64,000 bases of DNA from [Phialemoniopsis] sp. UDSM-2020 (lineage: Eukaryota; Ascomycota; Sordariomycetes; Thyridiales; Thyridiaceae), in the NCBI GenBank assembly GCA_018873225.1, contig JAEILZ010000006.1, positions 3,534,001-3,598,000 of the forward strand, written 5' to 3'. Position numbers and translations under genes: made by a program. How positions within the stretch are numbered: position 1 is the stretch's first letter; every line of letters begins with the position of its first letter. The notes below the pieces were generated by a model. That model was not told the origin of the DNA. It made no database searches and worked only from the letters and a program-made list of their open reading frames with translations. Shown here in pieces: positions 1 through 64,000 of the stretch.

Positions 1-232
1 TTGCGGCGCCACAGTGGACGAGGCTGCATTTCTCTTCATTTCCCTTGACCGCTGTTGTCACTCGCAGCTCCTTGCCAATGCCGCGGCGGGCCCTGGCTGG
101 GAGAAGGTGTACATTGACGAAGAGACTGCTCTGGCAACGCACAAGCGCAGTGGTAATTCGAGCAAGATGTGGCTAGCTTTCCAGCCTTATTTCGACCAGA
201 TAGTGTCGGAGACCCCGGATGTCCTGGACTGA
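1..232 (+). CDS. Class II aldolase/adducin-family protein, C-terminal part (partial)
   Basis: Only the 3' end is in the window; the frame is open from the first bases (codons start at base 2) to a TGA at 230-232. The visible 76 residues read like the end of a class II aldolase/adducin domain: a TVDEAAFLF stretch follows where the 'HG-x-x-G' strand would be, then a helix with a Cys/Leu-rich core (CCHSQLLANAAAG), then a tail with a WLAFQPYFD motif. In fungi such proteins are usually about 260-300 aa cytosolic enzymes acting on phosphorylated or free sugars or alcohols; the substrate cannot be told from this piece. The metal-binding histidines lie upstream of the window. The assignment rests on resemblance of the tail alone, so it is moderate. 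Confidence 0.6.
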   Translation, partial: CGATVDEAAFLFISLDRCCHSQLLANAAAGPGWEKVYIDEETALATHKRSGNSSKMWLAFQPYFDQIVSETPDVLD

Positions 233-874
233 TCAGCTGCTGTCAGCATTGGATGCGTAGCCCAGTCTCGATCAGGCTTAGTTGTACTTGTTCATTGTAT
301 TGCAATGCATTTACTCGCGAGCAATCTTCCCAAGGCTTGATTCTCAGACACGAAGGACTGACCACCTTCTAGTCCGGTGCACTGTCACAACTAGCACGAC
401 TCATATTAATTGGGTTCACTGTTTGCGAAAGGGCTATAGATTATTACCACGTCAATGCAAAGAACATGTATATTTTGTCATTCAGAACTAGATGGCGACA
501 TATCATCAACCCTTAATGACCTGAACAATCAGAACATACTCCATATACCCTAAGCTTGCCCTACCCGAGTTTGCGAGCCAGTTCAGTCAGGTACTTGGGA
601 TTTTGGAGAAATCTTCTGTTGGAATCTTGTGAGTTTTCTCCCGAGTCTGCTATTTGCTCGGTTAAAAATATCAACTGCACGGGCTTGCGACACTTCGGGG
701 CACCTTGCCACCTCAACGCAAGTCACGTTTCGTCTGTGATTGATTACTTAATGATCCCGTGCTGCCTGCCCAAATCCTTCAGACCTCCAGTCCCTCCTCT
801 CGCCTATAACGCTTCCGTCACAGCACCTTTCCGCATTTGCCCACGTGTCAGATAGGTTCCTAATAAGGCGTACG
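233..874. other. Intergenic, no gene seen
   Basis: About 640 bases between two genes on the same strand. The short open frames here have no family-like content. The last 90 bases are C/T-rich, as expected of a fungal promoter just upstream of the next start. No clear TATA box. Confidence 0.6.
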
Positions 875-2506
875 ATGCTGTTCGATAAGTTCGCGGCCTT
901 AGGGCCAATCATCAAGGAGATCTGCGATATATCAGGTATCGCCGGTGTGTCGCTGGGTGTTCTCCACGACAACGAAGTCGTCTACAATTTCTCAGCCGGA
1001 TATGCAGACGTCGAAAAGCGTCTATCCTGCGATGCCGACACGACATTTGTCATTGGTTCTCTCACCAAGGCCATGACGGCCGCCCTGCTGGCTTCTTACC
1101 GCCATGACGGCACCATTGAATCCTGGGACGCTCCTTTGCGATCTTTTCTGCCCGACTTTCATCGCGAAGACATGCACGGCGAAGCGACTCTCGTCGACCT
1201 CCTCACGCACCGCACGGGACTCGCCCCGCTCGATTCTCTCTGGATCGCTTCCAACAATGTGCCGTTCCTGCCCAGGGCCGAGGCTCTCCCGACGCTCAAC
1301 TACGCACCCGCGGTTCACCCTTTCCGGACACAGTTTCTTTACAACAACTTTGCATATGAAGCCCTTGGTCAGGTTGTGGAAACCATTGCTGGCACATCTT
1401 TCGCTAAAGCCCTAGAGAACCGACTCCTGCAGCCGCTTGTTATGAACCGCACGTACTACACCGGAGAGAGCCGAGAAAATGAGGCCAAACCCTACGCGTC
1501 CCTAGAGGATCGGACCCTGTACCCACTCCCACCTGCAATATCGGGTGAGGATGTGCTCATGGGAGCGGCCGGAGGCGTAAGGAGCTCGGTGAACGACCTT
1601 CTGAGATTCTACAAGGCATTCATGGACGCTGCTCAAGATGAGATGGCTGTGAATACGGGCCCGCAGCTCCCATCCTCCCCTGGGTCTCCCCTGAAGGGAG
1701 TTCGTCAGCTCTGGAAGGGTCAGATCTCCTTGCCTTCACCCTGGCTCAGAGAACGCTCATATGCGTTCGGCTGGGCACGAGCTCAACTCCCTGGTTCTTT
1801 GGCACTGGGGGACGAAGGGCACAGCAAGCTAAATCCACCGCTCGGTACCGGTACTCCGTCAAAGCTAGCCTTGTATCACGGAGGCAATATTGCGGGATTC
1901 AGTACATCCACTACATTGTTTCCAGAGACAAACAGTGGAGTCGTGGTCCTCACCAATTCCTTATCTTTGAATGGGGGAGTCAGATGGATCAGCGAGCTTC
2001 TTGTTGAAGCGCTCTTCGATAACTCTCACAACGCGCCCGACTATCGCCACGTGGCCAAGAAGGCGGCCGAGAAACGCATTCAAGACTTCAACGATGTTCG
2101 AAAGACCCTCGAAGACGGTCGGCAGATCACACAGCCGGACATTCCTCCTAAGTACTACGCTGGCTCATACCGTAATGCTGCCGGCAACTTCTTCATCAAG
2201 ATTCAACTCAACGCCTCTGGGGATGGCCTACAGGTGGCATTCATGGGTCGGGAAGCTGACACCTTTGACCTCATCCCGTATCGAAAGGACGAATTTTACT
2301 GGAGTCTGACTTATGATGAAACAGTGAAGCTCGCGAGAGAGACAGTCTACCCCGCTGAGTTCTACATCCTCAAATTTGGTGTGATAGAGGATTGGGGACT
2401 CGTCTATGAGCTTTGGTGGAAGCACGAGAACGACCTCCCCGAGCGGGGAGAGTCTTTTGTGAGGGATCCGGATGATTTCTCTTCTGCGGGTGTGGATGAA
2501 CTGTGA
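875..2506 (+). CDS. Serine beta-lactamase/penicillin-binding-like hydrolase
   Basis: A single-exon 543-residue protein of the class C beta-lactamase/DD-peptidase-like fold. The first real ATG is at 875; the open frame continues upstream only to non-ATG codons. The nucleophile motif Ser-x-x-Lys is SLTK at residues 62-65, the Tyr-x-Asn motif is YNN at 156-158, and HGG near 335 stands for the third (KTG-like) motif. A C-terminal domain of about 130 residues rich in Tyr and Trp follows, as in fungal members with a lipocalin-like tail. There is no signal peptide, so it is probably cytosolic. Fungal relatives hydrolyse esters, lactones or lactams, and some sit in secondary-metabolite clusters; the substrate is unknown here. 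No partner gene is evident. Confidence 0.85.
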   Translation: MLFDKFAALGPIIKEICDISGIAGVSLGVLHDNEVVYNFSAGYADVEKRLSCDADTTFVIGSLTKAMTAALLASYRHDGTIESWDAPLRSFLPDFHREDMHGEATLVDLLTHRTGLAPLDSLWIASNNVPFLPRAEALPTLNYAPAVHPFRTQFLYNNFAYEALGQVVETIAGTSFAKALENRLLQPLVMNRTYYTGESRENEAKPYASLEDRTLYPLPPAISGEDVLMGAAGGVRSSVNDLLRFYKAFMDAAQDEMAVNTGPQLPSSPGSPLKGVRQLWKGQISLPSPWLRERSYAFGWARAQLPGSLALGDEGHSKLNPPLGTGTPSKLALYHGGNIAGFSTSTTLFPETNSGVVVLTNSLSLNGGVRWISELLVEALFDNSHNAPDYRHVAKKAAEKRIQDFNDVRKTLEDGRQITQPDIPPKYYAGSYRNAAGNFFIKIQLNASGDGLQVAFMGREADTFDLIPYRKDEFYWSLTYDETVKLARETVYPAEFYILKFGVIEDWGLVYELWWKHENDLPERGESFVRDPDDFSSAGVDEL

Positions 2507-2812
2507 ATAGAAGCTATGAGATATAAATTCCAGCCTCGCAGTACCACCCTTACAGGAACCCATAGACATCAGAAATCCGAGATTCACCACGAAGAAAATG
2601 TGCCAATGCACACTGGACAGCCAAATGATATATCGCCATTCAGCGCGAAAATGCCCATACATCAAATCGGCCCTTCGTCGTATTCGTCTTTGAATAGACT
2701 GGATGAAAGTAGAAACCGGCGAAGATGTGCAGTGCACCTCTCTTTCACGCAAGCAACGGTGAGACCTAAACGAGAATACCCACAAGGTCTAAAAAGTCTT
2801 GATCTGAACAGC
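2507..2812. other. Short intergenic stretch between convergent genes
   Basis: 3' flanks of the hydrolase (plus strand) and of the decayed zinc-finger gene (minus strand). No supported feature. Confidence 0.5.
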
Positions 2813-3196
2813 CTATAGACCCTTCCTAAGAACAGCCCTCTCGCGTTCGCACAAGTGCTGACAACATGAACATTCCTTAGGCGTAACGTTCGATATCCAC
2901 TCTCAGAAACACTTGCTGCATCTCCATCAGTCCCTGGCCGCGAGAAAACCATCTGGTAAACCAGAACTGGGTATCTTCACCAGATCTTCCTTGTGATAGT
3001 CTCGGAGGTGGTCTCGGTAGTGGTCGCGCCGGGCGAAGGGTTGAAGATGTCGCGAGCACTTCGGATAGTCGCATTCAAAACGCTTCTTAGGCTGCTCGTT
3101 GAGTCTATGAGCCTGTTCCGGCACATCCATGATGTAAGGGCTTTGACGACTGTCCATGATCAAGCCCCAATCTTCGGAAATTTGTCCCAGAGACAT
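2813..3196 (-). pseudogene. C2H2 zinc-finger protein gene broken by two in-frame TGA codons
   Basis: From the ATG at 3196 the minus strand encodes a short N-terminus and a fungal C2H2 finger (FECDYPKCSRHLQPFARR, then DHYRDHLRDYHKEDL). After ..FLAARD a TGA (2927-2929) stops the frame, but the same frame continues as WRCSKCF, a second TGA (2903-2905), then a Cys-rich piece CSCCQHLCERER and a final TAG. Related fungal proteins, as I remember them, carry exactly such a WRCSxC...CxxC...CExER module after the finger, so the frame beyond the stops is probably the old coding sequence. Both stops fit C:G to T:A transitions (TGG to TGA, CGA to TGA), the RIP type. Alternative: a short live protein ending at the first stop, or an intron I cannot place. 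Confidence 0.6.
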
Positions 3197-3791
3197 CCTG
3201 ATGACCTTGAAAAGCGGTTTTGAATGATTGTGAATCGCAATGCGAGAAGCAGGGACTGGGGTTCGACGGATTGGACAGATTTGAACAGGGTTGCAGTTGA
3301 GAAACGAGGGTTTCCGGCTGAGAAAATGCTTCAATATGAAGTACAATTTCCGTTCTGCTGTTGTCCTCCTGTCATCTGTGATTTGTGATCACGATGTAAG
3401 GCAAGGCGGGGTATGTGTGGTCTGACCTCCATCTCAGTGAGACAAACATGCACTTTACAACGTGGCCCAATAGTCAATCATCAATATCCCCGACGTGTCA
3501 CCGAAAGGTGCTTGTCATACCTGAATCATGGATGTCTATACGTCAGCTTGGTTACTCGCCAGAATTTTGGATAAGTGTCTACACCCATCACTCTCTAGCT
3601 ATCAGAGCTTCGCACGTGCAATCAGAGCTAGTCATCGAAACTGTATCACCTAATCTCTACTTCTTATCAAACATACTTATATACGCCGGGTCTTTCGTGG
3701 CTGCTAGTTGGAAAGAAGGGGGGACACTATTGTTCGGTACATGGTTAAGTATTTCTATAAAACACTAGCACCACCAAATACATATTATGAT
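3197..3791. other. Intergenic, no gene seen
   Basis: 5' side of the decayed zinc-finger gene and 3' side of the sulfotransferase-like gene. AT-richer than its surroundings; the open frames are short and unlike known proteins. Confidence 0.5.
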
Positions 3792-4839
3792 TCATCTCCT
3801 GATGTGTCTCATGTAATACCAAGCGCCTGCGGCAACCGAAGGGACAATAATGGTCGTAAGCAGCCTGGTCATAGCAGCTTGAATGTGCGGCTTGATGACG
3901 GTGCCGTGAAGCTCCTTGAACTCGTCGCGGCTGTTCGTCCGAGGGTACGGCTCATTGGGAATTTCCTTGCCAAGGAACGGGCAGATCTGCTCCCAGCCAA
4001 GACCATCTTCCAGCTTTATCTCGAGCAGCTGATCCTTCGGTACGAGCGACCGCGCCTTCGCATTGCTAAGAGCGCAACTGTTTAGCGTGTCTAGTTTGTT
4101 ATGAGAGCAGTGCATGGGATCACTTACTGGGCATTATATGCGCGCACCGCATCATCCTTGTTCAGGAACTCGCCTCCTCCAAAGAAGACTATCCGGGCGG
4201 GTTCTTGCACACCGGACATTTCCCAGAACATGCCGTTGAACCACTTCAGGACGCCCATCATGACGCGCCCAGCCAGGTCCGGCTTCTTGAAGATGGTGCT
4301 CTCAGCGGAGCGGTACCAGGCGTCGGGCTCCCGGGTAGTCAGGATAAACCTTGCGTCTGGCCATGCGGCGACGGCCTCCTCCATGAAAAACGGAGTGATG
4401 TCGGTGATGGCCTGCGCGAATCAGCCTCAGGTCTCCAGACGAGCGAGTCGCAGTCATCAAAGACGCGGCAAAAACTCACATCGTATTGCCCAATCCATTT
4501 GTTCAGGTCGTCCTTGGTGTACGGTTTTCCATTGGGCGAATGTTTCTCAAGAACGCACTCCTTCATCATCCGAACCTCCTTCGGGCCGCCCTGCAGGACT
4601 GTCTTCATGTGGCAGGGGTTGTATCCTAATTTCCCCAGCGCTGTGTAAAGACCCAGTGTGCCATTCCTTTTGATCACCAGGGGTACGTTAGTAAGCCTGT
4701 CGAAGCAAGGCAGTTGGAACCGCTGAGTAGCTTTTGAGTGTGCTGCATGGGGCATCACCTACCGCCCGAAACTAAGGACAATGACCTTCTTGTCCTTGGG
4801 ATTCACTGCCGGCGGCAGGGTATCTACATATCGAGGCAT
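3792..4839 (-). CDS. Sulfotransferase-family (P-loop) protein with C-terminal membrane segment
   Basis: Four exons (4839-4763, 4666-4480, 4411-4128, 4065-3792) give 273 residues. The first intron joins FGR to NGT so that the N-terminal P-loop reads LSFGRNGTLGLYTAL, the 5'-phosphosulfate-binding loop of the Sulfotransfer_4 family. Further family marks are DAITDITPFFMEEA, ARFILTTREPDAWYRS and VPKDQLLEIK. A hydrophobic segment followed by Arg (IIVPSVAAGAWYYMRHIRR) ends the protein, suggesting a tail anchor. Intron 1 has a perfect branch site (ACTAAC). Many fungal members are widespread and uncharacterised, so true sulfotransfer is not proven. The loop has Asn where family members often have Thr. 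Splice sites are all GT-AG with phases that fit. Confidence 0.85.
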
Positions 4840-6230
4840 GACGGCTGATTTATCGCGGATTTGGTACAAATGAGGTCCAAATAGTGTTAGGAGGAGCAAC
4901 GCGCCTCCGCCATTACGCAGCGAGTGCTCAGCCCTATATAGCCATCTACTAGCTGCCAATAGACTCGGGTAGGCTACCCCTTGAATTGACAGCCCCCAAA
5001 TTACACACCCGTCTCCATAAGCAAAGCCCGTTAGTTCAGTGTGGTGGGGGGAAATGCCTAGCTGCCGCAGCGGCAGAGAGACCAGATCGGCCCCATCCCG
5101 CCCGCGATAGCATGCGTCGAAACGTTGCAGGGTGGCAAGGGGGTAGCGAGCTGCTTCTAGGGGACAAGCTTATCAGGCGAGGTGGGCCAGCTAACATCTC
5201 ACCAGGCGCTTCGTCGCGGTCGCGAGGAAGGTCCTAACGCCGCCTCTGTTGGAATGCAGGTCGATCGTCATGGACAGCAGTCATGCCTTGGTACCTTATG
5301 ATGGTACGTCAGAAGATAGCCAGGCCAAACCCTTATTACTCGCGACTACGCATCTACATAAACATCGAATCTCAGGCATAGGACTACGTGTCAAAAAGCT
5401 AGAGATATGAGATCAAGTGGCCCGTTCTACCAGCATGCACTGGTGTAGGGTGGCAGGGGAGCCACGCACTGGCAACAAGCGTGGAGGAGGTGGGCCAGAA
5501 TCTCACCAAGTCTGGGTAAATTTTGCGACGTCTCGCGGCCCCGAGTTGGGTCCTAACGCCGTTTGCTGACCGGAGCATATGTTCAGGTTGGTAATCCAAG
5601 GCGCGGCGGCTGTCGGCCGGCTCAAGATCGTGCATCACCGGTAGCCGGACCGAGTGCCTACGGGACTGATACGGGCTCGCTCGAGCATCGAGTGCTGGGC
5701 TCAGGGTCAACTGCAAAAAAAAGACAGGGACTTGCTACAGCGTAACAAGTCAGAAGATTCGACAGCCAGATTAGGTAGTTATCTGTTTCGAAGGATTCGT
5801 GTCGAATGCTCCACTGGCAAGCTTAATTAACGTTGCTTTTAAGCGTAAATACGCATCTTGTCCCATTTGTCGTCAGCTTCGAGTCTTGGCGAAGCATGAC
5901 CCCAGTTCAGGAGCGCCCCTTACTAAGCCTGTTCCGGTCTTCTCGGCCGGATAGGTAGGTAATCAGCGAGATTCCATATGATGAACTTGGCAGGTCAGCA
6001 AAGGGTGGGGATGTGTGTCAACACCTGGTCACGTATCGTGCCCAGGTGCCAATCACTCTTGAGTTGGGGAAACACAATTGAAATAATCGAATTCGTATTC
6101 TCTAGAGAGTTGGGTATCTTGCTAACAAATCATACATAACCTTCCTACACCCATCGATGCGAGCGCAGGCCACGCGACCTTCAGATCCAGAAACGACGAG
6201 ACGCATGTTTTGACCAGCCAAGTTGAGGCA
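4840..6230. other. Gene-poor stretch with a diverged repeat
   Basis: Nearly 1.4 kb without a supportable gene. The first 750 bases are GC-rich and hold two diverged copies of one sequence (see the repeat entry). From about 5760 it becomes AT-rich and plain. The open frames in it have no family-like content. It may be relic transposon DNA. Confidence 0.5.
5108..5561. repeat. Diverged direct repeat, two copies about 320 bp apart
   Basis: Copy A (about 5108-5242) and copy B (about 5431-5561) share, in the same order, an AGCATGC start, GGGTGGCA, GAGGTGGGCCAG, ATCTCACCA and a GGTCCTAACGCCG end, with insertions and substitutions between these blocks. Further down both are followed by a TCAGAAGAT block (5308, 5750), though at different spacing. 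No terminal repeats or coding capacity were found, so the nature of the element is unknown. Confidence 0.6.
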
Positions 6231-6684
6231 CTACTGGGCCGCCTGCTTCTCCATCGCATACTCCACCGGCGACGCCGGGGCTAGTTGGTGGTGGTGATGG
6301 TACGTGTATGGGGACCCGGGATGGACCGGCTGCACTGGCGCCTTCTCCGTCCGGACGGCCGACGTGTTCACGTTGTAGGCCTCACACTCCGGACAGGACC
6401 GGCCCTGCCGATAGTACTCCCGTTCTTCCTCTCTGCTGCGAAATGTCAGCCGGAGCACAGTCAGTCGCATTCTGTCGTGGACCTCCTCCAACTCACCGTG
6501 TCACTTTCTTGCCAATAAAGTAGCCGATCGTCCCCACGATCGCAAGTTTGAAAACCCCGCCCATGAAGAGTCGAGGGCCGAAAGGTCCGCGGTATCCGAA
6601 AGGGTGGTGCCTGTATGCTGCGTATCCCGGGTATGAGTAGAAGGCTCGGTGCATGGCACGATATCGGTGATAGTTGTGATGCAT
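6231..6684 (-). CDS. Small His/Tyr-rich membrane protein, unknown function
   Basis: Two exons (6684-6497, 6435-6231) encode 130 residues. The first exon is rich in His, Tyr and aromatic residues (MHHNYHRYR..., HHPFGYRGPF), then has one hydrophobic segment (MGGVFKLAIVGTIGYFIGKK). The second exon starts with a charged REEEREYY, a CPEC pair and a YTYHHHH run. The intron is GTGAGT...CAG with a CTGAC branch. A TATAAAG lies 52 bp upstream of the ATG. The conserved look of the exon joint and the TATA box support a real gene. I recognise the pattern as a recurrent small fungal protein but know no function. It is divergent from the regulator gene starting at 7113. Confidence 0.65.
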
Positions 6685-6735
6685 GGTCGGGGAAGGAATA
6701 TCGTCTGTTTGAAATGCAGGAGTAGAATCTGGGTC

Positions 6736-6742
6736 CTTTATA
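6736..6742 (-). promoter_or_regulatory. TATA box of the small membrane-protein gene
   Basis: TATAAAG on the minus strand, 52 bp upstream of the chosen ATG; it supports that start over the longer non-ATG frame. Confidence 0.5.
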
Positions 6743-7112
6743 GAAAGTAACGGAAAGATGATGAAAGGTAATGGAGGCTTAAAAGCTTGTTGCGCGTCAC
6801 TGTCGTCAGCTCTGCTGCCCGGAGTGGTCACGGGGCATCGGAATTTCGAGGGCTGATCCGGAAGCTTTGGAAAGTCTCGGGTTCGGCAAATTCAGCGAAG
6901 AGGAGCTAGCCAGAAATGACCGACCCCGACTTTTCAGGCCGATTTTGGCATCAACAAAACAGTCCGCGCAGGTACGGCACCTACTGGTCTGGAACTGGAG
7001 CTCGTTACTTATTATCGGACTTGCCACTCATAGACCGTCGAGATCCCTAGTACTCCGAATTCTCCGTCGACCACTGCGTTCCGTCGACCAATCTGCGTTC
7101 GGTGTGGAGTCT

Positions 7113-7988
7113 ATGGCCGAACCCTCCCTCGATGCAAGAATGGATCTTGACCCCGATATGGTCCAGCGGCCCATCCGCAAGCGCAGACGCCCAGCTAAGA
7201 GCTGCGAGCAATGCCGAAAGCGCAAGATCAAATGCGATCTCGAGGTTGGCCAGCACTTTCAGATGTTCGCTCGAGCGCGCTGTACTGACACGACTCCAGG
7301 AACCGTGTGGACCGTGTATGAAAGCACGCGCTCCTCTTGCATGCTCTTACAGCGCAGGCACTTTGCGAGAAGCGCCGCCCTCGCAAACCGGGCCTGAACT
7401 GACTACGACGGATGACGACCTTCTTGATGTCCCTCGCTCGTACGAATCTTTACGAGAGACTCCCGCGGAGGTAGAGAGGTCTCTTCTTGAAGAGAGGGTC
7501 ACTCAGGATGGGGTCGTCTCTACGACGAATGCCGCGTTGAAGGATTTACGAGCAAGACTCGCGCATCTGGAACGACAAGTCAGCTCGGTGACCCGAAGTC
7601 GAACCATTAATTCAAATGTCGCCTCTTCGCATGTGATAGATGATTTGCACGAGCGCATTACGAAGATAGAGTCGGCAATCCATCCAGTAACGGTCCAAAG
7701 GCCAGAACTTTCCGTTCCACCTACCGGACCTCGCCTCCGAGTTGGCAATGCCAAGACGAGACTCTTTGGCCCCGGTCACTGGCTGCATACTGCAGCAAAG
7801 GTACTATCTTCTCATCATCTATCAAAGTAGGATGCCCGTAATACTGACATCGCACACAGTTCCAGGTGCTCGGCAGCTTTGATCATGTCGAAGTGGCTAG
7901 TAACTGCATGGTATTTACAATAGAAGCTCACCCTATGATTACGCACCCACGCTTCCAGCACGGAGATAAGAGGAGCTATTTTGGGTAA
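7113..7988 (+). CDS. Zn2Cys6 transcription factor, N-terminal half (gene split; see 15769-17465)
   Basis: Exons 7113-7244, 7300-7800 and 7860 onward. After a basic KRRRPAKS the zinc cluster is CEQCRKRKIKCDLEEPCGPC...C, with the first intron inside it; the six Cys spacing is exact (2-6-5-2-8). A coiled-coil region (LKDLRARLAHLERQV, then LHERITKIESAI) and the conserved linker FGPGHWLHTAAKFQVLGSFDHVEVA follow. After that the resemblance stops: the frame runs through 28 unrelated residues to TAA at 7986-7988, giving about 253 residues instead of the usual 700-800. The missing part, the fungal regulatory domain, is found on the same strand from 15769. A GT donor at 7900 and an AG at 15767-15768 join both halves in frame (789 aa). 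Confidence 0.7.
7914..7928 (+). repeat. Left member of a possible terminal inverted repeat
   Basis: TTTACAATAGAAGCT here matches, in inverted orientation, 15726-15740 (TTTACAATCGGAGCT on the minus strand) at 13 of 15 positions. It lies 14 bp inside the GT end of the block that splits the regulator. ATGG occurs just outside both members, which could be a target-site duplication but is too short to prove it. Confidence 0.3.
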
Positions 7989-8489
7989 GGCGAAGGTAGC
8001 AGGATGATAGGAGGGTGATCTCTGCGCAGACCCCAGACACCATCGATCAGGACCAACAATCCCAGCCCAGCCACAGATGTTCTAGATCGTCTGGAGCGCG
8101 TGATCTGTGTCCTGCTTAAGCACCCATCCCTACGGCTTTTTCATTTACCGGTAGTGATCTAATGGCCAATGTAGCTGAATTGCAACGACTTTCAGGTATC
8201 GTGTCCTCGGATTCCTAGCCGTCCCGCAAAAAGTTAAACCGTCAGGGGGAGGCACCGGTAACATGCTCACAGCAAATCTAGGATCAGCTAAGATAACGCA
8301 CACGGCCAAAACCCGTTTATACGAAGTGTAGACTTAACTCTATCCTTCCGAAATAATACACAGAATCTAGAAATTAAAATTGGTCCATGTTGCTAGATCA
8401 GTCGAGCTCAACAGTTCATTCACAGGATGTGATGACACTGAGCCTCGGCAACATTCGTCACATCAGCGAAACCCGTATGTCTGAGAATC
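7989..8489. other. Intergenic, no gene seen
   Basis: About 500 bases between the broken end of the regulator half and the 3' end of the hydrolase gene. AT-rich towards 8300-8390. No supported feature. Confidence 0.5.
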
Positions 8490-9446
8490 TCAAGCCCAGT
8501 TTTCAAACCACGTCACAGCTTGATAAAACGCCTGCTCCTTTCCAAATCGTTGCTGTGGGTCGGATATGTTGCCGCGCGTGCCGAAGCCATGAGGCGTGCC
8601 CGAGTAGAGTGTTACTTGGAACGGCTGCGTGGTGTTTCCCAACAGCGCTTCAATATCCAGCCGCCTCTCTGGGAGCATTAACTGATCAATTTCTAGATGG
8701 CGAATGTCACAATCAGGACATGTACATTTTCAATCAAAGGATATGGAACAGAACTAACCGGCAGCGGCGATGCTGACAGGCGCATTCACACCAGATACCT
8801 CATCGTCCTCAAGCAGGCTTGGGTGGGCAGTGAAGACAACATCTGTGCCCCGGGCTTCACCTCCGAAACGGAACGCATAGCGTCCCCCAAAGCAGTATCC
8901 AGTTACGGCGAGCGTCTTGACGTCTACGGTGTTTCGCAGGTAGTCGATGGTAGTCTTGACAATCGGGTCTACCTGCTCCGGTGTGTGCCTGGCCAGGAAT
9001 TCGGTCGAGTTGAAGGTGATATCATGCGGGGCAGGATCACCCGAGAAGATATCGGGCATGACAGTGAAGAAGCCGGCGCGGGCAAAACTGTCCGCCAGGC
9101 TAGAGGCGACGATGTCAGCTGGACGGAGACATGCTCCGGAATTCATTGCCCCTCACAGCTTGTTTTCGTTCAGAGGGAGTCCAAAGGCATCCGTCAAATA
9201 CAGGACAGCCTTGTCAGTTGTACGATCCTTCGTCTCGCTTACATACATCGTGACTAGGACTGTCAGGTTTGATCATTACGCAACAACGCATGGTGAATGG
9301 AGACACATACTGTCATTGTGGACCTCTTCTTTCCCTACCGGCGTCCCTTCGTGTGCAATGATGCTGCACGGTTTATTGACAGCGGTTGTGCCCATGACTG
9401 ATGTGCCGAGCCAAAATGCAACACAGAAAGTCAATGAGAGGAGCAT
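8490..9446 (-). CDS. Secreted dienelactone hydrolase-family protein
   Basis: Four exons (9446-9311, 9259-9157, 9099-8759, 8692-8490) give 260 residues. A signal peptide (MLLSLTFCVAFWLGTSVMG) is followed by the family start CSIIAHEGTPVGKEE. Core marks are LYLTDAFGLPLNENKLLADSFARAG, the nucleophile Cys in TGYCFGGRYAF, Asp in AAAEIDQL and His in SGTPHGFGTRG, so the Cys-Asp-His triad is complete. A TGA that seems to interrupt exon 2 lies in an intron (GTGAGG...CTGAC...TAG). The family hydrolyses dienelactone and other lactones or esters; secreted fungal members are of unknown substrate. Neighbouring FAD oxidases inside the same block suggest joint oxidation and lactone opening of sugar or aromatic substrates, which is inference. 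Confidence 0.85.
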
Positions 9447-10098
9447 GGTTGCAAAAGTAGAGTACCTTCTGCACAGGCAGTTGACCCGAGTGATGCCTTT
9501 CAGGTGAGCTGTTCTAGCTTTTATCATTCCAGGTCGTGTTTATATGTCTTCCACTGCGGGGTGTCAATCCCAGCTCGGTCTCGGAACCCTGGCCAAGCAA
9601 TATCGACATTAGGATTGGCATCTTATGACTTGTCCTTGGAGCTTCGGGTACATGGTTGTTTCGAGGAAGCGGACTTCTTGGCACTGCTCGGCAGATAACC
9701 TTCCCCACCACTTCCCCGACGCTACTGCACCTCGGTCTCGCGACTCGAAACCAATAGGGGGTCACATCGGGCGAGACTTTGCATGTGCCGTAATGGCAGG
9801 ACATCGGCTCACACTAAGTAGCTGAGCTGGTTCGTTTGATTTGTGACAGAATGGCCTTCTTGTAAAACATTATGGAATCTCCATACATTAATAAGAATGC
9901 GAGCTACTTAAGCTATGGAGAAGACAAGAGGAGAAGAAGAGACTAGACAGGCTACACATGAACATTGATGGTAACAGAGCAAAGCATCTGCCCCGCTCAC
10001 GGACGCGGTTGATAGTCTTCTACCGCAGTCCTGAGAAGAAAGAGACGAGCAATGACTTTGCAATTTTGTAGCAACAAATGGGTCCTTCTGAGCAGAAT
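9447..10098. other. Intergenic, no gene seen
   Basis: Upstream of the dienelactone hydrolase gene and downstream of the first FAD oxidase, both on the minus strand. No clear motifs or coding content. Confidence 0.5.
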
Positions 10099-11715
10099 TC
10101 AAGACAATGCAACTTTAGCGCCTCCAGGCACCAGCTCGGTGAAGACTCGCTCAGGATCGTACTTGTCCCTGATGTCCATGAGCTTCCGCAGGTTCTCGGC
10201 TCCATAAGATGGATAGGTTTCGGGAATCTGCGTCTTCTGTATGTCACTGAGGTACATGAACGACAGCGGCGCGAGCCCGGCCGCAACAAGATTCTCGCGA
10301 ATCTTGGCGTTGGCTTCGGCATGCACTCCTAGCACACGCTCGTCGTCTTCAACTCTCGACCACAGAGGGCTCTCGACATACCAGATCGCCGGAGCGTCGT
10401 CGGGGCCCAGGCCCATGGCGTTTTCAGGGGCGGCCGTGACGATGGGCGTGATTGGGAGTATGCTGAAGGCTGTCGAGAAGCCCTCGACATCGGCGAGGGA
10501 CGTGATAGTCTCGTAGTACGTATCAAAGGCGATTCTCGCAGCCGTGGCGTTGGCGGGGCTAGTCAGCCAGTGGAACGTCGCCCGCGTGCCTAGTGGAGGA
10601 GCGTAGTTGAAATCGGTTGTCCACCGGCCCATGGTCGTGCGCGTGATGTTTCCGGTTGTGATGGGCAAGACGGGCGCCGTGAAGTTCTCGAGGCCCAGGG
10701 GCACGTCACCCTCGCCGCTGTACCAGAGGTATCCGTCGAAAGAGATCTCGCTGCTGCGCGAAGGCACCCAGCGGGTTTGGCCCTCGAAGGATGCCTTGGG
10801 ATATTCCGCGCCGTGCAGCGCAAACTGCTCGACGCTTTTGATGTATTGCTCCGATACACCAGTTCCCCACGACACCGTCCCGATCAGGGCGGAAGAAATT
10901 GGGATAGTATTGATGACGGCTTGTGTGACGATACAGTAGTTATTGCCGCCTCCAACCAGAGCCCAGAATAGGTCTGGATGTTCATCAGCATTGGCCGTCA
11001 CCGCGGTTCCATCAGCAAGGACGCACTGACGAACCACGATAAAATTGTGTCAGCCAACCAGCTCATTGCGCAGGCGGGGATGAAGATGTCACTTACATCC
11101 AACGATCTGGCAGCATTCGACATGCCGAACTCATACGACATGAAACCGAATGGGCCCCCTGTCAGGATCGCGCCAATGACGCCACCGTTGCCCGAGCGGA
11201 TACCATTGGCGCTGACGTTGAACTGATCCAGGTATGCGTACAAAGGGGGCCATGTGACACCAGACCCGATGACGACGGTCTGTCGATCATCCGAGATGAC
11301 CATGGAGCTCAGGTTCGTCATGGCCACGAGGATGCCTTCGGGGCCGATATTGGCCGCGTTGTCGATGGGCATAGCACCTCCGCTGCGAATAGAGAATTGA
11401 ACCTGGTGCTCCTTAAAAGTGCGAACGGCGAACTGCACATCCTTGGTACACTGCGGTGCAAAGATGCAGGAGGGACCTAGATAGGTCGATGAGGTCCACG
11501 AGTCTAGTTGCAATCCATTAATGACACATAATCCTGTCCAAGAAAGGATGTGGCCAGTCCTTACATTCATTCTCAAACTTGTATCGCTCCGATCCGGGGA
11601 AGAATGTCTGGTCGGGATATTGGGTAGCCAACGCCTTGCACCCGTCGTCGACAGCAGCGGATTTCACGGCCGTGATACAGGCAGCAAGTCCGAGGAAAGA
11701 GCCCCGGAAAATCAT
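10099..11715 (-). CDS. Secreted VAO/berberine-bridge-type FAD oxidase lacking the usual FAD-linking His
   Basis: Three exons (11715-11565, 11503-11097, 11025-10099) encode 494 residues. A signal peptide (MIFRGSFLGLAACITAVKSA) is followed by CIFAPQCTKDVQFAVRTF, the FAD-binding PP-loop VQFSIRSGGAMP, GSGVTWPPLYAYLD, NGGVIGAILTGGPFGFMSYEFG and HPDLFWALVGGGNNYCIVT, in the order typical of FAD_binding_4 proteins. The C-terminus (LRKLMDIRDKYDPERVFTE) has the BBE-like ending. In most relatives the loop reads GGH and the His holds FAD; here it is GGA. No Cys is present at the second attachment site (usually GxCxxxG) either, so FAD would be bound non-covalently or the enzyme has changed function. A TATAAAG lies about 95 bp upstream. 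N-glycosylation sequons are common, as expected for a secreted enzyme. Confidence 0.88.
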
Positions 11716-11806
11716 TTTGGATTGGAAGAACAAGTGGTGCTGTTCTCGGGGAAACAGACGCCTGGTGCCTCGCGATACCATCCATTTCCCGGACAGACGC
11801 GCTCCT

Positions 11807-11813
11807 CTTTATA
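11807..11813 (-). promoter_or_regulatory. TATA box of the minus-strand FAD oxidase
   Basis: TATAAAG on the minus strand, about 92 bp upstream of the ATG at 11715. Confidence 0.45.
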
Positions 11814-12241
11814 TTTGCCAACTTTATTATTCTACAACGTGGATACACTAGAAGTCACAATACTTGTATGTTGCACTGGTTCTTGTTCAACGTGCGTTGT
11901 CATGGCTTGGCTCAGTCAGCGGACCTCGCCCTTACAACTGGACTACTACTAATTGCCAGGCATAAGATCCTGCCTACTTCGTTCTAGTATGTTGCTCGAC
12001 CTTGAAGATCCGTGAAAGTTGAAACTGAGACCACGAGGCGGTGGCACATCGGATTGAGGGATTTCACATGTCTCAACAATCGTTAGACAGACAGCACTGA
12101 CCAAGCGGGGATATCGCCTAAGTTCGGAGAGATCATCCATCGTGAAAACAAAGTTCCAGCCTTCGTAGCAGCGTGATCACGATAGCATTGACTAATCTCC
12201 TGCATATTAAGGAGCGTAGTCAGGGACTACAGCGATGATCT

Positions 12242-12332
12242 CTTGGCTTGGCATGTATGCCGACACGTACTTTTACCAGATAGAAGGTTGAGACCGCGAA
12301 CGCGAGGTGCAGTAGCTTGGCTTGGCATGCAT
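12242..12332 (+). repeat. 19-bp direct repeat pair
   Basis: CTTGGCTTGGCATGTATGC (12242-12260) recurs as CTTGGCTTGGCATGCATGC (12314-12332), one mismatch, 72 bp apart, in the divergent promoter of two FAD oxidases. It may be a regulator site or a simple duplication. Confidence 0.5.
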
Positions 12333-13085
12333 GCTACCTTGATGGAGAGACCGAGCAACCTTTCTACATTTACAGGTACTGTTTTTCATTATTGGGATAG
12401 TCTGTCGAATTTGATGCAATGCCGTTCAAATTTGCTGGATTTGCAACCCTATCTAGGGCAATTTGCTCCATCAAACCATCCCTGCTAGTGGAAACAGCCT
12501 TTTGCACCGGTAGGCTCGCACCGGGAAAAACGATCTCGGTAATAGTGCTTGGACTCCACACTAAGATCTGCCGGGGTGTTTCAAGTCAAGACGATTAGAA
12601 GTCCATGCTCATGCTGGAAGGATCCTCGACTAATATCTATAATCGCCTTGAGTTGCAATTCAACGCCGAGTGCAACCTTCCAGATCGAGGACGGAGATAG
12701 CCTCGGCGTAGGCCATCGCCGGGCTCCCCAACCACAGAATTCTAGAGCTAACAAATCAGATCGATATGCGAGAGTACTCGGAACGAGAGCGAGGCAAGAA
12801 TGGGGCTGGGCGCAGGTCTGTCTCTTACTAATGCTATTGTATGTTCTCGTAATGCTCTGCGGCAAGGTCGCAGCCCTCATCTGCCAAGCCCTCAAGGGGC
12901 CAGTAATTCACACCTGTCTCCGGCCCCGACAGTCGTCCAGTCTGTGTGTAGTGCTTGGCGATCTATAATCGTAGACCACCCACAGCGGCGCATGCGAATG
13001 TACCTTGACCATAGTGATTGTCGAACCAGGTTGACAGGCAAGGAGAGCATTTGGACGATCCGTCCTACCCGGCGCGAGCAACATT

Positions 13086-13112
13086 ATCAACATGCACGGG
13101 CAACATGTTGAT
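13086..13112 (+). promoter_or_regulatory. 9-bp inverted repeat upstream of the TATA box
   Basis: ATCAACATG and CATGTTGAT are perfect inverted arms around a 9-base spacer, ending 24 bp before TATAAAAG. The position and symmetry suggest a site for a dimeric regulator of the FAD oxidase starting at 13206. Confidence 0.4.
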
Positions 13113-13136
13113 CAGGCCCCTAAACGGTCTCGACGG

Positions 13137-13144
13137 TATAAAAG
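13137..13144 (+). promoter_or_regulatory. TATA box of the plus-strand FAD oxidase
   Basis: TATAAAAG, 69 bp before the ATG at 13206. Confidence 0.55.
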
Positions 13145-13205
13145 GTCCAAGACGTAATCTGCAAAAATCGCGGTCGTCAATCATGCTTCGTACACAGATT
13201 CCAGA

Positions 13206-15060
13206 ATGCTCAACCTGTCTGTATCCTTTGTCTTTTGTCTCGCACTCGGGGCTCCTGGCATCTCCGCCGCCATAGCGGCGCCAGGATGCCGCAAATTGCC
13301 CACGGATGCCGACTGGCCAACGTTGCAAGAGTGGCAGGAGGGAATCCCCGGTATTGAGCCACAAAACAACACCGACAGCCACGGATCTCTTCCAGACTAT
13401 CGAATTCGCGCCACATCCTACGAGGATGTGCAGGCCGCGGTGAGATTCGCCGCGGCAAAAGAGGTGCGCGTTTCAGTGATCACAACTGGGCATGATCAGC
13501 TGGGCCGCAACATTGCCGGCTCTGGTCTGATCATTGATCTTTCTCTGCTTCAAGGAGCTCGGGCAATGGCGTCTTTCAAGGCAACTGTACAAGGCGTCCC
13601 GAGACTTCACGGCAACGAGTCGGTACAACCCTTCAGGCCGGTACCTGGTGCTCAAGCAGCCATTACAATCAATCCTGCTACCAACGGCCTCGGGCTCAAC
13701 TCGATTATTGACAAGTCCGGATTTTTTATGATCGGTGGCACACATGGTAAAGTCCGCCCTCCAATCTAGGTGGATCTTCGGTAGCTTTACTCATTCATGT
13801 TTAGCTGGGGTTGCGGCTGCCGGAGGATGGGGCCAGAATGGTGGCTATGGTCCTCTCACAGCCCAGAAGGGATTAGGAGTAGACCAATGGCTCGAAGCAA
13901 AGATAGTCACGCCTGATGGTGAGTTGAAGGTCGCGAACCAGGTGACCAACCCTGAGCTCTTCTGGGCAATCAGGGGTGGAGGCGGAGGCACATTTGGTGT
14001 CGTGGTCGAGGCTACTTTGAAACTGCATGCCAAGATGCCCATCCTCGGCTTCCACTGGTATATAAATTCTACGTTACCCGCCAACCTCACGGACCCAGTG
14101 ACCGGACGGACGCAAACCAGTGAGGCAATGGCGTACTTATTCTCGCAATTGCCAGAACTCCACGCCAAGGGAAACATCTCGGCTTACATCTACGTTCACG
14201 GCGACAACATTAGATGTCATGCTATTCATGCGGGCGAACAAGCTAATGCGACGGAGGCAAATAAGATATGGGGCCCGATTCTTACCAAGATGCAGTCATT
14301 CCCCGGGATGACGCCATTCCAAAGCAAGCACTTTCTATTCGACGGCTACGAGGACTTTTTCTGTACAACATATGGGCCCGCGGAAAATGACGGTGCGCCA
14401 ATAAGCCATGGAATAGTCCCGTTTGATAGTCACCTTTTGAGTGCAGTTCACTTGCAAAGTCCGAACCTCACATACGCCCTTCGGGGGACGATGGGAAGTA
14501 TGGGTGTCTTGATGACCACGCCGGGAATGAGTCTCGGTGACGGGAGTGACACGGCGGCCAATCCGGGATGGAGAGATGCCACGATCTTTCTGGTGGGTTG
14601 GAACAGTAGCTCGACCAATGTCGACGGGTTAAGAGAGTTTGCGCCCGAAATGGGAACGTACATCAATGAGGTTCGTCAAGAATGCACGCCGATGTCTGTC
14701 TGTACAGCATTCATCACTAACAAACTTCCATACATGTAGGCCAGCGTCTATGAGCCGAACTGGACTGATCACTTCTGGGGCTCAAACTATCCGCGGTTGT
14801 CTCAGTTGAAGTCGGAGCTTGATCCGAACATGGTGTTCTGGGTCAGCCCTGGCATCAATGCTGATCACATGCAAGTCGTCGATGGGAGGGCATGCCTGGT
14901 CCAACCGCGTCCTACCGTACCTAGCCTGCGTGCACCGGGTATAGAGAGACGTGTTGAGGCGGACATGGTCAATGATTACGAGTTTGTATTTGGTTTCCAA
15001 GAGCTCATCGGCACCCAGTTCCCCGCTCCGGGTGAGTTGCTGGGCCTCCAGCAAGGATGA
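13206..15060 (+). CDS. Secreted FAD-linked oxidase (VAO family, His-type flavin link)
   Basis: Three exons (13206-13746, 13805-14670, 14740-15060) encode 575 residues. A signal peptide (MLNLSVSFVFCLALGAPGISA) is followed by a pre-domain and YRIRATSYEDVQAAVRFAA, then the flavin loop VITTGHDQLGRN, where His is in the covalent-FAD position. GTHAGVAAAGGWGQNGGYGPL spans the first splice joint and matches the family's Gly-rich stretch; HPD-like TNPELFWAIRGGGGGTFGVV follows. The last exon brings YEPNWTDHFWGSNYPRLSQLK and DPNMVFWVSPGINADHMQVV, the C-terminal BBE-like signature. The third exon could instead splice at 15032 (GTGAGT) to a short alternative end; the uninterrupted frame is given. Relatives oxidise sugars, alcohols or metabolite intermediates outside the cell. 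The divergent partner oxidase suggests shared control. Confidence 0.88.
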
Positions 15061-15725
15061 GTGTTGACGCAGGTTCAATAACAATGTCGACGACATAGTT
15101 GAAGGAGATGACTATCCATGTATATATATGTAAAGCTCACTTGCTAAGATGGAAACCCACTGTCCTGCAGGGCAACGAACTCACAGGCAGTCAACACATC
15201 CAATCTTTGCTTAGCAGTCCCGTGGATGCACGGCCGAGGAGACACGCCGTACAATTGAACTCCATCAATCCCTTCACCAAATTGTTGTCGACCTTCCCTC
15301 CACTCCTTGTCTGCATCGTTTCCTTTCCCTATACGTTCAAACCTCCCGCTCTTGTCCCATTCAGTGGAGGATGCCGGCGTCGTGGTCTCCTTCAACGGCT
15401 TGTGGGCGAGCTGGATCCACATTGGCATTGCACATCGTATGCAATATGTTCTACATCGCGCCGGAGCCTCTCCGCACATTTGCGGCCTTGTAGATCTCAT
15501 TAGCTGACTTCGCCATTCTCTTGCTACAGCCGCCTTTACCAGTGACTTCATTGTCGGTGTCTCCCTCTATTACACCAAGATTATCCAGAATGAGTAGTAC
15601 AGTACTAATAAACTACTGATTATCTAATACTCATCTGCCTCACCCCTACGCAACCCTAAAGGTGAGGCCCTTGCGCTTAGCATCACCCAGCTCACCCTGG
15701 TGGATAGGGCTCGGTAATCCGAGGA
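15061..15725. other. Intergenic, no gene seen
   Basis: About 660 bases between the FAD oxidase and the second regulator half. I looked for a zinc-cluster exon upstream of 15769 in all three plus frames and found none. Confidence 0.5.
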
Positions 15726-15740
15726 AGCTCCGATTGTAAA
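15726..15740 (-). repeat. Right member of a possible terminal inverted repeat
   Basis: On the minus strand TTTACAATCGGAGCT, 13 of 15 identical to 7914-7928. It lies 28 bp inside the AG end of the inserted block. Confidence 0.3.
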
Positions 15741-15768
15741 TTCTATGGAGTGGCACCCCCTTTCCCAG

Positions 15769-17465
15769 CGGCGGACGTGTCGGCCAAAGTCAAGGTCCTG
15801 AGCGGCCTGCGGCATTCGTCAAAGAAACAGCAAGCAGTGACTCTTCACGAGCCGGTACCAGACATCGCTAGCACATTGCCTTCTAGGCAGGTCTGTGACG
15901 AGCTCGTACGGGGATACCTTAGGACGTTCGAGCCTATTTACAGGATCTTGCATCTGCCCACATTCTGGAAGATGTATGAGGCCTATTGGATCGATACAGA
16001 GAAGGGCACCCCAATTTACTTTCACATGAAACTGATACTGGTACTTGCCATCGGGACTACCTTCTACCCTCACCGCAGCGAGCTCGAGAGACTACAGCGC
16101 CTGGCACACACCTGGATCTACGCCGCGCACTGGTGGTTGACGGGACCGACGGAGAAGCTGACGTACAATCTGGACGGTGTCCAAGTAGGCTGTCTACTCC
16201 ATCTAGCGCGGAAGACAAACTCCCTGGGTGCGTCATCCTGGATATCCTCGGGGACACTGCTGCGGATGGCATTTTTCATCGGCTTGCATCGAGACCCAGA
16301 CAACTTTACCAATCTGACACCCTTCCAGTCTGAAATGCGTCGACGTACCTGGGCCACTGTCTTGGAGCTTACCATTCTGTCTACATTGGACTCTTCTATG
16401 CCGCCGGGCGTGGCTCCAGATGACTACGACACCAAAGCGCCATCGAATTTTGATGATATGGACTTGGACCCCGACTCGAAGAACTCACTGCAGCCAAAAC
16501 CTGATCAGGAGATTACCGAGACTTCTGTCCAGCGCCTCTTTCTCAGATCTTTGCCCGTGAGGATGCGTGCTACGAAGGTCATCAACAACTTCGCCAGCCA
16601 GCAGCCGTACGATGAGACCATAGAGTTGGGGACCGAGATCCGGTCCGTCTGCCGCGAGGCCGCTTCTTTCTTCCACGCATCCTTGACCCCAGCAGCGAAA
16701 TCACGCGACCTGCCATTGTCCGTCTTTCAAAAAGACTTCATCGACATGTACTTGCGGCGCTACGTCCTCTTCCTGCACCACCCTTTCGTCCTCCAGGGGC
16801 AGAACGACCCTCGCTTCTACCTGGCCCGCAAGGTCTGCAAGGAATCGGCCCTCGTCATTGCTTCGTATGCCAACGTGCTACGCTTGCCCTCGGATGATCT
16901 CGATGACCTTTCGCGGATGATTATTGGCGTTAGTGGCACTTTGAGGGGGCCGCTCAGTCTGGACGTCATCACCATGCTGGGTCTCGAACTGATCACGCAG
17001 CTCGAGGAGGATGGCGCAGGGCCTTCCACGGCCATCGACCCGCTGGACGAGATGGGCAGAGCGGCGAGGGCGCCTCTGAAGCGGGCGCTGGAACACATCA
17101 ACGAGCAGCTTCTTCAGCTAATCGCGATGGGCGTTCCCCGCCTCAAGCGTTACGGCTTCCTCTCAGTCATGCTGAGCCAGATCCAGGCCCTGGAGACCGG
17201 ACAGCCTGTAAAGAAGGCCATCTATGACGCGATGCGCGAGTGCATGGAGAAATCCTGCACATACCTGGAGGCAGCCAACGCTGCGTCGACTCCGCAGGAC
17301 TCGATCGAGAGTCTGACACGAGCCAGCACCTCTGGGACTGAAGACTTCGGGGATCCCTTTGGCTTCGATCTGAACGACATCCTCAGCCCGCATCTCATGA
17401 TGAACGTCCCCGGGACGATGTTCTTTCCTGACATGAACAATGGCGATCAGTTCAACTGGATCTGA
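15769..17465 (+). CDS. Fungal-specific transcription factor domain, C-terminal half of the split Zn2Cys6 gene
   Basis: The frame is open from 15708, but no in-frame ATG occurs until 15972, already inside the conserved domain, so this piece has no start of its own. A C/T tract ending in CAG at 15768 is a good splice acceptor. From there the protein reads ADVSAKVKVLSG, then EPVPDIASTLPSRQVCDELV, YLRTFEPIYRILHLPTFW, AIGTTFYPHRSELERL, WWLTGPTEKLTYNLDGVQV, RMAFFIGLHRDP and RRRTWATVLELTILSTLDS: the fungal_trans regulatory domain in full, 565 residues, with a normal acidic C-terminus. There is no zinc cluster. The part that would precede it ends 7.9 kb upstream at 7899. If the two are no longer joined, this piece may be silent or a DNA-binding-free remnant. 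Confidence 0.75.
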
Positions 17466-18448
17466 GTCATTTGTGCTTTGGCCGGATGACCTGGCTGATG
17501 TACAACAGTCAGCGTGCTGCAGCATGCATAGCTGACACCGGGCAACATCGGCCAAATCGCGTTCTTGCATTGGTGGGACCTGATTCGGCCCATCGGCAAC
17601 CTCTTATGCTTAAACTGCCATCGGCCAACTACAGCCATGCCTGCCACCAATCCGCAAACCCTAGATGGGCTGTTCAGGCCAAAGTTTCCATTAGTAGCTG
17701 GTGGGAAATGCCGAGTGGGTGTTCTAGCGTTTCTATCGTGAGGCTTGGACGCGGGTAATTCCACTTCCCCAGAACCGCCCGCTTCAGCTACTAGTTTAGC
17801 GGTGTTTAAACATTTGGAATTGGTAGCACAGCCGCAAACCAGTACCCAATACGCCCACTAATACGCTCAAGGTCTCCACAATGACACGCTACGCTGAGCT
17901 CGCTGACGGAGCCGGCATTGGAAGCCTTCCCGGCAGCCTTTAAGTCACGAAAGCTATTGGCAATATCTAGAGCAACGTGATATTATATGAGCGTGTCCAG
18001 TGCGTATATGTTCAACAAGACCGACACATGCTTGTTCTTGGCATTGATTTGCTGGCCGCGACCTCTGGGACCTCAGCCACCATTGATAAATGAGTGCACA
18101 TCTTTCCCAATCACCGCTTTCAAGCTGCCTAGAGGCGTCTTGTTGGCAAAATATGTGCAGGGTATCTTTCACGACAATTGTCGTAACCTCTTGGCAAACC
18201 TAGATGTTGGTGGCTCAGCGATACGCAAGACAACCCCTGTTGAAGTCCGCAATAGGGGCAGTAATCGGTCATGACAGTAAATCCAAACAATCACCAAGCA
18301 TATAAAGACTTTGGTAGCTGTCCTTGTGCTATGTTCTCACCATTATCACCAGCATCATCATCACCAAGACCTACCTTCCTTGACACTATCTCCCATACAA
18401 CTACAAAGATCACTTTTGAAACCCAACTCCTCCTCCTAAATTCCGAAC
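17466..18448. other. Intergenic; promoter of the cupin gene
   Basis: Nearly 1 kb with no coding content. A TATAAAG lies at 18301-18307, 142 bp before the next ATG, followed by a C/A-rich leader with CATCATCATCACC triplets. Confidence 0.5.
18301..18307 (+). promoter_or_regulatory. TATA box of the cupin gene
   Basis: TATAAAG 142 bp before the ATG at 18449; the leader after it is C/T- and C/A-rich as in strongly expressed fungal genes. Confidence 0.45.
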
Positions 18449-19279
18449 ATGCTTTCTGAACTCGTTCTCAGCTCCCTCGTTGCCGCTCTGACAATGGCCG
18501 TTCCGGCCAAGGCAGCGCCCCAGCAGATGCCCAAGCGGGACATGGTCGAGCTCAGCAAGACCGCCCAGTTGAGACTCGCAGACTCCGGTGCTCAGCGATA
18601 CAAGCTTCTCCCCAACGACACAGACTTTGTCTTTGACTTCAACAAGACTGAGATCCCCGTGGCCAGCCCGTTCAACTTCCCTGCACTGACCGGCTCGGGC
18701 GCCTCGTTCAGCCTTACCCACTTGGATGGTATGTCTTGACAAGCACAAACTCGGGATCCCGCTAGAGTACTGACGCGTGAGGGTAGGCTGCAACATGGCC
18801 TTCCTCCACCTGCACCCCCGCGCATCGGAGCTCTTCGCCGTCACCTCGGGCCGCGTCCTGACCGAGATGGTCCCCGAGGCCGGCGTCGTGACCGCCGACG
18901 GCAAGCCCCGCGTCATCCGCACCGACCTCAGCGCCGGCATGCTGACCATCTTCCCGGCCGGATCCTTCCACACCCAGGTCAGTTGTTTTGTGTCATGTCT
19001 TTGTATGTTCTGTTTGTTCTGTTTGTTCTGACTTTCTTCTAGGTCAACCCCGATTGCGAGAGGGCCGACGTCGTCGCGCTCTTCACGTCCGAGGACTTTG
19101 GCGCCGGAGGCGTGGCGGAACAGACTTTTGCCCTCAGCGACGATGTCATTTCGCGGACTTTTGGACAGAGCATTGCCGGCGAGGATATCGACAAGATCAG
19201 GCATGCTATCCCCACTACTATCTCGATCCAGGTCGATGAGTGCTTGAAGAAGTGCAACAAGACCAAGCGTGCCGTCTAG
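18449..19279 (+). CDS. Secreted germin/spherulin-like cupin
   Basis: Three exons (18449-18728, 18787-18977, 19043-19279) encode 235 residues. A signal peptide (MLSELVLSSLVAALTMAVPAKA) precedes one cupin_1 domain. Cupin motif 1 is HLHPRASELFAVTSGRVL (metal-binding His, His, Glu) and motif 2 is GMLTIFPAGSFHTQVNPDC (His). Metal-binding residues are all present, so oxalate oxidase/decarboxylase-like or dismutase-like chemistry is possible, but fungal spherulin-type cupins have no assigned reaction. Intron 2 contains three 9-bp repeats (TGTTCTGTT type, 19006-19032). Introns are GT-AG with matching phases. Confidence 0.9.
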
Positions 19280-20634
19280 AGGAAGCAGAACATGCTACGC
19301 CATTCGGCGAAATTGCAGGTCTGAGCGCGGGCATTTCGAGTGACAGTTGTTTCAAATGGAACACATGAAGGGAGTCAGACTGCAGATAGATCATTGTTGA
19401 AATAGAATTGATGCAAGTGATTGCACTTTCAATCACGTAAAGGTCTTTCGTCCGCTATGAAACTTCGCAAACATTGCCCTCGTGTCCACCGTGCAGGCTT
19501 TGAGTTGACCGACGCACTCAACATAGTAACGAGCTTCTTGTGTTCGTCTTTGGGTCTGATGTTCGGCTGCGTTTAGTGCCCTTAGACTAACTCTTCACAC
19601 ATGTCTGTTCCTCGATTCTGCTCAGTAGGGCATCTCAGGTACATCCAGGTCTGTCACGACAAATGCAGTGTTGTCCGATGCAGTGATGGGAACTTTAAAC
19701 AGCCGCAAAACGAGGTTTGGATTTGTATCTAGATCATTTTGAAAATTTGGCATCAATTGATTGTCTACACTCTTTGTTGAAGATCAATCGGTGTTTAGTG
19801 CTATCGGGCTGTGTGAGCAGGCGATAATATCAATGACGGTGGTTGGAATGATCTAGTGGCCTCTAGGGTAGCTCGGGTTACAGCCTGGAAGGCTTCAGTA
19901 TTGTCGTTGATGCTTTCGCTCTCGGCCCAATGACTCTAGAGTTCCAGAGCAACGCGCTGTGGCTCAGCAAGCCGGTTTCATTTGATGACCTGACCAGCTG
20001 GTTGCCTCCGGAGTGGTGAACCCTCCGATAATGCGCAGTGCCATACTCGGTGTCCCGAAATTGACAGGTCGGGGACGCTGATTGTGCGCGATGCGGGATC
20101 TGGAGTCGGGCACGGCCGAACATCACCGTCTTTCACGGCGCTGCGCCCGGATGAGTATTTGGAATTTTAAATAATATGTCATGATGTCTTGGACTGGGGA
20201 CGCTGTTTTGCAGCGAATGACTCTCGAAAAATTCGCTAGGTGACTCCAGGGCTTGCTATGCCGGCCAAACTAGGTGGTGGCTTAGGTTAGCACACGTAAG
20301 ATCCGCCGGCAGATGCAACTAAACCCCATGTTGCTTAGTGTGGGTTACGCTCCAGAGCGTATTCGCCTGGGTCGCATACATATTGAGGATCATACGCTCG
20401 CGAGAAAGGGCCTAGTTAAGCTTTCCAGCGGAGGTAGCACTTCCCAGAGCAGGCAAAACATACCGTCCAGAGACCCCAACTACAGCCTTTCAGGGACCTT
20501 TGGAGGATCGATACCAGGGTGTCTTGTTTAGACCCCCAGACGCCTAGCCTCTGAGAGCACTGTGTAGTGATCCGCCGGGTCGCTCTGAAGCGATCATTCC
20601 CACAGCGAAATCCACTACCTACCGCGGTACCGAC
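19280..20634. other. Gene-poor stretch with one orphan coding-like exon
   Basis: About 1.35 kb. Apart from the candidate orphan exon at 19867-20019, nothing coding-like was found. The part before 20635 is the leader of the next regulator gene. Confidence 0.5.
19867..20019 (+). pseudogene. Candidate orphan C-terminal exon of a lost gene
   Basis: After a CTCTAG acceptor the frame reads GYSLEGFSIVVDAFALGPM, then LEFQSNALWLSKPVSFDDL and TSWLPPEW before TGA: 50 residues with protein-like composition. No upstream exon could be joined in the preceding 580 bases. I do not recognise the family. It may be the remains of a deleted gene, or chance. Confidence 0.25.
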
Positions 20635-22445
20635 ATGCCCGACGACGACACAACCTCGCCCAAGCTCCGCACGCCCGGAGCTAGGGTCAGAAGAACGCAC
20701 GAAAAATCAAGAAATGGCTGCATTAGATGCAAGCAGCAGCGCAAGAAGGTATTTTGGATGTCTTCAAACTGGTGTGGTCTCAAGCTTCGATCTGACTCCC
20801 ACGGTCCCAGTGCGACGAACAGCTACCGAGCTGTTCCAGATGCTCCAAGCGCATGTATGCCTGCCAATATCAAAGCCCTAGGAGCGAGCCCAACTGGTCA
20901 GAGGGACAGGATTCGACCGCCTTGTCCGTTCCTGATATGCAGGTCCGGCCGGCTAGTCCCGGCAGCGTCCTCCATAGCTCCAGGGGCCCTCTTGCACTAT
21001 CAGATGGACACCTCTCCGTCCCAGACCCATCATCTAACGCTTCATCGCCAGTCTCGGCAATTTCAGGCTACTCGGGCTTCAGTGAGAACGAAAGAGGACT
21101 TTCAATACACTCCCACTCTCCGGGCACTCTCGACGCAACGGAGCTCGGCCTCCTGAGCCACTACCTGACACACACCTGTCAGACAATACCCTTTGACGAT
21201 GTCGATCTCTATGCCCTATCCGTGGGGATTCCCAACCTTGCTTTCAACAGCAAACCCGTCATGTCATCACTGCTCGCTCTGGCGGCGGCCTGCAAATCTC
21301 ACGATCTAGCCAAGCAGGCTCTGAATCCGCTGGACGGTCATACCCTACGCGAGATCCAAGAGCTGCTTGCCCTCGCCGACGACCATCATAGGGTGTCCCT
21401 CGAACACATTCAAGCCGCCGTGCCAAACTCGGAATGGCACGATAACGTGCTCGCTAACGCCGCGCTGATGGTCTTATACACGTTCGCCAGTCACGCCATC
21501 CGGGTATACCTCGCTGCCACGGCGAGCAGGAGCGGGCAGCAGCTCCCATACTCCATACTGCCGCAGCACTCGCAGTGGATGATGTTTACGCGTGCTGCTC
21601 ACACAGCTTCCACTGCAGTTCTGAACAACATCACCAAGCCTCCGAGTACGGATGCGACATCGCCCCTATCGCCAATATACACGCTACCCGAGTTATCTCG
21701 AGCCCTACCCAGCCGTATAGCCCTCTCGTCTACCGAGGACGGACCGAGCGAGCAGACGAGAACACTCTTCCTTCCCATTGTCACTTCGACGAACAGCCGG
21801 GCCATGGAGACCCTGCGCAGGAGAGCCGAGCACCTAGCGTCTTTCCCCGAGAGCATCGACTCACCCGCATCGGGCTACTCGGGGCTCGACGCCTGCCTGG
21901 AGACACTGCTGGTCCTCGAAAAGTGCGCAGCGACAGCATTCTCCACCAGCAGCGAGACTCTCGCCCCCGACGCCACACCCTCCTTCGACCGCAACTCGCG
22001 CGTGTCGCCCTGGGTCGGCGAGTACATGGTCCGCGTGACGTCCATGACCTCGCCCAAGGCCCTCCGTCGTGTCCTCATGTCCTTCCTCAACCACGCGCCG
22101 GTCGGCTACCTCAACCTCGTGCAGTCGGTGCTCGAGATGCCGGCCGCGGAGGTAGTGAGCTCGGGCAGCTGGGTCATGCACGACTCGCCGGGGACCGAGA
22201 TCCCTGCGCTGAGCACGGCGCAGCTGCTGGCGGCCGACATCTTTGCGCACTGGCTCGTGCTCGTCATGCTGCTCGACGGCGTGTGGTGGATCGGCGACAT
22301 GGGCCAGTGGGAGCTGGGCCAGGTCGTGGCGCTGATCAAGTCCCAGAACTGGCTGGACCTGTCGATGGCGGACGCCGGCGGGGGCGGGACGTGGTGGCCT
22401 GAGAGCATGTACTTGGTCAAGAGGGAGCTTATGGCTGATCAGTGA
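20635..22445 (+). CDS. Zn2Cys6 transcription factor, UPC2/sterol-uptake-control type
   Basis: Two exons (20635-20748, 20811-22445) give 582 residues. The zinc cluster GCIRCKQQRKK|CDEQLPSCSRC...C is interrupted by the intron just before its third Cys. After a Ser/Pro-rich linker comes LLSHYLTHTCQTIPFDDVDL, then a helical domain (PVMSSLLALAAACKSHDL), as in the Fungal_trans_2/DUF3468 regulators related to UPC2. The C-terminal third is GC-rich with long shadow frames. The acyltransferase gene lies 242 bp downstream on the same strand, so it is a likely target. Nuclear activator or repressor; ligand unknown. Confidence 0.88.
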
Positions 22446-22629
22446 AGCGGACACAAACTCTGGATGTTTTACAGCACGATACGTGGCAATGACTTATGCA
22501 AATTCACGAAGGCGATCTTCTCTGCGAGATACGAAGAAAATGCCACTACATAAGCTGGACGGCAGACCAACTTCCCACCATCTCAGCTTACGCCATGCAG
22601 ATGCCATCTAGCGCCATCGCTCGACACCA

Positions 22630-22637
22630 TATAAATA
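22630..22637 (+). promoter_or_regulatory. TATA box of the acyltransferase gene
   Basis: TATAAATA 51 bp before the ATG at 22688. It rules out the longer upstream start at 22496, which would place the TATA box inside the coding frame. Confidence 0.6.
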
Positions 22638-22687
22638 CCGTACGACCCCGCCGCATTACTCGCATTAACGACAGATATCGTTTGGCT

Positions 22688-24049
22688 ATGGCGCTCCCGA
22701 AGCAGTCATGGAGACTGTCCCCGGTCGATTGGCTCATGCCACGGTCTTACATTACCCAAGTTCTTTGCTTTCCGTCGACAAGTTCGAACGCCCCGGCGCA
22801 CTTACGCGACGGCCTTGCCCGGACTCTTGCCGATATCCCGTATCTTCGCGGCGATGTCGTGGTCCAAGATCACCCAAAGGGATCGATCGCAATAGTTGAC
22901 TCGCCCGTTTCCTTGACTGGTCTTTTGGTCGTCAAGGACACAACTGCTCGATATGAAGATCTGCGCAGGACCGGATTCGCACCTCCGCGAATCACTGATC
23001 TGGATGTGGGACCCAGAGACCTCGCGCCGGATGGGGACCGAGCACCGGTCTTTCGCGCGGTACTGTTGCTACTCTCGGGCGGCTTCCTTTTGTCTGTCAG
23101 TGTACATCATTCAACAATCGACATTACCGGCTTCGGAGCGCTCCTCAAAATTTGGGCTTCGCATTGTAAATCAGATACAGTCGGTTCGGAGCAGCTGTTC
23201 GAATGCTGTCTCAACCGCGACGCTCTGGAGGGACATATCCGCGGCCTTTCTCATGGAGTGACAGCAGAGTTGCCCGCCTTCCTACATCGAGAAGAGAAGG
23301 TCACTGTGAAGATGCCTAGCGCAACGATAGCACACAAGCAGCTAGCGACATCCATATTCAAAATTTCCGGCGCATCTTTGAGAAACATCAAGGACAGGGT
23401 TACAAAGCACCTGGATACGAGCAAAGTCCCGTGGATCTCGACCGGCGACATCCTGTGCGGGCTCCTCTGGAGCGCTGTGGTGTTTGCTGAGCTACGCGGC
23501 ACCGAACACGCGCAAGAAAGGCCGTCCTCTTCGAGTGGTAGTTTACGTCAGATGCGTATACCTGTCAACTTTCGCCGACGCTGGGTGCCGCCATTACCAG
23601 ACGACTATTTGGGAGCTGCTTTCGGTGTGACAATGGCAACGGCAGAGGAACAGGATCTCATCCAGATCGCTACTGATGACGGAGAGCGGTCAGAGGTGGC
23701 CTTGGCACGAGTGGCCGGAGCGATACGGCAAGCAATCCAAGCAATAGACGGGAAGAGCATGAGAGACGTGGTCGCCTATTTAGGAGCTCAGGACGATCTT
23801 ACTGGATTGAAACTTGGACCTGGGCCGGCTCCAATGTCTATCGTCTCCTGGGCTGAGGAGGGGGTATATGACCTGGACTGGGGCGACGAGATAGGGACCT
23901 GCGAGGCAGTTAGAATTCCTCAACCCAAGGCGAGGAGGTACCCCATCATCCTACCGCGGCTTAGCAGCGGTGACTACGAGGTTCTTGTCACTCTGGAAAG
24001 AAGCGTCATGGATGAATTGAGGAGGTTGCGGATTATAGATCTCTTTTAA
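22688..24049 (+). CDS. Acyl-CoA-dependent acyltransferase (transferase family, BAHD/trichothecene-acetyltransferase-like)
   Basis: A single-exon gene of 453 residues. The start MALPKQSWRLSPVDWLMPR is typical for fungal members ('LSPLDQ...'). The catalytic HxxxD is in SVSVHHSTIDITGFGALL, giving His and Asp. A second conserved motif near the C-terminus is VYDLDWGDEIG, standing in for the plant DFGWG structural motif. The family transfers acyl groups from CoA to hydroxyls or amines of metabolites and acts in the cytosol. It follows a UPC2-type regulator and precedes a nitroreductase, so a small detoxification or secondary-metabolite unit is possible, but no backbone synthase is near. Confidence 0.88.
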   Translation: MALPKQSWRLSPVDWLMPRSYITQVLCFPSTSSNAPAHLRDGLARTLADIPYLRGDVVVQDHPKGSIAIVDSPVSLTGLLVVKDTTARYEDLRRTGFAPPRITDLDVGPRDLAPDGDRAPVFRAVLLLLSGGFLLSVSVHHSTIDITGFGALLKIWASHCKSDTVGSEQLFECCLNRDALEGHIRGLSHGVTAELPAFLHREEKVTVKMPSATIAHKQLATSIFKISGASLRNIKDRVTKHLDTSKVPWISTGDILCGLLWSAVVFAELRGTEHAQERPSSSSGSLRQMRIPVNFRRRWVPPLPDDYLGAAFGVTMATAEEQDLIQIATDDGERSEVALARVAGAIRQAIQAIDGKSMRDVVAYLGAQDDLTGLKLGPGPAPMSIVSWAEEGVYDLDWGDEIGTCEAVRIPQPKARRYPIILPRLSSGDYEVLVTLERSVMDELRRLRIIDLF

Positions 24050-24121
24050 ATACCCGAGCAATTGATAGACAAATTCTAGTTCTTTTTATGTAGGTATATA
24101 ATCTTGTGCATGCGCAGTCTA

Positions 24122-24804
24122 TCAGTTTCCAAACGATCTATATCTCTCCTCCAGCGGCAGGAAGGACTTTTCTCCTGGAGCGCTAGCGATACCCCCGAAC
24201 ACTAGCTGGGCATTCAACTTCCAGCTCGCGGGGATGTCCCACGCTTGCGCGACCTTCTCGTCGATGATCGGGTTGTAATGCTGGAGGTTGGCGCCCAGCC
24301 CTTCGGCTTCGAGCGCGACCCAGAGAGTGAACTGCAGCATGGCATCTGACTGCGTTGCCCAGAGGCCGAACTTATCGGCGTACGATGGGAACTTTTCCGA
24401 GTAGTTCTCGACCACTGACTGGTCTTCAAAGAACATGATCTAAATCCGTATCGAGTCAGCTCTGCAAGGGGATTGGTGTGTACATATCGTTGGGAACTCA
24501 CAGTGCCTCCTGCTCCCTTGAACCCAGCCATCTTGCGCCCCGTCGCTTCCCAGCGATCTTCCGGGACCTTGGCTTTCAGTACCTCGGTCACGATGTCCCA
24601 AAGTCTGTCATGCTCGGCCCCAAACAGGACGACGACGCGAGTCGACTGCGAGTTGAAGCTGCTCGGAACATGCAGCAGACTGTCTTGAACTAATTGCTCG
24701 ACGCGGGCATTGGAGATGGTGAGCTCCTTGTTGAGCGCGTAGTATGTACGGCGATTCTTGATCAGCCCCAAAAGCTGATCTGCGTTGCTGCTGTTGGAAG
24801 CCAT
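24122..24804 (-). CDS. Nitroreductase-family protein (fungal HBN1/Frp-like)
   Basis: Two exons (24804-24502, 24439-24122) give 206 residues. The N-terminus LLGLIKNRRTYYALNKELT is the family start, followed by VPSSFNSQSTRVVVLFGAEH (FMN-binding Ser/Asn), SVVENYSEKFPSYADKFGLW and GLGANLQHYNPIIDEKVAQAW. The end FGGIASAPGEKSFLPLEER is also typical. The soluble FMN enzyme reduces nitro groups or quinones with NAD(P)H, or answers lipid or nitrosative stress. The longer frame starting at 24975 adds a hydrophobic leader (FLWLVTLFNLSDC); I prefer the ATG at 24804 because family members begin there. Convergent with the acyltransferase (72 bp between stops). Confidence 0.9.
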
Positions 24805-25402
24805 GTTTAGTGCAGGGGAGAGTACTGGTAGCTGAGTGGACCCGAGACTTTGATGTGGAATTGCAGCGACACTTTCTTGCCCTACCGAAGAGCAGTCCGA
24901 CAGGTTAAATAAGGTGACGAGCCAAAGAAATTGGCATAGAATGCTCCAGTGTTTGATACTGTGTTCGCGATGCATGATTAGAGAATGATCTTGTAAAAGA
25001 TTACCTAAGTCAAGAATTGCCTCATCAATTTAGTGCCCACATGAGATAGCCTACTGAGGACATTTGGCAAGATCCATTGATCGTAAAGCTAAGGGTACAT
25101 CACTTGGCTCTCCCGCGCCTAATCTCTTGTTAAGCTACTGATCTGACTAATGAATGGCATGTCAAGGCGGAGCTGGACACTGACAAATAAATGACATGCA
25201 CCAAACTAAGCCTTTAGTCATCCCCCGGAAAGTCGTAAATTGACGCTAACTTCTTGGAGCTTGAACTCTGGAGCGGCCGGAAAGCCCCGCGGAACGCGTG
25301 CTGAAAAGAACGTCCCCGTACAGCGCGTTTTTCTCGACTCAAAGCCGACCAGTCGACAATGCATTGTGCAGATCTACAAGATCTCAATTCCATGTCTTGA
25401 AC
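24805..25402. other. Divergent promoter region
   Basis: About 600 bases between the nitroreductase and aquaporin genes. No strong motifs seen. Confidence 0.5.
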
Positions 25403-26550
25403 ATGGCGCACCGCCGCGGGAACTCGGAGCCTCAAGGTGATGGAGTAGATCTTGAGACTTTTGCGGCAATGGGGAGATTTGGTGAGGGAGGTGGCCACCA
25501 CCATGCAGCCGATCCCAAGGTCCATGTCTCGCCGTTCATTGGCAGGATCGGCGGGAACGGCAGTGCGGCGCTGCCCCGGTCCGCCTCAACGGAAGACGTC
25601 TTGAAGTCCATACCCGATGCCACGCCGTACATGAGCCTCAGGGACATATTCAATACGCGGCCCTTCTTCACAATAGGACTTTGGAAAGCCGCGTTGCTCG
25701 AAGGAATGGGTTAGTAGAACATTTCCTCGTTTCACATATCTTCGAACACTGGAGCTCACCAGGGACCAGGATCATTGATGTTGGTCTGGCTCACCATCTA
25801 CACCAGCATCTCCCCCGCCACCATCCCCGCGGAGCCGACCCAGCGCTGGGGCGTCTTTGACAACGCAGCCTTCCTGGGCCCGCTCATCGGTGGCATCCTC
25901 AACTTCCTGTACCTCACGTTGTTCACCTTCTGCTTCGGCGCCGTCACGGGCGCCCATCTGAACCCGACCATCACCATCGCGACGTTCTTTGCGCGTCTGT
26001 GCTCGCTGCCCCGCGCAGTGCTGTACATTACCTTTCAGACCGGAGGCGCGGCGCTCGGGGGTCTGCTCGCGCGCTCCAGCTATGGGACTCGGGACTTCAA
26101 GGTTGGAGGCTGCTGGCTCTATCCCGACGTGGTGCCGATTCGCGATGCCTTCACGACGGAGTTCATGGCCTGCACTGTTCTCCTGTTCTTCGCATTTGGA
26201 GTCGGTCTCGACCCGCGACAGAGGCAGACTGTCGGACCCACGCTCGGTCCGTTCCTGGTAGGCCTGTCACTGGCTGGCATCTCGTTTGGCACGGGGTTCT
26301 CCCGCTACGGCTACGGTGGAGCGAGCATGAACCCTGCCCGATGCTTCGGGTCGTTTGTCGGGAGTAGCTTCCCAAGTTTCCACTGGATACACTGGTAGGT
26401 GCCTCTGTGCTATCTTGCGATGTTGGTAGATGTTGCTAACTGAGTGATAGGGTCGCTGATATCGTGGCATGTGCGTTGCATGCAGTCTTCTATCACATCG
26501 TACCGCCGTGGGACAACCACTCGGAAGATACCAGGACACGTGCGTCATAG
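25403..26550 (+). CDS. Aquaporin-like MIP channel with an NPT first motif
   Basis: Three exons (25403-25709, 25770-26394, 26451-26550) give 343 residues. About 100 cytosolic residues with a His/Gly run precede six membrane segments. The first pore motif is GAHLNPTITIATF (NPT in place of NPA) and the second is GGASMNPARCFGS (NPA). The last exon adds the end of helix 6 (VADIVACALHAVFYHIV). The long N-terminal tail and NPT resemble fungal facultative or X-type aquaporins, which pass water and small solutes such as glycerol or peroxide. The plasma membrane is the likely site. Introns are GT-AG, phases 1 and 2. Confidence 0.9.
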
Positions 26551-26722
26551 TATTTTTGATTCGTACAGGGGCTAAATGAACACATTAATACTGTTAAGTA
26601 ATGGATAAAGTCTAATGAGCAATGCGTTGAAAACATGTGAGGATATCATCTTGCTCCACCAAGGATTTGCTTATTGACCCTGAACCTCCTTGAACCACCC
26701 CGTCCCAGTTCTTTACACACGC

Positions 26723-28017
26723 CTAGTGAAGGGCTTCCTGGACAGAAGGAACCTTGGCCACCAGCTCGTCTCGAATCTCCTTCCAGACCAGACCCTGAAC
26801 CTCCTTTCCATGGCTGCTTGTCAAGAGGGGCGCGGATTTCCTGATCATCGACGTTAGTCTAGGTCATCAATCACGGAGTGTGGGTGTCACCATGAGCCTT
26901 ACTTGTTGTACTCGTCATCGGTCAAGTACCGGACGATAAATTTCCCCTACAGCGTATCTTGTCAGTATCAGCCGGAGATGGCATATGCTCTTTGTGGTAC
27001 AACGTACATTCTCCTCGGGGGTGGTAAACGCCGCCTTGAGGATAATCCTCGTTCCGTGGTCGGGTGACTGGCCGAGAACTCCAGTAAAGACGGGTGCCGC
27101 GAGGTTGTAAAAGGTGGACGAGGACCTCATCGACCGAGACAATTCCGTCGCAACGATGCCTGGGCAGATATAATTGATGATGAAGTCGGACCTGGGCATA
27201 CCTATCAGCACCACGACAACAAATACCGGACGTTGGTAAGAGCATGTCTAACACATACCGTCCATCACTTCCCACTGCCATTTTGGCAATCTCCTTCACC
27301 GCGTACGTGATCAACAGCTTGGTGAGAGCATACATCGGGATGGCTCCGAGAAAGTTCTCGGGCTCGGAAAAGTGTTTCAGTATACCCCCTTCTTGGTGAA
27401 ACTTCTTCCACTCGTCGATGTTGGCGTTCATGTGGTTTCCGGAGCTGATCACGGCGAGATGGGCAGGCGATTGTCGGCGCGGGCGCATGGATCTGAGGTA
27501 TGGGAGAAGGAGGAGAGCGATGAGGGTCGTGCTGAGTGCGTTGACCTGGATGTCTTGTTCCCTGAGATTGCGTGTTAGCCTTCCGAGATGCCATATCAGA
27601 TTGTCCTGTTGTGTGTATTCCGTACCAGCCTTCCGGGCTCTTCTTGTAAGCCGCCTCGTGCGTTCCAGCATTGAGAACCAAGAAATCGAGGCCTCCATTG
27701 TTCGAATAGTCTGCTTTTATCCTGTTGACAAAGTCCACGCACGTCGAGTACCTGTCCATGTCGAGCTCCATCACCCGGACCCGGCCCTTGCTGCCCGGGA
27801 CGGAAGACTCGAGGCGCTCCTTGGTGGCGTTGCCCCTTGTCAAGTTGCGGCATGTGATGACGAGCTCCTCCGCGCCGAGTTCGAGTAGGTGTTTCGCAGT
27901 GGCGTATCCGAGACCGGTGTTCGCGCCCGTGACGAGTGCCCGCTGGCCCTTGAAGGTGTCCTTTGGCGGGAGTGGCAGGGGGAACCACTTGATGCGGATC
28001 ATCGATAGCATGCTCAT
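26723..28017 (-). CDS. Short-chain dehydrogenase/reductase
   Basis: Five exons (28017-27626, 27561-27259, 27191-27008, 26946-26903, 26840-26723) give 346 residues. The NAD(P)-binding motif is LVTGANTGLGYATAKHL, the structural NAG is in FLVLNAGTHEAAY, the catalytic Ser is in AVISSGNHMN and the catalytic Tyr-Lys in YALTKLLITYA. NYICPGIVATELSR completes the Rossmann core. Size and order match the retinol-dehydrogenase-like SDRs common in fungal metabolite clusters. The first intron has a CTAAC branch site. A hydrophobic N-terminus (MSMLSMIRIKWFPLPLPP) may touch membranes. Substrate unknown. Convergent with the aquaporin gene. Confidence 0.9.
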
Positions 28018-29439
28018 TTTCGCTGTTGGCAACGGATGTTTGGTGTAGTACTGTCGGTAGATTAATTATCGTGAAGCTTTGAAGCAAGTGTCAGGATGTC
28101 GGTAATGTTCCAAGGTATGGCGGATGGGAGGGCTGTCTGAAAGAAGACATGTTGGGCGACATGCATCACGCTTTAATAGAACTTGCGCAGTGGTTCAGTC
28201 TTCTTTCGATGATGGGAACTGGTAGATGTGCAGCGGATATCGGATGAATGTCGCAAACATTTTCTATCTGCTAACAGACTACTAATAGCTGAATCATCAG
28301 CCCAGAAGCTAGACCCCTACTGCTGGCCCAAAGGGGGCACAAGGAGCGATGTCTCAGCGCCCTGCAGGACAGAACGAGCCAAAGCCGGGTTCGCATGTGC
28401 ACGGTTTTCAAGATGGCAACCTATCATGGCATCGCAAATTTCCGCCCTGAATCGGCCACATACGCTCTTTGACTCGAGCGGTCTTGGTAATCAGGCGGCT
28501 TATTACATCGTGGAAGCCTCGAATTGCCCCGTTTCTTGCTCTTGACATTGAAAATGTGGCCGAGATCGGTATTCGGGATTCGTCATGCGGTGGAACTCCG
28601 CTCGTGGCGCCAGTGAGGTCGTGAATCCCGACGAATTGAGTCGCCTTAGGCTTAGCGCAAATTGAAACCCGTCTCTAGAATGACTACATCTTTCACTAGC
28701 CTCCTTTTGATCCAGATATTTACATCACGTAGATACGCTTTGATACGACGACTGGCATTTGCTTTGCAGACTATAATGATACGTGGGTTCTGTGGACCAT
28801 GTGAGAGACCAAAGACTCCATCGTACTGTTTGCCCGAAAAGGCAACAAGAATACAACGTTGGCTTCATTTGCATGCGATGCCCGTTTCCGGTCCCGCTCG
28901 TGAAGAAGGTTGCCTGAAACAAGGTGTCAGGAAAACAGAACAGACAGTGTGCATTCATCATGGTTCCAGGCCTATAATCTCCCGTCCACATTCGGCCGCG
29001 ATATTTTTAATCCTGTCTTGAAAATCAATGAGACAGCGCCACGCTTCGATAACCATTTCTGCCCTGGAAGGTGTCCTTGGTAATGGCCCTCGCACAAGTG
29101 CCGAAGAATGCCCTGAGCGCCACGCGTCAGCCAAGAAGGCCACTTTATGATTATATCGGAATTTCAAACTCAGCGGCTCGCATTCTGCAAATACCGATAT
29201 CGAGGGGTAGTATAGCAATTCCGGGGAATGCACGGTTAAAGTGGGCAATATTCCCGTGGAAGAAAACTCGAGAACATGGGTGGCCTATCGCCGCCGGGGC
29301 TATCTTTTGAGAAGTTGCAACATAGACAAAAGCATTGATACAATTGATGTATAAAGACGGCATGCGATGACGCTTATTGCACCATGATGCGCTTGTGGTA
29401 TCAACCGAGGTGTGGTGATTGTCCAGCTGAATCATCAAC
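28018..29439. other. Long intergenic stretch, no gene seen
   Basis: 1.4 kb between divergent genes. A few frames of 90-120 codons exist (for example minus strand 28958-29248) but lack recognisable content. A TATAAAG lies at 29350-29356, 84 bp before the next ATG. Confidence 0.5.
29350..29356 (+). promoter_or_regulatory. TATA box of the triple SnoaL gene
   Basis: TATAAAG 84 bp before the ATG at 29440. Confidence 0.45.
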
Positions 29440-31491
29440 ATGAAGCTGCGCAATGGATTGCTTGCTGGGCTCATCCTGGTGTGCGAGATCCCAGGTACCC
29501 TCCAGAATCCGTTGCAAAAACGACAAAACAACGGAACCGTGAACTCACTCGCCAGGGACCTCGAAAGAGTCGAATCTGTCCGTGAGATCAAAGATGTCCA
29601 GCGCACATTCGCCCAGTTTGCCCAGTTCGGGCGGTGGGCTGATATGGCTGCCCTCTTCTCCCCCAACGGTACACTGCAGTGGGGGAACACATCATCTACT
29701 GGGACAGAAACAATTCAGACATGGCTTCAGACTGATGCGGGGGGTATGGATGGCATTCAACCGGGCTCCCTCGACACGATGATCGTCGAGAACCCATTGA
29801 TAACCGTATCAGCCGACGGCCAGACGGCAAAGGGTCGATGGAATGGTCTCAGATTCATGGGCGATGGCAAAGGCGAGACACGCATCCAAGGCGGCATCTA
29901 CGAGAACGAGTACGTCCGGACTGATGCTGGATGGAGGATCTCGTTGCTGCACTATTACGCCCTCTACGCTGGTCCATACGTGGGAGGTTGGCGGAACGTC
30001 GGCGGCGGTCTCCCAATTGTCCCGTATCACTTTACGCCCGATGATGCCGGTATCACGGCAGCTGAACCGTTCGGAGAAGCTCCCCATACGAATGCGACAG
30101 TGGAGGAGCTTGTGCAGCGGATCGACCGGCTCAACGACGAAGACGAAGTCCGCAACTTACAGCATTCGTATGGCTACTACGTCGACCGGCGCATGTGGAC
30201 AGATGTGGTGGATCTCTTTGTGGCTAATGCAACAGTCAACATTAACGGCGCGGGAGTGTTTGCCGGCGCGACAGGAGTCCGGCAAGCCATGGCGCGGATG
30301 GGATCAGAGGGTCTTACCCAGGGTATTCTAAATGACCATCCCATCTTTGGCGCCACCGTCAACGTGCTACCGGGTGGCCATGAAGCTATTGCGCGCGGCA
30401 TCGAGGTCGGCATGATTGGCGATGCGAACTCTAAAACTGCTTCGTGGGAGTTCTCTGTCTTCCGCAACAAGTTCGTCAAGCACGAAGGTCTGTGGAAGTT
30501 CCAAGAGCTCAATGTGACGCCACTCGTCAAAGCCGACTATTTCAAGGGCTGGGGCGACGGCGGCAACTCGCCGCCGCAGAATGCTTCGGTGCCATTCCTG
30601 GACTACTCGCCTCGCAGTACTCGCAAGACTTCCAAGGCTACAAACACTACGGCCAGTTCGATTACCGACCTTGCACGTCGACTAGCCCGGTCATCTGCCT
30701 GGGATGGATCCGAAAACATCTCTTCCGCCTACGGATACCTCCTTGACGACCTAGCCTGTCCACTCCTAGGGGCCATCCACGCGTCAAAAGGCCACAAACT
30801 CTCCCCTTTCACCGGGTTCTATGCCACCCCAGACCGCATCGCTACCGCGTGCTCTACCCAATATGGTACGAACCGCTCGGCCCTGCGGTCGAGCATCTCG
30901 TTCCACTGGCGTCCGCAACCCGTCATCCTCGTCAGCTTCGACGGCCGCTCCTCAACGCTGCGGGCAAGACTACTACAGCCATCCACGAGCATCAACAGCG
31001 CTGGCTCGTTCAACGGGGCTATCTACCATGACCAGATGGTCCTCGAGGAGGGCAAAGGGTGGAAGCTGTGGAGCGTCACCATTGACGAGTTCTACTGGAT
31101 GTCGAAGAACTGGGCCGAGGGCTGGGCGACGGCGACGGTGAGCAACTCGAGCAGCAACAGCACCAACACCACTTCGTCACTGGCGCAAAAGTACCCGCCG
31201 GACCTGACGCTCCCTGAGATCGGTGACCGCGAGGCAAGTTTCAGGGGCGGGAGTGGACGGCTGATCGAGTGGCCCGAGATCCAGAGGATGTGGTTCCAGT
31301 ACCGCAATCCGGTCACGGGTAGGCTCCCCGAGTACTACTGGCCGGGCTGCGTACCCTGCCGAGCTCGGCCTGGGTGGGCTCTAGAGGCGAACGGGTACGA
31401 AGAGCCGCCGACAGGCCCGCCGCTGCTGAACACGACAGGCGGTGTATACAGGCATCGAGCTCGGCTTGGAAATAGTTGGCAGTTCTCGTGA
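29440..31491 (+). CDS. Secreted protein with three SnoaL-like repeats
   Basis: A single-exon gene of 683 residues. A signal peptide (MKLRNGLLAGLILVCEIPGTLQ) and a Kex2-type KR (LQKRQ) start it. Three related units follow: about 38-185 (VREIKDVQRTFAQFAQFGRW), about 210-370 (EVRNLQHSYGYYVDRRMW) and about 410-565 (ENISSAYGYLLDDL), each with the helix-then-sheet pattern of the SnoaL/NTF2-like fold and a 'W-R-I/F...' strand end. A C-terminal tail has an Asn/Ser-rich linker and WPGCVPCRARPGW. SnoaL-like domains are cyclases, dehydratases or hydrolases; no catalytic assignment can be made here. The third unit is more diverged. Many NxS/T sequons agree with secretion. Confidence 0.8.
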   Translation: MKLRNGLLAGLILVCEIPGTLQNPLQKRQNNGTVNSLARDLERVESVREIKDVQRTFAQFAQFGRWADMAALFSPNGTLQWGNTSSTGTETIQTWLQTDAGGMDGIQPGSLDTMIVENPLITVSADGQTAKGRWNGLRFMGDGKGETRIQGGIYENEYVRTDAGWRISLLHYYALYAGPYVGGWRNVGGGLPIVPYHFTPDDAGITAAEPFGEAPHTNATVEELVQRIDRLNDEDEVRNLQHSYGYYVDRRMWTDVVDLFVANATVNINGAGVFAGATGVRQAMARMGSEGLTQGILNDHPIFGATVNVLPGGHEAIARGIEVGMIGDANSKTASWEFSVFRNKFVKHEGLWKFQELNVTPLVKADYFKGWGDGGNSPPQNASVPFLDYSPRSTRKTSKATNTTASSITDLARRLARSSAWDGSENISSAYGYLLDDLACPLLGAIHASKGHKLSPFTGFYATPDRIATACSTQYGTNRSALRSSISFHWRPQPVILVSFDGRSSTLRARLLQPSTSINSAGSFNGAIYHDQMVLEEGKGWKLWSVTIDEFYWMSKNWAEGWATATVSNSSSNSTNTTSSLAQKYPPDLTLPEIGDREASFRGGSGRLIEWPEIQRMWFQYRNPVTGRLPEYYWPGCVPCRARPGWALEANGYEEPPTGPPLLNTTGGVYRHRARLGNSWQFS

Positions 31492-31758
31492 ATGTGTATG
31501 GCTACCTGCATCAACTTCAGCTATATCGAGCCAAAGAAAGCCATTTCCACTGGACTTTTGTCTATAAAATGTGGCGTTGCTGATATAGGCCGAGCACTTA
31601 TGATTTCGATTGTAGTCAATGTATCAATGGTCAAATTCCAGAAAGCCCTCCAGGTTGGCCTGCTTCAAGAATGTTCTCCCGATGTTGTCCCCGCTTTCAT
31701 GCAACGGCCGACGTGAGCATTGAAGTTACCAGCAAGAACACTTCTGTCGTGTTACATA
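31492..31758. other. Intergenic between convergent genes
   Basis: 3' flanks only; no feature seen. Confidence 0.4.
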
Positions 31759-34114
31759 TTAAACGAATCGAAACTCAGACCACCTCGAGTTGATGCTCGC
31801 AGGGTCAAACCCCAGCAGTCCCAGATATCCACAAACATACGCAGGGCCAAGAAGAGTGTAAGCACTGTTTTCCGAATCGTCTCGGCGTCGCGCAATCATT
31901 GGCACTGCAACACCTTGGAGGATCAAAATCTCATCCCCTTTGGCTGTCAGCGGCGGACCTGAACCAATATGTCCATCTATAGAAAAGAAGACACCCCTCT
32001 TTCCAGCCATCCTGTTGAGAAGGCTCACAAGTACTGTAAGAGATTTGGTGGTTGTTGACTGGAAATCCTTGAACAAATTTTGAGCGGCACTGCAGTTTGG
32101 AAGTGCAGAGTCGGCTAGTGCATTCGAGTCGAGGACGACATGATGTCTGGCAAGCACGCGAAAGCACTCGTTGAATGCCTCAACATCGTTGTTCGGCTCC
32201 CTCGACACGGTGTCCCCGTAAAGTATCTCGAGTACAGCCCTTGGGACGGAATCGTACGCTTTGTTCACTGGCAAGTATTGCCTGACTAGCATGATCCAGA
32301 ACGAAAGTGTAAGAAGCCCACGTTGGAGGGACGACGGCAACGCCTCGTTGCTTCCATGCTGGACGGTATCATAACAGATGCTTTGGAAGCTAGCCTCGGC
32401 AAAAGTTACGGTCCCAACACAAACGCCTGGTATAGTCAGCTCGGTATCGCTGGACGTCAGCGTCCATTGCTGAGAGTGGCCGCCCTCCATACCCCTTGTA
32501 TCATAAAGCAAAGCTCGTGGTAACCACATTCGCGTATGTATGGTGCTCCAATCTGGAACCCACGACGGCGTATCTGGCAGCGTCGGCCCAATGTCGATTA
32601 GAAGACTGATCAAACCTGGTCGCCATCGTAGTAGTTCCACGAAGAATTTTCTGTACACAAGACCAATATCGTCGTCGTAGTTGGGCTGCGCAGGCTCCAC
32701 GCCAAGTCTGCGAAGGATGCCGTGCAATGCAAAGACCTTGTCCTTGGCCACAGTGCACTGTCGTTCTCGGAGGGCTTCAAGTATAACCACGAGAATGATG
32801 GGGTTGTGATGTATTTCTTCTCCCTCCTCTGAAGTGACCTTTTTATACATAAGGAAAAGCCGACATAGGCCATTGACTAATAATATCGACATTAACGCCA
32901 GACAAACAACCGTTACAAGGATGATGAAGAGCGCGGGTTCACTGAAGCGTCCTTCCATCCAAGAGACAACAAGTGCGAATAAAAAAAGGAGAAAGCAGAA
33001 AACAACGAGACCCCAGGGGCTTCTTAGTTCTTCAATTCGCCACAGGACATCGTAAGTGATGACTCTTGATTGATAAAGCTCGACCGACCACTGTGTCTGT
33101 CTTGCAGGATGGTTGCGTGGCACCTTTCGAAGTTCAACGCCGTTCCAGTGTCGTGGACGGACGATAGCTCGCCATAATTGGAATATGTGTATCCACTGTG
33201 ATATGGTGAGGAATGAAGGGGACTGTCCTGAATACGGTCGCATCAGACCCCAACGGCGGAGATCGCAGAAATGGTTTCTCAGATAACCACATCCATTGAT
33301 GCTGAATATGAGCTCTAGAATTTTATCCCATTCAAGGGCGCTAGTGCCACAAACTATCACTGGATTGGAGGCGAGAATGACTTCCTGGAGTGTCCAGGCC
33401 CGGCGAGACCACTCTTTATCCAAAAGGTCGTGTAGTTTGGTTTGGTCAAGATCGTGATCATTTTGACACAGTATACTCGTGAAGACTCCTTTCATGGATA
33501 CGGTCTCAATCATCATGACATTCCAGCACAAAAGCAGAAGAGCGCAGACACGTACCGAGAAACCCCTTCTCACGTTCCCAGAGGGCCATGAGTAGGTCTT
33601 TCTTTGGACTTTGTGGTGTTTTTCCTGCAACCCAGGGCATGCCAGGAGTATGTGGTTGAAGATGGCAGAGGTTCCGTATCGATCGCATAGTGCTTTCGGT
33701 GCATGCAGTGCCAGGACCTAGCCAAATGTAAACCGTTTCCGCCCAAGTGTAGATTTCTTCCATCAAGGGTATCTGGAGGGCCTTCTCCTGGAGATCCACT
33801 TGGTTAATGCAGAGTGCATCAACCCAAATTGTAACGCTTCCGTAGATATGCTGTAGGCTGCGAAGAGCCTCGTGGCAAGATTGTGTCACTGGTATGTCGA
33901 CCCCGTTGCATGAAATGCTGTACTGCGTGGAGGGCTGTCCGCCCCACACGTAAGAAAGTGCAGTGAAAGTAGGAGATGTTTTGAGATCAACGACGCGTAG
34001 TGTGCCATGTAAGGCGCCTGTGATAGAAGGCTGTTCCTCCAGGCTCAGAACACGAATGCTTCGTGGCCGCGACAAGGGAAGCGAGCTATACAGCAGGCCA
34101 AGCTGTCCTTCCAT
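31759..34114 (-). CDS. HET-domain protein with two membrane segments
   Basis: Two exons (34114-33556, 33488-31759) give 762 residues. The heterokaryon-incompatibility (HET) domain reads TFTALSYVWGG, then VTIWVDALCINQVDLQEKALQ and TVYIWLGPG; WSRRAWTLQEVILAS closes it after the intron. Around residues 350-415 are two hydrophobic segments (LVVFCFLLFLFALVVSW and FIILVTVVCLALMSILLV), unusual for HET proteins, which are mostly soluble. The C-terminal half (about 440-745) has the usual poorly conserved helical region with LHGILRRLG. I use the first in-frame ATG; the frame extends 14 codons upstream to a GTG. HET proteins trigger cell death on fusion of unlike strains or act in defence; the partner is unknown. 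Confidence 0.88.
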
Positions 34115-34893
34115 AATGCTCGGGTCGGCAAGACGTCTGATACGCTTCAATGACACTTGATGAGGGTAATTTTTGCTGCTGAAAGGGTGAGAATGTGCGA
34201 TGGCCTCAGGTCAGTCAACCCCTCACTTTTGGCGATGAACGTCTGTCCAATCAGAAGGTATTCAAGGGCATAGCCCTCAACGAGAGCCGCTATCTGCTAT
34301 TGGTAGACGAGTATGGCTGAGGCATAAAGCCCTGCGGTTGACCGAAAGAAATAAACTCAACCAAACAGCCATTTGTTACCATCATTGAATTGAGAGGCCA
34401 CCGAGTGTTGAAGCTTGACTCCGGATCCCAGTATTCGACAGTCACAAACATTGAACGCGCCAGGGCATCAAGCACCCGGGCCTTGAGCCAAATGATGTTG
34501 GACCTTGACGGCACAGTGATACCCTATTTAACACCTACTGGTGCCATTCAAACTATCCCTTGACTATTCGCAATGCACAGCGATAAAATGTTCATGTATG
34601 ACTACCTGTCGGAGTCATCATGCGGATGGTAGCATTGCTTATGGGGCCGATACTTAGCACGCGCGATGGCGCTTATCCCTTTGTATGCGGCTGAGTCACT
34701 CTCCGAGAAACTTCGATAACATTGCAATGTCCATCACATGAAGCCCAAAAGAAGCGCAGAAAGAATTATTCCTGATCTCGTCATTTGGATGACAATTCTG
34801 ACACGCCAAAGACTGTCCTCGAGCTTATTGCATATCCGGAATCTTTCACGCCTTTCTCATCGAGTGCCTCTCCCATGTTGCTACCCTCATACG
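34115..34893. other. Divergent intergenic region
   Basis: Between the HET gene and the F-box/ankyrin gene. A minus frame at 34290-34514 encodes a protein-like but unrecognised piece without ATG. If the upstream ATG at 34738 is used by the F-box gene, the last 156 bases are coding. Confidence 0.4.
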
Positions 34894-36636
34894 ATGACCA
34901 CACCATTCTCCCCACTCGAATCGCTTTCTACCGATCTGTTGGACCCTATTCTTGAGGACCTGGATCTCAGGAGTCTTAGTCGCTTAAGTTGCTGTAACAA
35001 ACGCCTGAGCAATGGTCTGGAGCAATTCCTTTTCGGGCGGTCTGCCTGGCGCAACTGGGCAATGAAGTGGGCTTGCGAGAAGGGCAACATGCGTGTCCTT
35101 CATCGTACCATCGCCTACGGCTCGCCTCTCAGCTTCGTTACGGTTCCAAGAAGGGGTTTACCAGAATCCAGGCCATATATAAAAGTCCCGACTCTCTACC
35201 TTGCCGCCAGGCATGATCAAGGAGACACTTTTCGGGAGCTGATTGAAATCGGCGCCCAGGTGTATGATGCCGATCCACTCACACTACGAGCCCTCGTGAG
35301 GCGGCTCTTCCACCCGGTTGATTTAGACCTGGTCAGGCCGTTCTTGCAGGCTGGACTGGCCACCCAGATGGGCCAATTGGCGTGTGATGAAGCCTTGCTG
35401 TACGTCACCGCTGACCCTACCATACCTCTTGACATTACACGCATGCTTCTCGACAGTGGCGCAGATGCCAATTACGTACGGACTAGCCGGCAGCAAGAAG
35501 GTTCCCTCTCACCACTGTCCGCAGCACTCTTAGCCCGACGGACCGATGTCTTTCAACTTCTGCTAGACCGTGGTGCGGATATCAACGGCGTGCCTTACAC
35601 GCCAGGTGCCCCGCTTCCAACCCTGCCTTTGCATGTGCCTGCATGCGCTGCTGCCAGGGCCATGGCAGAGGAAGCTGAAAACACCGGGTTGCTGAAACTA
35701 TGTCTGGACAATGGAGCGGACATCAATGTACAAGTCCCGTATATCAGCAGGAGCGGAAGCAGGATTGTCTCAGTCATCACTCCGCTGCTGGCATTCTTAC
35801 AAAACGTTACCGGGTGGAAAGAAGGAGATGCCTCGATAAGCGTTGTGGACAAGCTACGCTATCTGCTCGACAATGACGCGACTGCCGCGCCATCAATCGA
35901 CTTCTTTGCTGACATAGACGTGATCCGCACTGGGCGGTATTGGTTCGATGCTACTGCTTCGCCTATTGTGATGCTCTTCAATCAGTGGCCCCTGGCGCAC
36001 CTCGTGCATCCCCCTTTTCTCTCAACTATGAAACTTCTCGTGGAGCATGGCGCTCTCAAGTCCAGCACCGGGGAGATAATCGCGCGATACAAAGGGCCAT
36101 CCGAAACATCGTCTGAGCAATATATCGCCCTCATGGCAGTTTGGCAGGATCTTCTATCGACTCTTCTCGCAGACCCCAATCGACACGAGGATCTCAATCA
36201 TCTTCTTTTTAAGTACGTCACAATCAAAGGCATCCACGGGGTCCATGACACCTGGCGAGAGCAGAAAATCCGGGAACTGGGATATGTCACGATCAAGTGT
36301 CTAATCAATGCAGGAGCCGACATAAACTGCCGCCACCGTGTCACCGGACCTACGCCACTGCAGGAGCTGTGTGAAGCCTACAATAAATACGATCCAGCGC
36401 TCCCGGCGCTAGGGGAGCAGCTACTCCGATATATTCGACAGAAACCGTTGGTGACACCAGAGCGAAGAGATCTGGTACGGTTCCTAGTCGAGGAGTGCGA
36501 AGCTGACCCGCACGGGAAGTGGCGGGGATGCACACCGGCCGAGTCCTTGAGGAGTGGTTGGGATAGATACTCGCCGGAAGAGCTGCCGCTTGTGCAAGAG
36601 ATGCTGGTTTATCTGGGAGAAAGTCCCCCAGAGTGA
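34894..36636 (+). CDS. F-box and ankyrin-repeat protein
   Basis: A single-exon gene; 580 residues from the ATG at 34894, which starts right before the F-box. An upstream in-frame ATG at 34738 would add 52 basic residues without domain content. F-box-like: LESLSTDLLDPILEDLDL, then LSRLSCCNKRLSNGLEQFLF. Ankyrin-type units include DVFQLLLDRGADINGV, LLKLCLDNGADINVQ, IKCLINAGADINCRHR and LVRFLVEECEADPHGKWRG. F-box proteins bring substrates to SCF ubiquitin ligases through Skp1; ankyrin repeats bind the target. In fungi this combination is much expanded and often strain-specific. Its place next to HET genes fits an accessory region. Confidence 0.85.
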   Translation: MTTPFSPLESLSTDLLDPILEDLDLRSLSRLSCCNKRLSNGLEQFLFGRSAWRNWAMKWACEKGNMRVLHRTIAYGSPLSFVTVPRRGLPESRPYIKVPTLYLAARHDQGDTFRELIEIGAQVYDADPLTLRALVRRLFHPVDLDLVRPFLQAGLATQMGQLACDEALLYVTADPTIPLDITRMLLDSGADANYVRTSRQQEGSLSPLSAALLARRTDVFQLLLDRGADINGVPYTPGAPLPTLPLHVPACAAARAMAEEAENTGLLKLCLDNGADINVQVPYISRSGSRIVSVITPLLAFLQNVTGWKEGDASISVVDKLRYLLDNDATAAPSIDFFADIDVIRTGRYWFDATASPIVMLFNQWPLAHLVHPPFLSTMKLLVEHGALKSSTGEIIARYKGPSETSSEQYIALMAVWQDLLSTLLADPNRHEDLNHLLFKYVTIKGIHGVHDTWREQKIRELGYVTIKCLINAGADINCRHRVTGPTPLQELCEAYNKYDPALPALGEQLLRYIRQKPLVTPERRDLVRFLVEECEADPHGKWRGCTPAESLRSGWDRYSPEELPLVQEMLVYLGESPPE

Positions 36637-37629
36637 TCAGCAGTTCATCAAGCTCAACGCTTTTACTTGAACCGAAAATATCGGAAGCAGAAGCTCGGAC
36701 AGAAAAGGCTGATCTTAATGTGAGGAAACCCTGCTCTTTACCGGTAATGGTCCTGTAGGTTGGTCCATGAGTTAATTTGTCCCATATTCCGTACCACACG
36801 CCTTGCTAATTTGCCTCAAATAAACAGACCTACTATTGTGTTGGCGTCATGCGTTTGCAGAGGCGGCTGAGGCTCGAAGTTTCTGCGCAGTCAGTCCAAA
36901 TTCCCAGTAAGGAGCTTCCCGGAGACCGGAGGGAGTATCACCTAGGGCGGGCCCAACGACTGGCACAGAATGCCTTTTTATCTTACAAGTGTATATATTC
37001 TCTAGCATAGGCTTTTCTTGCACGTATCTCAAAATACACGGCGGAGTTTAACAGGCGGGAAGACTATTCGCCGCTTCGGCTACCTCACTGCTACGTCAAC
37101 ATGCATAGTTTCATCCTATTCTATAATTCATCGAATCTGAAGGCTTGATAAACTCCAACATGAGCCCCATAGGGAAACACGGGATGTCCTTCCCGAGGTA
37201 TAGGAACCTGGGAACAACCCATCGTCTAGATTACGCGGCTTGGGGGTGGCGGGCAGAGTTCTCGAAGGCAGGACAGACCTTCTAACCGAGCTTTGCAATT
37301 TTGGTCTGGGCCTATAGCAAGCAGCTTAACTCTTATTAGTGTGCATTTATATTGTTTGACAGATATTCCCGACTACCGGCAGAAAAGCTTGGCAGGGCCG
37401 CCCATAGCCTCGACCCCAGATTAATGTCCGGCAAAAGTACCCCACACATGGCAATTTCACGGAGACGACTAACAACATGTCGGCATATCGAAACAGCTTC
37501 TGTAACTAGGTCAGCCAGAGCATGATTTGGAGGATGAGAGACTTATTTGTACTGGTGTGATGCGTGTCGAAGGTGGCCCTGTGGTGTACGAGACATGAAG
37601 ATAGGCATCAGATCCCCTCATTCACGATC
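36637..37629. other. Intergenic, no gene seen
   Basis: About 1 kb between two plus-strand genes, AT-rich in places. No supported feature. Confidence 0.5.
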
Positions 37630-38577
37630 ATGAAGCACTGCTTATATGTTGTCGGCTGTCTGTCAGCTATAGCCAGTCTGCCGGCTTCGGCACTGCGCAT
37701 AGCAAGTTCGTTACAATGGATCGAGCACACGCCCCAACCATACGCCATCAAGAACTTCTACAAGGGCTCGAGCACGGCGACTCTCGTGAGCGGCGGCGTC
37801 GCTAACCTTGGATCTGACCGCAGCATCGACCTCGCCGCCAACGCCGAGACGCAAGGGCTGAAGCAATACGCCTCACACAAGAACATCCGCCTCATCTATA
37901 TCATCTGTGAGGCCAGCTACCGCCTCGTCGCCAACAAGGCCGCAGGGATCTCGACCTTGGCAGATCTCAAGGGCAAGCGCATCGGCACCATGCAGGGGAC
38001 TTCGGCAGGGTACTTCATCAACAAGCTTCTCGGCACGGCGGGTTTGCAAGACGGGGACTACAGGACGGTGTCGGGAAACGTATGTATGAAGACCCCCTGC
38101 GGGTCCAACACTTTCCCGCAGATGCTCGCGAGCAAGCAGATCGACGGATTTGGCATCTGGGAGCCGGCCCCGGAGCTCGGCGCGCGGGCGATCGGCGCCG
38201 ACAACGCCATCTTCTTCCAGAACTACACGATTTACCGGGAAGTCTACAGCCTGTACACGACGACGGAGAAGCTCGCGGACCCGGCGATGCGCAAGGACAT
38301 CGTTGCCTTTGTGAAGGCACTGAACCAGACGCTCGACGTCTTCACCAACAAGTCTGACGCCTCGGTGTACGAGTTCGTGGCGTCCAAGGTGGGGATGGAC
38401 GCCGAGGTCGTCAAGGCCGTCTGGCCCGAGCACAAGTGGAGCGGGCGCTGGGGTCCGGATCTCCTACCTTTCATCACGGAGGAGGACAAGTACCTTGCCA
38501 AGACTGACCGGAGGCAAACGATCTCGAGCGCAGACCTGGAGAAGTTCTTGGATACGGAGGTGTTGGATGAAATCTAG
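37630..38577 (+). CDS. Secreted NMT1/THI5- or SsuA-like periplasmic-binding-protein-fold protein
   Basis: A single-exon gene of 315 residues. A signal peptide (MKHCLYVVGCLSAIASLPASA) starts it. ADLKGKRIGTMQGTSAGYF is the typical second-lobe start of ABC-transporter substrate-binding proteins for nitrate, sulfonate or taurine and of the NMT1/THI5 group; QIDGFGIWEPAPELGARAIG and YSLYTTTEKLADPAMRKDIV are also typical. Fungi have no ABC importer that would use it, so it probably binds a small ligand outside the cell. Lack of introns and the bacterial-type family fit old transfer from bacteria, though fungal relatives exist. Codon third positions are GC-rich from about 37.7 kb to the end. Confidence 0.8.
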   Translation: MKHCLYVVGCLSAIASLPASALRIASSLQWIEHTPQPYAIKNFYKGSSTATLVSGGVANLGSDRSIDLAANAETQGLKQYASHKNIRLIYIICEASYRLVANKAAGISTLADLKGKRIGTMQGTSAGYFINKLLGTAGLQDGDYRTVSGNVCMKTPCGSNTFPQMLASKQIDGFGIWEPAPELGARAIGADNAIFFQNYTIYREVYSLYTTTEKLADPAMRKDIVAFVKALNQTLDVFTNKSDASVYEFVASKVGMDAEVVKAVWPEHKWSGRWGPDLLPFITEEDKYLAKTDRRQTISSADLEKFLDTEVLDEI

Positions 38578-38826
38578 TCAGTAGCTAAGGAGCAGTCAGT
38601 ACAAATGAGACACTGCGCAAATGTGATATGTTGAAGTGAGTGGCGCAGCCGCTGAATTTGAGTACCAGACCCGCCCGTTTCCGCCGTAGCGCTTACGCGG
38701 CCGCGAATCGCGCCTGTACCGCAGAATCGTGATATCCAACAAATTTGCCTGAGCTGTCACAGTCTCACCTCACAAGTGACTTCAAATAACATCTCGGTCA
38801 AACGATCAAAATGTCTTGTCTTGACC

Positions 38827-40588
38827 ATGGCTCGCCTACGAGGTTCGGGATGCATTACTTGCAGGTAGGCTAACAGACGGAATCTGCCCATTTTTTCAGC
38901 TACTAATGCACAACACTAGGATCCGGCGCGTCAAATGCGATGAGGGAAAACCGTCCTGTCAGCGCTGTCTTTCCACAGGTCGCAAATGCGATGGCTATCT
39001 ATCTAGCACATCAAACGTCTCCCGCCGCGACTTGGTTGCTCTGGCCCAGCAGACGGCACTCGGCGATCGTCTCGTTCTAGCCCACAGACCTGCTCAAGCG
39101 CCGGCCTCCCTATCACCTTCTCCCCAGGGCTCCGCCCGCTCCAGCCCTCAGCCCCGCGAGTGCCAACTATTCGACCTCTTCCGGTCCGTCACCGCCCCAG
39201 CCACCGCGGCGCTCGCGCCATCATCGTTCTGGACGCGGGACATCCTCCAGCTCGCCCACGTGGAGCCCGCGGTATGGCACGCCGTCGTGGCCCTGGGCGG
39301 GCTGCACTGCCGGTGGCACGCAGACGTTGCCAGCGCACTGTCCATCAGCCCGGTTCGTAGTGACGAGGTGGAGCTTCACTACCACCATGCGGTCTCCCTC
39401 GCCCAGCGCATGCAGCATCCGGAGCGCGCGCTGGCCCTGAGTCTAGCACTTGGCGCAGCGGCGAACCTGATGGGGTCGCTTCGTGAGAGTAGGGTGCACG
39501 TCGCAGCGGGACGCAAGCTGTTATGTAGGCTCGGGAGTACAGACGAAGTGCGCGACATGGCCGAGGTCGTAGCCCGGATGGATCTTGAGGCGATGTCTTT
39601 CGGCGAAGCCACCGCACCGTACGAGCTCCAGGACCCGGCCATGCTGCGATACCAAGTCCGGGAGGACTTTGTCATCACTAGCTACGAGCAGGCGACAAGC
39701 GGTCTACTGCGAATGTTGAGGGTGGTGATGATGTCGGATGAGGAGTGGCTGACTGAGACCAAGGGCATCGCCGTCGATGGGCGGTTCGAGAAAGATATTG
39801 CAACATGGGAGAGAGCCATGGGCGTGTTCGAAGGCTCTGGTGACAGTGCAGTAGCATTGCGAGCAGGAGACTACAGCGTACCAGCTCTTTCCGTGCGGTT
39901 CTACCATTCTCTGGTTCGCCTCTTCATGATTGTAGCAACGCCGGGCCCGGAGACCCGATTCGATACACACCTGGACCTGTTTTCAAGACTCCTCATTTTC
40001 GCCGAGGCTCTGGAAGCCAGACTTGGGGATTCCATCCAGTCAATGACTATGGAACCGGGACTGGTCATGGTTCTGTTCTTGGTTGGCTCGAGGTGTCGGC
40101 ATCCCACTGTGAGGTGGAAGTGTGTCACTTTGTTAGAGAAGCTTGATCGGCAGGAAGGACTGTGGAGAAGTGATGCAATTGCAGTGGGTCTTCGGAGGGT
40201 CGTTGAGGTGGAAGAAGAGGAGATGCAGTTCTCTTTTGGGCGCGAGGCAAGTGAACACACATTCGTCGATGATCACACACCAAGAAGCGTCAGAGACAAC
40301 CAGGCTCGCACCATCGTCGCGAGAGAGCAAGGCGTTGATGACGAGGACAAGCTCCGCCAGAGCATGCAAGTGCCTTGGACGGCCTGGGCCAAGCCGGATT
40401 TCGAACTGCCCTCGTGGGACACATGGGATGGGTCAGCAGTGATACCGGAAGAGTGTAGAGTGAGGGCTTTCCTTCCAACTATATCTGTCCAGAACCGACT
40501 GATCTCGGCAGCCTTCTTCATGTCTTCGGGGGACCCTACAGACACCCATTCGGTCCCGCGCGTTAGAGAGGAGAAGTCCAACTTTTGA
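38827..40588 (+). CDS. Zn2Cys6 transcription factor
   Basis: Two exons (38827-38864, 38920-40588) give 568 residues. A tiny first exon (MARLRGSGCITCR) carries the first two Cys of the cluster, and exon 2 continues IRRVKCDEGKPSCQRCLSTGRKCDGY. The spacing is 2-6-6-2-6. The rest is the fungal-specific regulatory region common to short Zn2Cys6 proteins: FWTRDILQLAHVEPAVWHAVVALGGLH, then HYHHAVSLAQRM. Intron and branch (TACTAAT) are canonical. Nuclear regulator; targets unknown. The neighbours (binding-protein-like secreted protein, carboxypeptidase) are possible targets. Confidence 0.88.
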
Positions 40589-40728
40589 AAGTGTTGCCAC
40601 GGATCAGGCTTCTATATGAGGAATACAAAATCTAATTATCTGTACATGATGGAGGCTAGAGTGCTCATACTTCCAATGCTCATTGACCGCCCCTCCTCCT
40701 GCTACAGTTGGATTCTGAACACTATTGG

Positions 40729-43050
40729 TTAGATAGACATAACGAATGATAGCAACATTGCGCTAAAAGCCAATACCAAGGGAGTACTTCCGGCAATAGA
40801 GACAGACGCACCGCTATTTTGCCCGCCTGCGCCAGTACCATTTCCATTACCCGACTTGCCACCCGTCACTGGCAGCACAGCTCCCGAAACAGCGTCCACC
40901 CTCCCCCCCAGTGGACTTTGCACGATGAAGTCTTTGATCACAGCCGAGCCGTCCGCCAAAGCCTGAAGCTGCTCGTCCGTACAAGAGTCCATAGGAACTT
41001 GAGTGTAGCACTCGTTGGCATCCGACACCTCGGGTACCTTGTTCTTGACTTCCCAACTGCTCGCAGGCCCCCTGGAGCTGTAGCCGTTGTCGGCCAAAAC
41101 CTTGCCGGTGGCGACGTCCTTGCCAAACATGCTGCGCTCGAAGATCTGATAGACTGTCTCGGGCTGATAGGCGGTGACGGCGTGACCGGCCTGGAAGACG
41201 CGTGAGAACGAGACATTGCCATGCTGCCGGACTAGGCCACCGTTGTAGGACGAGTTGGTCACGATGTCGGCGTAGCCAGCGGAACGGAAAGATGAAGCAG
41301 TAGGGTAGTCGACAGTGAGGGAAATATTTTCAACTCCAATCCCTATTTGGCCAGGTTAGTCAAAAATGATCCTGAGTTTAAAAAGACCGGATATCGTTGC
41401 AATTCTTACAGTTGCATTGGTAGTCGCGGTCGCCATAGACTAGCGCAACGCTGACGCCACTGTTGAGGACGTTCTCGAGCAGCGACTTGTCCTGGATCAT
41501 CGCGTCGCCGGTAAGACCAAACATGGCGACCTGGTACGAGTAGTCGTTGCTCGTGAAGTTGACGCGTACGCCAAGGTCCTCTTGAACCCAGCGCTGGTTG
41601 AAGAATCCTTCAAAGTAGAATGATTCGTCCCCGGTGATTGCCAGGTGGGTAATGTCAAATTGAGACCGCTGACAAGACTGCGTTAGTCACGGGTCACAAG
41701 GCCAACTTGATACCAAATGACACTCACATTGCTCGCCATATTGTAAGAACGCATGACTACCCCGAAGCAAACTGCTGTCGCGGCCATGCAGGCTTCATTT
41801 ACAGTTTGGTTGTTGCCCTGCCCCGTAGGATCTCCCTCTGCCCTGAGAGCTCGGCACTGTCGAATAGTGTCGTAGCAGCCAACGTCGGGGGCGGTCAGAT
41901 TTCCGAGGGCAAGATCGTAGACTTCTTCGGAATAGGCTTGGATGCCGTAGGTGTTGTTCGTAGACATTTGGAGGTAGCTAGAGGCTTGGGCCTCTGTGTC
42001 AATGCAACCGTTGCCGATACCCAAGGTACCGAGTGAAAGTACGGTTGCATTGACATTTTGATGCCGATGAGCTGAAATCAACTTGTTCTGGTTGACAACG
42101 TAGGAGAAGAACGCCGTGCTCCAAAATCCGCCGTACTGTAGGTAGGATGTTAGGTCATGAACTGAGCAAGTGAGTTAGGGTTAATCTTACCGATGTGCCC
42201 CAGACCGAAACATGTTTGTCCTCGGTTTGGTACTCGGGAAACCTAAGCAGCCATCAGCACGACTGCACAGCACGTCAAGGATCATGGCATAGAACTGTAC
42301 TCTTGAAACCATACTTGGGTAAATTGCCATAGTGTCCGAGCAGCTTGTGATGTGGTATTCTGAGTCGTTTCCGTAGATCTAGAGTCTAATGTTGCGGCCA
42401 GGAGAGTGGTGTTCGTTGCAGGTAGAGATTCTCCCTCCTGAAGTGGTGTAAAGACTGGCCCGCCCGACTCGGAAGCCTGCAGCAGGTTCAGAGTGCCGTT
42501 CTGCCGATGCGAGTACGAGAACCCGGTCCCCACAGGCTGGTCAATGTATAGCATGTTGACATTGTTGTTCCACGAGAATGGGTTCGGAGTGGTGCTGTTG
42601 GAGTCTTTGTTGATGTTGCAGGGGAATCCTGACATAGGGTCGAGGGAGGTATATCCGGGGCCGCCGCCGAGGTAGATTGATGTCGGAGCTTTTTTGGCAC
42701 TGTTTCGAGCTTCGAAGTACCAGAAGAATAGGTTCACATCGTACGTCACGGAGACATCTTTGACTTTGTTGAGGACTGATTGGGGGAGGTGCACGTATCC
42801 ACTCCACGCCTTGACTCCCTCTGTTGTCTCACAAATGGAGGTCTAGAGAGAAAAGTGTCAGTCTCTGTGTGGGGTGCGTCCATTGTATCGCTTGCGCACA
42901 TGCCTGTTTGTATGAGATAGAGGCTCCGGGCCATCGTTGCGAAACAACCTCCGTCAGTCCTACTGGCTCGGGCGGAAATGTCGACTGTGCACTCGATATC
43001 TTGGATGCTCCAAGGAGAGTGGAGAGCAGAAAGGAGATGCTGCACCTCAT
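40729..43050 (-). CDS. GPI-anchored serine carboxypeptidase (S10)
   Basis: Six exons (43050-42904, 42842-42301, 42242-42191, 42135-41728, 41668-41410, 41342-40729) give 673 residues. A signal peptide (MRCSISFLLSTLLGASKISSA) precedes YKQTSICETTEGVKAWSGYV, SIYLGGGPGYTSLDP, NMLYIDQPVGTGFSYS, the nucleophile Ser in SVWGTSYGG, Asp in LVYGDRDYQCNW and His in VFQAGHAVTAYQP. The Ser motif is GTSYGG where the family consensus is GESYGG. The end has a Gly/Asn/Ser linker and a hydrophobic tail (LVLAFSAMLLSFVMSI), the mark of a GPI anchor. Intron 1 starts with GC (CAG|GCATGT), since no GT donor keeps the frame. Cell-wall carboxypeptidases of this type trim peptides for nitrogen uptake. TATA and CCAAT motifs lie upstream. 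Confidence 0.9.
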
Positions 43051-43166
43051 GTTTGGCGATTGCCTGGGAGGAAAAAATAGGATGCTAACTAGGTGGAAGA
43101 TGATCAAATTGGTGAGAAGCCTGCTGTACGGAAGAGAGAAGCGAAGATGGGCATCGCGTCGAAAGA

Positions 43167-43176
43167 TATATATATA
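43167..43176 (-). promoter_or_regulatory. TATA box of the carboxypeptidase gene
   Basis: TATATATATA about 117 bp upstream of the ATG at 43050. Confidence 0.4.
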
Positions 43177-43306
43177 CGAGATTGCACACTTTCAGCCTTA
43201 CACGCGGCAGTTACGCGCAAGCGCACATATCAACGTTGATGCGTACTCCTGGATCGCCATGCGAATGGTAGAATCCAGGCTTAACCGTCCCGTTTGCGGG
43301 CCATGC

Positions 43307-43515
43307 AATGGCGAGCAGGCCAATCACTCCCTGTCTGTAAGCTGGACGAGCCAGAAGCTGATGGCCAACAAAATATCTTACTAGGTTTCCAAATTAGCTG
43401 ATGACGGATGTCAAGCATCAGACAGAGCCATGCAGGAACATAGCCACCCTGGGTCTCGGTAGAGCTGTCAGATTCTCCACCCAATGGCGAGCCGGCCAAT
43501 CACCACACTTGGTCA
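43307..43515. repeat. Direct repeat carrying CCAAT boxes
   Basis: AATGGCGAGCAGGCCAATCA (43307) and AATGGCGAGCCGGCCAATCA (43493) differ at one base and are 186 bp apart. Each contains GGCCAATCA, a good match to the CCAAT box bound by the fungal HapB/C/E complex. They lie about 270 and 450 bp upstream of the carboxypeptidase start. Confidence 0.5.
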
Positions 43516-43865
43516 ATGGCGAAGATGGGGCCGTAGGGCTCAAGCTTCTCCACATTGGTTGTCAAGGGTCCCAGTCCATCCTCCCTGGTCGGTCCTGAAA
43601 TAAACGTCTGAGAACCACTGCGATGGGAATTCGTCTGGTGAATCTGCTACAGTTCCTTCAAAGGGTCATGCTTGATCTCAAGTTCCTGGTCGCCCTCATT
43701 CTCGTTGTTCGTGATACCCTGTAGAGCCCTCGTGTCCTCGGGGCGGCACGTCGCTTGCTGACGAAAATCACAAACAGATTGCCTAACGGTCTGAAAGATC
43801 TGTTGGCTAGATGAGATACTCTACTTTAATGATGTCTGGGTCAGTTTACCGGAAAGAAATGGTGT

Positions 43866-45809
43866 CTAATGTATCGAAACCTCTTCAAAGTCCCGCCCCT
43901 CCAATGCCTCACCCTGCATGATTCCATGGACATAGCAACTACCCACAAGCTGATACATCCCCGGCTTCTCCATACTCCTACGCAGAAGCATGGGCTGACG
44001 ACAGCCTCTCACAATCCATATCTCATCCTCAGGCTCCGCACCTGCTGGCAATTGCGCAAAGTATCCGCGCCGCGTCACGGCTGGTAGAAGCTTCTTGAAT
44101 ATCACTTCTCCGACGTGCTCTAGATATCTTGTGAGGCAGATGTTGGCCTCCTCGGGAGACGCATCGAAGATGACGCGTGAAAAGTTAAACGACCAGCGGA
44201 TTGGGCCTGCGAAGTCTCTATTGCGTGAGACTGAGACCCACGACCAGGCGGCGAAGCCAATCTCGAGCTGCCGAGGTGTCTCTTTGTATTCGCCTTGATC
44301 ACATATCAGCGCCTTCCTGACGGCCTCGTGTATGGACTCTCCTGTCGGATACGTCTGGCCGGGCTCCACGTCCTGCAGGAAGAGGCGGAAGGCTTTTCCG
44401 AACCAGTCTCTCATATACCCAACGGATTCGGGTCCCATTGCCATATCCCATTCCTTGCCAATCTGAATTGGTTTGCTGGCTACGGTCTCGACTTTGAAAC
44501 CCAAGACTTTGAGCACGTTCTCCGGGCTCGGCGAGAGACCAGCAACAAAAGATGTGCCACCAGCTGCATCATCGCACCGATCTTCTATACTTCTGTCCAC
44601 CATGGCCATCGCTCCCTGCGAGGCCGTCACGTCTTCAGCCCACGATGGGATCCCTTCACGTGTTTCACGAAAGAGACCGGCCCTCATCAGCATCTCCTCT
44701 CCGTATTCCCTCAGGATCAAGAAGCGGGACACGCGTGTGACGACAGTTTCGATCGGGCAAATGTAGTCGACCTCGAGCTCCTTTTCGTCTCCGCACACGT
44801 CGTCGGCCATGCCAAACGTCGAAAAGTACCTGTCCCTGGGGTTCGTAGCGTCGCACATCTGGAAGTAGTGCAGGAGGTCGACGAGGCGGCACTTTTGGAA
44901 CTTCTTCCAGATGTGCGACTGCGGCGTCACCGAGCCGAGAAAGCGCCGGCCCTCCTCGGTCTGGCCCATCACTCGAATCCTGCGGAGGACGCCGATGCAG
45001 GACCACACCATCATGCGCATCATCGAGTACACCTTGGACTGCTGCACGGGCATAGTCCCGATGCCCTTGAAGTTGGACGCCGCTGCGAGGAGGTGCGTCC
45101 ACTCGACGCGGCGTTTGCCGATGTACATGAGCACTTCCTTGGCCAGGACGAACTCCTGGATGATCCAGACGCGCGTGAACCATTTTCTCTCGAAGATTTC
45201 GATGGCGATGTCCCAGCCCGGGCCGCGATCGGGAGGAAGCTCGGCGTTTCTGTACCTCTCGGCGTCTTCTCCGGTGGGCACTGTGACGCCGACGTAATAC
45301 GCAAATACCTCACCAGAGGGGTCGCCAGACGGTGTAGGAATGCCGCGGTGAATGTGCTTGCGCCAATAGGCATCGATGAGCTCAAGACCCGCCACGGCGT
45401 TCTCGGTCCCCTCGCCGAGATCGACGAGAACGCGATCAGCAGTTCGGTAGATGTCGCCCATCATGGTGACCTGCGCCGCCTGCTCAATCAGGTCGCTCTG
45501 GTTGATACAAATCGCATCCGCCCAAAGCCGCCGCGGTTCCTCCATGCGGCGTAATCGCCTCAAAAACGAGTCGAGCGACGGCGTGATTTGCAGCAGCGCG
45601 CCGTCAATGAAGACATCCCGCAGGTCCTCGTACTCACCCCAGACGTAGGATAGGGCTTCGAATTGGACTTCATGCTCTTGCTCGGGCCCTGGAGCAAGGA
45701 GCTGGATGCGCTCCAGGCTGGCCTCGAGGCGCGACCCCTCCTCGCCTGGGAGCAGTCGCAGGATGCGGATCTCGCCCTTTTGCAAGGGCTCGTATTCGTA
45801 GGTCGCCAT
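43866..45809 (-). CDS. HET-domain protein
   Basis: A single-exon gene of 647 residues. HET domain: VQFEALSYVWGEYED, RRLWADAICINQSDLIEQAAQ, DIYRTADRVLVDLGEG and FTRVWIIQEFVLAKEVLMYI. The C-terminal region has YFSTFGMADDVCGDEKELEVDY and a final Tyr-rich YQLVGSCYVHGIMQGEALEG, which is the usual end of HET proteins of this length class. The GC-rich sequence creates a long antisense frame at 44295-45554 that I reject as a shadow. Role in allorecognition or defence is inferred from the family. Confidence 0.9.
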   Translation of the reverse strand: MATYEYEPLQKGEIRILRLLPGEEGSRLEASLERIQLLAPGPEQEHEVQFEALSYVWGEYEDLRDVFIDGALLQITPSLDSFLRRLRRMEEPRRLWADAICINQSDLIEQAAQVTMMGDIYRTADRVLVDLGEGTENAVAGLELIDAYWRKHIHRGIPTPSGDPSGEVFAYYVGVTVPTGEDAERYRNAELPPDRGPGWDIAIEIFERKWFTRVWIIQEFVLAKEVLMYIGKRRVEWTHLLAAASNFKGIGTMPVQQSKVYSMMRMMVWSCIGVLRRIRVMGQTEEGRRFLGSVTPQSHIWKKFQKCRLVDLLHYFQMCDATNPRDRYFSTFGMADDVCGDEKELEVDYICPIETVVTRVSRFLILREYGEEMLMRAGLFRETREGIPSWAEDVTASQGAMAMVDRSIEDRCDDAAGGTSFVAGLSPSPENVLKVLGFKVETVASKPIQIGKEWDMAMGPESVGYMRDWFGKAFRLFLQDVEPGQTYPTGESIHEAVRKALICDQGEYKETPRQLEIGFAAWSWVSVSRNRDFAGPIRWSFNFSRVIFDASPEEANICLTRYLEHVGEVIFKKLLPAVTRRGYFAQLPAGAEPEDEIWIVRGCRQPMLLRRSMEKPGMYQLVGSCYVHGIMQGEALEGRDFEEVSIH

Positions 45810-46265
45810 ATGTCATTCAATCATCGCTATCATGCTCAACAAGTTCAAAACCTGTTAAGAAGTTGAGGCTGCGTCTGAGAGATATATGGTCCAAAGAGTG
45901 GTTCAGCTGGAACCATGCATGTGACAGCTGAAATGGCCCCTTCGTCTGCCGTCGAATCATTGTGGTTGTAGTTCCAATATCGCCTGCAGGCGAAGCGCCA
46001 TTCTGACCAGACTAGAACTAATCGGTGAAGCTAGCTCGGTCTGGACCGCCACCCACTACCATCGTTTGCATTTGGTATGAGTGCCGTTGTGTTCTTGCAT
46101 GCAGGCGACGTTGTCCGCTGGTTATCTACAGTATACTTCTTGAAGTCCATATAGGGTAATTGATAAGTTTAACATATCTTACTTCTCATTCGAAGCACCG
46201 TTTACTACTTGACAGCTACAAATCCTGGTAAGTACCGAAAACCAGGTACAGCGCCGTGTAACTGC
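45810..46265. other. Intergenic, no gene seen
   Basis: Promoter of the HET gene on the minus strand's far side and 3' flank of the permease. AT-rich; nothing more. Confidence 0.5.
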
Positions 46266-47982
46266 TTAGGTTGCTCCAGTAGAAAGGTCCATAGCTAGAA
46301 GCGGGACCACCCGAGTACGCTTGAGCAACTTGTAGCCAATAAAGAGAATGAAGAAAACAGGAATCCCAATGTAGCCCGTAATGAAGTCATTGTAGTTGAA
46401 CGCGCCATATGTCTCGGGAGATGGTATGAATACGGTAAAGTTCTTTGTCAAGATGACCAAGGTGGTGAACGCAAAGGCGATGCACGACCCATACACACCC
46501 AGCGGGGCCACGTACGGCAGTGCAGAGTCCGGAATGTTCTGCTTTCGTCGTGCGAGTACAAAGCGGATATGCGTCAAGAGAATGCAAGCCCAAGTCAACA
46601 TGCCAAAGATGGTGACCAAGTTGACCAGATACTTGAAGACGACCTGGCTGCTGTTCGACACGTTCAGGAAGCCGATGCAACATCCGACACACCCAAGAGT
46701 GAGGCCGGCAACAGGCACTCCTCGAGCGTCTGTGTACTGAAACACCTTTGGTGCAAAGCCTCTCTTGGAAAGAGCGTACATGGTCCTTGACACAATGTAG
46801 AGGTCCGAGTTCGCGGTGCCCAGCACGAAGATGAGGATGGCGACGTTGAGAATTGTGGGTAAGACTGGGATGCCAGCGACTTTGATTGCTGCGGTGAATG
46901 GGCTTGCAGAGGCTCCTGTCTTAGCACTAAGCGCAAACGCAAGTTCGGGCGAGTTGGCCGGGAGCACTGTGCCAAGAAAAAGGACAGAGAGACAGTAAAA
47001 GCCGGCGATTCGGTAGAACGTCAACTTTGTCGCGCGCGGAATTGATTTGCGCGGGTCTTGAGCCTCGCCGGCGGTCACGCCAACGAGCTCGGTGCCGAGG
47101 TATGAGAAGGAAGCCGTGACCATGCTCGCCCAGAATGCGACGAAACGGCCTGTGGAGCCTTCCATGTGCTTGTATGGCAGAAAGGCACCCGGATCGTTCC
47201 AGTATCGAAACCCCTTTCGATCATGATCTGGGCCCCCTCCGAGCATGAGGATGAAACACAACAGGATAAGGCCGATGAACACGACGACCTTGAAGATGCT
47301 GAGCCAGTATTCCACTTCTCCAAAGGTCCTGACACCGACATAGTTGATAGCGGCGATGGCAACGAGAAAGACTGCAATCCAGACCCCGGGGTTCACTCGC
47401 TCTGCAGGTATCCATTCTTGGAGCACGAGTGCGGCGGCAGTGAGCTGGTTCGGATTCGTCAAAACGTACTTTAACAAGTAGCACCACCCTAATAGTGTTC
47501 GTTAGACAAAGCCCATTCAGAATAATGGGGATCAAAGGGGTAATCACCAAGAGCAAAAGCCAACGCTTGGTCCACGAAACGGTCTGCATATCCTGTAAAG
47601 CCTGACTGTTGCGGGAGATAGGAAGCCATCTCCCCCACAGCCGTCATGACAAGGAAGACATTGATGCCGACGAGGAGAAACGAGAGAAACAGAGAGCCAG
47701 GCCCAGCTGAAGCAAGTACAGATCCCCTAGGTAGCTTATCAACACATGGTACATGAGGCTGCCCACGGGGAAAGGAACATACGACCCAATGATAAGTCCG
47801 GTTCCAACAGAGCCTCCAATAGCAATCATGCTCAGATGGCGAGGTTTCAGGTTTCGCTTCAGCGCGTCTTCTTCTTTCCACTGGGCGACAACCCGAGTAT
47901 CGCCTTCTTGGCTCGTCTGGAATTGATGCATCGGCGGCATCCCTTCCTTGAGGCCTGATTCGTGGTCAGGTAGTTGACTCAT
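46266..47982 (-). CDS. Amino-acid permease (APC superfamily, fungal YAT type)
   Basis: Three exons (47982-47783, 47726-47548, 47488-46266) give 533 residues. The conserved start KPRHLSMIAIGGSVGTGLII is joined over intron 1 to GSGSVLASAGPGSL, and intron 2 joins FALG to GWCYLLKYVLTNPNQL. VTASFSYLGTELVGVTAGEA, DPRKSIPRATKLTFYR and ANSDLYIVSRTMYALSKRG are family hallmarks. About 12 membrane segments. It imports amino acids with protons at the plasma membrane; specificity is not readable. The gene is divergent from the dialkylglycine decarboxylase gene (780 bp), and the shared region has GATAAG sites and a 14-bp direct repeat, so co-regulation is likely. Confidence 0.92.
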
Positions 47983-48762
47983 GATCACGAAAGAGCTTAA
48001 CTATGAAAGAATTGTGTTGATACTGAATTGTGATAGAGTAAACGAAGTTGAGCCTTCCTGATACCGTTTCCGAGCGCGACTCCGACTTTTATAGCTGTGT
48101 AAGGCATTCTTTGCAACCTCTTCTGCAAATCGAGGCTATGATTACAGGGTTGCTTCTGGGGAAGTTGACCACGAGTCCATTCACCCACGCAACTTTCGAG
48201 GAACGGAGTAATTCGCGCGCCAAGGATTGGGCTAGCAAGGAGTTTGAGACTAAAATCCAGAGGGCATCTCACCGCGAGCATGGTTTCTTAACTAAGTGGG
48301 GGCCGCGACACTGTCATTGTGTCTTATCAGACTCTCATTCAACAATTCAAGGCTGAATGGCTGGGCTGACCAGTTCATTCGCATGGGCTATGACCGGATC
48401 TCTGGATGACATGGATAGCTCTTGATGAAGAATAGCATTAAGTTTTCTTGGGGTATCTCACCGCGAGCGATCGCCTTTCCCCCGCATCTGACAGCGTACA
48501 CTGCCGAGATGTTTAGCGCGATGCTTGCCCGTGTCACTCTCGATTGACAAGATGTTGCTGCTGCTGCACGAGGCATGCCACAGCGAGGCCGATGCCGGAG
48601 TAAAACAGATCTAGAAACATTTGTCAACAAGATAAAAGATAAGCTTGATCACCCCTAGAAGTGCAATGATGGCGGCCCAGATCCGGAGTTCAAAGATCAG
48701 TTCATCCTTCGCGCATCGTCTTTCCATATCTCTCTGCCAACGAAGCCCAACTGTTCACCAAC
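47983..48762. promoter_or_regulatory. Shared promoter of permease and dialkylglycine decarboxylase
   Basis: 780 bases between divergent starts. It holds CATCTCACCGCGAGC (48265) and TATCTCACCGCGAGC (48454), identical over 14 bases, and GATA sites CTTATC (48323), GATAAA (48631) and AGATAAG (48637), i.e. the AreA/NIT2 core. CTCACCGCGAG is nearly palindromic and could be a zinc-cluster regulator site. No coding content. Confidence 0.5.
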
Positions 48763-50155
48763 ATGGGTAGTCTCGACACCAATGATCAGCTGTATGCTGA
48801 TGCGAAGGACAACCTCCTGTTCTTCGGCTCACCGTTCATGCCCGAGGTCGTAGTCAAGACCGAGGGCGTGTACCTGTGGACAGCTACGGGCAAGAAGGTC
48901 ATGGATTGGACCTCTGGTCAGATGTCTTGTCTGATTGGACACGGCCACCCCGAGATCGTGGAAACCCTCCGCCAGCACGCGGCGTCACTGGACCACTTGT
49001 ACAGTGGAATGGTGTCGCCGCCGGTGACCAGCCTCGCCAAGAAGCTCACGGATAACATGCCCCCCGGGCTGGACAAGGCAATTTTTTTGAGCACGGGTGG
49101 CGAGAGCAACGAATGTGCAATCAAGCTGGCGAAGGTCTTCACTGGCAAGTTCGAAATCGTGGGCTTAGGAGCCAGTTGGCACGGCATGACTTCGGGCGCC
49201 AATGGTGCTCAGTACCATGCCGGCAGGAAGGGCTACGGGCCACTGGTAAGCAAGAGGATACGCACGAACTCAGAGTTACATACACTAACAGCTGAGTCAA
49301 CAGATGCCCGGAATGCACATGCTACCCTCCCCCGACGCGTACCGATCGATCTTCCGTCATCCGGACGGCTCATATGACTGGCAGACAGAGCTCGATTATG
49401 GATGGTCACTCATCGACAAGGCATCATGCGGCTCTCTCGCGGCAGTCATCATGGAGCCAATTCTGTCATCCGGAGGTATCATCGCAGTACCGGACGGCTA
49501 CATAGGGGCTATGAAGAAGCATTGTGAGAAGCGCGGCATGCTCCTGATCGTGGATGAGGCGCAGACAGCCATGGGTCGCAGCGGTGACCTGTTCGCCATT
49601 CAACACGAGGGAGTCGTGCCCGACATCATAACGCTTAGCAAGACTTTGGGTAATGGACTGCCACTCAGTGCAGTGGTCACCAGCAACCGCATTGCCGAAG
49701 ACGTGGAGAACAAAGGCTTCCTCTTCTACACAACACATGCCAATGATCCTCTCCCTGCGTCGGTTGGCCTTAAGGTCTTGGAGGTCGTGCTCCGTGACAA
49801 CCTGGTGGAGAAAGCTCGTCGCACTGGGGCCAAGCTACACGCTGCTCTATGGGATCTGCACAGTCGCTACGAATGCATTGGGGATATCCGTGGTCGCGGT
49901 CTCATGGCGGGAGTCGAGATTGTGTCGGACCGCAAGACCAAGGCAGCTGCTATCGACTTTGGCAAGAAACTGTCGGAGCGCATGTTTGAGCTTGGTCTGT
50001 CTGCTACCATATCTGCCCGCACAACCTTTTCCGGCTGCATAAGAATCGCGCCGCCTGTGACTATCACGGACGAGGAATTGGAAGAGGGGCTGCGAATCTT
50101 CGAGGAGGCACTGGCAACTACACCGGGGTCGAAGCCAATCCGTAAGTCAGTTTGA
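48763..50155 (+). CDS. 2,2-dialkylglycine decarboxylase (class III aminotransferase)
   Basis: Two exons (48763-49245, 49304-50155) give 444 residues. The fold-type I class III enzyme shows the special decarboxylase marks: MDWTSGQMSCLIGHGHPE with Gln at 53, ASWHGM with Trp139, VDEAQT with Asp245 (pyridine N), LSKTLGNGLPL with Lys274 (PLP), and SGCIRIAPP with the carboxylate-binding Arg. These agree with what I know of the bacterial enzyme (EC 4.1.1.64), which decarboxylates and transaminates 2-aminoisobutyrate or isovaline with pyruvate. In a fungus this could remove Aib from peptaibols or use it as nitrogen source. A plain transaminase is the alternative. Intron 1 has a CTAAC branch. The divergent permease may import the substrate. 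Confidence 0.87.
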
Positions 50156-50538
50156 GGTTTATAATGGTCTATATAGCATACTTGAATAGAGGTCAGTGCC
50201 AGTCAGAGACAAATTGTGTAACGATATCGTTAACTATTTGCCTACCATCACGGTAAGAACGTGAGTTTCGTAGGTATGCTCATGACATCCGCCATAATAT
50301 TAGTGCTAGGATGACAACCATACATGACACTGAAAGAAGCTAGGGGGGGCTGTGTATGGGAGAATGTGGAGAGAGATAGCAGTGGGGCAAGATTTGGTGG
50401 ATTAAGCCCATCCATGCATGGAACGATTTATTTTCCCTCCACTTCTCCGCATTTCAGTCACATCTTCTCCATCCTTCATCAGTGCCACGCATCTGCACCA
50501 TCACACCCTTCGACTACCTACTTCCCACTCAGACTCAC
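50156..50538. other. Intergenic; promoter of the next regulator
   Basis: 383 bases, with a C/T-rich leader (50440-50530) before the ATG. No other feature. Confidence 0.45.
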
Positions 50539-52349
50539 ATGGCCCGAAAACGGGGCAAGACGTTCTCAGTAATCTGCCGCTTGCTAGCACTACGTGGATT
50601 GCCTGCTGACTGGCTGAATAGGGCTGTTGGCAATGCCGTCGAAGGAGAATAAAGGTACAGTAACCACCTTGCTGCGCATCAAAGGTCGCGTATGCATGCT
50701 TACACATCCAACCTGGCAGTGCGACGAAGCTGTTCCATCTTGCAGTCAATGCCTGAGGTACGGCGCAGTTTGCCCAGGTTACGGCCAACGTCTCTCTTGG
50801 GTCGAACCAGGCCAGAAAACATACGAGCCATGCAATCGAAGGCTTTTTGATGCAAGTATGTCTTCTGCACTTAGCCTCTCAAGAGTTGTAAGACACTGAC
50901 CTCTCAAGAAAAGGTCTCACTTGGACGCATGATATCCCCGTATACACTTCATCCCAGCTAGACAGGATTCTGTCTCACATGGACATCGAGGACCTGTTGC
51001 CAGACCATGATGATGAGCTCGAGGTTGTCGTAGGTCCATATACGGCCTTCAGACACTTCGCCAGCACGATTACAGACTCTCGACTTCTTTCCTCCCCATC
51101 ACTGGACCCGGACTGGGATCATGTCAAGTCCAGTCTCTTTTACCACTACGTACTGGGCATCGCTCCACTAATGATGCCATTCGACCAGCTCCAGAATCCA
51201 TGGACTTCAACTTACCCCAGCCTTGCCCGAAGCGGTGAGGACCCGTATCACAAATGCCTTCTGAATGCCTTGTTGGCTCAAGCGGCGGCGAACTTGGCCC
51301 ACCTCAACTGCCGAAAGGAACATATGATGATACGTGCTCAGGCGTACCATGTTGCAGCCATTAAGATGCTTCGAGAGGGGCTTGAGTCGTCAACGGACAA
51401 TGGGCCAGAATTCGTCCCGTTCCTTGCTGCGGTGTTGACACTGATCATGGCTGAGATATACATAGGGCTGAGCAATTCGTGGCGATCTCATCTTGAAGCG
51501 GCTTGGGCCTTTCTGACTAAGACATTTGGGCAATCAGTAAAGACGCCATGGACGGAATCAGAGCAGGCTTGGACAGTTGCTCAAAGTCTCTGTCTGATGA
51601 AGATACGGACGGATGCAGCCTCTGTCGCCAATCATCTATCTCAAGTCGGCTTTGGCACGGAAGAGGAGACAGCTACGAACGGCACATTTGACAGAAGTTT
51701 GTTTGAGTCGGTCATGAGCCGGCCAGACTTTGGGTTCACAGCCGGCTTCAACCCAAGCACCGTTGACTGCCTGCTTGATATCAAGGCGTTGGCTTCAGAC
51801 CCAGTCCTTGCACAGAACCCTGCTCAACCTCGGGCAGAAATTTACAGATTCCATCGCATGGCTATGTTAGATTCAACGCCACATCGGGTACACGAGTCGG
51901 GTGGCGCCACAAGCACGGCAAGGACCCGACTCGTGGATGCTGAGAAAGCAGCCGTCTACCATGGAGATGTAGTACGGAATGGAATGCTGGTATACCTCTA
52001 CCGCAAGCTTGGAAAATGGACGCCGATCGACGTCATGCCGTATGTCACCGCGGTCTTTGAGGCGGCTGAAAAGTATCGAGAGATCGGGGGCCGGAATCTG
52101 ACGGTGTGGCCTGTGTTCCAGGCTGCAGTCGAGGCAGTCGATGAGACCAACCAACGGCGGGCGCGAGAATGGCTGGCAGATTCGATCCGGCTGGGCATTG
52201 GTAACCGGCAGCAGCTGAAACGACTTATCGAGAGCACGTGGAGCTTTAGGGAAAGCCAGGCTGCTTTCAACGGGGCTTCTATTGGTGATACGGCGGTAGA
52301 CTGGGCCGCTGTCCAACACATCTTACAGCTTGATGTGCTGTTAGTTTGA
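50539..52349 (+). CDS. Zn2Cys6 transcription factor of the amino-acid catabolic region
   Basis: Four exons (50539-50568, 50622-50654, 50720-50855, 50914-52349) give 544 residues. The spliced N-terminus reads MARKRGKTFS|GCWQCRRRRIK|CDEAVPSCSQCLRYGAVCPGY, so two micro-exons build the zinc cluster; spacing is 2-6-6-2-6. Introns 1 and 3 have CTGAC branch sites. The fungal_trans_2-like region follows: HYVLGIAPLMMPFDQLQNPW, KCLLNALLAQAAANLAHL and YHVAAIKMLREGLES, as in acriflavine-resistance/arginine-type regulators (ARG81-like class). It sits between the decarboxylase and the aldolase/aminotransferase pair, so it is the obvious candidate to control this block and to bind the 14-bp repeat. An ORF-only reading would miss the zinc cluster. 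Confidence 0.88.
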
Positions 52350-52438
52350 TCTTCTGGTATCAAGGATGAGTCATTATAAGCTGCAAACACAAGGCGATGG
52401 TCTGCAATATGTTATTTCTGCCTTTCAATTATGCACGA

Positions 52439-53368
52439 TCACTGTGACTCCCGTTCGACCTTGATCAGAGCTTCGGCGCACTCTTTTCCAGACCTGGCGA
52501 GGATGCCAGAGTCTTGCTGGCCCAGGATAAACCCAGCACCCAAGCTCTTCAGCGCCCAGCTTTGCAGCTCGGGGTTATCATAGATCCCTGCGAGCCCAAA
52601 TATCTTGCCGTGTTTTTTACAGGCCTTGCTCACTTTCTCTAGCGATGACTGAAACTCGCCGCTCTGGAACTGACCAGGAACGTTCAGCTCGATCGATAGG
52701 TCGTTGGAGCCTATGAGCAAGACATCCACCCCTTGGACACCTGCAATCTTGTCGATGTTGTCGATACTATCTTTAGTCTCTATCATGACGAAGACCGTAG
52801 ACGCAGAGGTATTGCTTTCTTCGATGATCTTATCGACCGGAGTAGGTTGCAATGAGAAGACGGGAAGCTGCCCAGTCATAGATCTCTTGCCCAGAGGAGG
52901 ATATTTGCATATTGATACAGCCACTTCCGCATCCGCTAGAATGCTTGTCAGCTTGGGAACCGCAACAACATCACAGAACATGTCACCTTGACATACCTCG
53001 ATCATGAATATGGGGAAAGATGACGCCCATGGCGCCGCCATCTAGAATCCTCTGGACAAAGCCATCGCCGCACTGGTACGGCACCCGCACGAAGGGAGTG
53101 ATTCCGAGCTGCAAGCCGGCCGCACATAGCTGGCTGGCATGGTCTATTGACAGTGTCGAATGCTCCAGTTCGATGAACAACGAATCAAATCCTGCATTCT
53201 TTGCAAGCTGTACGATCTGAGGGTTCGTCACCAGTCTGATGCCGAAAGCCTGGTCATCATTAGCTTGAGTGCGTGGGGTCAAGGCAGAGGATTGCGTCAA
53301 CGTACCTTGCACAGCTGTTGCCGTGCGACGTTTCGCATTAGGTTATTGCAGATTGAAGACGCCATCAT
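52439..53368 (-). CDS. HpcH/HpaI-type aldolase
   Basis: Three exons (53368-53306, 53249-52997, 52935-52439) give 270 residues. Core: GIRLVTNPQIVQLAKNAGFD, FIELEHSTL (catalytic and metal Glu), GGAMGVIFPHIHDRADAEV, CKYPPLGKRSMTG, VFVMIETKDSIDNID and LLIGSNDLS (metal Asp). The family cleaves 4-hydroxy-2-oxo acids, such as 4-hydroxy-2-oxoglutarate or 2,4-dihydroxyhept-2-enedioate, to pyruvate and an aldehyde. The very short first exon carries MMASSICNNLM..., possibly a weak mitochondrial signal. Divergent from the aminotransferase gene, which could supply the 2-oxo acid. Introns are GT-AG with CTGAC branch. Confidence 0.9.
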
Positions 53369-53803
53369 TGCTTAGTAAGTCCTCTCTATGTATGGTATGG
53401 AAGACAAACTGGTCTCTAGCTAGCCATAGCCATTATCGTGGATATATCACTTATCTCCAGCATTACACCTCCTGATACACAGCTGATAACGAGCTCGAGA
53501 GTGCCGGTCTTCGGTGCGGCCTGGCGTTCCGCAGCAACCCCGGCCTGGGCTCCCGAGCTAATCCATCTCAGGGGCGGGGACTGTGGAGACCGCCACCACA
53601 TTTCGGGATGGCTACCGCTCTGATATCGACTTCAGATTGTTTCTGTTTGTCATGGAATTATTGCTTGCTGCGATGATCGGTGTTTGTAGTTTTGGGCTAG
53701 ATGTTGATATGCATTGATGCTAGGACCGGGAGATACCACGACCTAGGTTGAGTGTCGCAAGTACCACTTGCCAACGTACACACCTCTCGTCAAACGAGCC
53801 AAC
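53369..53803. promoter_or_regulatory. Shared promoter of aldolase and aminotransferase genes
   Basis: 435 bases between divergent starts. It holds CTTATCT (53450-53456), i.e. AGATAAG on the minus strand, and GATAAC (53484). These fit GATA-factor nitrogen control. No coding content. Confidence 0.4.
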
Positions 53804-55365
53804 ATGTTTGAATCAGTCGAAAAGGGGCCAGAGGACCCTATGTTCATCCTAAAAGACAGGGCCGACCGAGATGACAGCACAGAAAAGGTGGACATTGGAG
53901 TTGGCATCTATCGCGACGAGCAAGGCAAATACAGCGAGCTCGAGGTCGTCACAGACGTAATTCGGCACGGTCCAACACACCAATCAGAGCACTACTAATT
54001 CTTCAGTAGGCCAAACAAAGGCTGCAAGAACTCAAGCTCGGACATGATGTAGGTATTCCCTGATGGCTCTTGTAGTGGTTCGTTACTGATCACCGCCCAG
54101 TATGGCCTCACCACCGGTGATGACGAGTTCCTAAACCTCGCCGCAAAGGTGATGTTTGGTGATTCTTGCAGACCTCTCATCAATGGACAGGTTAGTATGA
54201 AACACACATATCACAGCAACGCTTGATCTACTTGATACGGATGAACTAACAAGGCCTAGATATCATCAGTTCAGACACTCTCTGGCACTGGCGCAAACCA
54301 CATGGGCGCGCTGTTTTTAGCGCACTGTCTAGAGTCCAAGCCCAAGGTCTACATTGGAGTTCCAAATTGGGGCAACACAGAACCAATTTTTCGACAAGTC
54401 GGCCTCGAAACAGCCACCTATCCATACCTCAACTCTGCCACTGGGGCCGTTGACTTTGCTGCATGTCTTGACGCTGTTCGGAACGCTCCTCGTGGCAGTG
54501 TCTTCTCCATGCAAGGATGTTGTCACAACCCCCTCGGAGTTGATCTCAGCCCGGAGCAGTGGCGTGAGTTTGGGCAGGCCATCAAAACCAATGGCCACGT
54601 TCCGTTTATCGACATTGCTTACCAAGGGCTTGGTGATGGGATGGACGAAGACGCTGCAGGTGTACGCATTCTTGCTGACCTGGGTATCGAGATGTTTGTG
54701 TGCCAGTCTTTCTCGAAGAACTTTGCCCTCTACGGCGAACGCTGTGGTGTCTTGCACGTCGTAGCTCAAGAATCTCGTGCAGCTGCCAATGTACGGGACC
54801 AGTTGCGGAGCTTAATCCGTCGCGAGTACTCCTCTTCGCCTGCTTTCGGAGCGAGGATAGTGAAGATAGTCTTGTCCGACGACAATTTGAAAAGGAGATG
54901 GTAGGAACCTGGAACCCCTTCAAAGTTCCAAAATGCTTACCTTTGGCAGGTTGGAAGAACTCTCGAATATGAGAAGAAGACTGCAAAAGAACCGCACCTT
55001 GCTTCACGCCGAGTTGACTAAAGGGCTCAAGGTAAACTCTTCCTATCAGTACAGTCTTTGACGCATACGATTACTGACAGCATTAGACGCCGGGCAAGTG
55101 GGAGAATGTTCTGACAGACAAAGGGCTATTCTCGTAAGTCTTATACCTCTCAAACACTTGCTTATCCTGCCACTATCTCTGTCTCACCATATCCAGGTGT
55201 CTGCCCCTGACACGGGAGCAATGTGCTGTGCTAGTTGACCAGCATCACATCTACCTCCCACTAAGCGGAAGGATCAACGTCGCAGGGCTCAACCTTGCCA
55301 ATATCGAACGAACTGCGAGGGCGATAGACGAGGTTGTGCGCGACAATGTGTCAAGCAAGATTTAA
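53804..55365 (+). CDS. Aspartate/aromatic aminotransferase family (class I)
   Basis: Seven exons (53804-53956, 54010-54048, 54101-54190, 54260-54900, 54950-55031, 55087-55133, 55197-55365) give 406 residues, the family's length. Start MFESVEKGPEDPMFILKD, then KVDIGVGIYRDEQGKYSELE, YGLTTGDDEFLNLAAK, VQTLSGTGANHMGALFL, FSMQGCCHNPLGVDLSPEQW (usual NPTG is NPLG), FIDIAYQGLGDG (Asp/Tyr for PLP) and VCQSFSKNFALYGERCG (Lys for PLP). The end REQCAVLVDQHHIYLPLSGRINVAGLN is also typical. It swaps amino groups between aspartate, glutamate or related amino acids and 2-oxo acids. Probably cytosolic. Paired with the aldolase: transamination of a 4-hydroxy-amino acid then aldol cleavage is a plausible route. 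Confidence 0.92.
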
Positions 55366-55512
55366 ACCATCGTCGTTACCATCAGAAGATCAAAGTTCTA
55401 TAGCCTTGTCAAGTTCAAATTTATTCAGGCTACTATCGTGATGATTTCAACTACAATAAAACAACAAAATGCAACTCAGTAATAGACCTCTGCCCCAAGA
55501 GTTTCATGTCTT

Positions 55513-56451
55513 CTAGCGTCCCGCCAGTCGCGGCAGATCAGCGATGGTCAAGTCAGTGACCATGACATGGCCAGGCTGATGCGTGAATACCAGTCCCTCA
55601 ATCTTATCACCTGCCGCTGCTACTACATTCTGTGGCGTGACACCGCAGCCCTGCCAGTTTTTGTTAACCACTTGTCACTAATCACAAATTGACAGGTACC
55701 AGTTACTCACCCAGAACACCGGGACTTCGCCATCCCGAAATTCTTGCTTGTCGCCAAAATCAGGATCGTGTACATCGCGCACACCGATAGCCTTAGCCCC
55801 GTCCCAGCCCCAAGCCACTGGCTCTCCGTGCGTGGCAAGATACGGTCGCGTGATGTCTCGCACCTCCTCGATGACCTCCGGCCGATACGTGCGCATGCTG
55901 ACCACGAACGTGGCTCCATCACAGAAGATACCGGTAGGTAAAACAGGGATATTGGTCCGGTACATCGCGGGCACACAACCCGCATCCTGATGACAGATGC
56001 GGTGTCCAGCTTCGACCAGCGCCTCTTCGAATGATAACGAGCAGCCAATCAGAAAGGCGACGTGGTCGTCCGTCCACTCCGCCACAATATCGCGCTGGGT
56101 CGCTAGCCCCTTTCCGCCCTGAATGACTCGGTAGCTCGGAAAGTCCCTCCGCACGTCAAAGTCGTCGGTGGCGATGACTCCACGGGGAAGGATGTGGTGA
56201 GGGTCGCCGACGGGCGTCCAGCCGAGGAGTGGGCACGGCACGGGGTTCCGCGCGCAGAGGTCCCTGAAGTGATCGGCGTAGGCCGAGGGGAGGACCACCA
56301 GGTTCACCTGGAGATAACCGGGTGCCATTCCGACGGTATTGGGCACTAAGTTGTGACGACTCAGTAGTCTGCTTTCGTGTGCGGGGTTGATCGCCTTGGA
56401 GGCAATGGTCTGGCGCAGCTGCGCGGCATCGGTGGTTTCGCCGGTAGTCAT
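55513..56451 (-). CDS. UPF0317/DUF1445 family protein (D-glutamate cyclase-like, putative hydro-lyase)
   Basis: Two exons (56451-55711, 55650-55513) give 292 residues. Core: GMAPGYLQVNLVVLPSAYA, DFRDLCARNPVPCPLLGWT, SLSFEEALVEAGHRICH, CVPAMYRTNIPV, FVVSMRTYRPE and the C-terminal WGCGVTPQNVVAAAGDK with FTHQPGHVMVTDL. This is the DUF1445 family, also found as part of vertebrate D-glutamate cyclase and as YcsI beside the unrelated bacterial 5-oxoprolinase (Pxp) genes in Bacillus. With a 5-oxoprolinase gene 3 kb away, a step making or handling 5-oxoproline (for example from D-glutamate) is likely. The catalytic residues are not established here. Confidence 0.88.
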
Positions 56452-56927
56452 GGTGATTTGGGCTGATGGTATGGACGTTGCACGGGGACCGTGTTCAAAA
56501 TCGAGGGTGCGGATTTACTGAGTTAAAGTACTAGTCATGAGTGTTTGCCTTGGTTTCCGATCGATAAATCGAGCTAGTGCGTAGGTCCATCCCCAATATT
56601 CCGGTCTAGCTTTCCATAATCTTTCGATTGTATGCACATCAACCTTGATCATTCCGAGATAACACTAATCAAACCTTTCTCGTCTGGAAACATGGTATCT
56701 TAGAGACTTCTCGAATCGTATGATTAGCGATTGACCCGAGAACTCTACCGCTACAACTACAGCTACCCAATATCTCCTCCAATATCTCCCATCTCCAAGG
56801 TGGACCATACATAGAATCGAAGAAGTCTTAGTGCAGTTGAAGAGGACAAGTGAGAATACTGTTCCTTCATAGGGAAGGAAGCACCTTCGTGAGTACTGGC
56901 ACAGGCGCCTTCATGCTTCTACAACAC
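56452..56927. other. Intergenic; promoter of the UPF0317 gene
   Basis: 476 bases. GATAAA (56571) and GATAAC (56657) occur but no GATAAG. Nothing else seen. Confidence 0.4.
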
Positions 56928-58545
56928 TCAAGTGCGGTACTTGAAAGCCACCTCCCTATCACCAGTAGTCTTCTTGCGCGTGTCAGCCTTCTCACCGGCG
57001 AGGATCTGCTCCTTCTCCTTGTTCTTCCTGATGAGGTAGATGAGATGTGTCGAGATGAGGATCTCAGCGACCCCAATGGCTCCGAGCGAGAAGCTGTTGC
57101 CGAGGACGTATGGAGCAGACCGATACACCTGACCTGCGACAATACCAGCACTGTTGCCAATAGTCTGCTGAATACCGATGGCCGTTGCACGGCGATACTG
57201 CGGCGCCATATTGATATTGAGCCAAGCAAGGTTAAGACCAGTCCCGTTGTATACGGCGATGGTGCAGACGAAACAGGCAAAGTACTTGACAGCGGAGCTG
57301 GTAGGTGCGAGCAGGATTGCGTACCCAATGGCTCCGATGAAGTTAGTGAGCAGAAGGAACTGTTATCTGTGTCAGTCAAAATGGAATCTAGTAAGAAGCG
57401 CGGGGAGTAGTCATACAATGCCGCATTTGCCATATTTGTCCGACAACGTAGCGAATGTGAAGAAGCCGAGTGCACCAAGAACGTAGACTGGAATTGTCAA
57501 GTAGTTGCTAGCGAGAGGGCCGTGACCCATGCCGCGCAGGATGGATGGGAGAAATGTTCCGAATCCATTAGTGAGAATGTTCTGACAGAATTGGGTACCG
57601 GCACTGTGGAGAAGTTAGTTATTTGATTCTGTCGCTGCGGTCTGGCTGGCGCATACCAAAGCCAAGTCTTGAAGTCCATGAATGCCAGCTTGACCTCGTT
57701 CCAATCAAGTCTATCTTCGCCCATATAATCCATGCGCTCGGCGTGGCGCACTTCCATGACATGGCGTTCTTGTTCGTTGAGGAACCAAGCCTTGCGAATG
57801 TCGCTCGGCAGTCCGTACCAAATGATGGGCACGCAGATGATGCTGAAAGCTCCCTCGATGATGTAGACCCATCTCCACCCTGGGTAGCCTGCGACCCCAT
57901 TCATCTGGAGCAGGCCGTAGGCGAGGAGGCCACCAACTGCGCCCGAGAGAGCGGTGCATGAGACGAGATAGGAGACACGTCGAGCCATCTCATCGCGCTT
58001 GTAGACGAGTGTCAAGTACATGTTTAGCGACGGGAACAAGCCACCTTCACAGGCACCGAGGACCAGGCGACAAGCATAGAGACCGCCGACATTGTGGATC
58101 AGGCCATTTGCAATGGTCGTAGCCGACCAAATGAGGCAAAGAACCGACAAAACGAAGCGTGGCTGGTAACGCTTGACCAGAAGGACAGCAGGTACCTCGA
58201 TGGGAACGTAGGTTGCAAAGAACAAGGAGACGGCGGTGGAGAACTGGGCGTCGGATGCTCCAATGTCCTCGGGCATGCCGGCAACCTTGACATTTCCTAA
58301 TTACTGCCGTTAGCGATCTCATATCTCTGGAAGTGAAAGTTGAGCTTACCGATATTGGCCCTATCAATGAAGCAAGAAAGATAGACGATGAAAAGAATGG
58401 GGACAATGAAAAGGTCGAGCTTGCGAAGGACCTTGGCCTCCAACTTTCGATCAACCTCAACAGCAGCAACCCCATTGCTATCCGCCTCATCCGCTCTCAT
58501 GTTCATCTCAGCCTCCTTTGTGGCCGAAGGGATTTGCTCGGACAT
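56928..58545 (-). CDS. MFS transporter, anion:cation symporter (Dal5/allantoate-type) family
   Basis: Four exons (58545-58350, 58296-57657, 57603-57417, 57359-56928) give 484 residues, about 12 membrane segments. Marks: KLDLFIVPILFIVYLSCFIDRANIG, then NVKVAGMPEDIGASDAQFSTA over intron 1, FVPIEV-like YVPIEVPAVLLVKR, GACEGGLFPSLNMYLTL, GYPGWRWVYIIEGAFSI and CQNILTNGFGTFLPSIL. QQTIGNSAGIVAGQVY near the end is family-typical. These carriers take up allantoate, nicotinate, pantothenate, carboxylates and similar anions. Placed between UPF0317 and 5-oxoprolinase genes, it may carry 5-oxoproline or a related acid. Divergent from 5-oxoprolinase. Confidence 0.92.
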
Positions 58546-59307
58546 AGCGATATGTATACAAGAAAAAGAGTTGCGATGAAGAAGTTGTAGACTTGGGAAA
58601 GAGAGAGGAGTCTTTGTGGGTACAGATCATGAGCTTCTCGTCTGGGAGAGGCTCTCTTCATATCTTCGACCCCAGATTAAGCCAAGGCAGAGACCCCGGT
58701 AATCCAGACCATCCCCACACTTATCTTGTCGTACCCCTTCCTCGGATGATCAATCGTTGGAAGAGATTTCAGTCATTGACAATGTGCAATCTTACTAGCG
58801 CAAGCGACCTCCAGGTCTTCGGATCAAAAACTTGGAGATAAGGACGCCGCGATTCAGGAGTTGGGTCCGGAACGGCAAGCCGCTTCTCGGTCTGCCAGCC
58901 CGCACCCCCATAAATGGTAGACTAGAGCGCGGAATACCAACCCGTGAGCCACTAAGACGGCTGGGATGAAAGTAAGATACCCTTGTTATGTACTATGCAC
59001 AGTAAGTCTGGCATTATACCGCTAACTTGAGAAAAGCATACTGAAGGTTCCACTAGAAACTTATGCCTTGCATATTCGTCAGACTAGTTCTCCCCACTCG
59101 AAGTCGAAGCCAATGCTGGAGAAGCATGCACTGTACCTCAACAAGATGTGGAGGTACCCTGAAAAAGCACGCGATGAGCCCACGTCAATGCTATATGCTT
59201 TCGAATACAAAAGTGTCTTATCTGCCTTCCAGAGATATCGCCCTGGAACTGGCAGATAGGTCGCGAAGGTAGACTGACAAGGCATCATCCCTATTTTGCA
59301 TTCAAAC
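58546..59307. promoter_or_regulatory. Shared promoter of MFS transporter and 5-oxoprolinase
   Basis: 762 bases between divergent starts. Two AGATAAG sites in opposite orientation (58720-58726 and 58836-58842), about 110 bp apart, fit control by an AreA/NIT2-type GATA factor. The open frames have no family-like content. Confidence 0.45.
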
Positions 59308-62300
59308 ATGGGCTCGCTGGATAATGACTCCCGATCAGGGATCCGGATCGCAATCGGTAAGTAGTCCACTTCGAGCTCCGTCCCCTTGGCATCATCGACT
59401 AACCATAGTCGTGGATGGACAGATCGCGGTGGTACCTTCACAGACATTCACGCGTTCATTCCCAACGAACCGAAGTCAGAGATCATCTTCAAGCTATTAT
59501 CAGTAGATCCCCGAAACTACAAAGATGCACCAACCGAGGGAATCCGGCGTGTCCTTTCTCACTTTCGAAAAGCTCCTGTTCCTCGAGACGAGCCGCTCGA
59601 CATATCCGACGTCGAATCCATACGGATGGGAACCACAATTGCCACCAATGCCCTACTAGAACGACAGGGCGAGCGTGTTGCGCTGGTCACCACGAAAGGC
59701 TTCCGCGATTTGCTAGTAATTGGCAACCAGGCCAGACCACACATTTTCGACCTCAGCATACAGAAGCTGCAGAATCTCTACGACAAGGTTGTCGAGATCG
59801 ACGAGAGAGTGACGATGGAGGAGTTCCTCGAGAATCCCGAAAAGCAACCCATCGATATCGCAGCAGACAAGGATCTAGTCAAGAGTCTGACAGGAGAGCC
59901 TGTTCGTATACTCAAAAAGCCAGACCTGGAGGTCATTCATGGCCAGCTGGAGGAGCTGAAGAGGGAAGGCTTCAACAGCTTAGCTCTTTGTTTCATTCAC
60001 TCGTATCTGTACGCCGACCACGAGAATGCGGTCGCGGGCCTCGCTCGAAGCATGGGCTTCGAGGTCTCTGTCTCTTCAGAACTCCAACCTACTGTAGGTG
60101 CTCCTTTTTCTTGCGCTTCATGGACTGATCAGAAGCTGACTCTTTTGTCCAGATCAAGATGGTATCGCGAGGCAACTCTGCTACGGCAGATGCCTATCTG
60201 TCTCCTCTGATCCGTCGCTACGTCAAGAACTTCGGTACAGGATTCAAGGGTGGTCTCGACGCAGTCGCAAAGAAGCTGCTTTTCATGCAAAGCGATGGCG
60301 GTCTTTGTCTGTGGCAGAACTTCTCTGGCTTGCGTGCCATTCTTTCCGGCCCTGCGGGTGGCGTTATCGGATATGGCCAGGCTTGCTATGACCCCGAAGA
60401 TAAAACTCCAGTCATCGGATTCGACATGGGCGGGACCTCAACTGATGTTAGTCGCTACTCTGGCACCTACGACCACGTATTCGAGACGGAGACCGCCGAG
60501 GTCACGATTCAGACTCCGCAGCTCGATATCAATACCGTGGCTGCTGGCGGAGGTTCAATCCTGCATTGGAAGATGGGATTGTTCGCCATTGGCCCTGACG
60601 TAAGTCCAAGCTCATACCCCCAAATATTGATATTCATGGCATAGCTGACATCCAGTAGTCTGCTGGTGCGCACCCCGGTCCTGTATGCTACCGCAAAGGT
60701 GGTCCACTCACAGTCACCGATGCGAACTTGTTCTTGGGACGCATCCGACCAGAATACTTCCCCTCCATCTTCGGCCCCAACGAAGATGAGCCCCTGGACT
60801 ACGAGGCCACAGTGAAGGCATTTGCCGATCTGACAACGGAGATCAATAAGGAAGAGGGCATGAACCTTACACCAGAAGAGGTCGCGAGTGGCTTCCTCCG
60901 AGTCGCCAACGAGAGCATGAGCCGACCTATTCGATCTCTCACCGAGGGCCGTGGTATTCGCACATCTGATCACGTCCTGGCTACTTTTGGCGGCGCCGGT
61001 GGCCAGCATGCGTGCGATGTAGCTGAGGCATTGGGGATCGAGCGCGTGACTATCCACTGCTTTTCCTCCATTCTTTCTGCCTACGGCATGGCCTTGGCAG
61101 ACCTCACCCATGAGCTGCAGCGCCCGCGTTCCGCACAGCTCGACCGGTTGAGCGAAAGCCAGCTCGAGAGCGAGTTCAAGGAGCTCTGTAACGAGGCTAG
61201 TGAGACGCTCGTCTCCCAGGGTTTCTCCAGGAAGTTCATCCACTTTGAGCAGTACTTGAACCTGAGGTACAAGGGGACAAACAGCTCCCTCATGATCCGC
61301 AAGCCCGAGGGCTCTTGGGACTTTGGTCGAGGCTTTGTCGAGCAGCACCAAGAGGAGTTCGGCTTTGCTCTGGATCGCGAGATCCTAGTCGAAGATATCC
61401 GCGTACGAGCACTCGGCAAGAGCACAGGTCTCGATATCACCAGTGTATCGCAAGCCATGAGGGAAGTCAACATCTCACAAGTGGGAAAAGAAAAGGCTGT
61501 GAACGCCGTGCAGCTGTACACTGCTTCGGCCTGGCACAATGCCCCTCTATTCGAGCTTGAGAAGCTAAGCCCTGGAGACAAGCTGGTCGGCCCATCTATG
61601 ATCGTCGACAAGACTCAAACTATCTTGGTGCAGCCGGGCTGGACAGGTGTGCTTCTACCTCGACACTTCGTCCTGCAAAAGAACGACTCTGTCGGCGGCG
61701 TGACGAAGAAGGATGAGGAAGAGTTGGATGTTGTGAACCCTATCCAGCTTTCGGTCTTTGGTCACAGATTCATGAGCATCGCCGAACAGATGGGCAGGTC
61801 TCTCCAGAAGACGTCAGTCTCTATCAACATCAAGGAGCGCTTGGACTACTCTTGTGCCATCTTCTCTCCGGCCGGTGGTCTCGTCGCCAACGCCCCGCAT
61901 ATTCCCTGCCATTTGGGTGCGATGAGCTACGCAGTCGCCTATCAGGCCAAACTGTACGGTAACACTCTCAAGCCAGGAGACGTCATTGTTTCCAACCACC
62001 CCGCTGCAGGAGGTTCTCATCTTCCTGATGTCACCGTCATCTCGCCTGTCATTGACGAGCAGACCAACGAGGTGCTGTTCTGGACTGCCTCTCGCGCGCA
62101 TCACGCTGATATCGGCGGTATCTCTGCCGGTTCGATGCCGCCCCACTCCAAGGAGATCTGGCAAGAAGGAGCCTCTTTCATGTCTTTTAAGCTGGTCGAG
62201 GGTGGTGTCTTTAATGAAGAAGGTCTGGCTGAGATCATGTTGACAAAGCCGGCGAGCTATCCCGGATGCACCGGCACGAGAACTTGGAGCGACAACGTCA

Positions 62301-63540
62301 GCGATCTGAAGGCACAGATTGCAGCCAATACGAAGGGTATCAGGTTGATCCAGGACTCCATTCAAGAGTACGGACTGGCTACTGTGCAGGTAAGTGGTGC
62401 CGCCCAGATCCATCATATGCAGTCAAGTACTGACCTGTGCTCCACCTAAACAGAAATACATGGTAGCGATTCAAAACAACGCCGAGAAGGTCGTACGGAA
62501 CCTCCTACGCCGAGTCCATGACCAGTTCAGCGGCCTCCCGCTGGAAGCAGTAGACCACATGGATGACGGCTCCACCTTGAAGCTGAAGATCAAGATCAAC
62601 CGGGAAGCTGGCTCTGCAGTATTCGACTTTACCGGAACGAGCAAGGAGGTATACGGAAATCTGAATGCCCCTCGAGCTATCACGTTCAGTGCGATTATCT
62701 ATGTTCTTCGTTCCCTCGTTCAAGAAGACATCCCCCTCAACCAGGGCTGCTTGGCTCCCATTGAGGTCATTCTCCCGGAGGGCACGATCCTCTCACCCTC
62801 TCTCGGCGCTGCGACTGTCGGAGGCAATGTAGAGACATCTCAGCGAGTCACGGACCTTGTCCTGCAGGCTTTCCAGGCTGCTGCTGCTAGTCAAGGAACT
62901 TGCAATAACCTGACCTTTGGTTACGGTGGACAAGTCGTGGACGGCAAAGCCGCTCCAGGCTTTGGCTACTACGAGGTAAGAGCCTAATCACTTCACTTTC
63001 ATAATTCTCTCGCTGACAACGTCATAGACTATCGCTGGCGGAGCTGGAGCAGGTCCCACATGGCAAGGACAGAGCGGAGTGCATGTCCATATGACCAACA
63101 CCCGCATTACGGACCCTGAGTCTCTTGAGCGAAGATATCCTTGTGTTCTGCACGAGTTCGGAATCCGTCGGGGATCCGGTGGTGTCGGGAAGAACCGTGG
63201 TGGCGACGGTTGCATCCGTGACATCGAGTTCCGCCGACCTGTCGATGTGAGTGTGTTGAGTGAGCGAAGGACCGTACGTCCGTTCGGTCTGTGCGGAGGC
63301 GAGGCTGGTCAGCCTGGCGAAAACGTCTGGATCCGCCATGATGAATACGGCACTCGAGAAATTCAGCTCGGTGCCAAGAATACATGCCGGATGAACAAGG
63401 GCGACAGGGTAATAATCAGTAAGTTGGGCCTTCCCTTCTTCTTTTTCTTTTTGGCTGCTTCGCCCGGGCCATGACTTGCTAACAAATCAACAGAGAGCCC
63501 TGGTGGTGGCGCGTACGGTGCACTTGAGCAGGCAGCTTGA
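59308..63540 (+). CDS. OXP1: 5-oxoprolinase (ATP-hydrolysing), full length
   Basis: Seven exons (59308-59356, 59423-60093, 60153-60599, 60659-62389, 62454-62975, 63028-63418, 63494-63540) give 1285 residues, the size of the yeast enzyme. Exon 1 joins to exon 2 as [17 protein letters not shown], the ATP-binding start; the AG used is the second one (59421-59422), since the earlier TAG would break the motif. Hydantoinase A part: [36 protein letters not shown] and [19 protein letters not shown]. Hydantoinase B part: [64 protein letters not shown] and GGGAYG at the end. It opens 5-oxoproline to glutamate using ATP, in the cytosol; part of glutathione turnover, or catabolism of external 5-oxoproline here. 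Confidence 0.94.
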
Positions 63541-64000
63541 TATCCAAAACAGTTGACTTTGTAGTAAATTAGAATTATCTATGGAACAAAAACACTTGAC
63601 ACATTCGTTGCCATTTCGTTGAATGTTTTATTGTGCGGGCTCAATTTTCCTTATGCCGGTACAATTATGCTATGCTTGACCACCAGACTGTAACCCTGCG
63701 ACATAAATCACTTGTAGAACAGCCAGTCTTAACAAGTACATCCATTTTATCGACCTTGCCTCAACTCGAGCCTACATTCAACTCCAAGGAAAAGGATGCA
63801 TCAGATTCTAGCTAGTAGATCAGAACGGGGCATTGACTCAACAAAGTCCATGGCATGCTTGAGAACAGCCCAAAAGGCCCAAGCACGGTAGATAACCAGC
63901 TTTACCGATAATGAAAGGTCTAGAGTAGCCTATCAAATAACGGCTTATTGCAGGACCAGTCTGTTGACAAGATGAAGGAAGAGCCGTGTGGGTCAGGGCT
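63541..64000. other. 3' flank, no gene seen
   Basis: 460 AT-rich bases to the window end; no supported feature. Confidence 0.5.

What the first reader, a model, noticed from the sequence alone, without database searches (positions are those of the whole stretch)
7113..17465. One Zn2Cys6 regulator gene split by a 7.9-kb block carrying three enzyme genes
The N-terminal part (zinc cluster, coiled coil, FGPGHWLHTA..FQVLGSFDHVEVA linker) ends at 7899, and the C-terminal part (ADVSAKVK...fungal_trans domain) starts at 15769 on the same strand without a start codon. Each piece lacks what the other has. GT at 7900 and AG at 15767-15768 join them in frame into a 789-residue protein with a natural-looking joint. 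Either a gene block was inserted into a short intron of the regulator, or the fungus splices a giant intron with nested genes on both strands. I know of no described case of this exact kind.
Basis: partly seen in the sequence, partly recalled or inferred. Interest (0 to 1): 0.9.

Follow-up and report, generated by a model that had tools for sequence, protein, structure and literature searches.

The report
Gene-carrying mobile element splits regulator
In this fungus a 7.9-kb mobile DNA element carrying three enzyme genes sits inside the coding part of a regulator gene, and it belongs to a family of small elements that share their ends and a six-letter target but carry different genes.

Summary
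The split is real, but it is best explained neither by a giant intron nor by insertion into an intron. Both pieces match the same Zn2Cys6 regulators: all 120 listed relatives match the C piece, 83 also the N piece, 80 at a stricter cut. The block is a mobile element, window 7892-15754 (7863 bp), in an exon. AGTGGC lies at both edges, and the block's ends are imperfect inverted repeats. The same ends recur in the host's 44-Mb genome: 8 other left-end and 6 other right-end matches. Three other elements pair a left and a right end (3487, 5250 and, with a weak left end, 7484 bp). The four interiors share no DNA similarity; three carry recognisable, different genes. The claimed acceptor has no branch-site motif within 100 nt, and the GT-AG join would drop codons present in the C piece. 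I found no transposase in the elements with the searches made. Best reading: a non-autonomous, site-specific cargo element moved in trans, formally like a miniature Starship without its captain recombinase; the enzyme assignment is inference. The host species is unidentified, and no empty site or transcript was available.

The parts
7113..7897 (+). N-terminal piece of the regulator: exons read by eye as 7113-7244, 7300-7800 and 7860-7897, introns 7245-7299 and 7801-7859
   Evidence: 83 of 120 relatives match the region 7050-8200 by tblastn, 80 at E<=1e-5 and ending before 7909; intron ends printed
15749..17465 (+). C-terminal piece of the regulator (Fungal_trans domain); first in-frame ATG only at 15972, upstream in-frame stop at 15705
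   Evidence: PF04082; 120 of 120 listed relatives; frame facts
7892..15754 (+). whole mobile element, 7863 bp counting both hexamers
   Evidence: ends shared with other loci; size
7892..7897 (+). left AGTGGC direct repeat / target hexamer
15749..15754 (+). right AGTGGC direct repeat / target hexamer
7892..8051 (+). conserved left end (about 130-160 bp) with inner arm ATTTACAAT
   Evidence: 8 other matches in the genome; alignment
15595..15754 (+). conserved right end (about 130-160 bp) with inner arm ATTGTAAAT
   Evidence: 6 other matches in the genome; alignment
8490..9446 (-). cargo gene 1: dienelactone hydrolase family, multi-exon, frames linked by eye
   Evidence: PF01738 E 3.4e-13; frames; ends
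10099..11715 (-). cargo gene 2 (BBE1): FAD-linked oxidase, multi-exon; the start codon is my choice
   Evidence: PF01565 E 6.8e-15; relatives up to 90% identical; ends
13206..15060 (+). cargo gene 3 (BBE2): FAD-linked oxidase, some relatives named isoamyl alcohol oxidase
   Evidence: PF01565 E 1.7e-8; relatives; ends

Best explanation
A 7.9-kb non-autonomous DNA element with conserved ends and three apparently intact cargo genes integrated at the hexamer AGTGGC in an exon of a Zn2Cys6 regulator gene, leaving AGTGGC on both sides. It belongs to a family in this genome whose members share about 130-160 bp at each end and the hexamer but carry unrelated interiors. Shown by sequence: the split, the repeat family, the near-constant hexamer, the unrelated interiors. 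Inferred: a recombinase supplied in trans recognises the inverted ATTTACAAT arms and exchanges or inserts at AGTGGC; a tyrosine recombinase is slightly favoured over a DDE transposase. Inferred consequence: the regulator is inactivated, leaving at most a truncated DNA-binding piece whose frame stops in the element at 7986, while the three enzyme genes move as one unit.
For: Both pieces match the same relatives. Ends are dispersed repeats: 8 other left, 6 other right matches; pattern scans 7 and 7 with 0 control matches (these patterns include the hexamer, so they are biased to it). In the BLAST-found ends, which did not require it, the hexamer is AGTGGC at 6 of 9 left ends and AGTAGC at 2 (1 lacks it), and AGTGGC at 6 of 7 right ends and ATTGGC at 1 (window counted). 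Left end and reverse-complemented right end align with score 22 against a maximum of 17 in 5000 mononucleotide shuffles. Three more loci pair a left and a right end. Interiors have no cross hits at E 1e-3. Relatives read FD-x-x-EVE-P where the N piece reads FDHVEVA and the C piece VAPPF.
Against: No empty site, no second strain, no RNA. The linker varies in length among relatives: the V of the N piece and the V at 15750 fall on the same residue in 1 of 17, and 2, 4, 6 or -9 residues apart in 3, 11, 1 and 1, so the exact ancestral bases are not proven. Most ends are unpaired: of the 8 other left-end matches only one (L033) has its right end among the 6 other right-end matches. L044's left end is weak. 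No transposase or recombinase was found in the elements, so the mobilising enzyme is unknown. The reading that the L033 element also splits an exon was not confirmed by Pfam, NCBIfam, PDB or a paralogue.
Confidence: 0.9

Rival explanations
1. A giant 7.9-kb intron with nested genes on both strands, spliced at GT 7900 / AG 15768.
For: GT and AG are present and in frame; the C piece lacks an ATG near its start; the C frame is open.
Against: No CTRAY in the last 100 nt, unlike the gene's two small introns; the join skips about six codons of the C piece that extend to the hexamer; the edges are ends of a dispersed repeat family. GT and AG are common enough to occur by chance.
Confidence: 0.04
2. 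Insertion of the element into a pre-existing short intron of the regulator, with splicing of the enlarged intron possible.
For: The junction falls in a linker of variable length.
Against: Coding frame is readable on both sides up to the hexamers; no branch motif on the acceptor side.
Confidence: 0.03
3. Assembly artefact: the halves are separated by a misjoined block.
For: None specific.
Against: The block's ends coincide with ends of a repeat family and with the hexamer at other loci; the contig is 4.17 Mb long.
Confidence: 0.03
4. As in the best explanation, but the mobilising enzyme is a DDE-type transposase with a strict hexamer preference, so the AGTGGC copies are an ordinary target-site duplication.
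For: Inverted terminal repeats; size range typical of DNA transposons (1-8 kb for other fungal elements, PMC12153272 passages).
Against: A nearly constant hexamer at separate insertions is unusual for a DDE duplication (general knowledge); no such enzyme found inside the elements.
Confidence: 0.4

Closest known systems
Starship elements (fungal giant transposons with a captain tyrosine recombinase)
   Same: Variable gene cargo between ends, short direct repeats that reflect the target motif, terminal inverted repeats (19 of 20 with DRs of 2-12 bp, 18 of 20 with TIRs in A. fumigatus; PMC12153272 passages).
   Different: Here 3.5-7.9 kb, against about 20-700 kb; no captain found in the elements and no DUF3435 gene at a family end.
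ToxTA (formerly ToxhAT), a 14-kb non-autonomous element that carries a gene in wheat fungi
   Same: Non-autonomous, terminal inverted repeats, carries genes (PMC12506042 passages).
   Different: Its target duplication is TA and it is placed near Tc1/mariner; here the repeat is AGTGGC.
Gene-carrying hAT element with histone H3 in Pseudocercospora, and Pack-MULEs
   Same: Transposon ends that carry captured host genes (PMC6710886 passages).
   Different: The hAT copies keep transposase domains and one gene; here the cargo differs in each element and no transposase was found.
Crypton elements
   Same: Short direct repeats at the ends (recalled).
   Different: Cryptons are said to lack the inverted repeats and cargo seen in Starships (PMC12134995 passages); the only GCR1_C match in the genome has no family ends within the 4 kb fetched around it.
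Zn2Cys6 regulators related to LepE / OpdR
   Same: C piece 57% identical to a Cladobotryum protein named LepE-like and 51% to a Penicillium oxalicum protein named opdR in UniRef.
   Different: Here the gene is interrupted; the names are the sources' and the function is untested.

Membership tests
Starship | Captain tyrosine recombinase (DUF3435) at the 5' end | tested here: not met
   No DUF3435 match in the element; 5 matches at three places elsewhere, none with family ends
Starship | Flanking short direct repeats at a preferred target | tested here: met
   AGTGGC at both edges and at nearly all BLAST-found ends
Starship | Terminal inverted repeats (most, not all) | tested here: met
   Score 22 against a shuffle maximum of 17; alignment
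Starship | Size about 20-700 kb | tested here: not met
   3487-7863 bp; range from PMC12153272
Starship | Empty sites in other strains | not testable with these tools
   No second strain of this fungus held; G000 has no relatives here
Crypton | Encodes a tyrosine recombinase, with GCR1_C in fungal ones (recalled) | tested here: not met
   One GCR1_C match genome-wide, outside the family
DDE transposon (Pack-type) | Inverted repeats and target-site duplication of variable sequence, captured genes | tested here: inconclusive
   Inverted repeats and genes present; the repeat sequence is nearly constant; no transposase found
Zn2Cys6 / Fungal_trans regulator | Zn cluster and PF04082 in one gene | tested here: inconclusive
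   PF04082 in the C piece; Zn-cluster piece matches the same relatives; the pieces were kept apart, so one product was not tested
Giant intron with nested genes | Donor, branch site and acceptor with spliced transcripts | tested here: inconclusive
   GT and AG present, no CTRAY within 100 nt; no RNA data

The most novel reading that the evidence does not exclude
A family of miniature, captain-less cargo elements ('mini-Starships'), moved in trans by a tyrosine recombinase, that carry whole two- or three-gene sets between AGTGGC sites and can land in coding exons.
Probability: 0.3. Interest if true: 0.75.

Novelty: new variant of a known kind. Interest (0 to 1): 0.55.

Why it matters
It shows how small sets of fungal genes could move as compact units to a fixed hexamer, with different cargo between similar ends, a simple route for gene sets to become scattered among fungi. 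It also turns a supposed giant intron into an insertion whose history can be tested. If the enzyme is a tyrosine recombinase acting in trans, Starship-like cargo movement would extend to elements under 8 kb.

Tried and rejected
Giant intron: disfavoured on branch motif, skipped codons and repeat-family ends. Block copied from elsewhere in this genome: the interior (8060-15580) matched only itself and three short pieces at C7:3748540-3748941, and the best paralogue of BBE1 is 33% identical. DUF3435 genes as residents of the family: none of the three places has family ends. Crypton through GCR1_C: no family ends beside the one match. Loci with two left-type ends (L040) or two right-type ends (L043) were not counted as units, because their hexamers are not in direct orientation (judged by eye). 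More copies through L044's left end: only itself. Support for the L033 exon reading: Pfam and NCBIfam up to E 10 on both flanks, PDB on one flank and a paralogue search in the own genome with that flank gave nothing. Viral-contig scans with two end motifs: 0 matches in 2 scans. Rfam at gathering thresholds, 7800-15800: 0 matches. Direct and inverted repeat search at seed 11: missed the ends.

Literature: 8 searches, seen as listings with abstract openings; passages read in PMC12153272, PMC12506042, PMC6710886 and PMC12134995. For captain-less or mini-Starships one search found 0 papers with at least two of its six terms; the library holds open-licence PMC papers only. PMC12134995 itself mentions derelict Starships that lost the captain. 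No tool gave the neighbourhood of the relatives in other fungi, and the host species was not identified.
Full report
What is there. The window lies at C8:3534001-3598000 of a 44.2-Mb genome in 11 contigs. The C piece (15750-17465) carries PF04082. A search with it found 167 relatives, 120 listed, headed by a Cladobotryum LepE-like protein at 57% identity. By tblastn (E 0.01) all 120 match the C piece and 83 also match the region 7050-8200; 80 of these do so at E 1e-5 and end before 7909. The 37 without an N match are 488-702 residues long (median 567), the 83 with one 600-887 (median 777), so the misses look like partial models or shorter proteins. The two pieces thus belong to one kind of gene.

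Where they meet. Relatives read FQVLGKFDAKEVEPS...; the N piece reads FQVLGSFDHVEVA and the C piece, in frame upstream of the claimed acceptor, reads VAPPFPAADVSAKV. Aligned apart to the 17 relatives that passed a motif and score filter, the V of the N piece and the V at 15750 fall on the same residue in 1, and 2, 4, 6 or -9 residues apart in 3, 11, 1 and 1; the -9 comes from a gapped alignment. The linker varies in length, so this supports an insertion in coding sequence without proving the exact bases. The GT-AG join would remove about six more codons. There is no CTRAY in the last 100 nt before the claimed acceptor, while both small introns of the N piece have CTGAC near their ends.

The block is a mobile element. 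Its ends are imperfect inverted repeats (score 22; maximum 17 in 5000 mononucleotide shuffles). The left 200 bp has 8 further matches in the genome and the right 200 bp has 6. Pattern scans with up to 3 mismatches find 7 left and 7 right ends, the window's included, with 0 matches of the reversed control; these patterns contain the hexamer and so favour it. At the BLAST-found ends, which did not require it, the hexamer is AGTGGC at 6 of 9 left ends, AGTAGC at 2 and absent at 1 (L039), and AGTGGC at 6 of 7 right ends, ATTGGC at 1 (window counted). Four elements have both ends: the window's (7863 bp), L033 on C9 (3487 bp), L042 on C11 (5250 bp) and L044 on C6 (7484 bp). L044's left end is weak (8 substitutions) but is found at E 3.1e-15 by a left-end profile that did not contain it. 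Most other ends are unpaired within the 10 kb fetched. Without about 200 bp at each end, the four interiors have no cross hits at E 1e-3.

A second possible exon split. On the minus strand of L033 one flank ends ...ASGWLYDQMQLSADGLGGH and the other begins HLYDFYRYVARSTWLGG, with the histidine codon in the hexamer. I read this as another coding exon split at AGTGGC, of a glycosidase-like gene recalled from memory. No family, solved structure or paralogue confirmed it, so it stays a reading.

Cargo. The window element carries a dienelactone hydrolase gene (8490-9446, minus), an FAD oxidase gene BBE1 (10099-11715, minus) and a second FAD oxidase gene BBE2 (13206-15060, plus); domains, limits, exon links by eye. 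L042 carries an FAD_binding_3 monooxygenase and a fungal rhodopsin-domain protein; L044 a TLC-domain and a HlyIII-type protein; L033's scanned reading frames had no Pfam match. BBE1's named relatives include proteins 83-90% identical from Diaporthe, Nemania, Fusarium, Clonostachys, Phaeoacremonium and Boeremia (540 found, 120 listed). In a tree of 22 rows, 21 of them picked by hand from that list, the window falls in an unresolved group of 17 that mixes orders and classes; 7 of 19 inner branches are well supported. BBE2's best identities are 81-83% to two unnamed environmental proteins and 77% to a Pestalotiopsis protein (the query held some intron-derived residues). By equal contig length, BBE1 and BBE2 relatives share a contig in at least Diaporthe eres (SLS64_006030 and 006031), Clonostachys rosea and Boeremia exigua; there the BBE2 relatives are only 56-62% identical against 83-90% for BBE1, which speaks against one recent transfer of the pair from those species. 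Horizontal transfer is plausible, not shown, because the host's normal divergence is unknown.

How it probably works. The ends hold inverted ATTTACAAT arms, with AGTGGC beside them and a few variable bases between. A near-constant hexamer at separate insertions suggests site-specific recombination, as in Starships, whose direct repeats typically reflect part of the target site (PMC12153272 passages). No recombinase was found in the elements by the Pfam scans made, which covered chosen reading frames, not every one. The genome has DUF3435 matches at three places, none with family ends, and one GCR1_C match, likewise without them. I therefore favour a non-autonomous element moved in trans; tyrosine recombinase against DDE transposase is about even, slightly favouring the former.

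Consequence. The N frame runs into the element and stops at 7986; the C frame has a stop at 15705 and its first ATG at 15972. Neither piece is the whole regulator. Loss of the regulator is the simplest outcome; a truncated DNA-binding protein that competes for sites is possible. The open C frame suggests that the insertion is not very old. These three points are inference.

Against the reading. No empty site, no other strain and no RNA were available; most family ends are unpaired; the enzyme is unknown; the second exon split is unconfirmed.

Noticed in passing
C7:3748540-3748941 (L050-L052): Three short matches, 70-83% identical, to the region just inside the window element's right end (window 15216-15573); perhaps a diverged relative.
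   Followed up: no
L040 and L043: L040 has two left-type ends and L043 two right-type ends in opposite orientation, perhaps independent or nested insertions.
   Followed up: partly
L041:6289-8784 (+): An 832-residue open frame without a Pfam match about 850 bp inside a right end; its start looks GIY-YIG-like to me (recalled). Not shared by the other elements.
   Followed up: partly
window 22496-24049 (+): Acyltransferase (PF02458 and PF22664, a model named after trichothecene 3-O-acetyltransferase) close to the split regulator; the name shows family only.
   Followed up: no
window 29440-31491 (+): A 683-residue frame with three SnoaL-like domains in tandem.
   Followed up: no
BBE1 and BBE2 relatives appear to be neighbours in Diaporthe eres, Clonostachys rosea and Boeremia exigua, with very different identities for the two genes.
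   Followed up: partly
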